A stretch of DNA of 64,000 nt from a beta proteobacterium AAP51 (lineage in GTDB: Bacteria > Pseudomonadota > Gammaproteobacteria > Burkholderiales > Burkholderiaceae_C), in NCBI GenBank assembly GCA_001295905.1, contig LJHT01000003.1:1-64000 (forward strand), read 5' to 3'. The notes below the pieces were generated by a model. It did not search any database. It worked only from the letters and a program-made list of their open reading frames with translations, and had not been told where the DNA came from. Below, piece by piece: positions 1-64,000 of this stretch. Positions within the stretch are counted from its first letter, which is position 1; each line of letters begins with the position of its first letter. The translations under genes were made by a program, and so were the position numbers.

Positions 1-2394
1 GCCCCCACCCCCACCCGCCCTGCCGACACCCGCACCGCCGAGGCCAAGCCCCTGGCCAGCTACCGGCCCTTCTGGGCCAAGCGTTTCGGCACCGCGCCTT
101 TCCTGCCGATGAGCCGCGCCGAGATGGAGCAGCTCGGCTGGGACAGCTGCGACATCGTCATCGTCACTGGCGACGCCTACGTCGACCACCCGAGCTTCGG
201 CATGGCCGTGATCGGCCGCACGCTCGAGGCGCAGGGCTTCCGCGTCGGCATCATCGCCCAGCCCGACTGGCAGAGCGCCGACGCCTTCAAGGTGCTGGGC
301 AAACCGAACCTGTTCTTTGGCGTGGCCGCCGGGAACATGGATTCGATGATCAACCGCTACACGGCCGACCGAAAGATCCGCAGCGACGACGCCTACACGC
401 CCGGCGGCGTGGGCGGCCAGCGGCCCGATCGCGCCACGCTGGTCTACACGCAGCGCTGCAAGGAAGCCTGGAGCGAGGTGCCGGTGATCATCGGCGGCAT
501 CGAGGCCAGCCTGCGCCGCATCGCGCACTACGACTACTGGCAGGACAAGGTGCGCCGCAGCATCCTCGTCGACAGCAAGGCCGACCTGCTGCTCTACGGC
601 AATGCCGAGCGCGCCATCATCGAGGTGGCGCACCGCCTGGCGCAGCGCAAGCCGGTGGAGAGCCTGACCGACATCCGCGGCACCGCCTTCATGGTGCGCA
701 CCACACCCGATGCAGCGGGCCAGCGCTTCGGCGCCGACTGGTTCGAGCTCGACAGCACCGAGGTCGACCGCCCCGGCCGCGTGGACGAGCACATCAACCC
801 CTACCTGACGACCGAAGAGGCCGCGGCCTCGGTGGGCGAGACCTGCACCAAGCAGGAAGGCAGTGGCGAGGTGGCCGCAGCAGCGCCTGCGGTGCCTGCC
901 GTGGCCACCATCGCCATGCCGCGCGCCACCACGGCCGTGGTGGCGCTTCCGGTCAGCCGCAAGACCGGCAACCTCAAGCTGCCGCCGCGCGAGAAGACCG
1001 TGGTGCGCCTGCCGGCGTATGAGCAGGTCAAGAGCGACCCCGTGCTCTACGCCCACGCCAACCGCGTGCTGCACCTGGAAACCAACCCCGGCAACGCGCG
1101 CGCGCTGGTGCAGCAGCATGGCGACCGCGATGTCTGGATCAACCCCCCGCCCATCCCGCTGAGCACGGCCGAGATGGACCTGGTCTTCGACCTGCCCTAC
1201 GCGCGCAGCCCGCACCCGGCCTATGCCGACGAGAACGGCGGGCACGACGGCCCGACCAAGATCCCGGCCTGGGAGATGATCCGCTTCAGCGTGAACATCA
1301 TGCGGGGCTGCTTCGGCGGCTGCACCTTCTGCAGCATCACCGAGCACGAAGGCCGCATCATCCAGAGCCGCAGCGAAGACAGCGTGATCCGCGAGATCGA
1401 GGAGATTCGCGACAAGGTCAAGGGCTTCACCGGCGTCATCAGCGACCTGGGCGGCCCCACGGCCAACATGTACCGCATCGGCTGCAAGAGCCGCGAGATC
1501 GAGGCCGCCTGCCGCAAGCCGAGCTGCGTCTACCCCGGCATCTGCCCCAACCTGAACACCGACCACGGCCCGCTGGTGAAGATGTACCGCCGCGCACGGC
1601 AGCTGCGCGGCATCAAGAAGATCCTGATCGGCAGCGGCCTGCGCTACGACCTGGCCGTGCAAAGCCCCGAGTACGTGAAGGAGCTGGTGCAGCACCACGT
1701 GGGCGGGTATCTGAAGATCGCGCCCGAGCACACCGAAGGCGGGCCGCTGTCGAAGATGATGAAGCCCGGCATCGGCAGCTACGACCGCTTCAAGCAGATG
1801 TTCGAGCAGTACAGCGCCGAGGCGGGCAAGAAGCAGTACCTCATCCCCTACTTCATCGCGGCGCACCCGGGTACCAGCGACGAGGACATGATGAACCTGG
1901 CCATCTGGCTCAAGAGGAACGGCTTCAAGGCCGACCAGGTGCAGACCTTCTACCCCGGCCCCATGGCCACGGCGACGGCGATGTACCACACCGACCTGAA
2001 CCCGCTGAAGGGCATCAGCCGGCATACCGAAGGTCCGGGCGCGCGCGCCGAAAAGGTGGACATCGTTCGCGGCGAGAAGCGCCGCCGGCTGCACAAGGCC
2101 TTCCTGCGCTGGCACGACCCCAACAACTGGCCGCTGCTGCGCGAGGCGCTGAAGAAGATGGGGCGGGCCGACCTCATCGGCAATGGCAAGCACCACCTCA
2201 TCCCGAGCTTCCAGCCGGCGCCCGGCACCGGCTACGTGAGCGCGCGCCGCAAGAACAGCACGCCGGCGGGGGCGCGCACCTCGGCCGTCACGCAAGGCCG
2301 GCTGCTCACGCAGCACACCGGGCTGCCGCCCCGCGAGACGGGCGCCGAGCCTGCGCCACGGCCGGCAGCGCCAACGCGTCGCAAGCCGCGCTGA
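1..2394 (+). CDS. YgiQ family radical SAM protein, 5' truncated by the window edge
   Basis: Large radical SAM enzyme of the YgiQ (UPF0313) family, whose substrate is unknown. The reading frame is open from base 1. The residues before the first internal ATG (109) match the conserved family N-terminus (…[11 protein letters not shown] followed by [20 protein letters not shown]), so the true start lies outside the window. The cluster-binding motif CFGGCTFC (CX3CX2C) begins near base 1309. A stretch around 840-960, rich in Ala and Val, looks like a lineage-specific insertion, and the last 50 residues are low complexity and basic. Stop TGA is at 2392-2394. The family call is confident; the biochemical role is not known. 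Confidence 0.93.
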
Positions 2395-2572
2395 TCGAAA
2401 TTCAGCGGCGCTCAAGCGCGCGCAGCCTCACTCGCTAGAGGCCGCGCCGCGGGTTCTCTCGGCCCCATGAACGGGGGGACCAACCGCCCATCAGCCTGCC
2501 CGAGGCACTGGTGACCACGGTGGCGCGTGGTACTTTCATCGGCTCGATCAGCCTCACCAGAAGGTGCCCTCC

Positions 2573-3619
2573 ATGAACACCCGTGTTTTCCGCTTCTGCG
2601 CCTCTGCCGCCTTCGTGGCCCTGGCCGCCGCACCGCTGGCGGCGCAGGCCAGCGTCGCTGGCGCGCCCGTAGCTCCGAGCTTCTCGGCGGTTTATCTGTT
2701 TGGCGACAGCCTCTCCGACGGCGGCAACAACAACCTCGTCTTCGGCGGCCTCACCGGCCCGAACCCGAGCAGCCCCACCTTCATCGGCAGCCTGCCCTAC
2801 GCGGCGGCCCCGGGCAACCGGCCCACCTACAGCAACGGCCCGGTGTGGTTCAACAGCTTTGCTGCCGGCCTGGGCCTGGCCAGCTTCGCCCAGCCCTCGC
2901 TGGCCGGTGGCGGCAACTACGCCTTCGGCGGCGCCCGCACCACCATCGACGGCGGCGGCGTGCCGCCCTTCATTCCCGCGCCTTTCCCGGCCAGCGTGCG
3001 CACGCAGTTGAACGGCCATCTGGCCACGACGCCGGTCTCTTCCAGCGCGCTGTACATCCTGGCCGGTGGTGGCAACGACGTGCGCGACACCATCGACGCG
3101 GTGGCGGCCAATCCGGCCAACATCGTGGCCTTGACCACGGCAGGCGCCACGGCCCATGCCACGGCCACGGCGCAGATGGTGGGCACCTTGCGCGCGGCGG
3201 GTGCCAGCAACATCGTGGTGTGGAACCTGCCGGATGTTGGGCGCTCACCAGCGGCCCTGGCCGCCGGGCCGCAGGCTGCAGGGGCTGCGAGCTTTGTCTC
3301 CAGCGCCTTCAACAGCGCGCTGAGCACCGCCCTGGCCGGCAGCGGCGCGCAGATCTTCGACATCTTCGGTCTCGTCGGCAGCTATGCCGCCAACCCGGCG
3401 GCCTTTGGCTTCACCAACGTCACGCTGGCCTGCGGCTTTGCGGGCAATGCCTGCGACCCCGGCACCGCGCTGTTCTGGGACGGCATCCACCCCACCGCCT
3501 ACGCCCAGGGTCTGCTGGGCGGCGCGATGCTGGCCGCCGTGCCCGAGCCCGGCGCGGTATGGATGTTCCTGGCCGGCCTGCTGGCCTTCGGCGTGATGAT
3601 CAAGCAGCGCCGCGCCTGA
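2573..3619 (+). CDS. Exported SGNH/GDSL esterase with PEP-CTERM sorting signal
   Basis: Secreted hydrolase of the GDSL family. A signal peptide (MNTRVF… ending near AQASVA) is followed by block I with the catalytic serine (FGDSLSDGG), block III GGGND, and block V DGIHPT with the Asp-His pair. The C-terminus VPEPGAVWMFLAGLLAFGVM plus a basic tail is a PEP-CTERM signal: PEP motif, one membrane helix, Arg-rich end. It should be processed by an exosortase/archaeosortase system, which is not in this window. ATG 2573 is chosen over GTG 2564 because AGAAGG at 2558-2563 is well spaced from it. Likely substrates are esters, perhaps lipids or polysaccharide acyl groups; this is inference. Confidence 0.88.
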   Translation: MNTRVFRFCASAAFVALAAAPLAAQASVAGAPVAPSFSAVYLFGDSLSDGGNNNLVFGGLTGPNPSSPTFIGSLPYAAAPGNRPTYSNGPVWFNSFAAGLGLASFAQPSLAGGGNYAFGGARTTIDGGGVPPFIPAPFPASVRTQLNGHLATTPVSSSALYILAGGGNDVRDTIDAVAANPANIVALTTAGATAHATATAQMVGTLRAAGASNIVVWNLPDVGRSPAALAAGPQAAGAASFVSSAFNSALSTALAGSGAQIFDIFGLVGSYAANPAAFGFTNVTLACGFAGNACDPGTALFWDGIHPTAYAQGLLGGAMLAAVPEPGAVWMFLAGLLAFGVMIKQRRA

Positions 3620-3667
3620 AAGCACGCGCGCTCACAGCGCTGGCCGCGCCGGGTGGGCCCTGAAGGG

Positions 3668-4864
3668 TCAGACGCCCGCCGCGGCCAGTGCGTTTTCCAG
3701 GGCCTGCAGTTCGCTGTCCAGCGTGTAGGCCTGCACCGAGACGCGCACGAACACCTGCCCGGCGTGCTGCGTCACAGGCACCTCGATGCGGTGCTGATCG
3801 AAGAGCCCGGCGCGCAGGCCTTCGGGGTCTGGACTGCGCACGGGGATGGGCACCATCTGCCCGAAGTCTTCATCGCGCGCGATGGGCGCCAGGCCGTTGC
3901 GCGCGCCCACCCGCGCCTGCAAGGCCAGCGCACGGGCGTGGCACTCGGCGCGGCGCGCGGGCCAGTCGTGCGCGGCCAGGAAATCCAGCGCCGCGGGCAC
4001 GCTGAGCCAGGCGGCGATGTCGCGCGTGCCCTGCCACTGCAGGCGCCGCTCGAGCAGCGTGCGGCCCACGTAGGCGTCGAAGCCCGTGTGGCCGGCGCCA
4101 TCCTCACCGGCCACATAGCCCCAGCTCACCACCGGCGCATGCACCTGCGCCTGCATCTCGGGCCGCACATGCAGGAAGGCCGCGCCCTTGGGCGCACACA
4201 GCCACTTGTGGCAGTTGCCGGTGTAGAAATCGGCGCCCACCTCATGCAGGTTCAGCGCCATCTGCCCGGGGGCGTGGGCGCCGTCCACCAGCGTGGCCAG
4301 CCCGTGTGCGCGGGCCGCTGCACACAGCGCGGCCACGGGAAAGACCAGCGCCGTGGTCGAGGTGATGTGGCTCACGAAGATGAGCCGGGTGCGCGGCGTC
4401 ACGGCGGCCATCAGGCGGCTGACGAAGCTGCCGGCATCGAAGGGCAGCGGCACTTCCACGCGCCGGTAGTGCGCGCCCGTGCGTGCGCATACGCGGCGCC
4501 AGGTGGCGTCGCAGGCGCCGTATTCGTGGTCGGTGGTGAGCACCTCGTCGCCGGGCTGCAGCACCAGCGACTGCGCCACCGTGTTCACCCCCGTGGTGGC
4601 GTTGGGCACGAACACCAGGTCGTCCACCGCCGCACCCAGGTGGGCGGCCAGGCGGCACCGGGCCTCGTGCAGCAGCGCCGCCGAACGGCGGCCCAGGAAC
4701 TGCACCGGGTTGCGTTCCATCTCCAGCTGCCAGCGCTGCAGTTCGGCGAACACCGGCTTCGGGCAGGCCCCGAAGCTGCCGTGGTTCAGGAAGACGAGGT
4801 CGGGGTCGAGCAGGAACTGCTCGCGCAGGGCGGGGGGTGAGGTGTCGGGCATGGCGGGCCGCAT
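3668..4864 (-). CDS. Class V aminotransferase, isopenicillin-N-epimerase-like
   Basis: PLP-dependent enzyme of aminotransferase class V, about 398 residues. N-terminal FLNHGSFGACPKPV and the PLP-lysine context TGNCHKWL are typical of the CefD-like (isopenicillin N epimerase-related) branch. The ATTGVN and DGAHAPGQ segments form the cofactor pocket. Substrate cannot be told from sequence; CefD-like proteins outside beta-lactam producers are usually racemases, desulfurases or lyases of unknown specificity. An alternative start is ATG 4852 (MPDTSPP). It is divergent from the DUF808 gene with about 90 bp between them, and ends 48 bp from the convergent GDSL esterase. Confidence 0.85.
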   Translation of the reverse strand: MRPAMPDTSPPALREQFLLDPDLVFLNHGSFGACPKPVFAELQRWQLEMERNPVQFLGRRSAALLHEARCRLAAHLGAAVDDLVFVPNATTGVNTVAQSLVLQPGDEVLTTDHEYGACDATWRRVCARTGAHYRRVEVPLPFDAGSFVSRLMAAVTPRTRLIFVSHITSTTALVFPVAALCAAARAHGLATLVDGAHAPGQMALNLHEVGADFYTGNCHKWLCAPKGAAFLHVRPEMQAQVHAPVVSWGYVAGEDGAGHTGFDAYVGRTLLERRLQWQGTRDIAAWLSVPAALDFLAAHDWPARRAECHARALALQARVGARNGLAPIARDEDFGQMVPIPVRSPDPEGLRAGLFDQHRIEVPVTQHAGQVFVRVSVQAYTLDSELQALENALAAAGV

Positions 4865-4956
4865 CTTCGCACCGCCACGGCGCGCTGGCGCTGGCGCTGC
4901 CGCGGCAGGCGGCGCAGCGCACGGAAGCGCCGCAGGGGCGTGCGCAGAATGCGGTG

Positions 4957-5859
4957 ATGGCCACCAGTCTGCTTGCCTTGCTCGACGACATCGCCAGCGT
5001 GCTGGACGATGCGGCCATCCTCAGCAAGCTGGCCGCCAAGAAGACGGCAGGCGTGCTGGGCGACGATTTGGCGCTCAACGCCCAGCAGGTGGCCGGCGTG
5101 CGTGCCGAGCGCGAGCTGCCCGTGGTGTGGGCCGTGGCGCGGGGCTCGCTGCGGAACAAGGCCATCCTCGTGCCGGCGGCACTGGTCATCAGCGCCCTCG
5201 CGCCCGTGCTCATCACGCCGCTGCTGATGGTGGGCGGCGCCTTCCTGTGTTTCGAGGGCTTCGAGAAGCTGGCGCAGCGCTGGCTGCACAGCGCTGCCTC
5301 CGAAGAAGCCCGCCTCGCGGCGCTGAAGGCGGCGTTGCAGAACCCGGCGGTGGACCTGGTGGCGCTGGAGCGCGACAAGATCAAAGGTGCGGTGCGCACC
5401 GACTTCATTCTCTCGGCCGAGATCATCGCCATCACCCTGGGTGCCGCAGCCGGCGCGTCCTTCGCCACCCAGGCCTTGGTGCTCAGCAGCGTGGCGGTGG
5501 TGATGACGGCGGGCGTCTACGGCGTGGTGGCCGGCATCGTGAAGCTCGACGACCTGGGCCTGTGGCTCAGCCAGCGCGCGGGCGCCCCGGCGCAGGCGCT
5601 GGGGCGCGGCATCCTGGCGGCGGCGCCCTGGCTGATGAAGAGCCTGGCCGTGGTGGGCACGGCGGCCATGTTCCTGGTGGGCGGCGGCATCCTGGTGCAC
5701 GGCATTCCGGTGCTCCACCATGCCATCCAGGCCCTGCTGGCCGGCGTGCCAGGCCTGGCCCAGCGGCTGCTGTCGGCCCTGGCCGAAGCCGGCGTGGGCG
5801 TGCTGACCGGCGCGCTGCTCGTGGCCGCGATGGCGCTCTTCCAGCGCCTGCGCCCCTGA
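4957..5859 (+). CDS. DUF808 family inner-membrane protein (YedI-like)
   Basis: About 300 residues. The N-terminus MATSLLALLDDIASVLDD followed by AAKKTAGVLGDDLA is the signature of DUF808/YedI. Several hydrophobic segments follow: residues ~65-90 (ALVISALAPVLITPLLMVGGAF), and others around 155-190, 215-250 and 270-300. An EGFEK motif sits at about residue 97. The function of the family is unknown. The open frame extends upstream to 4837, but those residues are basic and non-conserved, and the family start matches ATG 4957. It is divergent from the class V aminotransferase. Confidence 0.85.
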   Translation: MATSLLALLDDIASVLDDAAILSKLAAKKTAGVLGDDLALNAQQVAGVRAERELPVVWAVARGSLRNKAILVPAALVISALAPVLITPLLMVGGAFLCFEGFEKLAQRWLHSAASEEARLAALKAALQNPAVDLVALERDKIKGAVRTDFILSAEIIAITLGAAAGASFATQALVLSSVAVVMTAGVYGVVAGIVKLDDLGLWLSQRAGAPAQALGRGILAAAPWLMKSLAVVGTAAMFLVGGGILVHGIPVLHHAIQALLAGVPGLAQRLLSALAEAGVGVLTGALLVAAMALFQRLRP

Positions 5860-5885
5860 TGCCGCTGACCAACCAAGCCGCCGAC

Positions 5886-5973
5886 CAAGCTTCCCGCCGC
5901 GGAACCGGCTTTGCCGGGCCGCTGGCGGACGGCCCCCTCGGGGGGTAGCGAGCGCCAGCGAGCTTGGGGGCCC
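5886..5973 (-). repeat. Dispersed ~88-bp GC-rich element, copy A
   Basis: Intergenic element that is nearly the reverse complement of 37594-37681. It contains two inverted repeats, a CCCCC…GGGGG hairpin and a GCCGG(N)CCGGC hairpin, and one end reads AAGCTTCCCGCC. Read on the minus strand it starts exactly at the stop codon of the FKBP gene, so it sits at that gene's 3' end and may act in termination or as a REP-like element. Confidence 0.8.
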
Positions 5974-6476
5974 TATTTCTTACCTTCGATGCCTAGCAGT
6001 TCCACCTCGAACTGCAGCACCGCGTTCGGCGGGATGGGGCCGCCGGGCGTGCCGCGTTCGCCGTAGGCGATGGCGGCCGGGCAGGTGAGCTTGGCCTTGC
6101 CACCCACCTTGATGCGCTGCACGCCTTCCGTCCAGCACTTGATGACGCGGTTCAGCGGAAAGCTTGTGGGCTTGCCGCGCGAGTAACTGCTGTCGAACTC
6201 CTTGCCGTCAGGAAAGGTGCCGCGGTAGTGAACGCTCACCACATCGGTAGCGTCGGGCTGCGGGCCCGTGCCTTCCTTCAGCGAGCGGAACACCAGGCCG
6301 CTGGGCGCCACGCTGGCCCCCTTCTCGGCCGCCGCCTTCGCCAGGGCATCGGGCAGGGCCGGCACGGCGGGCGCCTGGGCCGCGGCCGGCATGGCCGCTG
6401 CCACGGCCAGGGTGGCGGCCACGGCACAGGCGGCGGGGCGCAGAGCGCGGGGGAAGAGGGTCGGGCAAAGGTTCAA
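5973..6476 (-). CDS. Exported FKBP-type peptidyl-prolyl cis-trans isomerase
   Basis: 167 residues. An N-terminal signal peptide (residues 1 to about 34, hydrophobic core ACAVAATLAVAAAMPAAAQA) precedes an FKBP domain from about residue 55. Characteristic segments are VSVHYRGTFPDGKEFDSSYSRG, VIKCWTEGVQRIKVGGK, YGERGTPGGPIPPNAVL and the terminal VELLGIEG, covering the usual FKBP active-site tyrosine, aspartate and phenylalanine positions. It is probably a periplasmic folding catalyst. The stop TAG coincides with the edge of dispersed element copy A. It lies 56 bp downstream of the DUF3016 gene on the same strand and may be co-transcribed with it and glnS. Confidence 0.92.
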   Translation of the reverse strand: MNLCPTLFPRALRPAACAVAATLAVAAAMPAAAQAPAVPALPDALAKAAAEKGASVAPSGLVFRSLKEGTGPQPDATDVVSVHYRGTFPDGKEFDSSYSRGKPTSFPLNRVIKCWTEGVQRIKVGGKAKLTCPAAIAYGERGTPGGPIPPNAVLQFEVELLGIEGKK

Positions 6477-6532
6477 GACGAAGGCTCCAGGGGTGAGGAG
6501 AGAAAAGGAACGAAGCCGACCAGGCGCCGGCC

Positions 6533-7069
6533 TCAGGGGGTGGTGAAGGTGTCCTCGAACCAGCGCTTGACCATGCGCTTCTCGAAGCCCAGCTCATCGC
6601 CGGCGCGGTCGCGTGCGCGCAGGTTCTGCATGTAGCTCAGGTCTGAAAGCCGCACCTCGCCGCTCTTGAGCGTGCGCTCACCTTCGGCCAGGGTGTAGCG
6701 CAGCGTCATCTGCGGCCAGTCGGCCTGGCCGCGCAGCACACGCAGTTCGTGCCAGCCCCAGGGGCGGATGTCGCCGGCCAGGTCGATGTCGGTCACTTCC
6801 ACGTTCAGCTTCTGCCCGGCGGGCAGGGTGGTGCCCAGCTTCTGCAGATGGGCTGTCATCGCCTTGAGCACCCGCTCGCGGTCCCAGGGGGTGCGGCCGA
6901 TGTCAGCGAAGCTGTCGGGTTCGAGGTAGCGCACTTCAACGCTGGAAGCGGCAGGCGCCGGGGCCCCGGCGGCGGGCTCAGCGGCCCAGGCCGCCGGGGC
7001 GGTGGCCAGCGCGAGGGCGGCGGCGGCGCCGCACAGCGGCACCAGGGGGTTGCGAAGGGATGCAGGCAT
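6533..7069 (-). CDS. DUF3016 family periplasmic protein
   Basis: 178 residues starting at MPASLRNPLVPL. A clear signal peptide (residues 1 to about 29, ending AWAAEP) is followed by an Ala/Pro linker and a conserved domain with VEVRYLEPDSFADIGR, DIDLAGDIRPWGWHELRVL, and the terminal KRMVKRWFEDTF. This pattern matches the DUF3016 family, which has no assigned function. The open frame continues upstream to 7513, but that part lies inside glnS and has no conserved sequence. It is located 35 bp after glnS on the same strand. Confidence 0.82.
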   Translation of the reverse strand: MPASLRNPLVPLCGAAAALALATAPAAWAAEPAAGAPAPAASSVEVRYLEPDSFADIGRTPWDRERVLKAMTAHLQKLGTTLPAGQKLNVEVTDIDLAGDIRPWGWHELRVLRGQADWPQMTLRYTLAEGERTLKSGEVRLSDLSYMQNLRARDRAGDELGFEKRMVKRWFEDTFTTP

Positions 7070-7104
7070 GCTCGGCTCCACTTGCAGTGACGGGTCCGCC
7101 CACT

Positions 7105-8979
7105 CTACGCCGCCCAGCTGTCCCTCAGCGTGGTGATGCGATTGAACACCGGCGCTTCGGGCCGGTGGTCGTGGCGGTCGGCGATGAAGTAGCCGTGCCG
7201 CTCGAACTGGAAGCGGGCCTCGGCCGGCGTGTTCGCCAGCGAGGGCTCCAGCCAGCCTTGCGTGACCACCAGGCTCTTCGGGTTCAGCACCGTCAGGTGG
7301 TCGCGGCCCCCGGCCTCGGGCTGCGCTTCGGCGTACAGGCGGTCGTAGAGGTTCAGCGTCACCGGCAGGGCGTCGGCCGCGCCCACCCAGGTGATGGTGC
7401 CCTTCACCTTCACGGCGTCGGCGCCGGGCGTGCCGCTGCGCGTGTCGGGCACCACGCGCGCCAGCACGTTGTAGATCTCGCCGGTGTGCCGGTTGATCTC
7501 GTAACCCGTGCACTCGATGACCAGGCCGTACTTCAGCCGCACGCGGTTGCCGGGGGTGATGTCGCCGTCAGGCAGCAGGCGCGGCGGGAAGAGCCGGAAG
7601 AAGCCCTTGGGCGGCTCCATCGCGAAATCATCGCGCTCGATCCACAGTTCCTTGCCCAGCATGAAGCGGCGTTCGCCCAGCTCGGGGCGCGCCGGGTGGG
7701 CCGGGGCGGTGCAGGGTTCCAGGTGTTCGTCGCTGCCGTAGACCTGGGCCCAGTTCGTCAGCACCAGCTTCAGCGGCTCCAGCACGGCCATCGCGCGCGG
7801 CGCCTGGCCTTCCAGGTCAGCGCGCAGGCAGCCGTCGAGCACGCTGTAGTCGAGCCAGATGTTGCTCTTGCTGGCGCCGCTGCCGTCGGCCATGGCGCGG
7901 ATGCTGGCTGGCGTGTAGCCGCGCCGCCGCATGCCGAACAGGGTGGGCAGGCGCGGGTCGTCCCAGCCCTTCACATGGCCTTCTTCCACCAGCTGCCGCA
8001 GCTTGCGCTTGCTGGTGACCACATAGCTCAGGTTCAGGCGGCCGAACTCGTGCTGCCTGGGCAGCGGGTGCGCCAGCAGGCCGAGCGTGGCCAGGTTCTC
8101 CAGCAGCCAGTCGTAGAACGGCCGCTGGTCCTCGAATTCCAGCGTGCAGATGCTATGGGTGATCTGCTCCAGCGCGTCTTCGATGGGGTGGGCGTAGGTG
8201 TACATCGGGTAGATGCACCACCGGTCGCCGGTGTTGTGGTGGGTGGCGCGCTTGATGCGGTAGAGCGTGGGGTCGCGCAGGTTGATGTTGGGCGAGGCGA
8301 GGTCGATCTTGGCGCGCAGCACGGCCGCGCCGTCGGCCAGTTCGCCATCGCGCATCTGGCGCAGGCGCGCCAGGTTCTCTGCAGGCGTGCGGCTGCGGTA
8401 GATGCTGGGCGTGCCGGGCGTGGTGAAGTCGCCGCGGTTGGCGCGCATCTCTTCGGGGCTTTGTTCGTCCACGTAGGCCAGGCCGGCCTGCACCAGCGCC
8501 TCGGCGGCGCGGTACATGAAGTCGAAGTAGTCGCTCGCATAGAAGAGGTGGCTGGTGGTCTGGCCGCCCACTTCGGCCTGCCAATCGAAGCCCAGCCAGT
8601 GCACGGCTTCCTTGATGGCGTCGACGTACTCCTGCTCTTCCTTCTCGGGGTTGGTGTCGTCGAAACGCAGGTGGCACACGCCGCCGTAATCACGCGCCAG
8701 GCCGAAGTTCAGGCAGATGCTTTTTGCATGGCCCACGTGCAGGTAGCCGTTGGGTTCGGGCGGGAAGCGGGTGCGAATGCGGGCCGCGTCCAGCGGGCCG
8801 GCGGCGTGGTGGGCAGCGTCGCCGGGGCTGCCGGCGAAGCGGCGGCCGGCATAGGCGCCGCTTTCCAGGTCGCGTTCGATCAGGGTGCGCAGGAAGTTGC
8901 TGGCGCGTGGGCCGGGCGCCGTGTCGGCGCTGGCCGGGGCGGGGGTGCCTGACTTGGGTGCGGGGTGTTCGGTGGCCAT
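7105..8979 (-). CDS. glnS: Glutaminyl-tRNA synthetase
   Basis: Class I aminoacyl-tRNA synthetase that charges tRNA-Gln; 624 residues, slightly longer than E. coli GlnRS because of an N-terminal extension and a loop at about residues 50-65. The HIGH region is PEPNGYLHVGHAKSICLNFG, followed by RFDDTNPEKE and later the KMSKS-equivalent TSKRKL (usual family form MSKRKL). The C-terminal anticodon-binding domain ends at FNRITTLRDSW. Start ATG 8979 gives MATEHPAPKSG. It is head of a possible minus-strand unit with the DUF3016 and FKBP genes. Confidence 0.97.
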   Translation of the reverse strand: MATEHPAPKSGTPAPASADTAPGPRASNFLRTLIERDLESGAYAGRRFAGSPGDAAHHAAGPLDAARIRTRFPPEPNGYLHVGHAKSICLNFGLARDYGGVCHLRFDDTNPEKEEQEYVDAIKEAVHWLGFDWQAEVGGQTTSHLFYASDYFDFMYRAAEALVQAGLAYVDEQSPEEMRANRGDFTTPGTPSIYRSRTPAENLARLRQMRDGELADGAAVLRAKIDLASPNINLRDPTLYRIKRATHHNTGDRWCIYPMYTYAHPIEDALEQITHSICTLEFEDQRPFYDWLLENLATLGLLAHPLPRQHEFGRLNLSYVVTSKRKLRQLVEEGHVKGWDDPRLPTLFGMRRRGYTPASIRAMADGSGASKSNIWLDYSVLDGCLRADLEGQAPRAMAVLEPLKLVLTNWAQVYGSDEHLEPCTAPAHPARPELGERRFMLGKELWIERDDFAMEPPKGFFRLFPPRLLPDGDITPGNRVRLKYGLVIECTGYEINRHTGEIYNVLARVVPDTRSGTPGADAVKVKGTITWVGAADALPVTLNLYDRLYAEAQPEAGGRDHLTVLNPKSLVVTQGWLEPSLANTPAEARFQFERHGYFIADRHDHRPEAPVFNRITTLRDSWAA

Positions 8980-9128
8980 GGGCTCGCCGGGGCTGCGGGA
9001 GCGCCGGATTCTATCGGCGCCCTTCTTCAGCCCGGGCTCAGGCCGCGCTCAGGCCGGCCCGAGCGCTGCCACCTTGCGCACGGCCCGGATGTTGGCGGCC
9101 AAGTGTTAGTTTTTCCCGCGGTTTCGGC

Positions 9129-9156
9129 TCAAGCAGGGCCTTGCTCACACCGAGAA
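9129..9156 (+). promoter_or_regulatory. Candidate sigma-28-like (flagellar) promoter for the chemotaxis receptor
   Basis: TCAA at 9129-9132 and ACCGAGAA at 9149-9156, spaced 16 nt, resemble the FliA consensus TAAA-N15-GCCGATAA with mismatches and one extra spacer base. It lies about 60 bp before the receptor ATG. Chemoreceptor genes are often FliA-dependent, which is the main reason to mention it; the match is weak. The rest of 8980-9216 shows nothing else clear. Confidence 0.3.
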
Positions 9157-9216
9157 CACACCAGGCGGTAATCAATCAGCGTCCTCACAGCAATAAATAA
9201 CGGACTCGAAAGCGGT

Positions 9217-11001
9217 ATGAACTCCCTCAAGCACATGAAGATCGGCACGCGCCTGGGCCTGGCCTTTGCGGCTGTCATCGGTCTGGCGCTGGTGGTGGGC
9301 GCCATCGGCGTCAGCCGCTTGTCGGGTCTCAGCGAAGACCTTCACCTCATCGGCAGCGACCGCGTGCCCAAGGTGGTGAAGATTTCGGAGATGACCGACA
9401 ACGTCAACCTGATCGCGCGCGAGTTGCGCAACGCCATCATCCTGAGCGACCCGCAGCAGATGGCTGCTTCGCTGAAGGCCGCTGAAGTCGCCCAAGGCGA
9501 CATCGCGAAGTCGCTGGACACGCTGGTGCCCACCATCGTCACGGAAGAGGGCCAGAAGACGCTGGCAGCCCTGATGCAGGCCCGCGATGCCTACTTGCCG
9601 GTGCAGCGGCGCTTCATGGACACGGTGCGCGGCGACAAGGAGTCTGCCATCGTGATGCTGGAAACCGAATTGCGCCCTGCCCAGCTCGCCTACATCCAGG
9701 CCCTGGACCAGCTGGAAGACCAGCAGATCGCCCTGATCACCGAGGCCGCCGTGAACGGGGAGCAGGAGTACACGCAGGCCCGCAACCTGATGTTCGCCCT
9801 GCTGGCCGCCATGGCAGCAGCCGGCGGCCTGCTGGCCTGGTGGATCACGCGTTCGATCACCGGCCCCATCAACACCGCCGTGGCCGTGGCCGAGCGTGTG
9901 GCCGAGGGAGACCTGGGCTCGCGCATCGACACCAGCGCCCGCGATGAAACCGGCCGCCTGCTGGCCGCGCTGAAGGCGATGAACGAGAACCTGGTGAGCA
10001 TCGTGGCCACCGTGCGCAACAGCAGCGACAGCATCGCCACCGGCAGCGCCGAGATTGCCAGCGGCAACGCCGACCTGAGCCAGCGCACCGAAGAGCAGGC
10101 CAGCGCGCTGGAAGAAACCGCCGCTTCGATGGAACAGCTGGGCAGCACGGTGAAGCAGAACGCCGACAACGCCCGCCAGGCCAACCAGCTGGCCATGAGC
10201 GCCAGCAACGTGGCCATCAAGGGCGGCGAGGTGGTGGGCCAGGTCGTCGAGACCATGAAGGGCATCAACGACAGCAGCAAGAAGATTGCCGACATCATCA
10301 GCGTCATCGACGGCATTGCCTTCCAGACCAACATCCTGGCGCTGAATGCGGCGGTGGAAGCCGCGCGTGCCGGCGAGCAGGGCCGCGGCTTTGCCGTGGT
10401 GGCCAGCGAAGTGCGCAGCCTGGCGCAGCGCAGCGCGGAAGCGGCCAAGGAGATCAAGAGCCTCATCACCGCCAGCGTGGAACGCGTGGAGCAAGGCACC
10501 AGTCTCGTGGACCAGGCCGGCGTGACCATGGACGAGGTGGTGAGCTCCATCCGCCGCGTGACCGACATCATGGGCGAGATCAGCAGCGCCAGCACCGAGC
10601 AGAGCCAGGGCGTGGGCCAGGTGAGCGAGGCCGTGAGCCAGATGGACCAGGTGACGCAGCAGAACGCGGCACTCGTGGAACAAAGCGCGGCGGCGGCCGA
10701 CAGCCTGCGCCAGCAGGCCCAGCAGCTGGTGGCGGCGGTGGCCGTGTTCAAGGTGGGCGGCGAAGGTGCTGGCGCGCAGACCGTGGCCGCCGCACCCCGC
10801 AGCGCTGCGGCGCTGCCGACCGTGGAGCGCCGCAGCCCGCACCGCGCCACGAACGTGACGCGCCCGAACTTCAACGCCCGAAAGACCCCGGCCGTGGCCC
10901 CGGTGGCGCCGCTGGCCACAGCGCCCGTGGTGACGCCGGCCGCGCCAGTGGCCGCCTCGGCGGGTGCGCGCACGGGCACCGACGATTGGGAAAGCTTCTG
11001 A
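9217..11001 (+). CDS. Methyl-accepting chemotaxis protein with C-terminal CheR-docking pentapeptide
   Basis: Transmembrane chemoreceptor of 594 residues. TM1 is at about 8-30, a periplasmic four-helix-bundle-type ligand domain at about 31-190, TM2 at about 191-211, HAMP at about 212-265, then the methyl-accepting coiled coil. The conserved signalling hairpin is [20 protein letters not shown] followed by [25 protein letters not shown]. After a Pro/Ala/Val-rich flexible linker the protein ends DDWESF, a good match to the NWETF-type pentapeptide that tethers CheR/CheB. The ligand is unknown. A strong intrinsic terminator follows at 11034, so it is probably monocistronic. Confidence 0.96.
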
Positions 11002-11033
11002 GCACCACGCGACGCACCATCTCCAACCCATGG

Positions 11034-11065
11034 AAAAAGGCGGCCCGCGGGTCGCCTTTTCTTTG
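11034..11065 (+). terminator. Rho-independent terminator after the chemoreceptor gene
   Basis: The hairpin pairs AAAAGGCG with CGCCTTTT around an inner CCCGCGGG, followed by TTTTCTTT on the plus strand. Stem strength and U-run make this the clearest intrinsic terminator in the window. The A-run on the other side may let it work for the minus strand too. Confidence 0.85.
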
Positions 11066-11134
11066 CCGTGGCTGCCCGTGCGGCAGCGAGGCTTCAGCCT
11101 TGCGGTGTGAAATCGCCCCTCGGCCTTCGCCAGC

Positions 11135-11160
11135 CGTGCAAGGCCTTGCGGCCTTCCACG
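11135..11160 (-). terminator. Stem-loop just downstream of acnB
   Basis: CGTG-C-AAGGCC, loop TTGC, GGCCTT-C-CACG. This is a 10-bp stem with a single C/C mismatch, ending 7 bp after the acnB stop codon. There is no U-tract, so it may be an mRNA 3'-end stabiliser or a Rho-assisted terminator rather than an intrinsic one. Confidence 0.45.
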
Positions 11161-11167
11161 CGCAGGC

Positions 11168-13768
11168 TCAGCCCTCCGCAGGCGCGAGGTTGCGCGCCGT
11201 CTCCGCGTACTCCTCGATCTGGTCGAAGTTCATGTAGCGGTAGACCTTCTCGCCGTCCTTGTTGATCACGCCCATGTCGGCGTGGTACTCGGCCACCGTG
11301 GGCAGCCGGCCCAGCTTGGAAGCGATGGCCGCCAGCTCGGCCGAGGCCAGGAAGACGTTGGTGTTCTTGCCCAGGCGGTTGGGGAAGTTGCGCGTGCTGG
11401 TGCTCACCACGGTGGCGCCTTCACGCACCTGCGCTTGGTTGCCCATGCACAGGCTGCAGCCCGGCATCTCGGTGCGCGCCCCGGCGCTGCCGAAGTTGGC
11501 GTAGTGGCCTTCCTTGATGAGCTCGTCCTGGTCCATCTTGGTGGGCGGGGCCACCCACAGCTTCACCGGGATGTCGCGCTTGCCGGCCAGCAGCGTGCTG
11601 GCGGCGCGGAAGTGGCCGATGTTGGTCATGCAGCTGCCGATGAAGGCCTCGTCGATCTTGGTGCCGGCCACTTCCGACAGGAACTTCGCGTCGTCGGGGT
11701 CGTTGGGGCAGCAGAGGATGGGCTCCTTGATGGTGTCCATGTCGATCTCGATGACGTGCGCGTATTCGGCATCGGCATCGGCCTCCAGCAGCGTGGGCGC
11801 GGCCAGCCAGGCTTCCATCTTGCTGATGCGGCGCTCGATGCTGCGCTTGTCGGCATAGCCATTGGCGATCATGTTCTTCAGCAGCACGATGTTGCTGTTG
11901 AGGTACTCGATGATGGGTTCCTTGTTCAGCTTGATGGTGCAGCCGGCAGCGCTGCGCTCGGCGCTGGCATCGCTCAGCTCGAAGGCCTGTTCCACCTTCA
12001 GGTCGGGCAGGCCCTCGATCTCGAGGATGCGGCCCGAGAACTCGTTGACCTTGCCGGCCTTGGCCACCGTCAGCAGGCCCTGCTTGATGGCAAACAGCGG
12101 AATGGCATGCACCAGGTCGCGCAGCGTGATGCCGGGCTGCATGGTGCCCTTGAAGCGCACGAGCACGCTCTCGGGCATGTCCAGCGGCATCACGCCGGTG
12201 GCCGCGCCGAAGGCCACCAGGCCCGAGCCGGCGGGGAAGCTGATGCCGATGGGGAAACGCGTGTGGCTGTCGCCGCCGGTGCCCACGGTGTCGGGCAGCA
12301 GCATGCGGTTCAGCCAGCTGTGGATGACGCCGTCACCCGGGCGCAGGCTGATGCCGCCGCGGTTGCTGATGAAGGCCGGCAGCTCGCGGTGCGTCTTCAC
12401 GTCCACGGGTTTCGGGTAGGCCGCGGTGTGGCAGAAGCTCTGCATCACGAGATCGGCGCTGAAGCCCAGGCAGGCCAGGTCCTTCAGCTCGTCGCGCGTC
12501 ATGGGGCCGGTGGTGTCCTGGCTGCCCACGCTGGTCATCTTGGGCTCGCAGTAGGTGCCCGGGCGCATGCCGGTACCTTCGGGCAGGCCGCAGGCGCGAC
12601 CCACCATCTTCTGCGCCAGCGTGTAGCCGGCCTTGGTGGCCACCGGCGGCGTGGGCAGGCGGAACACGGTGCTGGCCGGCAGGCCCAGGAATTCACGTGC
12701 CTTGGCCGTGAGGCTGCGGCCGATGATGAGGTTGATGCGGCCGCCGGCGCGTACCTCGTCGAAGAGCACGTCGCTGCGCAGCTTGAACTCGGTGACGGTG
12801 GCGTCACCCTTCGTGATCTTGCCGGCGTAGGGGTGGATGTCGATGACATCGCCCATCTCGAGCTTGCTCACGTCCAGCTCGATGGGCAGCGCACCGCTGT
12901 CTTCCTGCGTGTTGAAGAAGATGGGCGCGATCTTGCCGCCCAGGGTGACGCCGCCGAAGCGCTTGTTCGGCACGAAGGGGATGTCCTGCCCCGTGGCCCA
13001 GATGACGCTGTTGGTGGCGCTCTTGCGGCTGCTGCCGGTGCCCACCACGTCGCCCACGTAGGCGACCAGGTGGCCCTTCTTCTTCAGGTCTTCGATGAAC
13101 TGCATGGGCCCGCGCTTGCCGTCTTCCTCGGGCTTGAAGGCGGCGCCGGGACGCGTGTTCTTCAGCATCGCCAGGTAGTGCAGCGGGATGTCGGGGCGGC
13201 TCCAGGCGTCGGGCGCGGGGCTCAGGTCGTCGGTGTTGGTCTCGCCGGGCACCTTGAAGACGGTGACGGTGATGGTCTGCGGCACCTCGGGGCGGGTGGT
13301 GAACCACTCGGCGTTGGCCCAGCTCTGCATCACTTCCTGCGCCTTGGCGTTGCCGGCTTTCGCCTTCACGGCCACGTCGTTGAAGAAGTCGAACATCAAG
13401 AGCGTCTTCTTCAGGCCTTCTGCGGCCACGCCCGCCACCTCGGCGTCGTCCAGCAGTTCGATCAGCGGGTGCACGTTGTAGCCGCCCACCATGGTGCCCA
13501 GCAGCTCGGTGGCCTTGGCCTTGCTGATCAGCGCCACGGCGACGTCGCCGTGCGCCACGGCGGCCAGGAAGCTGGCCTTCACCTTGGCGGCGTCGTCCAC
13601 GCCCGGGGGCACGCGGTGCGTGAGCAGGTCCAGCAGGAAGGCTTCCTCGCCGGCCGGCGGGTTCTTGATCAGCTCGATGAGCGCAGCCACCTGCTTGGCG
13701 TCGAGCGGCAGCGGCGGAATGCCGAGCGCGGCGCGTTCGGCGGCATGTTGGCGATAGGCTTGCAGCAT
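11168..13768 (-). CDS. acnB: Aconitate hydratase B
   Basis: TCA-cycle aconitase of the AcnB type, also 2-methylisocitrate dehydratase in many bacteria. It is 866 residues against 865 in E. coli. It begins [22 protein letters not shown] (HEAT-like domain), then the swivel domain ([23 protein letters not shown]), then the catalytic domains. Predicted 4Fe-4S ligands are Cys713 (IGSCMTN) and Cys771/Cys774 (GCSLCMG). Start ATG 13768 is preceded by AAGGAGC at good spacing; the longer open frame to 14110 overlaps vapC and is spurious. The vapBC module lies 40 bp upstream on the same strand, so read-through from the vap promoter into acnB is possible. Confidence 0.98.
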
Positions 13769-13808
13769 GGGGTGCTCCTTGGGGGAAACCGGGTTCGGAG
13801 GTGCGGGC

Positions 13809-14213
13809 TCAGGCTTGCGGCACGATGAGCTTGAGGCCCTTGAAGTAATCGCGGTAGAAGCCCGCGTCACGGGTGATGAGGCCCTGGCACTGCAGCAGGG
13901 CATGGGCGCCGATGAGGAAGTCGGCCACCACACGTTCGCGCCGGCCGCCGCGGTCTCTGAAACGCCGCTGCATGTGGCCCGCGCGCACGGCAGCCTGCTC
14001 GCTGGTGGCGAGGTAGCGCACGCCGAAGGTGGCCAGCGGGTCCATGGCGGTCTCGCGCGTGTCCAGCATGGTCTGCACCTCGGCGATGACGGCGTCGCAC
14101 ACCACCACATCGCCCTGGGCCAGCGCGTCGCCGATGGCGTCGGCCGAGGCGGAGGCGAAGCGCGGGTCGTCGGTGAGCACGTCCAGCAGCACCGATGAAT
14201 CGACGGCGATCAA
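13809..14213 (-). CDS. vapC: PIN-domain toxin, VapC type
   Basis: 134 residues with PIN-domain features: N-terminal [12 protein letters not shown] carries the first acidic residue, an internal AVIAEVQ the second, and DFLIGAHAL plus [11 protein letters not shown] the remaining acidic positions of the Mg-dependent RNase site. The start codon overlaps the antitoxin stop by 4 nt (ATGA at 14210-14213), the usual translational coupling of toxin-antitoxin pairs. The RNA target cannot be predicted. Confidence 0.92.
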
Positions 14214-14476
14214 GATGCGCCGTCCTCGGGGGATGGGAAGGGGTCGCCGGGGGCGCGGCCGCGCAAGGCGCGCATGGCTTCGTCGGTGCTGCTGAAGCCT
14301 TCGGCCAGCTTGTACCGCCCGCGCAGCTGGGCCAGCGCGACCGAGACGTCCTTGCGCAGCACGATGCGGCCGCCTTCGAGTTCGATCTTCAGCTTGGTGC
14401 CCTTGGTCAGGCCGAGCGCATCACGCACGGCCTTGGGCAGGGTGATCTGCCCGCGTTCGGCAACGGTGGCTTCCAT
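14210..14476 (-). CDS. vapB: AbrB/MazE-fold antitoxin, VapB type
   Basis: 88 residues. The N-terminal swapped-hairpin DNA-binding domain reads VAERGQITLPKAVRDALGL followed by GTKLKIELEGGRIVLRK. The C-terminal tail (residues ~55-88, ending PEDGAS) would bind and inhibit the PIN toxin encoded directly downstream. Such antitoxins repress their own promoter, and an inverted repeat overlapping the -10 box is present just upstream (14521-14541). Confidence 0.9.
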   Translation of the reverse strand: MEATVAERGQITLPKAVRDALGLTKGTKLKIELEGGRIVLRKDVSVALAQLRGRYKLAEGFSSTDEAMRALRGRAPGDPFPSPEDGAS

Positions 14477-14520
14477 GCAGGGGCCTTTCTGGCGGTGCCC
14501 GGATTCATCTGAAAAACTCG

Positions 14521-14559
14521 GTATGCATCAACTATACATACTTGACTGCGGCGCGACAA
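14521..14559 (-). promoter_or_regulatory. vapBC promoter with overlapping operator
   Basis: Read on the minus strand: -35 TTGTCG (14554-14559), 17-bp spacer, -10 TATAGT (14531-14536). An imperfect inverted repeat at 14521-14541 (GTATGCAT … ATACATAC, one mismatch per arm) covers the -10 box. This is an AT-rich island in GC-rich surroundings. The arrangement fits autorepression by the VapB/VapC complex. Confidence 0.7.
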
Positions 14560-14634
14560 GGCGCGGCCCTGCTGCGCAGGGGGCCGTTAGCATGCTTCCA
14601 GCTGCTTTTGCCCTGCCCTTGCTGGAAGGCCTGA

Positions 14635-17100
14635 ATGCCCGCACCCGGGTCTGACGACGCCGCTGCCGATGACCCCGACGCCACGGTCGTGCGGCCGCGC
14701 GCGGGCAGCACCATCACGCGCACCCAGGCCTTGCCATCGCGCGCCGAACTGGGCCCCGACCCCAGCCTGGACCCCGACGCCACGGTGGTGAAGCCGCGCC
14801 GGGCGGCCGCGGACCCCGACGCCACCGTCATCCTGCGCCCCGGCACCGCGCCTGCGGTGCGCCTGCCCGAGCCGAGGCGCCTGCCGCTGGCGCTGGCGCC
14901 GGGCTTCCGGCTGCACGAGTACCGCATCGAGCGCGTGCTCGGCCAGGGCGGCTTCGGCATCACCTACCTGGCCACCGACGTGCACCTGAACAGCCGCGTG
15001 GCCATCAAGGAGTACCTGCCCGAGGAGATTGCCTTCCGCACCGGCGACCGCAGCGTCAGCCCCAATGCCAGCCAGCACCGCGACCGCTACCGCGAGGGGC
15101 TGGAGAACTTCCTCGTCGAAGCGCGTACGCTGGCCACCTTCCGGCACCCGAACATCGTGCGCGTGGCGCGCTTCTTCGAGGCCCACCGCACCGCCTACAT
15201 GGTGCTGGAGTACGAAGAAGGCCAGCCCTTCAAGACCTGGTGGCCCGAGAACCGCCACATCGGCGAAGCCGGCCTGCTGGAATTGCTGCTGCCGCTGCTG
15301 GACGGCCTGGCGGCGGTGCACACGGCGGGTTTCCTGCACCGCGACATCAAGCCCGACAACATCCAGGTGCGCGCCGCCGATGGGCGCCTGGTGCTGCTGG
15401 ATTTCGGCAGCGCCGGCCAGACCGTGGCCGTGGCGGGCCAGGGCGCGGTGGTGGTCACCCCCGGTTATGCGCCGCTGGAGCAATACGGCTTCGGCCGCCA
15501 GGGCGCGTGGACCGACCTCTACGCGCTGGGTGCCACGCTCTACTGGGCCGTGGCCGGCAAGAAGCCGCCCGATGCCGAACTGCGCGCCGCCAACCCGCGC
15601 AGCTTCGTGCCGGCCGTGGAAGCCGCTTCGGCCGCTGCAGCCGCGGCGGAGGCTGCAGCGGCCACACCTGCCGGCGCCGGCCCGGTTTTCGGCAGCGCCT
15701 TCCTGCAGGCCATCGACTGGGCCCTGGCGGTGGAGGCGGCCCAGCGCCCGCAAAGCGTGGGCGAACTGCGGCGGGCGCTGTGCACCGACCACGTGGCCAG
15801 CCTCGACCTGCAGGAAGCCCTGCGCGACGGCGACACCGTGCCCGATGAAACCCACCAGCCGCTGCGGGTGCGGGCAGCGGTGCGGCTGCGGCGCTTCTTC
15901 AGCACGCTGCTGCACCCGCCGGCCTGGCCGCTGGCGCTGAAGATGACGCTGGCCATGGTGGCCACCGCGCTGCTGCCCATGGGGGTGACTGCGCTCTACA
16001 ACCTGCGCGGCGCCATGGAGGCCGTGACCGCCGGCGAGATGCGTTTCGTGGAGCAGATGGCCATCAGCTCGGCCGGCCGCCTGGCGCAGTTCATCACCGA
16101 CCAGCGCCACCTGGTGCGCGCGCTGGCCACCGACGAAGACCTGCAGCTGGCCGCAGCCAGCGCACCGCCGCGGCCCCCCGAGCAGACCGGCAAGCTGAAC
16201 GACAAGCTCGCCCGTTTCGTGCAGGCCAACCCCGACCTCGAACGCCTGCTGCTGGCCGACCTGCAGGGCCGCGTGCTGGCGGCCAGCGACAGCAGCTGGG
16301 CAGCCCGCGACGTGGCCGCCGAGCCCTGGTTCCGCGAAGCCGCCCAGGGCCGCGCCCACACCGGCGACCTGGCGCTGGGCCGCGAGGAGTTTTTCCCCGG
16401 CATGGTGCTGGCGCAGCCCGTGACGGGCGCCGATGGCCAGGTGCTGGGCGTGCTGGCGCTGCGCGTGCGCGGCAGCTCGGTGGCGACGCTGATCGACGAA
16501 GTGCGCAACGATGCTTCGCTGACGCCCTTCCTGATCGACCGTGACGGTGTGCTGCTGCACCACCTGCAGGAAGACCTGGTCTTCAGCAGCCTGCTGCCGT
16601 TGCCGGCCCAGCGTCAGGCCGAGCTGGCGGCCGAGCAGCGCTTCCGCCGCAGCCGCATCGAAAGCCTGAACGAAGCCGGCCTGGCCGCCGCCATGCTGGG
16701 CGCGCAGCGCACCGGCCACGTGGCCTACCGTTCTACCGTGCACGGCCGCGACGAGATTGCCGGCTACGCCCCCGTGGCCGCGCACGACTGGGTGGTGGGC
16801 GTGGCCAAGAGCCGCACCGACTTCGAGGCGCCGCTGCGCCCGCTGTACACCCAGCTGCAATGGAGCGTGGCGCTGGTGGGCCTGCTTTTCACCGGCCTGG
16901 CCTTGCGCTTCGCCCGCAGCATCGTGCGGCCCGTGCGTGCGCTCACGCAGGCGGCGGCGGCGCTGAAGGAAGGCCAGTACGAAACCGCGGCGGTGGAAGT
17001 GAAGCGCCGGGACGAGCTGGGCCAGCTCGGGCGCACCTTCAACGTGATGATCGACGTGCTGCGCCAGCGCGAAAGGGAACGCCGGCGCGACGGTGGCTGA
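14635..17100 (+). CDS. Receptor-type serine/threonine protein kinase with periplasmic sensor and C-terminal HAMP
   Basis: 821 residues. Residues 1-70 hold three copies of DPDATV (Thr17, Thr50, Thr64). The kinase domain covers about 92-345: Gly-loop GQGGFG at 103-108, Lys125 in VAIK, HRDIKPDN from 235, DFG at 256-258, and YAPLEQY as the activation-loop end. An Ala-rich linker is followed by TM1 at about 436-458, an extracytoplasmic Cache-like region at about 460-740, TM2 at about 743-762, HAMP at about 763-815, and almost nothing after it. So the kinase is N-terminal in the cytoplasm and the HAMP ends the protein, unusual for a sensor. GGAAGG at 14624-14629 supports ATG 14635. The stimulus and targets are unknown. 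Confidence 0.92.
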   Translation: MPAPGSDDAAADDPDATVVRPRAGSTITRTQALPSRAELGPDPSLDPDATVVKPRRAAADPDATVILRPGTAPAVRLPEPRRLPLALAPGFRLHEYRIERVLGQGGFGITYLATDVHLNSRVAIKEYLPEEIAFRTGDRSVSPNASQHRDRYREGLENFLVEARTLATFRHPNIVRVARFFEAHRTAYMVLEYEEGQPFKTWWPENRHIGEAGLLELLLPLLDGLAAVHTAGFLHRDIKPDNIQVRAADGRLVLLDFGSAGQTVAVAGQGAVVVTPGYAPLEQYGFGRQGAWTDLYALGATLYWAVAGKKPPDAELRAANPRSFVPAVEAASAAAAAAEAAAATPAGAGPVFGSAFLQAIDWALAVEAAQRPQSVGELRRALCTDHVASLDLQEALRDGDTVPDETHQPLRVRAAVRLRRFFSTLLHPPAWPLALKMTLAMVATALLPMGVTALYNLRGAMEAVTAGEMRFVEQMAISSAGRLAQFITDQRHLVRALATDEDLQLAAASAPPRPPEQTGKLNDKLARFVQANPDLERLLLADLQGRVLAASDSSWAARDVAAEPWFREAAQGRAHTGDLALGREEFFPGMVLAQPVTGADGQVLGVLALRVRGSSVATLIDEVRNDASLTPFLIDRDGVLLHHLQEDLVFSSLLPLPAQRQAELAAEQRFRRSRIESLNEAGLAAAMLGAQRTGHVAYRSTVHGRDEIAGYAPVAAHDWVVGVAKSRTDFEAPLRPLYTQLQWSVALVGLLFTGLALRFARSIVRPVRALTQAAAALKEGQYETAAVEVKRRDELGQLGRTFNVMIDVLRQRERERRRDGG

Positions 17101-17150
17101 GGCGCTGCACTGAGGCCGGCACCTTTTGCCGCCACCTCAGGCCGGCGCAT

Positions 17151-19712
<2,562 letters not shown>

Positions 19713-19770
19713 GGGTTCAGCGGCTCGGGCGGTGCCACCACTGTAGCCGCTGCCCCTGTCTCGTTCGCGC

Positions 19771-21195
19771 TCATTCGCGCCAGAGTTCGTGCAAGGTGGC
19801 GGCATGGCGGCGCGCGGCGGCCTGCCGCGTGGCCGCGTCGCCCACCCAGCGGCCGGCCACCAGGGTGCGCAGGAAGGGGCGCTGGGCGCTGGCGAAGACG
19901 GTGGCGTCGAGCAGCCGGTCGGGTGGCAGCCCCTGCAGGGCTTCGTCGGTCGTGTCCAGCAGCAGCAGGTCGGCCCGCGCGCCCACCTGCAAGCCCCAGC
20001 GGCTGAGGCCGGCCGCGGCCGCGCCGCCGGCCAGCACGCGTTCGAACAGCCGTGCGGCGGTGGCAGGCTGCCGGCCCGGTGCGGCGGCCACGTTGCGCTG
20101 GCGCAGCACCAGGCGCTGGCCGTATTCCAGCCAGCGCAGCTCTTCCGGCCACTGGCGCGTGACCTGGCTGTCGCTGCCCAGCGAAAGCGGCACGCCCGCA
20201 GCCAGCCAGCCGGGCAGGTCGCACAGGCCGTCGCCCAGATTCGCTTCGGTGCTGGGGCACAACACCACGCCGGCGCCACGGGCCGCCACGGCCTGGATTT
20301 CTTCGGGCGTGGCGTGCGTGGCGTGTACCAGCTGCCAGCGCGCATCGAGCAGGCCCTGCTGCGCCAGCCAGGCGATGGGGCGCAGGCCGGTGGCGGCCAG
20401 GCAGTCGTCGACCTCGGCGGTCTGTTCGGCCACGTGGATGTGCACCGGGCCGCTGTCGCCCTGCAGGGCGGCGGCCAGTTCGTGCAGCGATTCAGCGCGG
20501 GCCGCGCGCAGCGAGTGCACGGCCACGCCGGCCGAGAGGTTCGGCAGCCCCCAGGCACGGATGGCGTCGCGCTGGCTCAGCACACTTTGCACGTTCGTCG
20601 CGAAGCGTCGCTGGTCGCGGCGCAGCGCGGGCTGCTGGAAGCCGGCGCGTTCGTACAGCACCGGCAGCAGCGTCAGCCCCATGCCGGTGGCGGCGGCGGC
20701 TTCGGCCAGCGCACGGCTCATGGGCCACGATTCGGCGCTGTCGTCGGCGCTGTTCCGGCTGTAGGGGCTGCCGTCGGGCGCGTGGTGCAGGTAGTGGAAC
20801 TCGCAGGTGTGCGTGTAGCCGCCGGCCAGCAGTTCGCCATACAGGTGCTCGGCCACGGCGCGCAGCTGCTCGGGGCTGATGCGCAGGGCCACGCCGTACA
20901 TGCGGTCGCGCCAGCTCCAGAAGTCGTCGTGCGCGCTGTCGCGGCGTTCGGCCAGGCCGACGAAGGCGCGCTGGAAGGCGTGGCTGTGGGCGTTCACCAG
21001 CGCCGGCAGCACCGGGCCGGGCAGCCGTTCGATATCGCCCTCTGCCGGTGCCGGCGTGTGCGGCTGCACCTCGGCCCAGCGGCCCTGGGCATCCACGCGC
21101 AGCAGCACGCCGGGCGCCCAGGCGCCGTTCAGCCAGGCGGTGGGGGCCCAGAAGCTGCGCGCCGGGGGGCGGGCAGTGGTGGCGGCGCTGTTCAT
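19771..21195 (-). CDS. hutF: Formimidoylglutamate deiminase
   Basis: Amidohydrolase-superfamily enzyme converting N-formimino-L-glutamate to N-formyl-L-glutamate plus ammonia; 474 residues from MNSAATT. The metal site HSH is in LVNAHSHAFQRAFVG, with later HIHVAEQ, VHATH and GSDSQVTRQWPEELRWLEYGQRL, typical of HutF. The start overlaps the hutG stop by 4 nt (ATGA). Its presence with HutG defines the five-step histidine pathway that releases formate rather than formamide. It is the last hut gene on the minus strand. Confidence 0.96.
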   Translation of the reverse strand: MNSAATTARPPARSFWAPTAWLNGAWAPGVLLRVDAQGRWAEVQPHTPAPAEGDIERLPGPVLPALVNAHSHAFQRAFVGLAERRDSAHDDFWSWRDRMYGVALRISPEQLRAVAEHLYGELLAGGYTHTCEFHYLHHAPDGSPYSRNSADDSAESWPMSRALAEAAAATGMGLTLLPVLYERAGFQQPALRRDQRRFATNVQSVLSQRDAIRAWGLPNLSAGVAVHSLRAARAESLHELAAALQGDSGPVHIHVAEQTAEVDDCLAATGLRPIAWLAQQGLLDARWQLVHATHATPEEIQAVAARGAGVVLCPSTEANLGDGLCDLPGWLAAGVPLSLGSDSQVTRQWPEELRWLEYGQRLVLRQRNVAAAPGRQPATAARLFERVLAGGAAAAGLSRWGLQVGARADLLLLDTTDEALQGLPPDRLLDATVFASAQRPFLRTLVAGRWVGDAATRQAAARRHAATLHELWRE

Positions 21196-22001
21196 GCGGC
21201 GGGTCGCCAGGCCAGCAGCGTTTGCACCAGCTGCTGCAGCAGCGGTCGCACGGCGGCGGCCCGGGTGTCGTTCCAGGCCGGCGGGCTTTCGTCCATGTAG
21301 GCGCGCCAGCACATCTCCAGCTGCACGGCGTGCACGCCTTCGGCGGGGCGGCCGTGTTCGCGCGTGATGTGGCCGCCCTTGAAGCGGCCGTCCAGCACGT
21401 GGCTGTAGGCCTGCTGCGCGGCGAACACCCCCTGCACGGCGCTGCGCAGGCTGGGTGCGCAGCTGCTGCCGCCCACGGTGCCGATGTTCATGTGCGGCAG
21501 CGTGCCTTCGAAGAGCCAGGGTAGTTCGCTCTTGATGCTGTGGGCGTCCAGCAGCACGGCGTGGCCGTGCTTGGCCTTCAGCCGCGTCAGCTCTTGCTGC
21601 AGCGCCTGGTGGTAGGGCTGCCAGTAGGCGAAGACGCGGCGCTGCACCTCGGCTTCATCGGGAGCCTGGCCTTCACGGTAGAGCGGCTCGCCGGTGAAGT
21701 GGCGCGTGGGGCAGAGCTCGGTGTTGTTCTGCCCCGGGTACATGGGCCGGTTGTCGCTGGCGCGGTTCAGGTCGATGAGGTAGCGGCTGTGCATCGGCAC
21801 CAGCAGGCTGGCGCCCAGGGGTTCGGCGAAGGCGTAGAGGCGGTCGAGGAACCAGTCGGTGTCTTCCACCTGCAGCGCACGTTCGGTGTAGCGGGCGCGC
21901 TGCTGTGGCGGCAGCTGCGTGCCCACGTGCGGCATGCTGATGAGCAGCGGCCCGGTGCCGCGGTGCAGGGTGTAGATGCCGTGGCTGGCGCTCGGGCTCA
22001 T
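21192..22001 (-). CDS. hutG: N-formylglutamate deformylase
   Basis: Zinc hydrolase releasing formate and L-glutamate from N-formylglutamate, the final step of the HutF branch; 269 residues. Family segments are [49 protein letters not shown] and [11 protein letters not shown]. The 5' end overlaps hutI and the 3' end overlaps hutF, each by 4 nt, indicating tight translational coupling. The upstream extension of the open frame lies inside hutI and is not coding. Confidence 0.96.
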
Positions 22002-23251
22002 CGGGCGACCTCCTGCCCGCCCTGCACCACGCGGCGGCAGGGGTTGTGGCCGTAGCGGTAGGCCAGCTCGCGCGGGTGCTCGGCGTTCCACACCACGAAG
22101 TCGGCACGCAGCCCGGCGGCCAGGCGGCCGCGGTCGTGCAGGCCCAGCGCGCGCGCGGCGTTGACGGTGACGCCGCGCCAGGCTTCCTCGGGCGTGAGGC
22201 GGAAGAGGGTGCAGGCCATATTCAGCATCAGCAGCAGGCTCAGGCAGGGCGAGCTGCCCGGGTTGTGGTCGGTGGCGATGGCGATGGGCACGCCTGCGGC
22301 GCGCAGTGCGGCCACGGGAGGCAGCTTGGTTTCGCGCAGGAAGTAGTAGGCCCCGGGCAGCAGCAGGGCCACGGTGCCGGCCTGCGCCATGGCGGCAATG
22401 CCGGCGGGTGACAGGTGCTCGAGGTGGTCGCAACTCAAAGCGCCGAAACGCGCCGCCAGCGCCGCACCGCCCTGGTCGGACAGCTGCTCGGCGTGCAGCT
22501 TCACGGGCAGCCCCAGGGCTTGTGCGGCGTGGAAGAGGCGCTCGGTCTGTGTCGGGGTGAAGCCGATGGTTTCGCAGAAGGCGTCCACGGCGTCCACCAG
22601 GCCGGCGCGCTGCTGGCCGGCCAGCCATGCGATGGCCGCGTCGATGTAGGCATCGGGCTGGCCGGCGTATTCAGGCGGCAGGGCGTGTGCAGCCAGCGAG
22701 GTGGTGCGCACGCCCAGCGGCAGTTCGCGGCCCAGCCGGCGGGCCACGGCCAGGCAGCGCGCTTCGTCGGCTTCGGTGAGGCCGTAGCCTGACTTGATCT
22801 CGACCGTGGTCACGCCTTCGGCCATCAGCGCTCGCGCACGGACGGCAGCGGCCTGGAACAGGGCTTCGTCGCTGGCCGCGCGTGTGGCCGCCACGGTGCT
22901 GCGGATGCCGCCGCCGGCGCGGGCGATGTCCTCGTAGCTGGCGCCCTGCAGGCGCTGTTCGAACTCTGCAGCGCGGTCGCCGCCGTAGACCAGGTGGGTG
23001 TGGGCGTCGATGAGGCCGGGCGTGACCAGTGCGCCTAGCAGGTCGATTTCCTGCAGCGTCGGCCGGTGGCCGTCCACGGCCGGCGGCAGCTCGGCATCGG
23101 GCCCCACCCAGCGCAGCTGCCCGCCTTCCACCCACAGCGCGGCGTCTTCCACCCAGCCCCAGGGCGTGCCAGGCTGGAAGCTGGCCAGGCGCGCGTGCCG
23201 CCACAGCTGGCCTGGCGGCGGTGCGGGCCGTGGACCGGGCGCGTGGTTCAT
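21998..23251 (-). CDS. hutI: Imidazolonepropionase
   Basis: Hydrolyses 4-imidazolone-5-propionate to N-formimino-L-glutamate; 417 residues from MNHAPGPRP. Amidohydrolase metal residues are seen in [35 protein letters not shown] and [11 protein letters not shown]. The start is taken at 23251 because it produces the same ATGA overlap with hutD as all other junctions in this operon. An ORF start nine codons earlier is less likely. Confidence 0.97.
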
Positions 23252-23856
23252 CGCGCGTGCGGCTCGAAGGCCAGCCACCAGCCGCTGTCGCCGGCCTGGG
23301 CCAGTTCCCAGCCTTCACCGGCCGAGGCTGCGGCCGTCAGGCCGGTGTAGGCCAGCGTGGCCGGCGGCACCTGCACGGGCGCTGCGCCCTCGCGACACAG
23401 CGTGGCGCCGTTCAGCGTGAACAGCGCCCGCAGGGGCGCGCGCGAGGCCCAGGGCACGCCGGCCACCGCGCGGCCCATCTCGGCGCGGCCGGCGGTCTGT
23501 CGGGCCATCAGGTTGAGGTCGAGCGTGGGGCCTTCCAGCAGCTCGCAACCCGGGGCCTGCGCGCCGTCGAAGTGCAGCGGGGGGCTGTCGGGCGTGAGCG
23601 TGTACTGCCCCTGCTGTTGGCCCGTTGGCAGGTGCAGCACCACGCCCGCGCCCTGCAGCACGCAGAACCAGCGCGCCACGCCCGGGTAGGCGCTGAAGGG
23701 GCCGCTCTTCGCCACCTCGGCCACGCTGATGCGCAGCTGCCATTCGTCGCCGCTGGCCGGCGGCCACAGCAGCAGGTCGCGCGTGAGGCCGCCGCCGTTC
23801 TTCCACGGCGTGGCGGCCACGCCGGCCAGGGGCACGAACTGCAGCAAAGGCGTCAT
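23248..23856 (-). CDS. hutD: HutD family protein
   Basis: 202 residues; cupin-fold accessory protein of histidine utilisation. Its exact role is unresolved; it has been proposed to limit pathway induction. The family signature [51 protein letters not shown] and the C-terminal region are all recognisable. The start at 23856 overlaps hutC by 4 nt, and the stop overlaps hutI by 4 nt. Confidence 0.93.
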
Positions 23857-24572
23857 GGCGTGAATTCCCCCTGCAGGCTGTAGAGCGAACCCGGGTGCAC
23901 CAGCCGCGCCAGCGTGATGGCGCGCTGCGGGCTGAAGGTGCGGCGCAGCATCACCAGGCAGGGGGTGTCTGCGGCCACCTGCAGCAGCTGCGCTTCCTGC
24001 GCGGTGGGGCGGGCCGCCTCCACCGTGTACTGCGCGCGCCAGAGGTGGGTGTGCTGGAAGAGGTATTGCGTGGGCGTCACCGCGGTGAAGTCGGCCTGCA
24101 GATAGCCCGGGGCCGCCGCCGGGTTCACGTAGCGGTCTTCGCACTGCAGCGGGCGGCCGTTCTCCAGGTGCACGATGAGGGTGTGGAACACCGGCGCGCC
24201 GCTGGCCAGGCCCAGCTGCGCGGCCAGCGAGGCGGGCGCGGCCTCTTGCTGCTGCAGGTGCACCACGGCGCGGTGCTGGTGGCCGCGGGCGACGATCTCG
24301 TCGTGCAGGTCCTGGATGGTGAGCGTGCTGCTCACCCTGTGCAGAGGCGCGGCAAAGGTGCCCACGCCCTGGTTGCGCTGCACCAGCCCTTCGGCCTGCA
24401 GTTCGCGCAGCGCGCGGTTCACCGTCATGCGGCTGACATTGAACTCGGCCACCAGCTCGGCCTCGGAAGGCATCAGCGAACCCGGCGCCCAGCGCCCCGA
24501 GGCCAGCCCGGACTTCAGGTGCTGCTTCACGCGGGCAAAGGGCGCCAGCCTGGCGGGGTGGGGCGTCGACAT
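23853..24572 (-). CDS. hutC: Histidine utilisation repressor, GntR family
   Basis: 239 residues from MSTPHPARL. An N-terminal winged helix ([22 protein letters not shown] then [12 protein letters not shown]) precedes a UTRA ligand-binding domain of the HutC subfamily (residues ~90-235; urocanate is the usual inducer). It is first gene of the hutCDIGF operon, so it should regulate itself. The palindrome at 24596-24609 lies between it and hutU. A longer frame from a TTG at 24608 would start inside the operator and is rejected. The predicted promoter leaves only 7 nt between -10 and ATG, so the mRNA may be leaderless. Confidence 0.95.
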
Positions 24573-24579
24573 GCTGCCG

Positions 24580-24608
24580 ATGCTAGCCGCCCACTCTTGT
24601 CTAGACAA
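24580..24608 (-). promoter_or_regulatory. Predicted hutC promoter
   Basis: On the minus strand: -35 TTGTCT (24603-24608), 17-bp spacer, -10 TAGCAT (24580-24585). The -35 overlaps the HutC palindrome. The -10 ends 7 nt before the hutC ATG, which would make the transcript start at or next to the start codon. Confidence 0.5.
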
Positions 24609-24609
24609 G
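24596..24609. promoter_or_regulatory. Perfect 14-bp palindrome, probable HutC operator
   Basis: CTTGTCTAGACAAG, a perfect palindrome between divergent hutC and hutU. The outer CTTGT…ACAAG halves agree with known HutC sites in other proteobacteria. It overlaps the -35 boxes predicted for both directions, so one bound dimer could shut off both arms. Confidence 0.8.
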
Positions 24610-24630
24610 TTGAACCTGGGCTACTACAGT
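24602..24630 (+). promoter_or_regulatory. Predicted hutUH promoter
   Basis: -35 TAGACA (24602-24607), 17-bp spacer, -10 TACAGT (24625-24630), 66 bp before the hutU ATG. The -35 lies inside the palindrome at 24596-24609. This is a sequence-based prediction only. Confidence 0.5.
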
Positions 24631-24696
24631 GCAGCTGCTCCACCCGTGCATCACCCGTGTACCACCTGCGCACTGCCGCACCGACGAGGGCCCGCC

Positions 24697-26424
24697 ATGA
24701 CCGACCTGTCCCAGCTTCGCAATCTCGCCCCCGGCTCTGGCAGCGGTGCCGGCCCGCGCCCGGTGCGCGCCGCACGCGGCAGCCAGATCAGCTGTGCCAA
24801 CTGGCTGATCGAAGCCGCGCTGCGCATGCTGCAGAACAACCTCGACCCCGAGGTGGCCGAGAACCCCGACGCCCTGGTGGTCTACGGCGGCATCGGCAAG
24901 GCCGCGCGCAACTGGGCGTGTTTCGACGCCATCGTCGCGAGCCTGAAGCAACTCAAGCCCGACGAGACCCTGCTCATCCAGAGCGGCAAGCCCGTGGGCG
25001 TGTTCCGCACCCATGCCGACGCTCCGCGCGTGCTGCTGGCCAACAGCAACCTGGTGCCGAAATGGGCCACCTGGGAACACTTCAGCGAGCTCGACCGCAA
25101 GGGTTTGATGATGTACGGCCAGATGACGGCCGGCAGCTGGATCTACATCGGCAGCCAGGGCATCGTGCAGGGCACCTACGAGACCTTCGTCGAGGCGGGC
25201 GTGCAGCACTACGGCGGCAGCCTGGCGGGCCGGTGGATCCTCACCGCCGGTCTGGGCGGCATGGGTGGCGCGCAGCCGCTGGCGGCCAGCTTCGCCGGGG
25301 CCAGCAGCCTGACCATCGAATGCCAGCAGAGCCGCATCGACTTCCGTCTGCGCAGCCGCTACGTGGACGAGCAGGCCACCGACCTGGACGACGCGCTGGC
25401 CCGCATGGCGCGCTACACCGCCGAGAAGAAGGCCGTGAGCGTGGCGTTGCTGGGCAACGCGGCCGAACTGTTGCCTGAACTGGTGAGGCGCGCCCGGGCG
25501 GGCGGGTGCAAGCCCGACCTCGTCACCGACCAGACCAGCGCGCACGACCTCGTCAACGGCTACCTGCCCGCGGGCTGGGGCGTCGAGCAGTGGAAAACGG
25601 CCGCGGCCGACCCGGAACAGCACGCCGCGCTGCGCGCCGCCGCCGCGCAGGGCTGCGCGGTGCATGTGCAGGCCATGCTCGATTTCCAGGCGATGGGCGT
25701 GCCCACGGTCGACTACGGCAACAACATCCGCCAGGTGGCCTTCGATGCCGGCGTGAAGAACGCGTTCGCCTTCCCCGGTTTCGTGCCGGCCTACGTGCGG
25801 CCGCTCTTCTGCCGCGGCAAGGGCCCCTTCCGCTGGGTGGCGCTGAGCGGCGACCCGGAAGACATCCGCAAGACCGACGCGAAGATGAAGGAGCTCTTTC
25901 CCGAAGATGCCCACCTGCACCGCTGGCTGGACATGGCCGGCGAACGCATCGCCTTCCAGGGCCTGCCGGCACGCATCTGCTGGATAGGCCTGGGCGAGCG
26001 CCACCGCGCAGGCCTGGCCTTCAACGAGATGGTGAAGAGCGGCGAGCTGAAGGCGCCCATCGTCATCGGCCGCGACCACCTGGACAGCGGCAGCGTCGCC
26101 AGCCCCAACCGCGAGACCGAGGCCATGCAGGACGGCAGCGATGCCGTGAGCGACTGGCCGTTGCTCAACGCCCTGCTCAACACCGCCGGCGGCGCCACCT
26201 GGGTGAGCCTGCACCACGGCGGTGGCGTGGGCATGGGCTACAGCCAGCACAGCGGCGTGGTGATCGTCTGCGATGGTACGGATGAGGCCGCCCGGCGCCT
26301 CTCACGCGTGCTGTGGAACGACCCCGCCACGGGCGTGATGCGGCATGCCGATGCCGGCTACGAGAGCGCCATCGCCTGCGCCCAAGAGCAAGGCCTCGAC
26401 TTGCCGATGCTCACGAAGTTCTGA
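24697..26424 (+). CDS. hutU: Urocanate hydratase
   Basis: Converts urocanate to 4-imidazolone-5-propionate with tightly bound NAD+; 575 residues. The active-site signature [10 protein letters not shown] is present with Cys428, and [22 protein letters not shown] and [16 protein letters not shown] are strongly conserved. ATG 24697 follows GAGGG and starts [10 protein letters not shown]; the upstream extension of the open frame is inside hutC. It is first gene of the plus-strand arm, followed 19 bp later by hutH. Confidence 0.98.
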
Positions 26425-26443
26425 TCCTGAAGGCCTGAACCCC

Positions 26444-27994
26444 ATGCTGCTGCGCCCCGGACAACTGTCGCTCGAAGAACTGCAGGCTATCCACGGCCTG
26501 GGACACGACCGCCCACAACCGTTGCTGATGGACCCGGCCGCGCTGCCCGCCATCCAGGCCAGCGCCGCCGTGGTGCGCCGCGCCGCGGAAGGCAGCGCGG
26601 CCGTCTACGGCGTCAACACCGGCTTCGGCAAGCTGGCCAGCACGCGCATCAGCGAGGCCGACCTGGCCACGCTGCAGTGGAACCTGATCCGCAGCCACAG
26701 CGTGGGCGTGGGCGAGCCCTTGTCGGCACCCGTGTTGCGCCTGATGCTCGCGCTGAAAGCCGCCAGCCTGGCGCGCGGCCACAGCGGCGTCCGGCCGGTG
26801 GTCATCGACACGCTGCTGGCCGTGCACAACGCAGGCCTCGTGCCCTTCGTGCCCAGCCAGGGCAGCGTGGGCGCCAGTGGCGACCTGGCGCCGCTTTCGC
26901 ACATGACGCTGGCCTTGATGGGCGAAGGCGAGTTCGTCCTCGGCCCAACGCGCCGCCCCGCCGCCGAGGTGCTGCGCGAACACGGCATCACGCCGCTGCA
27001 GCTGCAGGCCAAGGAAGGTCTGGCGCTCATCAACGGCACGCAGACCAGCACCGCGCTGGCGCTGCACGCGCTGTTCGCCTTCGAGCCGGTGCTGGAAGCC
27101 GCCTTGGTGGTGGGCGCGCTCACGGTGGACGCGGCGCGCGGCAGCGACGGCCCCTTCGACCCGCGCATCCATGCGCTGCGCGGCCAGCCGGGGCAGATCG
27201 ACGTGGCCCAGGTCTACCGCCAGCTGCTGGCCGGCAGCGCCATCCGCGCCAGCCACCAGGAAGGCGACGACCGCGTGCAAGACCCGTACTGCCTGCGCTG
27301 CCAACCGCAGGTGGTGGGCGCCTGCCTCGACCAGCTGCGCCATGCGGCCAAGGTGCTGCTGATCGAAGCCAATGCCGTCACCGACAACCCGCTCGTGTTC
27401 GCCGAAGACGGCATGATGATTTCCGGTGGCAACTTCCACGCCGAACCCGTGGCGTTGGCGGCCGATGCGATGGCCTGCGCCATCGCCGAGGTGGGCGCCA
27501 TTGCCGAGCGCCGCATCGCCATGCTGATCGACAGCGGCGTGTCGCGCCTGCCGCCTTTCCTCACGCCCAACGCAGGGCTGAACAGCGGCTTCATGATCGC
27601 GCACGTCACCGCCGCCAGCCTGGCGAGCGAAAACAAGAGCCTGGCCCACCCGGCCAGCGTCGACAGCCTGCCCACCAGCGCCAACCAGGAAGACCACGTC
27701 AGCATGGCCACCTTCGCCGCGCGGCGGCTGCAGCCCATGATCGACAACGTGGCGCACATCCTGGGCATCGAGCTGCTGGCCGCTGCGCAAGGCGTGGACT
27801 TCCTGCGCCCGCTGCAGAGTTCGGCGCCGCTGGAGCAGGCCCACGCGCTGCTGCGCGCCGAGTGCCCGTCGATGATGGAAGACCGCTACCTCGCGCCCGA
27901 CATCGCTGCGGCCAGCGCGCTGGTGCGCAGCGGGCGGCTGGCGCAGGTGCTGCGCGGGCTGCAGGCCTTGCCGCCGCTGTGGCAGCCGGCTTGA
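26444..27994 (+). CDS. hutH: Histidine ammonia-lyase
   Basis: Deaminates histidine to urocanate; 516 residues. The MIO cofactor precursor Ala144-Ser145-Gly146 sits in [46 protein letters not shown] and [10 protein letters not shown] are typical active-site segments. Start ATG 26444 gives [13 protein letters not shown]. The stop codon lies in the first unit of a 9-bp tandem repeat. Confidence 0.98.
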
Positions 27995-28028
27995 GGGCCT
28001 TGAGGGTCTTGAGCGCCTTGAGCACCTT
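27991..28028 (+). repeat. 9-bp tandem repeat after hutH
   Basis: Four imperfect 9-bp units beginning TTGAG (consensus TTGAGSNYC) followed by TT. The first contains the hutH stop codon. A similar CTTG-containing 9-bp period occurs at 32251-32277 and 44933-44977. Confidence 0.7.
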
Positions 28029-28151
28029 TACGGCGCGCCCCGATACAAAGGCTTGCCGCTGCAACAACGGTGCGCGCGCTGCCGCGCCTAGCATGGCGCG
28101 ATGACGCTCGAGCAACAGCAAGGCCCTGGGTTCGAAGACCTGCGCGTGGAA

Positions 28152-30075
<1,924 letters not shown>

Positions 30076-30076
30076 C

Positions 30077-30099
30077 CCCGGCCTTGTCTGAAGGCCGGG
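30077..30099. terminator. Perfect stem-loop between convergent argG and the LytTR regulator gene
   Basis: CCCGGCCTT, loop GTCTG, AAGGCCGGG: a perfect 9-bp stem starting 2 bp after the argG stop. There is no U-tract on either side. It could serve both converging genes. Confidence 0.55.
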
Positions 30100-30118
30100 C
30101 TCGAGCCCAGGCCGAGGG

Positions 30119-31009
30119 CTACATGCCCTTGAACAGATGGGCGTACAGCCGGCTGGCCGTGAGCTTCTCGGGCCGGCCGCGCAGCGTCAGCGTGACCTTG
30201 CCCGACTCTTCGCGTTTGGCCACGGTGATGGCGCGGGCCTGCACCACGGTGCCACGGTGCACCTGCCAGAACTGCGCCGGGTCCAGCTGCGGCAGCAGCT
30301 CTTTCAGCGAAGCGCGCACCAGGTGTTCACGCTCGGCGGTGACCACGCGCACGTACTTGTCGGCCGCCTCGAAGTACAGCACCTCGGCCACCGGCACCAT
30401 GTGCACCAGGTTGCCCACCTGGGCCTGGATGACCTCCAGCCGCGGCGGAGCTCTGCCGCCCGCTGCCGGCGCGCTGCCCAGCAGCGCGCGCAGCTGCTGC
30501 ACGGCGGCCTGCAGCGCAGCGTCTGGCGCCAGCGCATCAGGCGCTGGGGCCCCAGGCAGCGCGGCTGCTGTGCTGCCGGCCCGTGCGCTGCGGCGGTCGG
30601 CCAGGCGGGCCTGCAGGCGCGCCACGCAGGCCGCCAGGCGGCTGCGTTCCACGGGCTTGACGAGGTAATCCACCGCCTGCGCTTCGAAGGCCTGCAGCGC
30701 GTAGTCGTCGTAGGCGGTGACGAAGACCAGCAGCGGAAAGGGCGCTGCACCCGCTTCGCCTGACCCGGCTTCAGGCCAGTCTTCGGCCAGCGCCTGCGCG
30801 GCTTCCAGGCCGGTGCAGCCGGGCATGCGGATGTCGAAGAAACACAGCTCGGGCTGCAGGGCCAGCGCTTGCTCGGCCGCGCGCAGGCCATCGCCCACCA
30901 TGGCCACCACCTGCAGTTCGGGCCACAGCGCGGCCAGTTCGGCGCGCAGGCCTTCGGCCAGCAAGGGTTCGTCTTCGGCAATCAGGCAGCGGGGGGCAGG
31001 GGTGTTCAT
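30119..31009 (-). CDS. LytTR-family response regulator
   Basis: 296 residues. Receiver domain at about 1-125 with acidic pocket EDE (12-14), phospho-acceptor Asp59 (CFFDIRMPG), Thr in FVTAYDDYA and Lys in YLVKPVE. An Ala/Pro linker (~135-180) leads to a LytTR DNA-binding domain (~190-292: HMVPVAEVLYFEAADKYVRVVT, FWQVHRGTVVQ). It overlaps nothing but starts 6 bp after the kinase gene stop, so the two form a two-component operon. Targets are unknown; in relatives they include biofilm, twitching (AlgR-like) and uptake genes. Confidence 0.94.
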   Translation of the reverse strand: MNTPAPRCLIAEDEPLLAEGLRAELAALWPELQVVAMVGDGLRAAEQALALQPELCFFDIRMPGCTGLEAAQALAEDWPEAGSGEAGAAPFPLLVFVTAYDDYALQAFEAQAVDYLVKPVERSRLAACVARLQARLADRRSARAGSTAAALPGAPAPDALAPDAALQAAVQQLRALLGSAPAAGGRAPPRLEVIQAQVGNLVHMVPVAEVLYFEAADKYVRVVTAEREHLVRASLKELLPQLDPAQFWQVHRGTVVQARAITVAKREESGKVTLTLRGRPEKLTASRLYAHLFKGM

Positions 31010-31015
31010 CGGCCA

Positions 31016-32299
31016 TCAGTCCAGGGGTAGCGTCAAGGTGGCCAGCGCGCCGCCTTCGGCGTCGACGGCGGGCGTGAGTTGCAGGCTGGCGCGCGCGCCG
31101 TACAGCGTGGCCAGCCGGGTGCGCACCTGCTCCAGGCCGAAGCCGCTGCCGCCGGGGTGGGCAGCGCCAGCGGGGGCCGTGGCGGCCGCAGCCGACGCTG
31201 CCGCCGCCGCAGCAGCAGCAGCGCCCAGGCCCACGCCGGTGTCGCGCACCTGCAGCACCAGCTGCGGGCCGTTGGGCCCGGTTTCACGCCGCGCGCTCAC
31301 GTCGAGCCGGCCGCCTTCCACCTTGGGTTCCAGCCCGTGCTTGATGGCGTTTTCCACCAGCGGCTGCAGCAGCAGCGGCGGCAGCGGCAGCGTGGCCAGC
31401 TCGGGCGGCAGCTGCAGGTTCACGCGCAGCCGCGGGCCCATGCGCACGGCCATTAGCGCCAGGTAGTCGTCGGTGTGGTGGAACTCCTGCGCCAGCGGGT
31501 GCGAGGCCTGGCGTGAGGCCGCCAGCGTGGCGCGCAGGAAGCCGATCAGGCGGTCCAGCATGGCCTGCGCACGCTGCGGGTCCAGGCCGATGAGCACGCG
31601 CAGGTTGGCCAGGGTGTTGAACAGCATGTGCGGTTCCAGCTGGCTTTGCAGCAGGCGCAGCTGGTTCTCGGCGGCCTGGCGCTGCGCCGCTTCGGCCTGG
31701 GCGCGGGCGCTGCTCACGCGCTCGGCGGCACTGACCACCAGGATGAGCACCAAGGTGGCCAGCGCACTGATGACCAGCGTGACCCGGGCGCTGGTGCTGT
31801 TGAAGTTCAGCAGGCTGGGGGAACTGAAGCCGAAGATCGCGTCGGCCGCGGCCTGCCCGAGGGGCGGGCCGGCCAGCAAACAGAAGAGGGCCGCCGGCAC
31901 CGTGCCGGTCCATCCTTCCAGGAAGGGGCCTGGCGAAGGCGCCAGGCGCCGCAGACGTCGCACCTGGTCGTACAGGGCGGCCTGGGTGAACCAGCTGAGG
32001 TCGTTCACCAGCGTGCAGGCCAGGCCGATGCACAGCGAGTAGGTCAGCTTCACCTGGAAACGCCCGCCATCCAGTGCCGTCAGCAGGGTGGCGATGCCCA
32101 GGCAAACGCCGAACAGCACCAGCGCCGTGCGCAGCAGCCGCTGGCGCCAGCGCGCCAGCGCGGCCTGCAAGGCGGTGCCAGGGGGTGGAGGCGGGGCGGG
32201 CGGGGCAGTCAAGGGCAGGGGGGGTGTGCGGGGAGTGGCCGTGGCCTGGGCAACCTCGGAAAACTTGGAAGACTTGGCAGTGCGCGAGGCGTTCAGCAT
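31016..32299 (-). CDS. LytS/YehU-type sensor histidine kinase
   Basis: 427 residues from MLNASRTAK. There are four hydrophobic helices between about residues 50 and 215 (e.g. LLRTALVLFGVCLGIATLL, TLVISALATLVLILVVS), a short coiled coil, the His-containing motif LQSQLEPHMLFNTLANL, and the HATPase_c N-box LVENAIKHGLEP and G-boxes RDTGVGL and GSGFGLEQV. A long Ala/Thr/Gly tract (about 30 residues) is inserted between the two G-boxes, over the ATP lid. The N-terminus includes a 9-bp-repeat-encoded segment (SSKFSEVAQ). It pairs with the downstream LytTR regulator. Confidence 0.93.
   Translation of the reverse strand: MLNASRTAKSSKFSEVAQATATPRTPPLPLTAPPAPPPPPGTALQAALARWRQRLLRTALVLFGVCLGIATLLTALDGGRFQVKLTYSLCIGLACTLVNDLSWFTQAALYDQVRRLRRLAPSPGPFLEGWTGTVPAALFCLLAGPPLGQAAADAIFGFSSPSLLNFNSTSARVTLVISALATLVLILVVSAAERVSSARAQAEAAQRQAAENQLRLLQSQLEPHMLFNTLANLRVLIGLDPQRAQAMLDRLIGFLRATLAASRQASHPLAQEFHHTDDYLALMAVRMGPRLRVNLQLPPELATLPLPPLLLQPLVENAIKHGLEPKVEGGRLDVSARRETGPNGPQLVLQVRDTGVGLGAAAAAAAAASAAAATAPAGAAHPGGSGFGLEQVRTRLATLYGARASLQLTPAVDAEGGALATLTLPLD
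32251..32277 (-). repeat. 9-bp tandem repeat inside the LytS-like kinase gene
   Basis: Three 9-bp units of the form NNNNCTTGG/CTCGG within the N-terminal coding region. Period and CTTG core resemble the repeats at 27991 and 44933. Only three degenerate units, so this is weak taken alone. Confidence 0.45.
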
Positions 32300-32393
32300 G
32301 CCGCCAGTATCCAGGCGGTGCACGCCACACACAGCCCTGGCGCGACCAGACGTCGCCCGCCTTCGCCAGATGCCACCCTGGCGCCGCCGGGTG

Positions 32394-32909
32394 TCAGCCC
32401 CCGGCCGGCGCCAGCTGCGCGCGCAGCGCCTCCACGCGCGCGCGGTTGGCACCGCGGTCGCTGTAGCCCAGGCGCGAGGCCGAGCGCACCTGCACCACGT
32501 TGGCGGCGCTGTCGAACCAGAACTCGACGTCGTCGGTGTAGCGCATCAGGGGCGTGGTGTATTCGGCGCGCAGGTAGCCGCCCTCGGCCTGCACCACGCG
32601 CGCACCGGGCGTGGCTTCCACCAGGCTGCGCAAGCGGGCCAGGGTGCGGGCCTCGTCACCCAGGGCCGGCAGCGGCGCGATGCTGGCATAGGCCAGGCGC
32701 GGGTGCCCCGGCCACAGCGCGGCCTGGCTGCTGACGCTGTTGGGGCGTGTGGAAGGGGCCTTCAGCCGCCCGTCGCGCACGCCCAGGTCAGACGGCGCCT
32801 GGCCGGCCAGCAGGCCCAGGCGGCCGGCCGCCAGGCCCAGCAGGGCCAGCGCCAGCACGGCGAGCAGGGCGTAGACCATCCAGCGCAGCATCCGGGTGGG
32901 CACGGGCAT
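32394..32909 (-). CDS. DUF1499 domain protein, membrane anchored
   Basis: 171 residues. There is one N-terminal membrane helix (WMVYALLAVLALALLGLAAG), then a DUF1499 domain: SDLGVRDGRLKAPSTRPNSVSSQA, YLRAEYTTPLMRYTDDVEFWFD and VQVRSASRLGYSDRGANRARVEALR. The family has no firm function. The start codon overlaps the stop of the HerA-like ATPase gene by one base (TGATG), so it is translationally coupled and probably co-transcribed. Confidence 0.87.
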   Translation of the reverse strand: MPVPTRMLRWMVYALLAVLALALLGLAAGRLGLLAGQAPSDLGVRDGRLKAPSTRPNSVSSQAALWPGHPRLAYASIAPLPALGDEARTLARLRSLVEATPGARVVQAEGGYLRAEYTTPLMRYTDDVEFWFDSAANVVQVRSASRLGYSDRGANRARVEALRAQLAPAGG

Positions 32910-34474
32910 CAGCGGCGCTTGCCGCCCAGCAGCGAGCCGAGCACGCCGCGGATGATCTCGCGCCCCACCGCGGTGCCGATGCTGCGCACCGCCGAACTGG
33001 CGGCCGCCTCGGCCAGCCCGGGACGGCGCCCGCCGCGCGGGCCGGTGCTGCCGAAGAGCACGTCTTTCAGGCCGCCCATCAGGCCGCTGTCGGCAGCGGC
33101 AGGCGGGGCGCCGGGCACGCCTCCGGCCGCCACGCTGCCACCCCCGCCACCGGCCGCTGCAGCCGGCGTGGCCGGCGTCACCGCACCGGGCCCGGCTTCG
33201 GCCCGGCCCTTGATCTTCTCGTAGGCCGATTCACGGTCCACCGTCTTCTCGTAGGTGCCCGCCACCAGGCTGCCGGCGATGAGCGCCTGCCGCTGCTGCG
33301 GCGTGATGGGGCCGATCTGGCTGCCCGGCGGCAGCACGAACACACGTTCGGTGACGCTGGGCCGGCCCTTGGCATCGAGAAAGCTCACCAGCGCCTCGCC
33401 CACGGCCAGCTCTTGAATGGCGGTGGCCATGTCGCCAATCTTCGGGTTGGCGCGCATGGTCTCGGCCGCGCTCTTCACGGCCTTCTGGTCGCGTGGTGTG
33501 AAGGCGCGCAGTGCGTGCTGCACGCGGTTGCCGAGCTGCGCCAGCACGGTGTCGGGCACGTCCAGCGGGTTCTGCGTCACGAAGTACACGCCCACGCCCT
33601 TGCTGCGCACCAGGCGCACCACCAGTTCGATGCGTTCCGTCAGCGCCGCCGGCGCGTCCTTGAACAGCAGGTGGGCCTCGTCGAAGAAGAACACGAGCTT
33701 GGGTTTTTCAAGATCGCCCACTTCCGGCAGCAGCTCGAACAGCTCGCTCAGCATCCACAGCAGGAAGGTGGAATACAGGCGCGGCGAGTTCATCAGCCGG
33801 TCGGCCGCCAGCACGTTGATGACGCCCTTGCCGTCCACCGTCTGCATGAAATCAGAGATGTCGAGCATGGGCTCGCCGAAAAACTGGTCGCCGCCCTGTT
33901 CCTCGATCTGCAGCAGGCCGCGCTGGATGGCGCCCACGCTGGCGGCGCTGATGTTGCCGTACTCGGTGGTGAACTGCTTGGCGTTCTCGCCCACGTACTG
34001 CAGCGCGGCGCGCAGGTCCTTCATGTCCAGCACGAGCAGGCCGTTGTCGTCGCAGATCTTGAACACGAGGTTCAGCACGCCGGCCTGGGTTTCGTTGAGC
34101 GCCAGCATGCGCGCCAGCAGCAACGGGCCCAGGTCGCTGACGGTGGCGCGCACGGGGTGGCCGTCCTTGCCAAACACGTCCCACAGCGTAGCCGGGCACA
34201 GAGTAGGCTCGGGCTCGGGCAGGCCGCGCTCCTTCAGGATGCCGGCCACCTTGGGGCTGAGCGTGCCGCGCTGCGTGATGCCGGTGAGGTCGCCCTTCAC
34301 ATCGGCCATGAACACGGGCACGCCGATCTTGCTGAAGCTCTCGGCCAGGGTCTGCAGCGTGATGGTCTTGCCGGTGCCGGTGGCGCCCGTGATGAGGCCA
34401 TGGCGGTTGGCCAGGGCCGGCAGCAGGTGGCATTGAACGTCGCCGTGCTGGGCAACGAGGATGGGTTCGGGCAT
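32909..34474 (-). CDS. HerA-like/DUF853 P-loop ATPase (YjgR family)
   Basis: 521 residues from MPEPILVAQ. Walker A is GATGTGKT (about residues 31-38) and Walker [51 protein letters not shown] and the C-terminal RTYEK-type segment (here [14 protein letters not shown]) are characteristic of DUF853 proteins, a branch of the HerA/FtsK-like hexameric translocases with unknown role. The C-terminal Gly/Ala-rich region (~435-480) is followed by a conserved tail [19 protein letters not shown]. An upstream in-frame start at 34495 adds seven unconserved residues. Confidence 0.92.
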
Positions 34475-34530
34475 GGGCGCACTCCGCAGGGGCAAACTGG
34501 CGCGCAGTCTAAGCGGCCGCCGCGCCGGCC

Positions 34531-35409
34531 CTAAGCGCGGGGTTCAAGCCCCTGCAGGGCAGGCCGGCACCAGGTCTGGTCGGCCTCGGCCAGGCGGGCG
34601 AACCAGGTCTGGGCTTCGGCCGCCGCCTGCTGGCGTGTGCCCTCGTTGCCGGCCTTGGCGGCCACGCGGGCCAGGGCCTCCCAGCCGAAGAAGTGCTCCA
34701 GCGCCGGCGCTGCGGGTTCCTGCAGCTGCACACGGGCCAGGCAGGCGTGGGCATGGTCGTAGGCCGCGGCGTAATGGCCGGCGCGGGCATGGCACAGCGC
34801 CAGGCGGTAATCGGCCCGCTCCAATTCCAGCCAGGTGCCGGCGCGCGCCCAACTGCGGTGCGAAAGCGCGGCCGCATGCAGCATCAAGGCCTGCTGGGCC
34901 GGGCTGAGCGTGGCTTCGTCATGAAGCGCCCCGGCGGCGTTGTTGGCGCTGGCGGCCAGCGCGCGCACGGCGGGGTCGGTGTCGGGCAGGGCGGCGCAGG
35001 CGGCTTCGGCGGCCTGTAGCAGGCTCAGCGCGCGTTCGGGGCCGAAGTACGCCAGCTGGGCCGCGGTCAGGGCCTGCAGGCGGGCGTGTTCGCTGGCGGG
35101 GGTGTCGGGCGGCAGCGACAGCGTGCCGGCAGCCAGCTGCAGCACGGTGGCGTGGCGTTGCAGGGCCTGCGCGGTGGCGCCGCCGGCCTCCACCTGGGGC
35201 AGGGCGGCGAGCTGTCGCTGGAAGGCCAGGCCCTCGGCCCACAGGCCCAGGTGCTGGCCCTGCACGTGCTGCGCCAGGAAAGCCAGCTGGGCCACCTGCT
35301 CGTCGGTCTGCGCCATCGGCAGGCCCTCGGCCTGCAGGCTGGCGGCCACGCGGGCGGGCTGGCGGGCGTGGGTGTTCCAGGCCTCATCGAGGTAGCTGTC
35401 GAAGCTCAT
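34531..35409 (-). CDS. Hypothetical helical-repeat (TPR-like) protein
   Basis: 292 residues from [15 protein letters not shown]. No signal peptide or membrane segment. It is almost entirely helical with recurrent Ala/Leu-rich ~35-residue units, e.g. [46 protein letters not shown] and [23 protein letters not shown], suggestive of tetratricopeptide-like folding. Orthologues with this opening (FD.YLDEAWN.HA) exist in related betaproteobacteria as hypotheticals, as far as I recall. The function is unknown. The larger open frame upstream to 36336 is antisense to yebC and spurious. Confidence 0.7.
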
Positions 35410-35547
35410 GGCGGGCAGGGGGGTGGTGGTGCTGGGCCGGCAAGCTAGCGGGGCGGGCGGGGCCTGTCCATCCCTCCGTGCCGGGTTGAACGCGGGCCGG
35501 CAGCGGGCTGGTGGGTGCAGCCTGGTGGGCGCAGGCGCCCCGGCGGC

Positions 35548-35553
35548 TAAAAT
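35548..35553 (+). promoter_or_regulatory. Candidate -10 element upstream of yebC
   Basis: TAAAAT, 33 bp before the yebC ATG, in otherwise GC-rich sequence. No convincing -35 box at the expected distance, so this is only a suggestion. Confidence 0.35.
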
Positions 35554-35586
35554 CGCCGGCTGTCTTTCCAAGGGTTGAAGCATTTC

Positions 35587-36312
35587 ATGGCCGGTCATTC
35601 CAAATGGGCGAACATCCAGCACCGCAAGGGCCGGCAGGATGAAAAGCGCGGCAAGGCCTGGACACGTGTCATCCGCGAGATCATGGTGGCCGCCCGGCTG
35701 GGCGGTGGCGACCCCGCCGCCAACCCCCGCCTGCGCCTGGCCATCGAGAAGGCCAAGGCGGTGAACCTGCCGGTCGATACCGTCAAGCGCAACATCGACA
35801 AGGCCACCGGCAACCTCGAAGGCGTCAGCTACGAGGAAATCCGCTACGAGGGCTACGGCATCGGCGGCGCCGCCATCATCGTCGACTGCATGACCGACAA
35901 CCGCGTGCGCACCGTGGCCGAGGTGCGCCATGCCTTCAGCAAGCACGGCGGCAACATGGGCACGGAAGGCAGCGTGGCCTTCCAGTTCAAGCACTGCGGC
36001 CAGCTGGTGTTTGCGCCGGGCACCAGCGAAGACAAGGTGATGGAAGTGGCGCTGGAAGCCGGCGCCGAAGACGTCATCACCGACGACGACGGCGCCGTGG
36101 AAGTGCTGTGCCCCCCGGGTGATTTCGAGGCCGTGAAGGCCGCCCTGGAAGCCGCCGGCCTGAAGCCCGAGGTGGCCGAGGTGACCTGGCGCGCCGAAAA
36201 CCCCGTGGAAGTGACAGGCGAAGACGCCGTGCGCATGCAGAAGCTGCTGGACGTCATCGAAGACCTCGATGACGTCCAAGACGTGTTCCACAACGCCGTG
36301 CTGTCCGAGTGA
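35587..36312 (+). CDS. yebC: YebC/PmpR family protein
   Basis: 241 residues, the usual family size (TACO1 fold). N-terminal [23 protein letters not shown] and [41 protein letters not shown] are diagnostic. Members act as transcription regulators and/or as translation factors relieving ribosome stalling at proline stretches. ATG 35587 fits the conserved N-terminus. It lies 7 bp upstream of purD, a conserved neighbour in betaproteobacteria. Confidence 0.96.
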
Positions 36313-36319
36313 CCGCCGC

Positions 36320-37612
36320 ATGAAGGTTCTCGTCATCGGCGGTGGCGGCCGCGAGCACGCACTGGCCTGGAAGCTGGCCCAGAGCGAACGCGTGCAGCGT
36401 GTCTACGTGGCCCCGGGCAACGGCGGTACCGCGCAAGACGCCACGCTGCACAACGTGCCGCTGCACACGCCGCAGGAACTGGCTGACTTTGCGGTGGCCG
36501 AGAAGGTGGCGCTCACCGTGGTGGGCCCGGAAGCGCCGCTGGCGGCCGGCGTGGTGGACCTCTTCCGCGCCCGCGGCCTGCGCATCTTCGGCCCCACGCG
36601 CGCTGCCGCGCAGCTGGAAAGCAGCAAGGCCCACGCCAAGGAATTCATGCAGCGCCACGGCATCCCCACCGCGCTGTACGCCACCTTCACCGGCGCGGCC
36701 GAGGCGCATGCGCATGTGAACAAGCACGGCGCGCCCATCGTCATCAAGGCCGACGGCCTGGCAGCGGGCAAGGGCGTGGTGGTGGCGATGACGCTGGAAG
36801 AAGCGCATGCCGCCATCGACGACATGCTGGGCAGCAATTCAATCGGCGTGCAGCACAACGCCGAAGGCGCCCGCGTGGTCATCGAAGAATTCATGCAGGG
36901 CGAAGAAGCCAGCTTCATCGTGCTGTGCGACGGCAAGAATGTGCTGACGCTGGCCACCAGCCAGGACCACAAGCGCATCGGCGACGGCGACACCGGCCCC
37001 AACACCGGCGGCATGGGCGCTTACTCGCCCGCGCCCGTGGTCACGCCCGATGTGCATGCGCGCGTGATGCGCGAGATCATCCACCCCACCATCAGCGGCA
37101 TGGCCAAGGACGGGGTGCCCTACACCGGCTTCCTGTACGCGGGCTTGATGATCGACGCCCAGGGCCAGCCGCGCACGGTGGAATTCAACTGCCGCCTGGG
37201 CGACCCCGAGGCGCAGGTGATCCTGATGCGCCTGAAGAGCGACCTCTTCGAAGTGCTGATGCACGCCACCGACGGCACGCTGGACCAGGTTGAATTGCAA
37301 TGGGACCGCCGCACCGCCCTGGGCGTGGTGATGGCCGCCCACGGTTACCCGGCGGCACCGCGCAAGGGCGATGCCCTCACCGGCATGCCGGCCGGTACGC
37401 CCGACTTGCAGGTCTTCCACGCCGGCACCGCGCTGGACGGCGGCACGCTGAAGGTGAGCGGCGGGCGCGTGCTGTGTGTCACCGCGCTGGGCGATTCGGT
37501 GCGGCTGGCGCAGCAGGCGGCGCTGGCGGCCGTGCGGCAGATTCACTTCGACGGCGCGCAGTGGCGCAATGACATTGGCCATCGCGGGATAAAGAGCCCC
37601 CAGGCTCACTAG
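36320..37612 (+). CDS. purD: Phosphoribosylamine--glycine ligase
   Basis: Second step of purine synthesis (GAR synthetase); 430 residues. GGGGREHALAWKL at the N-terminus, the ATP-grasp region VIKADGLAAGKGVVVA, GDTGPNTGGMGAYSPAP and FNCRLGDPEAQVIL are typical. The last residues (KSPQAH) and the TAG stop are encoded by the first bases of dispersed element copy B, so the element has replaced the original C-terminal codons. Confidence 0.97.
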   Translation: MKVLVIGGGGREHALAWKLAQSERVQRVYVAPGNGGTAQDATLHNVPLHTPQELADFAVAEKVALTVVGPEAPLAAGVVDLFRARGLRIFGPTRAAAQLESSKAHAKEFMQRHGIPTALYATFTGAAEAHAHVNKHGAPIVIKADGLAAGKGVVVAMTLEEAHAAIDDMLGSNSIGVQHNAEGARVVIEEFMQGEEASFIVLCDGKNVLTLATSQDHKRIGDGDTGPNTGGMGAYSPAPVVTPDVHARVMREIIHPTISGMAKDGVPYTGFLYAGLMIDAQGQPRTVEFNCRLGDPEAQVILMRLKSDLFEVLMHATDGTLDQVELQWDRRTALGVVMAAHGYPAAPRKGDALTGMPAGTPDLQVFHAGTALDGGTLKVSGGRVLCVTALGDSVRLAQQAALAAVRQIHFDGAQWRNDIGHRGIKSPQAH

Positions 37613-37681
37613 CGTTCGCCACCCCCCAGGGGGGCCGTCCGCCGCCGGCCCGGCGGAGCCGGTTCCGGGGCGGGAAGCTTG
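37594..37681 (+). repeat. Dispersed ~88-bp GC-rich element, copy B
   Basis: Nearly the reverse complement of copy A (5886-5973). It contains ACCCCCC-AG-GGGGGG and a CCGGCTCCGCCGGG-type inverted repeat and ends GGGAAGCTTG. Like copy A it begins at a gene's 3' end (here it supplies the purD stop) and points the same way relative to that gene. Confidence 0.8.
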
Positions 37682-37724
37682 ATCTGTACTCTTTCATTCG
37701 GCCTTGCATTTAGCCTCTACGACC

Positions 37725-38642
37725 ATGATCGACACCATTGCGGTTCGCGCTTACCTGCTGGCCTTGCAGGAGAGCATCGTGCAGGCCATGCAGGCCGAGG
37801 ACGGCAAGACCTTCCTGCGCGATGGCTGGCAGCGGCCGGCCGGCGGCAAGCTGGAGGGCGACGGTTTGTCGCAGCTGGTGGAGGAAGGCGGCCTGCTCGA
37901 GCGGGGTGGCTGCAACTTCAGCCACGTGAAGGGCGCCAGCCTGCCGCCCAGCGCCACGCAGCACCGCAGCGAACTGGCCGGCGCGCCCTTCGAGGCCCTG
38001 GGGGTCAGCCTGGTGATGCACCCGCGCAACCCGTACGTGCCCACGGTGCACATGAACGTGCGGCTGCTGGCGGCCTTTCCGGAAGGCAAGCCGGCCGTGA
38101 CGTGGTTCGGCGGCGGCATGGACCTCACGCCCTACTACGGCTTCGAGGAAGACGCGCGCCACTTCCACCAGGTGAACGCCGACGCGCTGGCGCCTTTCGG
38201 GGCCGACAAGTACCCGCGCTTCAAAGCCTGGTGCGACGAGTACTTCTTTCTCAAGCACCGCAACGAGCCGCGCGGCATCGGCGGCGTGTTCTTCGACGAC
38301 TTCAACGAAGGCAGCTTCGAAGAAGGCTTCGCGATGATGCGTGCGGTGGGCGACGCCTTCATTCCGGCCTACCTGCCCATCGTGCAGCGCCGCCGCGACA
38401 CGCCCTATGGCGAACGCCAGCGCGATTTCCAGGCCTACCGCCGCGGCCGCTATGTCGAGTTCAACCTCGTGTGGGACCGCGGCACCCACTTCGGCCTGCA
38501 CGGCGGCGGCCGCACCGAGAGCATCCTGATGAGCATGCCGCCCATCGTGAAGTGGCGCTACAGCTGGCAGCCTGAGGCCGGCAGCGAAGAGGCGCACCTG
38601 TACACCGACTTCCTGCGCCCACGCGACTGGCTGAACGAGTGA
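37725..38642 (+). CDS. hemF: Oxygen-dependent coproporphyrinogen III oxidase
   Basis: Aerobic oxidative decarboxylation of coproporphyrinogen III in haem synthesis; 305 residues. Conserved [53 protein letters not shown] and the C-terminal [20 protein letters not shown] are all present. Start ATG 37725 ([11 protein letters not shown]); seven upstream codons from a TTG are discounted. Confidence 0.97.
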
Positions 38643-38663
38643 AGCGCCACCGAATGCAGCTTC

Positions 38664-39281
38664 GTGATTAAGCGGGTGGGCCTCTTCGGGGGCACCTTCG
38701 ACCCCGTGCACAACGCGCATGTGGCCCTGGCCCATGCCGCGCTGCAGAGCCTGGCGCTGGACGAGGTGCGCTGGGTGCCCACGGGGCATTCGTGGCAGAA
38801 GCACCACCGCGCGGCCAGTGCCGCGCACCGCGAATCCATGGTGCGCCTGGCGATGGCCGGCACGCCGGGCTTCACGCTCAGCCGCATCGAGATGGAACGT
38901 GCCGGCCCCAGCTACACGCTGGACACCGTGCGCGAGCTGCATGCGGCCGAACCCGGCACCGAGTGGGTGCTCATCATCGGCCAGGACCAATATGCCCGAC
39001 TGCACACCTGGCGAGACTGGCCCGTGCTGCTGGGCCTGGTGACGCTGGCCGTGGCCAACCGCCCGGGCACCGGCCTGCAGCCCAGCCCCGAGGTGCAGGC
39101 CCATCCGCACCGCGCGGTGCCGCTGCCCATGCTGGACATCAGCGCCACCGACATCCGCGCCCGCGTTGCCGCGGGGCAGGACATTTCGCAACTGGTGCCG
39201 CCCGAAGTGGCGCGCTATATTGAAACCCACCGCCTGTACACAGGCACCGCCGCAGGCGGCAAGACACCCCACGGGAGCTGA
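38664..39281 (+). CDS. nadD: Nicotinate-nucleotide adenylyltransferase
   Basis: Adenylates nicotinate mononucleotide in NAD synthesis; 205 residues. Nucleotidyltransferase motif LFGGTFDPVHNAHV, QDQYARLHTWRDW and ISATDIRARV are diagnostic. Starts at GTG 38664 (MIKRVGLFG). The stop TGA (39279-39281) lies 2 bp before the proposed CTG start of rsfS. Confidence 0.95.
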   Translation: MIKRVGLFGGTFDPVHNAHVALAHAALQSLALDEVRWVPTGHSWQKHHRAASAAHRESMVRLAMAGTPGFTLSRIEMERAGPSYTLDTVRELHAAEPGTEWVLIIGQDQYARLHTWRDWPVLLGLVTLAVANRPGTGLQPSPEVQAHPHRAVPLPMLDISATDIRARVAAGQDISQLVPPEVARYIETHRLYTGTAAGGKTPHGS

Positions 39282-39283
39282 AT

Positions 39284-40075
39284 CTGGACATCCGCAAGCT
39301 GCAACGCGCCATCGTCGATGGTCTCGAAGACGTGAAGGCCCAGCACATCGCCGTCTTCAACACCGAACACCTCAGCGCCATGTTCGAGCGCGTGATCATC
39401 GCCTCGGGCACCAGCAACCGGCAGACCAAGGCCCTCGCCGCCAGCGTGCGCGACAGCGTGCGCAGCCAGGGTTTCCAGGTGATGAGCACCGAGGGCGAAG
39501 ACAACGGCGAATGGATCATCGTCGACTGCGGCGCCGCGGTGGCGCACATCATGCAGCCGGCCATCCGCGAGTACTACCACCTCGAAGAAATCTGGGGTGG
39601 CAAGAACGTCAAGATGAAGATGGGCGCGGTGACCACCAAGCTGGTGAAGGCCAGCGAGCCCGATGCGCCTGCGGCAAAGCCGGGCCGGGCGGCGAAGACC
39701 GCGACGAAGACCGACTCTAAAACCGTCACGAAAGCGGCAGCGCCCAAGACGCCTGCCAAAGCCCCGGCAACCCGGGCGCCAGCGAAAAAGGCTGCGGCTC
39801 CCGCCCCGGCCAAGACGCCCGCGGCCCGCAAGAGTGCGGTGCAGACCGTGGTGGCCGGCGCGCCCAAGAAAGTGGCCGCGAAGAAGGCGCCCACGAAGAC
39901 CGCCGCACGCAAGGCTGCTGACAAGTCGGCCGCCTACCAGCGCGTGGGTGCGCGTCGCCCCTCGGTGAAGACGGCGGCGAAGGCGGCACCCAAGGCCGCT
40001 GGCAATACGGCCAGCAAAGCCGCCGCGAAACCCGCTGCCAAGGCCCCGGCCCGCAAGACCCCGCGCTCGGCCTGA
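39284..40075 (+). CDS. rsfS: Ribosomal silencing factor RsfS with long Lys/Ala-rich C-terminal tail
   Basis: RsfS binds ribosomal protein L14 (uL14) and blocks subunit joining in starvation. The family core is [54 protein letters not shown] and [10 protein letters not shown] (residues ~2-115). The conserved N-terminus is in frame only if translation starts at CTG 39284: GGGAG at 39273-39277 is spaced 6 nt from it, and no ATG, GTG or TTG precedes the conserved part. The first standard start, GTG 39332, would remove 16 conserved residues. Residues ~125-263 are a Lys/Ala/Pro-rich tail like histone H1, absent from ordinary RsfS (~110-125 residues). Confidence 0.9.
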
Positions 40076-40103
40076 GCCCGCGCCAGCCCTTGGTCAGCGC
40101 GCC

Positions 40104-40583
40104 ATGAAGCTGCTGGTGCTGGCCGTGGGGCAGCGCCAACCGGCCTGGGCCGACGAGGCCTGGGCCGATTTCGCCAAGCGTTTTCCGCCCGAGATGCGCC
40201 TGGAACTGAAGGCGTTGAAGGCCGAGCCCCGCAGCGGCGGCAAGACCGCCGCGCAATGCATGGAAGCCGAAGCCGCACGCTTCGAAGCTGTTTTGTTGGC
40301 ACAAGCCAAAGGCGCGCGCCGCGTGGTGCTGGACGAACACGGCCAGCGCCGCAGCACCGCGCAGCTGGCCGAGCGCGTGCAGGCCTGGCGCGGCGAGGGC
40401 CGCGACGTGGCGCTGTTGATCGGCGGGCCCGACGGTCTGGCGCCGGCCCTGAAAGCCAGCGCCGACGAAACCCTGCGCCTGAGCGACCTGACCCTGCCGC
40501 ACGCCTTCGCGCGTGTGCTGCTGGCCGAAGCGCTGTACCGCGCGTGGACGCTGGCCAGCGGGCACCCCTACCACCGCGAGTGA
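40104..40583 (+). CDS. rlmH: 23S rRNA (pseudouridine1915-N3)-methyltransferase
   Basis: SPOUT methyltransferase acting on pseudouridine 1915 of 23S rRNA; 159 residues, normal length. [19 protein letters not shown] at the start, [28 protein letters not shown] and the knot region [27 protein letters not shown] ending HPYHRE are diagnostic. It is in the conserved nadD-rsfS-rlmH-maf-rng order. Confidence 0.96.
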
Positions 40584-40590
40584 AGGGCGC

Positions 40591-40622
40591 GTTCCGCGGC
40601 CTTGTTCCGCGGCCCCGTTCCG
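40591..40622 (+). repeat. 13-bp tandem repeat after rlmH
   Basis: Two and a half units of GTTCCGCGGCCYY in the short gap between rlmH and the convergent hypothetical gene. Each unit contains the palindrome CCGCGG. No function evident. Confidence 0.6.
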
Positions 40623-40656
40623 TGCGAACTGCCGAACCTGCGTGCGCAGGCTCAGA

Positions 40657-41043
40657 TCACCACAAGGGCGCGGCCAGGGGCGCGGTGGTCTGCTGCGCCA
40701 GCCGCTCGGGCGGCGTGCCGAGGCTGCTGCAGGCCAGCAGCACCGCGCCATCGGCCAGTGCCAGGCGCGGGGCCTCGGCCACGCCGGCCGCGCCGGCCAG
40801 CGCGCGCTGGGCGCTGGCCACGCTGGGTACGGCCAGTTCCAGCCAGCGTTCATCGCCACGCCGTTGCAGGGCCGTGCTGGTCAGGCCGGCCAGCACGAAG
40901 GGGCGCAGCAGCGGGGCGCGCGCAGCTTCCGGCGCCTTCACGAACGAGGCCGGCGCGGCACAAGGCGAGGCCGAGGCCAGCGGCACGGCCAGGGCGGCGA
41001 AGGCAGCCCCTGCAAGGCGGGCGAGAGTGGCGCGGGTGTTCAT
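40657..41043 (-). CDS. Hypothetical exported protein
   Basis: 128 residues. A signal peptide (MNTRATLARLAGAAFAALAVPLASA) precedes a small domain with no recognised motif and two cysteines (one near residue 28, one near residue 104). It is oriented against the rlmH-maf cluster and separates the two. Codon use and signal peptide look real, but no family could be named. Confidence 0.6.
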   Translation of the reverse strand: MNTRATLARLAGAAFAALAVPLASASPCAAPASFVKAPEAARAPLLRPFVLAGLTSTALQRRGDERWLELAVPSVASAQRALAGAAGVAEAPRLALADGAVLLACSSLGTPPERLAQQTTAPLAAPLW

Positions 41044-41172
41044 GAAGTGTCTCCAGTCAGGCCCTGAAGTCTAATAACTCACTTCATACTTGGTGGTCGT
41101 TGCTTATATCTCCCAAACCATAAAGACGCGGGTTCCAGCGGTGATTCCAGCGCCCGCCAGAGACTGTGGAGA

Positions 41173-41811
41173 ATGCAAGCCATGCCCTTGCCACCGCCCG
41201 TCGCACACCCCTTCGTCTACCTGGCTTCGCAAAGCCCGCGCCGCGTGCAACTGCTGAACCAGCTGGGCGTGAACCACCGCCCCTTGCTGCCCGACCCGGG
41301 CGAAGACCCCGAGGCGCTGGAAGAAACCCGCAGCGGCGAGCTGCCGCTGGCCTATGTGCAGCGCGTGGCCCGGTTGAAGCTGGACGAGGCGCGCCGCCGC
41401 CTGCGCCGCCGCCGGCTGCCGGTGGCCCCCATCCTGTGCGCCGACACCACGGTGGCGCTGGGCACGCGCATCCTGGGCAAGCCTGCCGACGAAGCCGAGG
41501 CCGCCGAGATGCTGCGTGCGCTGTCGGGCCGCAGCCACCGCGTGATGACGGCCGTGGTGGTGCTGGCCGGCACCCAGGTGTTTGCCGACACCAGCATCTC
41601 GCGCGTGCGCTTCGCCGAGCTTTCCGAGACCACCATCCGCCGCTACATCGAGAGCGGCGAACCCATGGGCAAGGCCGGCGCCTACGCCATCCAGGGCCGC
41701 ATCGCGGCGTGGATCGCGCACATCGAAGGCAGCCACAGCGGCATCATGGGCCTGCCCCTCTTCGAAACCACCGCCTTGCTGGCGCGCGCCCGCGTGCGCC
41801 TGGAGCTGTAG
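41173..41811 (+). CDS. maf: Maf family nucleoside triphosphate pyrophosphatase
   Basis: 212 residues. House-cleaning pyrophosphatase, probably dTTP/UTP specific. LASQSPRRVQLLNQLGV, LCADTTVALGTRILGKPADEAEAAEML and the signature KAGAYAIQGRIAAWI (YhdE-like rather than YceF-like) are present. ATG 41173 or 41182 could be the start. The stop lies 4 bp before the rng ATG, so the two are coupled, as commonly seen with RNase G. Confidence 0.93.
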   Translation: MQAMPLPPPVAHPFVYLASQSPRRVQLLNQLGVNHRPLLPDPGEDPEALEETRSGELPLAYVQRVARLKLDEARRRLRRRRLPVAPILCADTTVALGTRILGKPADEAEAAEMLRALSGRSHRVMTAVVVLAGTQVFADTSISRVRFAELSETTIRRYIESGEPMGKAGAYAIQGRIAAWIAHIEGSHSGIMGLPLFETTALLARARVRLEL

Positions 41812-41815
41812 ACGC

Positions 41816-43306
41816 ATGGCCACGCAAGACATCCTCATCAACTGGGCCCCGCAGGAAACGCGCGTGGCCGTGGTGGAAAACGGCGCGGTGCAGGAACTGC
41901 ACGTCGAGCGCACGCTCGAGCGCGGCCTGGTGGGCAACGTCTACCTGGGCAAGGTGGTGCGGGTGTTGCCGGGCATGCAAAGCGCCTTCATCGACATCGG
42001 CCTGGAGCGCGCCGCCTTCCTGCACGTGGCCGATCTGGTGGGCGGCCCGCCGCGCGCCGAGGCGCGGCCCGACGCGCCGCTGGTGCCCATCGAGCGCCAG
42101 GTGTTCGAAGGCCAGACGCTCACCGTGCAGGTCATCAAAGATGCCATCGGCACCAAGGGCGCGCGCCTGTCCACGCAGATCAGCATCGCCGGGCGCATGC
42201 TGGTGTTCCTGCCGCACGACAAGCACATCGGCATCAGCCAGAAGATAGGCAGCCACGAGCTGCGCGAAAGCCTGCGCGCGCGCGTGCAGGCGCTGGCCGC
42301 GGCGGGGCTTGAAAAAGACAGCGACAAGGTGGGCGGCTTCATCCTGCGCACCAATGCCGAAGAAGCCACCGACGCCGAACTGGCCGAAGACATCGCCTAC
42401 CTGCGCCGTGCCTGGGCGCTGATACGCGAACGTGCGCAGCAGCGCCCGCCGGGCAGCCTGCTGCACCAGGACCTGAGCCTGGCCGAGCGCGTGCTGCGCG
42501 ACCTGGCCGTGGATGCCACCGGCACCATCCGCATCGACAGCCGCCTGCAGTGCAACGCGCTGAAGGCCTTCGGCGACACCTACATGCCGGGCACGGTGAA
42601 CAAGCTCGAGCTCTACAAGGGCGAGCGGCCCATCTTCGACCTCTTCGGCATCGAGGAAGAGATCGCCCGCGCTTTAGGCCGGCGTGTTGACCTGAAGAGC
42701 GGCGGCTACCTCATCATCGACCAGACCGAAGCGCTGACCACCATCGACGTGAACACCGGCGGCTTCGTCGGTGCGCGCAACTTCGACGACACCATCTTCA
42801 AGACCAACCTGGAAGCGGCCGGCGCCATGGCGCGCCAGCTGCGGCTGCGCAACCTGGGCGGCATCATCATTGCCGACTTCATCGACATGACGCGGCCCGA
42901 CCACCAGGAAGCCGTGCTGGCCGAACTGCGCAAGCAGCTGGCGCGCGACCGTACGCGCACCACGGTGAGCGGCTTCACGCAACTGGGCCTGGTGGAGATG
43001 ACGCGCAAGCGCACGCGCGAAAGCCTGGCCCACATGCTGTGCGAACCCTGCCCCACCTGCCAGGGCCGCGGCCAGGTGAAGACGGCGCGCAGCGTGTGCT
43101 ACGACATCCTGCGCGAAATCTTGCGCGAGGCGCGGCAGTTCAGCCCCAAGGAGTTCCGCGTCATCGCTTCACCGGCGGTGGTGGAGATGCTGCTGGACGA
43201 AGAAAGCGTGCACCTCGCGGGCCTGAGCGAATTCATCGGCAAGCCGATCTCGCTGAGCGCGGAGGCGGGGATGAATCCGGAGCAGTACGACATCGTGCTG
43301 GTTTAG
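41816..43306 (+). CDS. rng: Ribonuclease G
   Basis: Endonuclease for 16S rRNA 5' maturation and mRNA decay; 496 residues (E. coli 489). S1-like region with GNVYLGKVVRVLPGMQSAFIDIG, catalytic region SGGYLIIDQTEALTTIDVNTG and GGIIIADFIDM with Mg-binding aspartates, and the Zn-link CEPCPTC in MLCEPCPTCQGRG. It ends EQYDIVLV like RNase G, without the long C-terminal scaffold of RNase E. Start ATG 41816; the open frame before it overlaps maf. Confidence 0.96.
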   Translation: MATQDILINWAPQETRVAVVENGAVQELHVERTLERGLVGNVYLGKVVRVLPGMQSAFIDIGLERAAFLHVADLVGGPPRAEARPDAPLVPIERQVFEGQTLTVQVIKDAIGTKGARLSTQISIAGRMLVFLPHDKHIGISQKIGSHELRESLRARVQALAAAGLEKDSDKVGGFILRTNAEEATDAELAEDIAYLRRAWALIRERAQQRPPGSLLHQDLSLAERVLRDLAVDATGTIRIDSRLQCNALKAFGDTYMPGTVNKLELYKGERPIFDLFGIEEEIARALGRRVDLKSGGYLIIDQTEALTTIDVNTGGFVGARNFDDTIFKTNLEAAGAMARQLRLRNLGGIIIADFIDMTRPDHQEAVLAELRKQLARDRTRTTVSGFTQLGLVEMTRKRTRESLAHMLCEPCPTCQGRGQVKTARSVCYDILREILREARQFSPKEFRVIASPAVVEMLLDEESVHLAGLSEFIGKPISLSAEAGMNPEQYDIVLV

Positions 43307-43325
43307 GGGCCCCAGCCCCTGCCCG

Positions 43326-44918
43326 CTACAACGGCTGCAGCTGCGCCCCGCGCAAGCCCACCAGCAGCGCCCGGCCGCTGCCGTCGACCCTGAACTCGCC
43401 GTAGCGGGCCACCGCCCAGCGTGCGGCTTCACCTTCCGGAAAGAACCAGGCGTTGGTCACCAGCACCCAGTGGCCGCCGCGGGCTGTCAGGGCCAGCTTC
43501 AGTTCGCTGGGGCCGGGCACGCCGCCTGCCGGCAGCAACTGCAGCGTGGCCACGCCGCGGGCGTCGCGCCGGGCCAGCAGCTGCGGCGGCGGCCCGGGCC
43601 ACAGGCCGGTGCTGGGTGGGGGCAGGGTGGGCAGCTGGAAACGCAAGGCCATGTAGTCGCCCTGCATCAGGGAACGCGGGTCGGCTGGCAAAAGCTCCAC
43701 GAACAAGGGCTGGCCTTCGGCGATGAGCTTCTCTTTCTGCCAGATGCCGGCGTTGGCCACCGCCAGCAGGGCGGCAAGGCTGAGGGCCAGGCCGATGCGG
43801 GCACGGCCTGCGTGCGGCGGCGAGGCCAGGGCTGTGTCTTCAGCGTGTGCTGCGGTGGGCGCCGCGACCTTTTTCTGCACGCGCCACGCCCACATCGCCA
43901 CGGCGCCCAGCAGCGCGCCGGCGCCCAGCAAGGTCAGCGCCTTGATCTGCAGCGGCCAGGCCAGCGCGTAGTAGAAGGCGCCCAGCGTCCAGGCGGCGGC
44001 CAGCGCTGCGGTGGTGGCCAGGCGCCAACGGTGCGTGGTGGCCGCCAGTGCCAGCGCCAGCAGGCAGGCGCCCAGGGCCGGCATGAAACCGGCCAGCGCC
44101 ACCAGCACCAGGGCCGCCGCCGCACACCAGCCCTGGCGCAAGGGCGGCCAGCCGCGTGCGGCCCAGAAGGCAGCGCCCACCGCCAGCAGCGCAGAGCTGG
44201 CCTGCATCGGCAGGTCTTCCCAGCGCGCGCCCAGCGCATGCCTGCGCGCCAGTTCGGCACCGCTGCTGCTGCCCAGGCTGGCGCCCACCAGCATCGTCAG
44301 GCCCGCCCACGCGCACAGGCCGGCCAGCACGGCCACCAGCCAGCCGGCCTGCACGCTTTCCAGCGCTGCGCGCATGCGCGGCGGGCAGTGGCGGTGCAGC
44401 GCCAGCGCCAGCAGCCACAGGCTCAGCACCAGGTGCAGGGCCAGCCACAACAGCTGCTGGTTGCCGAACCAGGCGCCGCTCCACAGGCGCGGCGTGAACA
44501 CCAGCATCGCCAGCAGCGCCGCTGCCGCCCCCAGCATCACGCGCAGCCAGGCCCGCGGCAGGGCCGCCGCCAGGGCCAGGCACAGCCCGCAGAGCAGCGC
44601 CGCTGCGGCCTGGTCGTCCACGTCCTCGAACAGCCCCAGGCCGATGGACAGCAGGCCCAGCAGCAGCGCCGGCTGCGCGAGCTGCTCCACGAACACCGGC
44701 AGTTCGCGGGTGCGCAGCACCACGACGGCCAGGCCCAGCAGCAGGCCGCCCACCACGTAGGGGCCGATGCCCCGCTGCAGCACGTCGCCCAGCAGCAGGA
44801 ACACCACCGCCAGCAGCGGCAACGCCGACAGCCAGGCCCCCAGGGCCGAGAGCAGTACCACCGGCCAGGGCCGGCTGGGCAACCCCTTTGGCGCGGTTTC
44901 GATCACGGGCGGGTTCAT
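43326..44918 (-). CDS. DUF4401/GDYXXLXY-domain polytopic membrane protein
   Basis: 530 residues. The N-terminal two thirds hold about 12 to 14 hydrophobic helices (DUF4401-like). The C-terminal soluble part contains the GDYXXLXY signature as MQGDYMALRFQL, followed by a beta-rich region ending YGEFRVDGSGRALLVGLRG. These proteins occur with DUF2157 proteins, as here: the start codon overlaps the upstream DUF2157 gene by 4 nt. The function of the pair is unknown. Confidence 0.86.
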   Translation of the reverse strand: MNPPVIETAPKGLPSRPWPVVLLSALGAWLSALPLLAVVFLLLGDVLQRGIGPYVVGGLLLGLAVVVLRTRELPVFVEQLAQPALLLGLLSIGLGLFEDVDDQAAAALLCGLCLALAAALPRAWLRVMLGAAAALLAMLVFTPRLWSGAWFGNQQLLWLALHLVLSLWLLALALHRHCPPRMRAALESVQAGWLVAVLAGLCAWAGLTMLVGASLGSSSGAELARRHALGARWEDLPMQASSALLAVGAAFWAARGWPPLRQGWCAAAALVLVALAGFMPALGACLLALALAATTHRWRLATTAALAAAWTLGAFYYALAWPLQIKALTLLGAGALLGAVAMWAWRVQKKVAAPTAAHAEDTALASPPHAGRARIGLALSLAALLAVANAGIWQKEKLIAEGQPLFVELLPADPRSLMQGDYMALRFQLPTLPPPSTGLWPGPPPQLLARRDARGVATLQLLPAGGVPGPSELKLALTARGGHWVLVTNAWFFPEGEAARWAVARYGEFRVDGSGRALLVGLRGAQLQPL

Positions 44919-45937
44919 CGTGCGGCCTCTTGCCCTTGGTGCTCTTGGTGCGCTTGGTGCGTTTGATGGGCCTCATGCGCCTTCTGCAGGCGCAGCAGGG
45001 CATGCACCGTGGCCGCCAGCAGCCCGGCCGCCACCAGGCCCAGCAGCAGGAAGCGGCTCATGGGGTCGCTGCGGCCGGCGCCATCGAACAGCAGACGCAG
45101 CAGGCCGCCGCACAGCAGGGTGTTGAGGCCCAGTGCGGCAGCGCTCAGGCCGAAGAGGTCGAAGCAGCGCGCCGGCCCCCAGGCCAGCACGGTGGCCAGC
45201 ACGGCCAGCGCCAGCAGGCCCAGCAGGTACTGCCCGCCCACCTGCACATGGAACAAGCCGGCCAGCGCGCTGGCGCTGAGCATCACCACCACCAGCGTGA
45301 GCGCGGTGCGCAGCGCCCAGGGCCCGGCGCCGGTGAGAACGCGCAGCGGCGGTGCCAGCAGCGCAGCCACGCCCAGCGCCAGCGCCGCGCCCACCGCGTG
45401 CACCGGCAGGTCGTGCGGCACCGCGCGCCAGCTGTGCCCGGTGTGCGCCTGCACCCACAACGCCACGGCCGTCAGCGCCACCAGCGCCCAGGGGGCCCAC
45501 AGCAGCTCGCTGCGCAGGCCCAGGGCCAGCGGCAGCATCAGCGCTGCCCACAGCGCAAAGAGCTGCCAGGGGTCGGCGCCGGTCTGGTAGGTCTGGCCGA
45601 AGTAGGCCAGCAGCGCGCCGCTGTTGATGAACACCAGCAAGCCCAGCGGCCGGCGCGCTGCCGGGCGCAACCAGGCGGCGGCCGCCAGCACCAGCAGCGT
45701 GCCTTGCAGCAGCGCGAAGCGCTCCAGGCGGCCCCAGCCGCCCCACTGGGCGGCCACCCAGAACACCAGCCCCATGCCCCCCAGCGTGGCGGCCAGCGCG
45801 GCCAGCCCCAGGGCCACGTGCCGCGCCAGGCCGGCAGGGGTGCCGGCGAGGCCGGCGCGCTGCTCCAGCTGCGTGGTGGCGGCGGCGTCCAGGCCCTGCT
45901 CGGCGGCGCTGCGGTACAGGTGCAGTCGAAGGTCCAT
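44915..45937 (-). CDS. DUF2157 domain membrane protein with His-rich C-terminal tail
   Basis: 340 residues. A short cytoplasmic N-terminus (MDLRLHLYRSAAEQGL…) is followed by about ten hydrophobic helices; WVAAQWGGWGRLERFALLQG is typical of DUF2157. The C-terminal tail carries a repeated HxxHQ pattern (KAHEAHQTHQAHQEHQ) encoded by 9-bp tandem repeats at 44933-44977. It is translationally coupled to the GDYXXLXY gene (ATGA overlap 44915-44918). Divergent from purU. Confidence 0.86.
   Translation of the reverse strand: MDLRLHLYRSAAEQGLDAAATTQLEQRAGLAGTPAGLARHVALGLAALAATLGGMGLVFWVAAQWGGWGRLERFALLQGTLLVLAAAAWLRPAARRPLGLLVFINSGALLAYFGQTYQTGADPWQLFALWAALMLPLALGLRSELLWAPWALVALTAVALWVQAHTGHSWRAVPHDLPVHAVGAALALGVAALLAPPLRVLTGAGPWALRTALTLVVVMLSASALAGLFHVQVGGQYLLGLLALAVLATVLAWGPARCFDLFGLSAAALGLNTLLCGGLLRLLFDGAGRSDPMSRFLLLGLVAAGLLAATVHALLRLQKAHEAHQTHQAHQEHQGQEAAR
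44933..44977 (-). repeat. 9-bp coding tandem repeat giving a histidine-rich tail
   Basis: Five in-frame 9-bp units (CAYSARVCS-like; best form CACCAAGNG) at the end of the DUF2157 gene encode successive His-x-x triplets. Unit number could vary between strains without shifting the frame. Confidence 0.75.
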
Positions 45938-46124
45938 CGGTGGCTCGGTGTGGCTGCGTTGCGGGTGATGCTAGGCGTGGGGCGCCGCACTCGGGTGCTG
46001 CACCTGCACGGCATCGCGCGGTGCGCCTGGCGGTATCGGCGTGTGCTACCGGGGTGCGCCGCTCACCCCGTTCAACGCCGTTCAACCGCGGTGGGCACCA
46101 GGCCGGCTGCGCGCACACGCTGCC

Positions 46125-46130
46125 TACAAT
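46125..46130 (+). promoter_or_regulatory. Candidate purU -10 element, very close to the ATG
   Basis: TACAAT, 7 nt before ATG 46138. If used, transcription would begin at or beside the start codon, giving a leaderless mRNA. No good -35 box is visible. The rest of the gap 45938-46137 shows nothing clear. Confidence 0.4.
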
Positions 46131-46137
46131 TTGCCGC

Positions 46138-47022
46138 ATGGCCCCTGACCACCAGTTCGTTCTCACCCTCTCCTGCCGCGACACCAAGGGCATCGTGCAT
46201 GCCGTCGCGGGCCTGCTCTACCAGGCCGGCTGCAACATCATCGATTCACAGCAGTTCGGTGATCTGGAAGGCGAACACGCCACCGGCCTCTTCTTCATGC
46301 GCGTGCACTTCCAAGCGCCGCCGCAACTGGCCCAGGCCGAGACGCTGAGCACACTGTTCCAGCACACGCGGCAGCAGTTCGGCATGCAGGTGCACTTTCA
46401 CGCCCTGGGCGTGCGCCCGCGGCTGCTGCTGATGGTGAGCCAGCACGGCCATTGCCTGAACGACCTGCTGTTCCGCTGGAAGAGCGGCAACCTGGGCGTG
46501 GACATCCCGGCCATCGTCAGCAACCACAGCACCTACCGCGGCCTGGCCGAGAGCTACGGCATCCCTTTCCACCATCTTCCCTTGGCCGGGGGCAGCAGCG
46601 CCGAGCTCAAGCGCGCGCAAGAGCTGCAGGTGGAAGCGCTGATCGAGCGCGAGCGCATCGACCTCGTGGTGCTGGCGCGCTACATGCAGATCCTGAGCGA
46701 GCCTTTCTGCCAGGTGCTGGCCGGCCGCGCCATCAACATCCACCATAGCTTCCTGCCCAGCTTCAAGGGCGGGCGGCCTTACCACCAGGCGCATGCCCGC
46801 GGCGTGAAGCTCATCGGCGCCACAGCGCACTACGTGACGGCCGATCTGGACGAAGGGCCCATCATCGAGCAGGACGTGCAGCGCGTGGACCACACGCTCT
46901 CGGCCGAAGACTTCACCGCCGTCGGCCGCGACATCGAATGCATGGTGCTGGCGCGTGCGGTGCGCTGGCACGTGGAGCACCGCGTGCTTGTCAACGGGCA
47001 CAAGTGCGTGGTGTTCCGCTGA
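46138..47022 (+). CDS. purU: Formyltetrahydrofolate deformylase
   Basis: Releases formate from 10-formyl-THF, balancing one-carbon pools; 294 residues. An N-terminal ACT domain (LTLSCRDTKGIVHAVAGLLYQAGCNI) precedes the formyltransferase-fold domain: AIVSNHSTYRGLAESYGIPFHHLP, LARYMQILSEPFC, NIHHSFLPSFKGG and TADLDEGPIIEQDVQRV with the catalytic Asn/His/Asp. The open frame continues upstream to 45940 but conserved sequence starts at MAPDHQF. Confidence 0.96.
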   Translation: MAPDHQFVLTLSCRDTKGIVHAVAGLLYQAGCNIIDSQQFGDLEGEHATGLFFMRVHFQAPPQLAQAETLSTLFQHTRQQFGMQVHFHALGVRPRLLLMVSQHGHCLNDLLFRWKSGNLGVDIPAIVSNHSTYRGLAESYGIPFHHLPLAGGSSAELKRAQELQVEALIERERIDLVVLARYMQILSEPFCQVLAGRAINIHHSFLPSFKGGRPYHQAHARGVKLIGATAHYVTADLDEGPIIEQDVQRVDHTLSAEDFTAVGRDIECMVLARAVRWHVEHRVLVNGHKCVVFR

Positions 47023-47031
47023 AGCGCCCGT

Positions 47032-47253
47032 TCAGCCGCGTTTGCCCCCGAAGGCGAGCATCAGGCCGCCCACCACGATGGCGCCCACGCCGGCCCAGAC
47101 CGGCACGTTGACGGTTTCCTTTTCCTTCACCGTCAACTCCAGCGGGCCCAGCTTCACGGCCGTGGTGTCCTTCGTGTAGCTGAAGCTGCCATACACCAGG
47201 GCCATCACGCCGGCGGCCAGCACCACCGCACCCAGCAGCTTGATTGCATTCAT
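47032..47253 (-). CDS. DUF3185 family small membrane protein
   Basis: 73 residues: MNAIKLLGAVVLAAGVMALVYG forms a first membrane helix, a polar stretch SYTKDTTAVKLGPLELTVKEKETVNVPVW is conserved in the family, and GVGAIVVGGLMLAFG forms a second helix. Small inner-membrane protein of unknown role. It is short, but strong similarity to DUF3185 supports it. The gap up to 47498 (about 244 bp) shows no clear signal. Confidence 0.85.
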   Translation of the reverse strand: MNAIKLLGAVVLAAGVMALVYGSFSYTKDTTAVKLGPLELTVKEKETVNVPVWAGVGAIVVGGLMLAFGGKRG

Positions 47254-47497
47254 CTCTTCGTGGCTCCTTGAGGCCGCCTGCGGCGCCGGGTCGGCGACCC
47301 GCAGGCCCGCAGTCGGCACGGGCATTGAAGCACAGCGCGTGCGACTGGCGGTGTCGGGACGTTGCGGCGGTGGCGGGCTCGCGTGTGTCTGCGATGGTGT
47401 CTCCAGCTGCGGCTGCCAGAATGACCGGCCATGACCGCTGTCCCGTTCCGCATGAAGTGCCCAGCCGGCCGTGCCGGCGCTGCCCGAGCCTGAGGCC

Positions 47498-48409
47498 ATG
47501 AAGCCCTGGCCCGTGCGCCTGCCGCCCGCACTGCGCGAACGCCAGCGCTGGATCACGCCCGAGCCGCTGAACTTGGCGCCTGAACTGGTGGGCCAGCCGC
47601 TGGCCACGCCCTGGCGGCGGGCCTGGGCCATGGCCATCGACCTGGCCGTGGTGGGCATGCTCACCGGCATCAGCGGCGCCTGGTTGTGGCTGGGGCTGGC
47701 GCTGGTGCTGCTGCAGTTGCACAACCGCCCGCGCGAGGCGCCGGCCCGTCGGCGGCAGTGGGTGGGCTGGGCTGCGGCAGCGCTGATCGCTTTCCTGGCC
47801 CTGGGCGAACTGAGCGACCGCGTGGCGGCGTGGTGGTCGCCGGCGCCGGCGCCAGCGGCAGCGGCAGCGGCCGCATCGGAGGACGCCGCATCGGATGACG
47901 CCGAATCACCCATTGCACCCGCAGAGACCGCCGCCTCGTCAGCCACCCCGAGTGATGCCGAACGCATCGCCGCGCTGCAGGCCCAGCTGCAGGCCGCCGA
48001 GCGTGAAGCGCGCGAGGCGCGGCGCGCGCTGGCTGAAAAGCCCACGGGCTTGCGCGAGCATCTCTCGCGCTTCCTCGATGACCTCGGTGCCGGCCTGGGC
48101 TGGGGCATCGTCTACTTCTCGCTGCTGCCGGCCTGGTGGGGCGGGCAGACCGTGGGCAAGAAGCTGATGCGCTTGCGCGTGCTGGAACTCACCGGCAAGC
48201 CCGTGACGGTGATGCATGCCCTCAAGCGCTATGGCGGTTACGCCGCCGGCCTGGCCACGGGCGGCCTGGGTTTCCTGCAGATCCTGTGGGACCCCAACCG
48301 CCAGGCCCTGCACGACAAGGCGGCGCACACCGTGGTGGTGGACCTGCGGCTGAAGCCCGCCATGCCGCCTGCACTGGCCGAGCCGCCGGCACAACCCCCA
48401 GCCGCCTGA
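47498..48409 (+). CDS. RDD family membrane protein with central coiled coil
   Basis: 303 residues from MKPWPVRLPPAL (a start at 47471 is possible). The N-terminal RDD part (TPWRRAWAMAIDLAVVGML) has two to three helices to about residue 115. It is interrupted by an Ala/Glu/Asp-rich soluble coiled-coil insert (~125-185, ERIAALQAQLQAAEREAREARRAL). The second half of the RDD domain follows: GQTVGKKLMRLRVLELTGKPVT and LWDPNRQALHDKAAHTVVV. Function unknown. Confidence 0.84.
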   Translation: MKPWPVRLPPALRERQRWITPEPLNLAPELVGQPLATPWRRAWAMAIDLAVVGMLTGISGAWLWLGLALVLLQLHNRPREAPARRRQWVGWAAAALIAFLALGELSDRVAAWWSPAPAPAAAAAAASEDAASDDAESPIAPAETAASSATPSDAERIAALQAQLQAAEREAREARRALAEKPTGLREHLSRFLDDLGAGLGWGIVYFSLLPAWWGGQTVGKKLMRLRVLELTGKPVTVMHALKRYGGYAAGLATGGLGFLQILWDPNRQALHDKAAHTVVVDLRLKPAMPPALAEPPAQPPAA

Positions 48410-48473
48410 GCTTAGCCCTCGCGTTTGCCGCAGCTTGTTGCGCTGCAGCGTGCCGCCTAGACTGGAAGGCAGC

Positions 48474-49880
48474 ATGCAAGCCGCGCAGAACCAGCTCATC
48501 ACCCGCATCGGGCCCGGCACGGCGTGTGGCGAGCTGATGCGCCGCTACTGGCAGCCGGTGGCGCTGCTGGACGAATTCGACCCCGCGCTTGACCCGCGCA
48601 TGGCGCAGCGCCCGTTGAAGGCCGTGCGCCTGCTGGGCCAGGAGCTCGTGCTCTTCCGTGACGAAACCGGCCGCTACGGCCTGCTGGACCGTGATTGCCC
48701 GCACCGCGGCGCCGACCTGGCCTACGCCCGCCACGAAGGCGACGGCCTGCGCTGCCCCTTCCACGGCTGGAAGTTCGACGCCACCGGCCGTTGCCTGGAA
48801 ACCCCGGCCGAACCGTCCGTCAACGGCGTGCCCAGCACGCTGTGCCAGCGCGTGCGCCAGCGCAGCTACCCGCTGCAGCAGGTGGCCGGCGTGCTGTTCG
48901 CCTACCTCGGCCCCGAAGACAGCCCGCCGCCCGCGCTGCCCGCCTTCGATGCCTACACCGCCCCGGCCACGCACAGCTTCGCGTTCAAGGGCCTGTGGCG
49001 CTGCAACTGGCTGCAGGCTTTCGAGGTGGGCATGGACCCCGCGCACCCCAGCTTCCTGCACCGCTACCTGCAGGACGAAGACACCGATGCCGAACGCGCC
49101 TACGGCCGCCAGTTCCGCGCCGCCAGCCTGGGCGAGGTGGACGGCCAGCGCTGGCCCATGACGCGCGTGATGCGCGAGTTCTGCAGCCCCGAGATCCAGC
49201 ACGCCGAAGTCGCGCCCGGCCTGCTGCGCCTGACGGCGCTGCGGCACATCAACGAGCAGCTCACGCACGTGCGCGTCACGCATGCGGCCTTTCCGCACAC
49301 CTTCGTGATACCGCTGTCGGAGACGCTCACCATCACGCAGCTGCACGTGCCGGTGGACGACGAGAACACCTACTGGTACAGCTTCTTCACCAGCTACGCC
49401 GGCCCGCTGGACAAGGCCACGATGCGCGCGCAGCGCCTGGCCCACACCACGCTGCCCGACTACGTGCCGAAGAACGGCCGCCACAACCACTGGAACTTCA
49501 ACCCGGAAGAACAGCGCACGCGCACCTTCCTGGGCATGGGCGAGGAAGACATCAACCTGCACGACCAGTGGGCCGTGGAGAGCATGGGCCCCATCCAAGA
49601 CCGCACGCGGGAACACCTGGGCAGCAGCGACCAGGTCATCATGGCCTACCGCCGCCTGCTGCTGAAGGCCATCAGCACCGTGCAGGCCGGCGGCACGCCG
49701 CCGCTGGTGCTGGGTGCGGCCGAAGCGGCCGCGCTGCAGGGCCCGCACACCATCGACTGCATGGCTCCGGCCCAGGGCTGGCTGCCTTTCTGGCAGGCCA
49801 CGGCCGCGGCCCGGCGTGCCGCTGCGCCCTGGCTGGCCGCAGCCGCTGGCTCCGAAGCCAGCGCACCCCACGCCCCATGA
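48474..49880 (+). CDS. Rieske [2Fe-2S] aromatic-ring-type oxygenase, alpha subunit
   Basis: 468 residues, close to phthalate 4,5-dioxygenase and related demethylases. Rieske centre ligands: CPH in DRDCPHRGADLAY and CPFHGW 18 residues later. Mononuclear iron motif D-x2-H-x4-H is in GMDPAHPSFLHRYL. The start ATG 48474 is chosen from the conserved N-terminus (QNQLITRIGPGTACGELMRRYWQPV). First gene of a plus-strand cluster; the next gene's ATG overlaps its stop (ATGA). A ferredoxin is encoded two genes downstream, but no reductase is present. The substrate is unknown. Confidence 0.93.
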   Translation: MQAAQNQLITRIGPGTACGELMRRYWQPVALLDEFDPALDPRMAQRPLKAVRLLGQELVLFRDETGRYGLLDRDCPHRGADLAYARHEGDGLRCPFHGWKFDATGRCLETPAEPSVNGVPSTLCQRVRQRSYPLQQVAGVLFAYLGPEDSPPPALPAFDAYTAPATHSFAFKGLWRCNWLQAFEVGMDPAHPSFLHRYLQDEDTDAERAYGRQFRAASLGEVDGQRWPMTRVMREFCSPEIQHAEVAPGLLRLTALRHINEQLTHVRVTHAAFPHTFVIPLSETLTITQLHVPVDDENTYWYSFFTSYAGPLDKATMRAQRLAHTTLPDYVPKNGRHNHWNFNPEEQRTRTFLGMGEEDINLHDQWAVESMGPIQDRTREHLGSSDQVIMAYRRLLLKAISTVQAGGTPPLVLGAAEAAALQGPHTIDCMAPAQGWLPFWQATAAARRAAAPWLAAAAGSEASAPHAP

Positions 49881-51433
49881 GCCTGGCCCGCCGCTGCGGC
49901 GTGCACAGCGCGGCGCGTGAAGCCGCCTGCGCCGCCGTGCGCCAGCAGGCGCAGGCCGCCGGCCTGCAGCAGGTGCGCGTGGCCTGGCCCGACCTGCACG
50001 GCAGCCACCGCGGCAAGACGCTGGTGGGCGAAGCCGCGCTGGCCGATGCGCTGCAAGACGGCATTGGCATGGTGAGCACGCTGCTGCTGAAAGACACCGC
50101 CGACCGCACCGCCGTGCCCGTGTTCGAAGCGGGGGCGCTGGCCCAGCTGCCGGGCTTCGGCGCGGCCAACAACGTGCTGCTGCTGCCCGACCCTGCCAGC
50201 TTCACCGTGCTGCCCTGGGCGCCGCACACCGGCTGGTTGCGGGCCGATGCCTGGTGGCCCGATGGCAGCCCCGTGGCCACTTGCCCGCGCCGCGTGCTGC
50301 AGCGGGCGCTGGCCGAACTGGCGGCGGCCGGCTACAGCCTGCGCTGCGGGCTGGAAGTGGAGTTCCACATCCACCGCGTGGTGGACGACGGCCTGGCCGC
50401 TGAGCTCGCAACTGGCTCCGATGCCGCCGGCGCCTGGCCGGCCCAGCCACCCACGCTGCGCCACACCCACGCCGGCTGGCACCTGCTGGCCGAAGCCACG
50501 GCCGATGCCTGCGAAGCACCGCTGCACATCGTGCGCCACACCGCGCTGGGGCTGGGCCTGCCGTTGCGTTCACTGGAAATCGAGATGGGCCCGAGCCAGT
50601 TCGAGGCCGTGTTCGCCCCCACCGACGCCCTCACCGCCGCCGACCAGATGCTGGCCTTCCGCAACGGCGTGCGCCAGGCCTTGCGCCGCGCCGGCTACCA
50701 GGCCAGCTTCATGGCCCGGCCGCCGCTGGCCGGCAGCGTGGCCAGCGGCTGGCACCTGCACCAGTCGCTGCTGCGGGCCGATGGCAGCGCGGCCTTTCCG
50801 CCTGCAGCGCAGGCGGCTTCCCCTTCCGCGCCTGCAGCGCAGGCGGCTGCCCCTTCCGCGGCTGCGGCGCAGGCGGGCTTGCCATCCGCGCCTGCCCACG
50901 ACGCTCGGCACTGGCTTTCCGCCCCCGGGGTGCATTGGCTGGCCGGCCTGCTGGCCCACGCCCGCGGCATGGCGGCGCTGTGCGCTCCCAGCATCAACGC
51001 GTATGTGCGCTACCAGGGCGGCGTGATGGCCCCGCGCGCGGCCGTCTGGGGCCGCGACAACCGCGGCGCCATGCTGCGCGTGGTGGGCGGCCCGGGCGAT
51101 GCCGCCACGCGCATCGAAAACCGCCTGCCCGAGCCCCTGGCCAACCCCTACCTCATGCTGGCGGCGCAGGTCTTCGCAGGCCTGCACGGCCTGCGCGCGG
51201 CCCTGCAGCCACCGCCCGGCACCGAAACACCCTACGACGCTGCGCACCCGGCCCTGCCCACTTCATTGGCCGAAGCCCTGCAGGCGCTGGCCGACGACCC
51301 CGTGCTCCTGCAGGGCCTGGGGGCCCCCATGGCCCAGGTGTTCCTGGCCGTGCGTCGGCAAGAGCTGGCCCGCCATGCCGCGGCCGAAGACAAGGCGCAA
51401 TGGGAAGCTCGTGAATACTTCGGGCGCTACTGA
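49877..51433 (+). CDS. Glutamine-synthetase-like ligase (putative gamma-glutamyl amide synthetase)
   Basis: 518 residues of the GS superfamily, GlnA3/PuuA-like rather than true GlnA. Catalytic features: GLEVEFHI, EIEMGPSQFEAVF, SGWHLHQSLL, SINAYVRYQ, WGRDNRGAMLRV and RIENRLPEPLANPYLMLAA. These cover Mg-, glutamate- and ATP-binding positions, and it lacks the adenylylation-loop signature of GlnA. An Ala/Gln/Pro/Ser repeat (residues ~309-338) is inserted just after HLHQSL. Being translationally coupled to a Rieske oxygenase suggests it glutamylates an amine substrate before or after oxidation, as in aniline catabolism; that is inference. Confidence 0.88.
   Translation: MSLARRCGVHSAAREAACAAVRQQAQAAGLQQVRVAWPDLHGSHRGKTLVGEAALADALQDGIGMVSTLLLKDTADRTAVPVFEAGALAQLPGFGAANNVLLLPDPASFTVLPWAPHTGWLRADAWWPDGSPVATCPRRVLQRALAELAAAGYSLRCGLEVEFHIHRVVDDGLAAELATGSDAAGAWPAQPPTLRHTHAGWHLLAEATADACEAPLHIVRHTALGLGLPLRSLEIEMGPSQFEAVFAPTDALTAADQMLAFRNGVRQALRRAGYQASFMARPPLAGSVASGWHLHQSLLRADGSAAFPPAAQAASPSAPAAQAAAPSAAAAQAGLPSAPAHDARHWLSAPGVHWLAGLLAHARGMAALCAPSINAYVRYQGGVMAPRAAVWGRDNRGAMLRVVGGPGDAATRIENRLPEPLANPYLMLAAQVFAGLHGLRAALQPPPGTETPYDAAHPALPTSLAEALQALADDPVLLQGLGAPMAQVFLAVRRQELARHAAAEDKAQWEAREYFGRY
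50801..50890 (+). repeat. 30-bp minisatellite inside the GS-like gene
   Basis: Three tandem 30-bp units (50801-50830, 50831-50860, 50861-50890). The first two differ at one base; the third has diverged. Each contains a CCTGCAGCGCAGG-type dyad able to form a hairpin. The array is in frame and encodes an Ala/Pro/Gln-rich loop. Confidence 0.85.
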
Positions 51434-51518
51434 GCGCCCCGTCGTCCCCGTGGCCCTGCCGTCCGGTGCCGGGCAGCGCCGCGCTCCTCACCCCTTCTTT
51501 CCCATACGCCACCCCGCC

Positions 51519-51848
51519 ATGAGTTCCATCACCCTGCACCTGCAAGACACCGACGGCAGCACCCACACGCTGCAGGCCCGCGCCGGCCGCAGCCTGATGC
51601 AGGCCGCCGTCGACGCCGGCCTGCAGGGCATGGCGGCCGATTGCGGCGGCAGCCTCAGCTGCGCCACCTGCCATGTCATCGTGGCGCCCGAATGGCGGGC
51701 CGCGCTGCCCCCGGTGAGTGCGGACGAAGCCGCCATGCTGGAGATGACCGCCGCCCCGGCCGAAGCCGGCAGCCGCCTGGCCTGCCAGCTGAAGCTGGGC
51801 CCTGCGCTGAACGGCCTGCAGGCGCGCATGCCGGCCACGCAGTACTAG
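51519..51848 (+). CDS. [2Fe-2S] ferredoxin, putidaredoxin/adrenodoxin type
   Basis: 109 residues. Cluster ligands: CGGSLSCATC (C-x5-C-x2-C) and a fourth Cys in SRLACQLKLG. The CGGSLSCATCHVIVAPEW segment is characteristic of putidaredoxin-class ferredoxins, which serve P450s and some Rieske oxygenases. It probably delivers electrons to the oxygenase at 48474. ATG 51519 matches the family N-terminus. The upstream open frame runs inside the GS-like gene. Confidence 0.93.
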   Translation: MSSITLHLQDTDGSTHTLQARAGRSLMQAAVDAGLQGMAADCGGSLSCATCHVIVAPEWRAALPPVSADEAAMLEMTAAPAEAGSRLACQLKLGPALNGLQARMPATQY

Positions 51849-51873
51849 GCCCTCGCAACAAGGCCCGCGCACG

Positions 51874-52377
51874 ATGAAGCTGCTGCGAAAAGTGCTGGAG
51901 GTGCTGGCCCAGGGCTGCGCCGTCCTGGCCGGGGTGCTGCTCACGGTCATCACGCTGATGACCTGCGCCAGCCTCATCGGCCGCAACACCACCGGCTGGA
52001 CGCTGGTGGGCGATTTCGAACTCGCCGGCTCGGCCGCCGGTGCTGCCATCGCGCTGTTCATGCCCTGGTGCCAGGCGCAGCGCGGTCACATCATGGTCGA
52101 CTTCTTCACCGCGCGCGCCCGCGCCGCCACCCGCGCCGCGCTGGATCGCTGCGGCGCGCTGCTGCTGGCGCTGGTGATGGGCCTGATGGCCTGGCGCACC
52201 GGCATCGGCGGCCTGAACGCCTGGAACAGCCAGGCCGGTTCGATGAAGCTGGGCTTCCCGGAATGGATCGTCTATGCCTTCATGGTGCCGCCGCTGGCGC
52301 TGACGGCCTTGATCGCCGCATTGCAGGCCCTGGCCGGCTTCGCTGAAGAAAAGGCGCCGGCAGGAGCCCCCGCATGA
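51874..52377 (+). CDS. TRAP transporter small permease (DctQ family)
   Basis: 167 residues with four hydrophobic helices (e.g. GCAVLAGVLLTVITLMTCASLIGRN, ALLLALVMGLMAW and WIVYAFMVPPLALTALIAAL), the standard DctQ architecture. The family-typical motif near MPWCQAQRGHIMVDFF is present. The stop overlaps the dctM start by 4 nt. Part of a tripartite secondary uptake system for organic anions. Confidence 0.92.
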   Translation: MKLLRKVLEVLAQGCAVLAGVLLTVITLMTCASLIGRNTTGWTLVGDFELAGSAAGAAIALFMPWCQAQRGHIMVDFFTARARAATRAALDRCGALLLALVMGLMAWRTGIGGLNAWNSQAGSMKLGFPEWIVYAFMVPPLALTALIAALQALAGFAEEKAPAGAPA

Positions 52378-53690
52378 GCCCCATCACCCAGGCCGTGCTC
52401 ATCTTCGGCGTGATGCTGGTGCTGATGGCACTGCGCACGCCCATTGCCGTGGCCATGTTCTGCGCCGGGGCCACGGGCTATGTGGCGCAGGCCGGCTGGC
52501 TGCCGCTGGCCAGCTTCCTGAACACCCAGGCCTTCGCGCGCTTCGCCAGCTACGACCTGAGCGTCATTCCGCTCTTCATCCTGATGGGCAACTTCGCCAC
52601 GCAGGGTGGCATTTCGCGGGCGCTGTTCCAGTTTGCGGCGGCGGTGATGGCGCGCTTCAAGGGCGGCCTGGCCATGGCCTCGGTGCTGGCCTGCGGAGCT
52701 TTTGGTGCCATCTGCGGCAGCAGCGTGGCCACGGCCGCCACCATCACGCAGGTGGCGCTGCCCGAGATGCGCAAGCACGGCTACAGCGGCCGCCTCACCA
52801 CCGGCGCGCTGGCCGCCGGCGGCACGCTGGGCATCCTGATTCCGCCCTCGGTGCCGCTGGTCATCTACGCCATCCTCACCGAGCAGAACATCGCCAAGCT
52901 CTTCGCCGCGGCCATGCTGCCGGGGCTGATTGCGGTGCTGGGCTACATGGTGGCCATCGCCATCTACGTGCGCCTGGTGCCCGGCCAGGCGCCCGAGCAC
53001 GACGAGGCGCCCGCGCTCACGCTGCAGGCGCTGTCGGGCATCCTGCCCATCGCGGCGGTGTTCCTCATCGTCTTCGGCGGCATCTACAGCGGCCTGTTCA
53101 CGCCCACCGAAGGCGCGGCCGTGGGGGCGGCGGCCACCTTCGTGGCGGCGCTGCTGAAGCGCGAAATCACCTGGGCCGGCTTCCAGCAGTGTTTCCTGGC
53201 CACGGCGCAGACCTCGGCGATGATCTTCCTCATCTTCCTGGGCGCCGACCTCATGAACGCCGCGCTGGCGCTGACGCAGGTGCCCAGCCAGCTGTCTGCG
53301 GTGGTGCAGGGCTGGGGCCTGCCGCCGCTGGCGGTGGTGGCGGCCATCCTGCTGTTTTACGTGGTGCTGGGCGCGGTGATGGACGAGCTGAGCATGCTGC
53401 TGTTGACCATCCCCATCTTCTTCCCGGTGGTGATGGGGCTGGACTTCGGCATGCCCGCCGAGAGCGTGGCGCTGTGGTTCGGCATCATGGTGCTGATGAC
53501 CGTGGGCTTCGGCATGCTGGCCCCGCCGGTGGGGCTGAACGTCTACGTCGTCAACAGCATGGCGCCGGGCGTGCCCATTGCCGAGAGCTACCGCGGTGTG
53601 CTGCCTTTCCTGCTGAGCGACACCGTGCGCACGGTGCTGCTGCTTTTCTTCCCGCCGCTGAGCCTGTGGCTGGTGCAGTACATCGGCTAG
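52374..53690 (+). CDS. TRAP transporter large permease (DctM family)
   Basis: 438 residues, a polytopic membrane protein with about 12 helices. Typical segments: SVIPLFILMGNFATQGGISRALF, GAFGAICGSSVATAATI, LPEMRKHGYSGRLTTGALAAGGTLGILIPPSVPLVIYAI and GMLAPPVGLNVYVVNS. It carries the Na+/substrate translocation path. Coupled to dctQ. The solute receptor gene lies separately at 54789, beyond an antisense hydrolase gene. Confidence 0.96.
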   Translation: MSPITQAVLIFGVMLVLMALRTPIAVAMFCAGATGYVAQAGWLPLASFLNTQAFARFASYDLSVIPLFILMGNFATQGGISRALFQFAAAVMARFKGGLAMASVLACGAFGAICGSSVATAATITQVALPEMRKHGYSGRLTTGALAAGGTLGILIPPSVPLVIYAILTEQNIAKLFAAAMLPGLIAVLGYMVAIAIYVRLVPGQAPEHDEAPALTLQALSGILPIAAVFLIVFGGIYSGLFTPTEGAAVGAAATFVAALLKREITWAGFQQCFLATAQTSAMIFLIFLGADLMNAALALTQVPSQLSAVVQGWGLPPLAVVAAILLFYVVLGAVMDELSMLLLTIPIFFPVVMGLDFGMPAESVALWFGIMVLMTVGFGMLAPPVGLNVYVVNSMAPGVPIAESYRGVLPFLLSDTVRTVLLLFFPPLSLWLVQYIG

Positions 53691-53711
53691 CCGCTCCGCG
53701 CCAGCCAGCCT

Positions 53712-54641
53712 TCATTCGGCCAGGAAGGCCTGCAGCGCCGCCAGCGCGGCTGCCGGCGCTTCTTCGTGCGGCACATGGCCCACGCCGGGTAGCACCACCA
53801 GGCGCGCATTCGGCAGGGACTTGAGATAGTCCTGCGCGTTGGCGATGGGGATCATCTGGTCCTGGTCGCCCCAGACCAGCAGCGTGGGCGCGGCGATGCG
53901 GCGCAGCAGCGGTTCGGGCGGCAGCAGGTTCAGCTGCGCCAGCCGCGCCAGGATGGCGGGGCGCACGCCAGGCGCGCGCATCAGGTCGTGGTAGCGCTGT
54001 ACCAGCGCGTCGGTCATCACCACGTCGGGCTGGGCGTAGGCCGGCGCCAGGCTCATGCGCAGCACGGCGCGCGGCAGGGCGAAGGTCATGGCCCGGGCGA
54101 GCAGGCCCACATTGGGGGCCTTGCCGTACTCGAAGCCCGGGCTGGCAAAGCCGTCGGGCGCCACCAGCACCAGCTTGTGCACGCGCGCAGGCTGGGCTTC
54201 GGCAAAACGCCAGGCCAGGCGGCCGCCCATCGAATGGCCCAGCACCGTGGCCCGCGCCACGCCCCGCTGCGTGAGCAGTGCGGCCAGCAGCTCGATGCCG
54301 CGTTCGTCGCTGTAGTCGCCGCTGGGGTCGGCACCGGTGAGGCCAGCGCCGGGCAGGTCGATGCGGATGACGCGGTGCGTGGCCGCCAGGCCATCGGCCC
54401 AGGGCTCGAAGCTGTGCAGGCTGCCGCCGAAGCCGTGCAGCATCAGCACCACGGGGCGGCCGCTGGTGTCGCCGGGCGCGCTGTCGCGCAGGTGCAGGCG
54501 CAGGCCCATCACTTCGGTGAATTCGCTGCCCGGGCCGGCGTACAGGGCCTCGAGCTCGGCACGCGGTTTGTCGGGGGTGTAGAGCCAGCCCCCGCCCAGC
54601 AAGGCCAGCAGCAAGACGAGAGCCAGGGCCATGCGCTTCAC
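53712..54641 (-). CDS. Alpha/beta hydrolase, exported or membrane anchored
   Basis: 309 residues from GTG 54641 (VKRMALALVLLLALLGGGW; ATG 54632 is an alternative). An N-terminal hydrophobic anchor is followed by an alpha/beta-hydrolase fold: oxyanion HGFGG, nucleophile elbow GHSMGGRLA, acid in VWGDQDQMIP and His in GVGHVPHEE. A lid region is at about 180-245. It is inserted antisense between dctM and dctP. The substrate is unknown; it could hydrolyse an ester or amide related to the transported compound. Confidence 0.88.
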   Translation of the reverse strand: MKRMALALVLLLALLGGGWLYTPDKPRAELEALYAGPGSEFTEVMGLRLHLRDSAPGDTSGRPVVLMLHGFGGSLHSFEPWADGLAATHRVIRIDLPGAGLTGADPSGDYSDERGIELLAALLTQRGVARATVLGHSMGGRLAWRFAEAQPARVHKLVLVAPDGFASPGFEYGKAPNVGLLARAMTFALPRAVLRMSLAPAYAQPDVVMTDALVQRYHDLMRAPGVRPAILARLAQLNLLPPEPLLRRIAAPTLLVWGDQDQMIPIANAQDYLKSLPNARLVVLPGVGHVPHEEAPAAALAALQAFLAE

Positions 54642-54788
54642 CGGAAGCAGGTGGAAGGCAGGGCTGGCGTGCGCATCGCGGCATTCTCGCCGCGGCCGGC
54701 TCAGGGTAAACCGTAGCCACGCACAGGGGGCTGCGCCGTTAACTTCGCCACCTGCTTTCCAACACCACCAACCCGGAGACTGCTCCTC

Positions 54789-55835
54789 ATGATCCAACGC
54801 CGTCGTCTTGTGCAGGGCGCTGCCGCCGCCGCCCTGGGTGTGCCCCACCTGGCCGGCCTGGCCCAGCAGACCGTCACGCTGAAGTTCCACACCTTCATGC
54901 AGCCCATGAGCAACGTGTGGCTGACCATGCACAAGCCCTGGATGGAGAAGGTGGAAAAGGAATCGGGCGGCCGCATCAAGTTCGAGGCCTACCCCGCCAT
55001 GCAGCTGGGCGGCACGCCGGTGCAGCTGTACGACCAGGCGCGCGACGGCGTCGTCGACATCGTCTGGACGCTGCCCGGCAACACCGCCGGCCGCTTCCCG
55101 CGCGTGGAGGTGTTCGAGCTGCCCTTCATGATGAACAACGCCGAGGCCACCTCGAAAGCCTACTGGGAGTACTTCCAGACCCAGTGCCCCGACGAGTTCA
55201 AGGAAACCCACGTGCTGGCGGTGCAGGTGCACGGCCCGGGTGTCTTCCACAGCGCCAGCAAGGCCATCACGCAGGCGGCCGACCTGAAAGGCATGAAGGT
55301 GCGTGGCCCCACGCGCCAGGTGACGAACATGCTGCGCGCGGTGGGCGCCATACCCGTGGGCATGCCGCTGCCGGGCATCCCTGATGCGCTGAGCAAGGGC
55401 ACCATCGACGCCGCCGTCATTCCCTGGGAGGTGGTGCCTTCGGTGAAGGTGCACGAGCTCACCAAGTTCCACAGCGAGTTCCCGGCGGGCAGCCCGGCGC
55501 TTTACACCACCACCTTCGTGATGGCGATGAACAAGCCCAGGTACGAAGGCCTGGCCCCCGACCTGAAGCGGGTGATCGACAACAACAGCGGCATGGCCGC
55601 CAGCGCCTTCCTGGGCCGGACGCAGCAAGGCAACGACCCCATCGGCCGCAAGACCGCCACCGACCGCAACAACACCATCCACACCTTCACGGCCGCGCAG
55701 ACGCAAGAGTTCATCCAGCTCAGCGCCGCCATCGACGACGCCTGGGTGGCCGACATGGACAAGCGCGGCTTCAAGGGCAAGGCCCTGCTCGACAGCGCCA
55801 AGGCCCTGATCGCGAAGCACGGCACCCGGACGTGA
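54789..55835 (+). CDS. TRAP transporter solute-binding protein (DctP family)
   Basis: 348 residues. The signal (MIQRRRLVQGAAAAALGV) is Tat-like with RRR. Mature part: TLKFHTFMQPMSNVWL, QLYDQARDGVVDIVWTLPG, VFELPFMMNNAE, LKGMKVRGPTRQVTNMLRAVGAIPVGMP and the C-terminal helices. Arg in MKVRGPTRQ is the conserved carboxylate-binding residue of the family, so the ligand is probably an organic acid. It is divergent from the hydrolase with 147 bp between them, and must work with the DctQM permease at 51874-53690. Downstream is a duplicated hairpin. Confidence 0.95.
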   Translation: MIQRRRLVQGAAAAALGVPHLAGLAQQTVTLKFHTFMQPMSNVWLTMHKPWMEKVEKESGGRIKFEAYPAMQLGGTPVQLYDQARDGVVDIVWTLPGNTAGRFPRVEVFELPFMMNNAEATSKAYWEYFQTQCPDEFKETHVLAVQVHGPGVFHSASKAITQAADLKGMKVRGPTRQVTNMLRAVGAIPVGMPLPGIPDALSKGTIDAAVIPWEVVPSVKVHELTKFHSEFPAGSPALYTTTFVMAMNKPRYEGLAPDLKRVIDNNSGMAASAFLGRTQQGNDPIGRKTATDRNNTIHTFTAAQTQEFIQLSAAIDDAWVADMDKRGFKGKALLDSAKALIAKHGTRT

Positions 55836-55854
55836 GGCGCCGGAAGGCGCCGAA

Positions 55855-55948
55855 CGCCGGGTGCCGGACTCAGCGCGATTTCACGCGCTGAGGCGGCGCC
55901 ACTGCGCCGGGTGCCGGACTCAGCGCGATTTCACGCGCTGAGGCGGCG
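55855..55948. repeat. Perfect 44-bp direct repeat (period 50) with duplicated terminator-like hairpin
   Basis: Copies at 55855-55898 and 55905-55948 are identical. Each holds the stem-loop CTCAGCGCG, loop ATTTCA, CGCGCTGAG (55869-55892 and 55919-55942). Copy two includes the stop and last codons of the ROK kinase gene, so the 3' end of that gene has been duplicated downstream. Position between convergent genes suggests a doubled terminator. Confidence 0.9.
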
Positions 55949-56882
55949 GGCCCGCCGCCCGCCCCACCCAGGCCGCGCCGCGCACGCCCGAGGCGTCGCC
56001 GTGCTGGGCGGGCAGCAGGCGCGTCTTCACCGGCGTCTCGGCGCCAGCGGCAAACACCCAGCGCCCCCACAGCGCCGGCACCTCGGTGTACAGCTGCGGC
56101 ATCAGCGAGAGGCCACCGCCCAGCACGATGACATCGGGGTCGAGCAGATTGATCACGCTGGCCAGCGCGCGCGCCAGGCGGCGGCTGTGGCGGGCCAGCG
56201 TCTCGCTGCAGGCTTCGTCGCCCTGAACGGCCAGCCGGGCGATGGCCGCCGCGTCCAGCGTGCCGCCGTGGCGCAGCGCGTGGTCGCGCGCCAGCCCCGG
56301 GCCTGACAGCAGGGTTTCGATGCAGCCGCTGCGGCCGCAGTAGCAGGCCCAGTTCGGGTCTTGCCCGGCTTCGGCCCAGGGCAAGGGGTTGTGCCCCCAT
56401 TCGCCGGCCAGGCCGTTGGGGCCTTGCAGCACCTGCCCGTGCACGGCAATGCCGGCACCCGTGCCGGTGCCCAGGATGGCGGCAAACACCACCGACGCGC
56501 CGGCACCTGCGCCATCGGTGGCTTCCGACAGCGCCAGGCAGTTGGCGTCGTTCATCAGCACCACCGGCTGGCCCAGGGCGGCCTCCAGGTCGGCCTGCAG
56601 CGGGCGGCCGTTCAGGCAGGTGGAGTTGCAGTTCTTCATCGGGCCGCCCGGCGTGGCGGTGCCTGGCGTGCCGATGCCGATGGTGAAGGGCTTGCTGCCG
56701 GCCGCGGTGCGCGCCCCCGCCACCAGTTCGGCGAGGGTCTGCACGGTGGCGGCGTAATCGCCCGCGGGCGTGGCCACGCGCTGTTTCCACAGCACGTCGC
56801 CAGCAGCGTTCAGCAGCGCGGCCTCGGCCTTGGTGCCACCGAGGTCGATGCCCAGCGCCAGCGGCGCGGCCCGGCGGGCCAC
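55920..56882 (-). CDS. ROK family sugar kinase
   Basis: 320 residues from GTG 56882. ATP site ALGIDLGGTKAEAALL; IGIGTPG; catalytic Asp in LMNDANCLAL; GEWGHNPLPW; zinc motif CYCGRSGCIE; VINLLDPDVIVLGGGLS. Closest in style to NagK/Mak (N-acetylglucosamine or fructose kinases), but the sugar cannot be fixed from sequence. The start is 2 bp after the aminopeptidase stop, so it is co-transcribed with it. The C-terminal PPQRVKSR and stop lie in the duplicated segment. Confidence 0.9.
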   Translation of the reverse strand: MARRAAPLALGIDLGGTKAEAALLNAAGDVLWKQRVATPAGDYAATVQTLAELVAGARTAAGSKPFTIGIGTPGTATPGGPMKNCNSTCLNGRPLQADLEAALGQPVVLMNDANCLALSEATDGAGAGASVVFAAILGTGTGAGIAVHGQVLQGPNGLAGEWGHNPLPWAEAGQDPNWACYCGRSGCIETLLSGPGLARDHALRHGGTLDAAAIARLAVQGDEACSETLARHSRRLARALASVINLLDPDVIVLGGGLSLMPQLYTEVPALWGRWVFAAGAETPVKTRLLPAQHGDASGVRGAAWVGRAAGPPPQRVKSR

Positions 56883-56884
56883 CG

Positions 56885-58690
56885 TCAGAGCGGCGCCGTG
56901 CGCTCGTGCAGCCAGGCCAGCGCGGCGCCTTTCACGCGCGGCGCCAGGCGCTCGCGCACGTTGGCGTGGTAGGCGTTGAGCCAGGCCACTTCGTCGGCGC
57001 GCAGCAGGCTCGGCTCGATGCAGCGGGTGTCGATGGGGCAGAGCGTGAGCGTCTCGAACTCGAGGAACTCGTCGAAGGTGCTGCCTTCGGCCGTGTGGGC
57101 CGGCACGTTCAGCACCAGGTTCTCGATGCGCACGCCCCACTGGCCGGGGCGGTAGACGCCGGGTTCGATGCTGGTGATCATGCCCGGCTGCATGGCCATC
57201 TCGGCCGTGGGCACGGCCTTGCTGATGCTCTGCGGGCCTTCGTGCACGTTCAGGAAGTAGCCCACGCCGTGCCCGGTGCCGTGGCCGAAATCAACGCCCT
57301 CGGCCCACAGCGGCGCCCGTGCCAGCGCGTCCAGCATGGGGCTGAGCGTGCCGCGCGGAAACCGCGTGCGGCTGAGGTTCATCGTGCCTTTCAGCACCAG
57401 GGTGTAGTCGCGCTTCATCGCCGCGCTGACCTGGCCGATGGGCCACACGCGCGTGATGTCGGTGGTGCCGCCGAGGTATTGGCCGCCGCTGTCGATGAGC
57501 AGCAGGCCGTCGCCTTGAATGACGGCGTGCGACTCTGCCGTGGCGCGGTAGTGCGGCATCGCGCCGTTGGCATTGAAGCCGGCGATGGTGCTGAAGCTCA
57601 GGCCCACGAAGCCGCTGCGCTTGGCGCGCTCGGCGCTGAGCTTTTCGTCGATGGTGAGTTCGGTGATGCGCTCGCCGCGTGCCAGGGCGGCTTCGAACCA
57701 GGCGTAGAACTCGCACATCGCGGCGCCGTCTTCGGCCATGGCCTCGCGCACGAACTCGGCTTCCCGCGCGCCCTTGCGGCTTTTCAGCGCGGTGCTCGGG
57801 TTCAGCGCCTCCACCACCGCGCAAGGCACTTGCTGACGGAAGCCCAGCGTCACGCGCTTGGGGTCGATCAGCACCGTGTGTTCGGCGGCCAGGCCGCGCA
57901 GCGCGCTGGCGGCCTCGGCATAAGGCGCCAGCAGCAGGCCGTCGGCGGCCAGCTGGCGTGCCAGCTCGGGGCCGACCTTGCCTTCGCCCACGAAGAGCGT
58001 GGCGCTGGTGGCGGTGACGAGCAGGTGCGCCAGGAACACCGGGTTGTAGGTGACGTCGCTGCCGCGCAGGTTGGTGAGCCAGGCGATGTCGTCCACCGTG
58101 CTCACGAAATGGTGCGTGGCGCCGCGCGCGGCCATGGCCTGGCGCACCTGGGCCAGTTTCTCGGCGCGGCCCAGCGGCGCATGCGGTGCGGCGTGTGCGT
58201 ACACGGGTTCGGCCGGCAGCGCGGGGCGCTCGGGCCAGATCTCGTCGAGCAGGTCGAGGTCGGTGCGCAGCACCACGCCGGCCGCGTTCAGCGCCGCCTG
58301 CAGCGCCTGCGCGGTGGCCAGGCCCAGCACCTGGCCGTCCACCGCCACGGTGGCGCCGCGCGGCGTGTGCGCGGCCAGCCATTCGATGTGGGCGGTGCTG
58401 GTGCCGGTGGGAATCTTCTCCAGCGTGATGCCGGTGCCGGCCAGTTCGGCCTCTGCCTGTACCCAGTAGCGGCTGTCGGCGAACACCACGGCCTGGTCGG
58501 CGGCCACCACCAGCGTGCCCATGCTGCCGGTGAAGCCGCTGAGCCACTGCCGGCCCTGCCAGCGCTCCGGCAGGTATTCGCTGAGATGGGGGTCGGCGCT
58601 GGGCACCAGCACCGCATGCACGCCGTGGCGGGCCATGGCCTCGCGCAGGTGGGTGATGCGCAGGCGGATGGGGGAGGTGCGGGTGTCCAT
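56885..58690 (-). CDS. Aminopeptidase P family metallopeptidase (Xaa-Pro aminopeptidase, long form)
   Basis: 601 residues, the size of the eukaryotic-like three-domain APP1 type rather than the ~440-residue E. coli PepP. There are two creatinase-N-like domains (HAVLVPSADPHLSEYLPERWQGRQWLSGF…), then an M24 catalytic domain with metal ligands in LLLIDSGGQYLGGTTDITR, GHGTGHGVGYFLNVHEGP, ITSIEPGVY and GVRIENL. It removes N-terminal residues ahead of proline. Start ATG 58690. Divergent from the class V aminotransferase. Confidence 0.95.
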   Translation of the reverse strand: MDTRTSPIRLRITHLREAMARHGVHAVLVPSADPHLSEYLPERWQGRQWLSGFTGSMGTLVVAADQAVVFADSRYWVQAEAELAGTGITLEKIPTGTSTAHIEWLAAHTPRGATVAVDGQVLGLATAQALQAALNAAGVVLRTDLDLLDEIWPERPALPAEPVYAHAAPHAPLGRAEKLAQVRQAMAARGATHHFVSTVDDIAWLTNLRGSDVTYNPVFLAHLLVTATSATLFVGEGKVGPELARQLAADGLLLAPYAEAASALRGLAAEHTVLIDPKRVTLGFRQQVPCAVVEALNPSTALKSRKGAREAEFVREAMAEDGAAMCEFYAWFEAALARGERITELTIDEKLSAERAKRSGFVGLSFSTIAGFNANGAMPHYRATAESHAVIQGDGLLLIDSGGQYLGGTTDITRVWPIGQVSAAMKRDYTLVLKGTMNLSRTRFPRGTLSPMLDALARAPLWAEGVDFGHGTGHGVGYFLNVHEGPQSISKAVPTAEMAMQPGMITSIEPGVYRPGQWGVRIENLVLNVPAHTAEGSTFDEFLEFETLTLCPIDTRCIEPSLLRADEVAWLNAYHANVRERLAPRVKGAALAWLHERTAPL

Positions 58691-58804
58691 GCGGGATCTC
58701 CGGGTTTCGGCGGGGCAGGCGGGCAATTCTAGGTGTCGCCCCTGTGGCGTGCCGGCCTGCTAAGGTGGAGCATCGTTTCGTCTGTTGAACGCCGGAGACC
58801 CCCC

Positions 58805-59932
58805 ATGCCAGGCTTGCTGCCCCACATCGACCCCGACGGCCTGCTGGAGTATTCGGTGGTCTACACCGACCGCGCGTTGAACCACATGGCCCCGCGTTTC
58901 CACCGCGTGATGCAGGACGTGAGCGCCACGCTGAAGCAGGTTTACGGCGCCACCAGTGCCATCGTGGTGCCGGGCAGCGGCAGCGTGGGCATGGAAGCGG
59001 TGGCGCGCCAGTTCGCCACGGGGCAGAAGGTGCTGGTCATCCGCAACGGCTGGTTCAGCTACCGCTGGAGCCAGATTTTCGAGATGGGCCACATCCCTTC
59101 GGAAACCACGGTGCTGAAGGCCCGCATGACGGCCAGCGCGCCGAAGTCGCCGTTTGCCCCGGTGCCGGTGGAAGAAGCGGTGGCCGCCATCCGCGCCGCC
59201 CGGCCTGCGGTGGTGTTCGCGCCCCACGTGGAAACCTCGGCCGGCATGATGCTGCCCGACAGCTACCTGCAGGCCGTGGCCGACGCCGTGCACGAACACG
59301 GCGGCCTCTTCGTGCTGGACTGCGTGGCCAGCGGCGCCATCTGGGTGGACATGAAGGCCACGGGCGTGGACGTCATCGTCACCGCGCCGCAGAAGGGCTG
59401 GAGCAGCACGCCTTGCGCCGGCCTGGTGATGCTGGGCGAACGCGCACGCGCCCACATCGACAGCACCACCAGCAGCAGCTTCGCGCTCGACCTGAAGAAG
59501 TGGCTCGCTATCATGGAAGCGCACGAAAAAGGCACCAACGCCTACCACGCGACGCTGCCTACCGACGGCCTGGCGCAGTTGCGCGACGTGATGCAGGAAA
59601 CCGCCGCCTTCGGCTTCGACACCGCCAAGGCCGCACAGCAGGAACTGGGCCGGCGCGTGCGCACGCTGCTGGAAAGCAAGGGCATCCCCAGCGTGGCCGC
59701 CCCGGGCTTCCAGGCCCCGGGCGTGGTGGTGAGCTACACCGACCACGCCGACTGGCAGAACACGCAAGCTTTCGTCCGGCAGGGCCTGCAAATAGCCGCT
59801 GGCGTGCCGCTGGCCTGCGACGAGCCGGCCGATTTCCGCAGTTTCCGCGTGGGCCTGTTCGGGCTGGACAAGCTGAAAAACATCGACCGCACCGTGGCCA
59901 GCTTCGAGCAGGCCTTGAACGCGCTGCTGTAG
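58805..59932 (+). CDS. Class V aminotransferase, alanine/serine-glyoxylate type
   Basis: 375 residues. Family pattern: VVPGSGSVGMEAVARQF, VIRNGWFSYRW, APHVETSAGM, VLDCVASGAIWVDM, PLP-lysine in VTAPQKGWSSTPCAGLVML, and the C-terminal FRSFRVGLFGLDKL. It probably uses glyoxylate or pyruvate as acceptor. ATG 58805 follows GGAGACC. Convergent with kynA with only 13 bp between stops. Whether it belongs functionally to tryptophan breakdown is not shown. Confidence 0.9.
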   Translation: MPGLLPHIDPDGLLEYSVVYTDRALNHMAPRFHRVMQDVSATLKQVYGATSAIVVPGSGSVGMEAVARQFATGQKVLVIRNGWFSYRWSQIFEMGHIPSETTVLKARMTASAPKSPFAPVPVEEAVAAIRAARPAVVFAPHVETSAGMMLPDSYLQAVADAVHEHGGLFVLDCVASGAIWVDMKATGVDVIVTAPQKGWSSTPCAGLVMLGERARAHIDSTTSSSFALDLKKWLAIMEAHEKGTNAYHATLPTDGLAQLRDVMQETAAFGFDTAKAAQQELGRRVRTLLESKGIPSVAAPGFQAPGVVVSYTDHADWQNTQAFVRQGLQIAAGVPLACDEPADFRSFRVGLFGLDKLKNIDRTVASFEQALNALL

Positions 59933-59945
59933 CGGCGAACGGCCT

Positions 59946-60845
59946 TTACAGATCGGTGCGCAGGCGCCAGATCTCCGGGAACAGCACCACGTCCAGCATC
60001 TTGCGCAGGTAGCTCACGCCACCCGTGCCGCCGGTGCCGCGCTTGAAGCCGATCACGCGCTCCACCGTGGTGACGTGGCGGAAGCGCCAGAGCCGGAAGG
60101 CGTCTTCCAGGTCGGTGAGTTCTTCGCCCAGCTGGTACAGGTCCCAGTGTTTTTCGGGCGCGCGGTACACCTGCAACCAGGCGGCTTCGACCTCGGCGCT
60201 TTCCACATAAGGCTGCGCCCAGTCGCGCGCGGTGTGCGTGGCCGGCACCGCCAGGCCGCGGCGCGCCAGCAGGCGCAGCGCCTCGTCATACAGCGAAGGC
60301 GCGCGCCACGCGGCTTCCACATGGGCCAGCAGGTCGGGGCGGTGTGCGTGCGGGCGCAGCATCGTCGCGTTCTTGTTGCCCAGGCTGAATTCGATGCAGC
60401 GGTACTGCCAGCTCTGGAAGCCGCTGCTCTTGGCCAGATAAGGCCGCAGCGCGCTGTACTCGGGCGGCGTCATCGTCGCCAGCACGTCCCAGGCGTGCAC
60501 CAGCTGTTCCATGATCTTGGACACCCGCGCCAGTTCCTTGAAGGCGGTGTGCAGCTCGTCGGCCGCCACGTGCGCCATGGCCGAGCGCAGCTCGTGCAGC
60601 ATCAGCTTCATCCAGAGCTCGCTGGTCTGGTGCTGCACGATGAAGAGCATCTCGTCGTGGCAGGGCGACAGCAGCTTCTGCGCGTTCAGCACCTGGTCGA
60701 GCTGCAGGTAATCGCCGTAGCTCATGTCGGCGCTGAAGTCGAGCTCGGCGCCGTGGAATTCGGTGAGGGGTTCGCGCTCGGGCGCAGCTGGCGTGGTGGT
60801 GCCGCTGGCGCTGGCGCCTGCGCTGTTGAAGGGGCAGCTGCTCAT
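59946..60845 (-). CDS. kynA: Tryptophan 2,3-dioxygenase
   Basis: Haem enzyme opening the indole ring to N-formylkynurenine; 299 residues. [58 protein letters not shown] and the haem-ligand region [33 protein letters not shown] are diagnostic. Third gene of kynBUA, 21 bp after kynU. Confidence 0.98.
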
Positions 60846-60866
60846 GATGTGATCGTGCGCCCGGCC

Positions 60867-62141
60867 TCAGGTCACCGCTTGGCGCCGGTTGAACTCGGGG
60901 CGTTGCCACTCGCCGCTGTCCAGCACCTGGCGCAGGTGTTCCGCGGCGTCCCAGGCGTCCACATAACGCAGGTACAGCGGCGTGAAGCCGAAGCGCAGGA
61001 TGTCCAGCGCGCTGGCTGGGTGCGATTTGTCGCCGGCGCGGAAGTCGCCGATCACGCCGCGCGCGATCAGGGCCTGGATGACCGGGTAGCCGATCTCGGC
61101 ATGCCCCAGGCACACCTGGCTGCCGCGCGAGGCGTCTTCTTGCGGCGACACCAGCTGCAGCTGCGGGCAGTGCGCCTGCACTTGCTGCGCGAACAGCCGC
61201 GTCAGCGCCAGGCTCTTGGTGCGCAGCGCGGCCATGCCGCCACGGGCCTCTGAAACCAGCACCGCGTCCACGCCGCATTCCAGCGCCGCCAGGCTCAGTA
61301 CCGCGGGCGTGCCGCAGAGGTAGCGCGAGATGCCCTCGGCCGGGCGGTAGCCGGGTGTGAAGGCAAAGGGCGCCGCATGGCCCATCCAGCCGGCCAGCGG
61401 CTGCCAGAAGCGGCTGGCGTGGCGCGGGTGGGCCCACACGAAGGCCGGTGCGCCGGGGCCGCCGTTGAGGTATTTGTAGCCGCAGCCCACGGCGAAGTCG
61501 GCATCTGCGCCCAGCAATTCCACCGGCACGGCGCCGGCGCTGTGCGCCAGGTCCCACACCGTCAAGGCACCGGCGCGGTGGGCGGCGGCGGTGAGCGCGG
61601 CCATGTCGTGCATGCGGCCGGTGCGGTAGTTCACGTGCGTGAGCATCAGCACCGCGGTGTCTTCGTTCAGCAGGCCGGGCAGTTCCTCGGGCTCGGCCAG
61701 CTGCAGCCGCAGGCCGCGCTCGCGGCACAGCGCTTCGGCGATGTAGAGGTCGGTGGGGAAGTTGCTGCGCTCGCTGAGCACGGTCTTGCGCTGCGGGGCA
61801 TCGGCAGCGCTGATGCTGAGCGCGGCGCTCAGCACTTTGAAGAGGTTCACGCTGGTGGAATCGGCCACCACCAGCTGGCCCGGGCCGGCGCCCACCAGCC
61901 GCGCGATCTTGTCGCCCACGCGCTGGGGCAGGTCTATCCAGCCGGCGCTGTTCCAGCTGCGGATGAGGTCCGTGCCCCATTCCTGCGTCACCACCTGCTG
62001 CACGCGCGCGGCGGTGGCCTTGGGCAGCACACCCAGTGAGTTGCCGTCGAGGTAGATCACGCCCGACGGCAGCACAAACTGCTCGCGCAGCGGGGCCAGC
62101 GGGTCTTGGGCGTCCAGCGCCAGGGCTTCTTGTCGGTTCAT
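60867..62141 (-). CDS. kynU: Kynureninase
   Basis: PLP enzyme cleaving kynurenine to anthranilate and alanine; 424 residues. [55 protein letters not shown] and PLP-lysine in [16 protein letters not shown] are present. Middle gene of the minus-strand kyn operon, 43 bp after kynB. Confidence 0.98.
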
Positions 62142-62184
62142 GGGGTCAGAGGTTTCGCCGCGCGGCGGGCGCCGGGCGTGGAGG

Positions 62185-62880
62185 TCAAGGCAGCGCGCGC
62201 AGCACCGCGCGCACGGGGGAGGCGCAAGCCGTCGTCAGCTTCAGCGGCAGCGCGATGAGTTCGTAGTCGCCTTCGGGCACGTCATCCAGCAGCAGGTTCT
62301 CCAGCACGCGCAGGCCGCGGCGGCGAATGACCTGATGGCTTTCCAGCGCCTTGCTGGGGGCGGGGTCGATGCTGGCGCTGTCGATGCCCACGAGAACCAC
62401 GCCCAGGTCGGCCAGGCGCTCGATGGTCTCGGGTGCGTAGGCGGGCAGTTCGGGGTCCCAGCGGTCTTGCGGCATGCGCGCGTAGGTGCGCACCAGCACG
62501 CGCGGCGGCAGGTCTTGCAGCGCGTGCGCCAGGTGCTGCCACTGCACCAGCGGCCCGCAGCCGATGGCGTGGATGACGCGGCAGGGCCCGAGATACGCGT
62601 GCAGCGGCACTTCGCCGATGGGCAGGCCTTCGTCGCCGTAGTGCAGGGGCGCGTCGGCATGGGCGCCGGTGTGCGGGCTGAGGGTGAGCGTGCTCACGTT
62701 CACCGGGCAGCCGGGGCCGATGCGCGCGGGCCACTGCAGCGAAAAAGGCGCATCGCCCGGGAACACCGGCGCGCCTGCATGCACGGGCGGCGAGATGTCC
62801 CACAGCCGGGGCGCCGTGCGCGCCGCAGGCAGGCTGGAGGGGGTGCTGACAACGGTGTTCGAAGCGGTGCTGGCGGCCAT
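62185..62880 (-). CDS. kynB: Kynurenine formamidase (arylformamidase)
   Basis: Metal-dependent cyclase-fold hydrolase turning N-formylkynurenine into kynurenine; about 231 residues from ATG 62880. Motifs: [36 protein letters not shown] (HTGAHxDxP metal site) and [19 protein letters not shown]. Starts at 62889, 62892 and 62907 are also open; 62907 is unlikely because it lies in the near-palindrome at 62907-62923. The family N-terminus is short, favouring the innermost ATG. First gene of kynBUA. Confidence 0.95.
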
Positions 62881-62906
62881 CGTGGCCATCATATCGCCGC
62901 CGCGCA

Positions 62907-62923
62907 TTTAGTTGACAATTAAA
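62907..62923. promoter_or_regulatory. 17-bp near-palindrome between kynBUA and the CoA-ligase gene
   Basis: TTTAGTTGACAATTAAA: odd-length inverted repeat of form TTTARTTG-N-CAAYTAAA with one mismatched pair per arm, AT-rich in GC-rich DNA. It covers a TTGACA -35 box for the plus strand and TTGTCA for the minus strand, so it is well placed to control both arms. The pattern is like sites of MarR-type regulators, but the regulator gene is not in the window. Confidence 0.65.
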
Positions 62924-62940
62924 GTATCTCGCCGAAGAAT
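62912..62940 (+). promoter_or_regulatory. Predicted promoter of the CoA-ligase gene
   Basis: Consensus -35 TTGACA (62912-62917), 17-bp spacer, weak -10 AAGAAT (62935-62940), ending 6 bp before ATG 62947. The -35 lies in the near-palindrome. The short distance again suggests a leaderless or near-leaderless transcript. Confidence 0.45.
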
Positions 62941-62946
62941 GGCCGC

Positions 62947-64000
62947 ATGCCTGCTGCCGCGCCTGCTGCTGCATCCTTTTCGACACCGGCCGCCAGCGCC
63001 CACGTCGACAGCTTCGCGCGCGACCGCCTGCCGCCCGCTGCGCTGTTGCCCGAGCTGCTGTTCGAGCGGCCCGAGCTGCAGTTCCCGCCGCGCCTGAACT
63101 GCGCCACCGAATTGCTGGGCCGGCACATCGCCGCCGGCCACGGTGGCCGCCTGTGCGTGCAGGGTGCCGGCGTGCGCTGGAGCTACGCCGAGTTCCAGGC
63201 CCAGGCCAGCCGCATCGCCCACGTGCTGGTGCAGCAGCAGGGCCTGGTGCCCGGCCAGCGTGTGCTTTTGCGCGGCGCCAACACGCCCATGCTCGCCGCC
63301 TGCTGGATGGCGGTGGTGCAGGCCGGCGGCATCGCGGTGGGCAGCATGCCGCTGCTGCGCGCGCAGGAACTCGCGGCCATCATCGACAAGGCGCAGATCA
63401 GCCACGCCCTGTGCGACGCCCGCCTGGCCGATGAACTGGCGCTGGCGCAGGCCCGCTGCCCCACGCTGCGGCAGGTGCTGCATTACGGCGGTGCGGCGCG
63501 GGAACTCGAAACCCGGGCCGCGCAGCAACCGGTGGTGTTCGACAACATCGACACCGCCGCCGAAGACATCTGTCTGATGGCCTTCACCTCCGGCACCACC
63601 GGCGTGCCCAAGGGCACGATGCACAGCCACCGCGACGTGATGGCCGCCTGCGCCTGCTGGCCGGCCCATGTGCTGCGGCCCGTGGCCGACGACGTGTTCG
63701 TCGGCAGCCCGCCGCTGGCCTTCACCTTCGGGCTGGGCGGGCTGCTGCTGTTTCCGCTGGCGGTGGGCGCCAGCACGGTGCTGGTGGAGAAAGCCACGCC
63801 CGACACCCTGCCGGCGGCCATCGAACAGTACGGCGCCACGGTGTGTTTCACCGCGCCCACCTCCTACCGCGCCATCGCGCTGGCGGTGAACGACGGGCGC
63901 TCCAAGCACCCGCTGGGCACGCTGCGCAAATGTGTCTCGGCCGGTGAAGCGCTGCCGGCGGCCACGCGCGCCTTGTGGCAGCAGGCCACGGGGCTGACGC
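62947..64000 (+). CDS. AMP-forming aryl-CoA ligase, probably 2-aminobenzoate-CoA ligase; 3' truncated by window edge
   Basis: The frame stays open from ATG 62947 to the last base (351 codons seen). Translation gives MPAAAPAAASFSTPAASAH, then an adenylate-forming enzyme: LCVQGAGVRWSYAEFQ, LLRGANTPMLAACWMAVVQAGG and the P-loop-like core FTSGTTGVPKGTMHSHRD, then SAGEALPAATR. The pattern fits the benzoate/2-aminobenzoate-CoA ligase branch. Divergence from kynBUA, which yields anthranilate, makes 2-aminobenzoate the likely substrate. Specificity is inferred from context. The C-terminal domain is outside the window. Confidence 0.88.
   Translation, partial: MPAAAPAAASFSTPAASAHVDSFARDRLPPAALLPELLFERPELQFPPRLNCATELLGRHIAAGHGGRLCVQGAGVRWSYAEFQAQASRIAHVLVQQQGLVPGQRVLLRGANTPMLAACWMAVVQAGGIAVGSMPLLRAQELAAIIDKAQISHALCDARLADELALAQARCPTLRQVLHYGGAARELETRAAQQPVVFDNIDTAAEDICLMAFTSGTTGVPKGTMHSHRDVMAACACWPAHVLRPVADDVFVGSPPLAFTFGLGGLLLFPLAVGASTVLVEKATPDTLPAAIEQYGATVCFTAPTSYRAIALAVNDGRSKHPLGTLRKCVSAGEALPAATRALWQQATGLT

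Follow-up and report, generated by a model that had tools for sequence, protein, structure and literature searches.

We analysed a 64,000-nucleotide stretch (the window; contig LJHT01000003.1) from the 5.1 Mb draft genome of beta proteobacterium AAP51, in which the following genes and features surround a Rieske oxygenase:

48474-49880, + strand: sadA-like Rieske oxygenase alpha subunit of the phthalate/isophthalate dioxygenase family (468 aa; Rieske PF00355 and LigXa_C PF19301)
49877-51433, + strand: sadB-like gamma-glutamyl organic amide synthetase, a glutamine synthetase (GS)-like ligase (518 aa; PF00120)
50799-50895, + strand: 30-bp tandem array, in frame within the ligase gene (TRF, 3.2 copies; about 25 extra residues)
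51519-51848, + strand: sadD-like [2Fe-2S] ferredoxin of the putidaredoxin/adrenodoxin type (109 aa; PF00111)
51874-52377, + strand: dctQ, small TRAP permease (PF04290)
52374-53690, + strand: dctM, large TRAP permease (PF06808, TIGR00786)
53712-54632, - strand: alpha/beta hydrolase, between dctM and dctP (PF00561)
54789-55835, + strand: dctP, TRAP solute-binding protein of the aromatic-acid (TarP-like) kind (PF03480)

The initial annotation had read five plus-strand genes from oxygenase to dctM, with dctP 1.1 kb further on, and all of them lie at that place and on that strand. The sequence bears out the ATGA overlap that it described for the oxygenase and ligase genes (ATG at 49877, TGA at 49878-49880), and dctQ and dctM overlap in the same way (52374-52377). 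The alpha/beta hydrolase probably stands outside the system; a relative was present in one of 80 related loci (the best 80 of at least 590). Directly 3' of dctP, two perfect 44-nt direct repeats lie 50 nt apart (window 55855-55948), each containing the palindrome CTCAGCGCG...CGCGCTGAG; the pair is perhaps a double terminator. A search of the region for sigma-70-like promoters gave none, an absence that says little.

Scanning GTDB genomes with an oxygenase profile returned at least 590 related stretches, of which we examined the best 80 loci. Conserved co-occurrence had been set beforehand as the test of the proposed cluster, and among these best 80 the oxygenase and ligase occur together in 77 and all three genes in 66, several of the exceptions being short contigs; the ATGA overlap is exact in 59 of the 71 loci compared. 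The trio is thus a real unit, and its recurrence is far beyond chance. Across 201 family genomes, a ligase homologue above threshold was present in 47, and 35 of these carry a window-type ligase (about half identical or more, by reading of the matches). In 34 of the 35 the oxygenase adjoins the ligase, with the ferredoxin next in most. Named trio hosts, among the matches listed, include Polaromonas, Limnohabitans, Ramlibacter, Hydrogenophaga, Rubrivivax, Ideonella and Caenimonas; the closest named relatives by oxygenase, again among the matches listed, are Beta proteobacterium AAP65 and Rubrivivax rivuli. Among Rubrivivax relatives from freshwater and soil, the trio is widely distributed.

Two further observations concern gene content at these loci. 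An ABM-domain protein of about 100 aa is conserved after the ferredoxin in 22 of the best 80 of at least 590 loci (L080, L084, L097 and others), and at L060 a sad-type ligase relative (15553-17076, about half identical) has no detectable oxygenase alongside.

A sad operon encoding 4-aminobenzenesulfonate 3,4-dioxygenase was reportedly described in Hydrogenophaga intermedia PBC by Gan et al. in 2012. In that strain sadA-sadB-sadD, identified via transposon mutagenesis, make up the dioxygenase, which deaminates 4-aminobenzenesulfonate to 4-sulfocatechol; the operon was present in all Hydrogenophaga genomes known at the time of the paper, and its original substrate, probably a natural compound of similar structure, was left open (PMC5632844). 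The SadA, SadB and SadD proteins of strain PBC carry the accessions WP_009515254, WP_009515256 and WP_009515258. The adjacent oxygenase, ligase and ferredoxin of the window have the order and make-up published for sadA-sadB-sadD, so the cluster is not undescribed, as had been proposed. An orthologue of the window oxygenase was present in 54 of 67 genomes (41 of the 44 near-complete ones), whose genus we took to be Hydrogenophaga because one of them, G228, shows the same five-copy plasmid match as Hydrogenophaga sp. BPS33. At the main locus the identity of these orthologues is 64-69%, a few partial or additional copies aside, and the ligase lies beside the oxygenase in all seven Hydrogenophaga genomes checked. 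Judged by published gene order and by these orthologues, the window trio is a putative chromosomal member of the sadABD-type system.

The nearest solved structures of the oxygenase are isophthalate and phthalate dioxygenases (Z ~31). Its Rieske CxH/CxxH motifs, the bridging D188, and H191, H196 and D364 are invariant in 26 sequences. The best PDB matches of the ferredoxin are the 4ltu and 1e9m ferredoxins and putidaredoxin, and its four cluster cysteines are invariant in 19 sequences. The initial annotation considered this combination of oxygenase and ferredoxin not to be a textbook pairing; however, the sad system makes the same pairing, as do LigXa-LigXc and DdmC-DdmB, in which single-subunit Rieske oxygenases work with adrenodoxin/putidaredoxin-type ferredoxins. 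An invariant oxygenase arginine, R267, aligns with Arg234/Arg244 of isophthalate/phthalate dioxygenase, residues that anchor the substrate carboxylate (PMC12445078).

The ligase has NpaA1 as its best PDB match (297 bits). In a tree of 38 ligases it falls into one clade (98/98) with those of Hydrogenophaga, Polaromonas, Limnohabitans and others; the sad-like ligases borne on plasmids and aniline/naphthylamine ligases such as NpaA1 are relatives of this clade. The window ligase thus groups with functionally known arylamine ligases and apart from GlnA, the three rows on the GlnA side being long branches. The GS metal, glutamate and ATP residues are retained, and E160, E162, E234, E236, E243, H293, R378, E414 and R416 are invariant in 25 sequences. 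Sad-type ligases have Met or Leu in place of the GlnA flap Glu, as in NpaA1 (PMC11335346). The NpaA1 tunnel residues Phe75, Phe86 and Trp235 correspond to Lys72, Phe83 and Met237 in the window ligase, so that only Phe86 is conserved. Lys72 is fixed in 28 of 28 sad-type ligases, the position being Phe or Val in four aniline-type ligases, and Arg77 is nearly invariant in the sad type. Such a charged tunnel would suit an amine with an acid group, which Lys72, perhaps with Arg77, may hold. At 518 aa the window ligase exceeds the 490-495 aa usual in its relatives; the tandem array within its gene encodes Ala/Pro-rich repeats and is possibly a length-variable loop. Beside the ligase, the GAT-like A2 and alpha-beta oxygenase genes that are a feature of atd/tdn/npa clusters are absent.

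DctP matched receptor structure 5im2 with 521 bits (Z 41, 67% identity); after it come TarP-coumarate complexes and receptors described as 'specific for aromatic acid ligands'. Rhodopseudomonas palustris TarP has nanomolar affinity for cinnamic acids (PMC3610893). R172 and R176 of DctP, invariant in 18 sequences, are both candidates for the carboxylate-binding Arg168 of TarP. Going by its closest relatives, DctP is classed as a receptor of the aromatic-acid type.

A sister branch of the system is carried on plasmids of Caballeronia, Cupriavidus, Paraburkholderia, Polaromonas, Methylobacterium, Nitratireductor and Novosphingobium. On 7 of 11 plasmids with a close oxygenase we found PnbB (4-hydroxylaminobenzoate lyase), in six cases within 11 kb, while PnbB is rare on plasmids overall (26 of 72,556 records; enrichment P = 1e-22, a value that ignores kinship and plasmid size). 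PnbB converts 4-hydroxylaminobenzoate, the nitroreductase product of 4-nitrobenzoate, to protocatechuate. Because PnbB makes protocatechuate in the 4-nitrobenzoate route, 4-aminobenzoate would be a natural companion substrate. Some sister plasmids also carry a nitroreductase, a Reductase_C-type ferredoxin reductase, Peptidase_C26 and an aromatic acid/H+ symporter. Plasmid pSA3 of Novosphingobium resinovorum SA1, a degrader of 4-aminobenzenesulfonate (sulfanilate; PMC5632844), has the oxygenase-ligase pair with a maleylacetate reductase nearby; matches of this reductase in Hydrogenophaga genomes are all 43-50% identical. In alphaproteobacterial sad-like clusters, small CHMI-like (PF02962) proteins adjoin the ligase (L151 11952-12293, L180 11730-12068).

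We favour, with moderate confidence, a sadABD-type chromosomal operon served by an aromatic-acid TRAP importer and acting on an acidic aromatic amine, most likely converting 4-aminobenzoate to protocatechuate. The cargo of DctPQM would be an aromatic carboxylate that also carries a primary amine; 4-aminobenzoate or a closely similar para-substituted acidic aniline is the most likely candidate. At the cost of ATP, the SadB-like ligase would then link the substrate amine to the gamma-carboxyl of glutamate, with tunnel-loop Lys72 (perhaps together with Arg77) gripping the acid group. With the SadD-like ferredoxin and a reductase whose gene lies elsewhere supplying electrons, the SadA-like oxygenase would dioxygenate the ring at the amide-bearing carbon and the one next to it, releasing the glutamyl-amine and yielding protocatechuate, which the host's protocatechuate 4,5-cleavage enzymes would degrade. 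The chemistry inferred from the window at the outset (uptake of an acidic amine, gamma-glutamylation, Rieske oxidation) fits this evidence. The initial annotation had noted no ring-cleavage gene near the trio; a protocatechuate 4,5-cleavage cluster sits on another host contig (C56), with LigB assigned by Pfam and pobA, ligI, ligA, ligC, ligJ and ligK homologues by ORF reading.

Several findings count against this reading. The substrate published for sad is a sulfonate; gentisate rather than protocatechuate genes adjoin the trio in many Comamonadaceae; and the PnbB link is confined to the plasmid sister branch, outside the clade of the window. PnbB was not found in the host, a weak absence because the control was silent. 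As the initial annotation had noted, no ferredoxin reductase gene is seen near the trio in the window, and a search of the host for a Reductase_C-type (PF14759) reductase, a candidate SadC partner and the one reductase type covered, found none. The best Peptidase_C26 gene of the host is not beside the trio; it sits on contig C75 at about 0.5 kb from a further GS gene, and a stretch there (G000:C75:83615-95615) holds the Peptidase_C26 gene and two GS-like genes and is probably a putrescine (puu) cluster.

The adjacency itself might be accidental, the ligase being an ordinary nitrogen-assimilation or polyamine enzyme and the oxygenase an unrelated phthalate-type dioxygenase. GS-like enzymes and phthalate-type dioxygenases do form large families whose members differ in substrate, but translational coupling, co-occurrence across many genera, the replaced flap Glu and the position of the host's three other GS genes, far outside the window-ligase clade, render this account exceedingly improbable. 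A less remote alternative concerns the TRAP system, which could be a neighbour with a role of its own (benzoate-type acids, other pathways) while the substrate of the trio enters otherwise. Other sad-like clusters have ABC or MFS transporters, and in relatives the TRAP genes accompany gentisate genes; the receptor also occurs in 21 of the 167 family genomes that lack the trio, so the TRAP may serve other aromatic acids. Yet dctP is strongly tied to the trio, being present in 30 of 34 trio genomes within the 201 (Fisher P = 7e-18, kinship ignored), and the TRAP genes follow the ferredoxin directly in Rubrivivax-type loci (among the best 80 of at least 590). A plasmid of Pseudooceanicola algae, moreover, has an independent TRAP set next to the ligase (L180 13598-16508). 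We consider a separate role unlikely.

The identity of the substrate is where the favoured 4-aminobenzoate reading meets its other competitors. Downstream of the trio in Polaromonas, Ramlibacter and others come a MarR-type regulator, a 3-hydroxybenzoate 6-hydroxylase-like enzyme, gentisate 1,2-dioxygenase, an FAH-family hydrolase and TRAP genes (names in this block, other than MarR-type and ABM, being given by reading of the sequences), and Comamonas QT12 degrades 3-aminobenzoate via 5-aminosalicylate (PMC9584955). The same machinery could accordingly act on a meta-amino acid (3-aminobenzoate or 5-aminosalicylate) and feed a gentisate pathway. However, the gentisate block is absent from the window and its Rubrivivax relatives, Limnohabitans loci among the best 80 of at least 590 have the trio only, and the gentisate dioxygenase homologue of the host is located elsewhere and only 37% identical. 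The neighbourhood of the block also contains PHB-synthesis genes and so looks like a conserved chromosomal stretch, and deaminating dioxygenation of a meta-amine would not yield gentisate. We judged the gentisate genes a neighbouring block, rejecting them as the lower half of the pathway, and hold a meta-amino substrate to be quite improbable. We give a similarly low rank to a different natural substrate of the para-substituted acidic aniline type (for example 4-aminophenylacetate, 4-aminosalicylate or an aminobenzenesulfonate), 4-aminobenzoate being no more than an incidental substrate. The published account leaves the natural substrate open (PMC5632844), and, since SadABD converts a sulfonate, more than one kind of acid group is tolerated in the pocket; against this, benzoates are the compounds suggested by two finds on the sister plasmids, PnbB and the aromatic acid symporters.

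A 2017 account gave the natural substrate of the sad operon as unknown; the window system makes that question testable. The co-location of PnbB on plasmids, the aromatic-acid TRAP receptor and Lys72 lead to one concrete candidate, 4-aminobenzoate, and to a residue to mutate. Some Hydrogenophaga are unable to make 4-aminobenzoate, the folate precursor (PMC5632844), which would give ecological interest to a pathway that destroyed it in the same bacteria. On a wider view, which we hold about as readily as its contrary, the sad family would be a widespread chromosomal pathway for 4-aminobenzoate and like acids in freshwater and soil Burkholderiales, running via N-gamma-glutamyl-4-aminobenzoate, and not a curiosity of dye degradation; Lys72 would mark an acid-specific subfamily of arylamine ligases. 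The three-gene module itself was already known; what we add is some new evidence on its natural substrate.

Among the known systems with which the locus can be compared, MabA of the mab cluster is a flavoprotein. The mab cluster of Comamonas QT12 likewise concerns aromatic amino acid catabolism in Comamonadaceae, but its described route passes through 5-aminosalicylate (PMC9584955); identity of the locus with this cluster was weighed and stays among the rival readings. The window DctP resembles TarPQM (PMC3610893) and receptor 5im2 in fold, sequence and conserved Arg, and differs in having a sad-type trio as its genomic partner. Phthalate and isophthalate dioxygenases (7fjl, 9ina) share with the oxygenase the fold, the Rieske and mononuclear iron sites and the carboxylate-anchoring Arg; identity is about 30%, however, and they are described without a ligase partner. 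In the AtdA/TdnQ-type systems and NpaA1-A5 (PMC11335346), a Rieske enzyme oxidises the gamma-glutamyl arylamide formed by a related ligase, whereas the window has a single phthalate-dioxygenase-family alpha subunit with a ferredoxin in place of alpha-beta subunits and a reductase, and Lys72 where those ligases have a tunnel Phe or Val. The sad operon matches the window in its three components and in their order, and the orthologous locus runs throughout Hydrogenophaga; the window differs from it in belonging to another genus and in having its trio directly followed by a TRAP importer.
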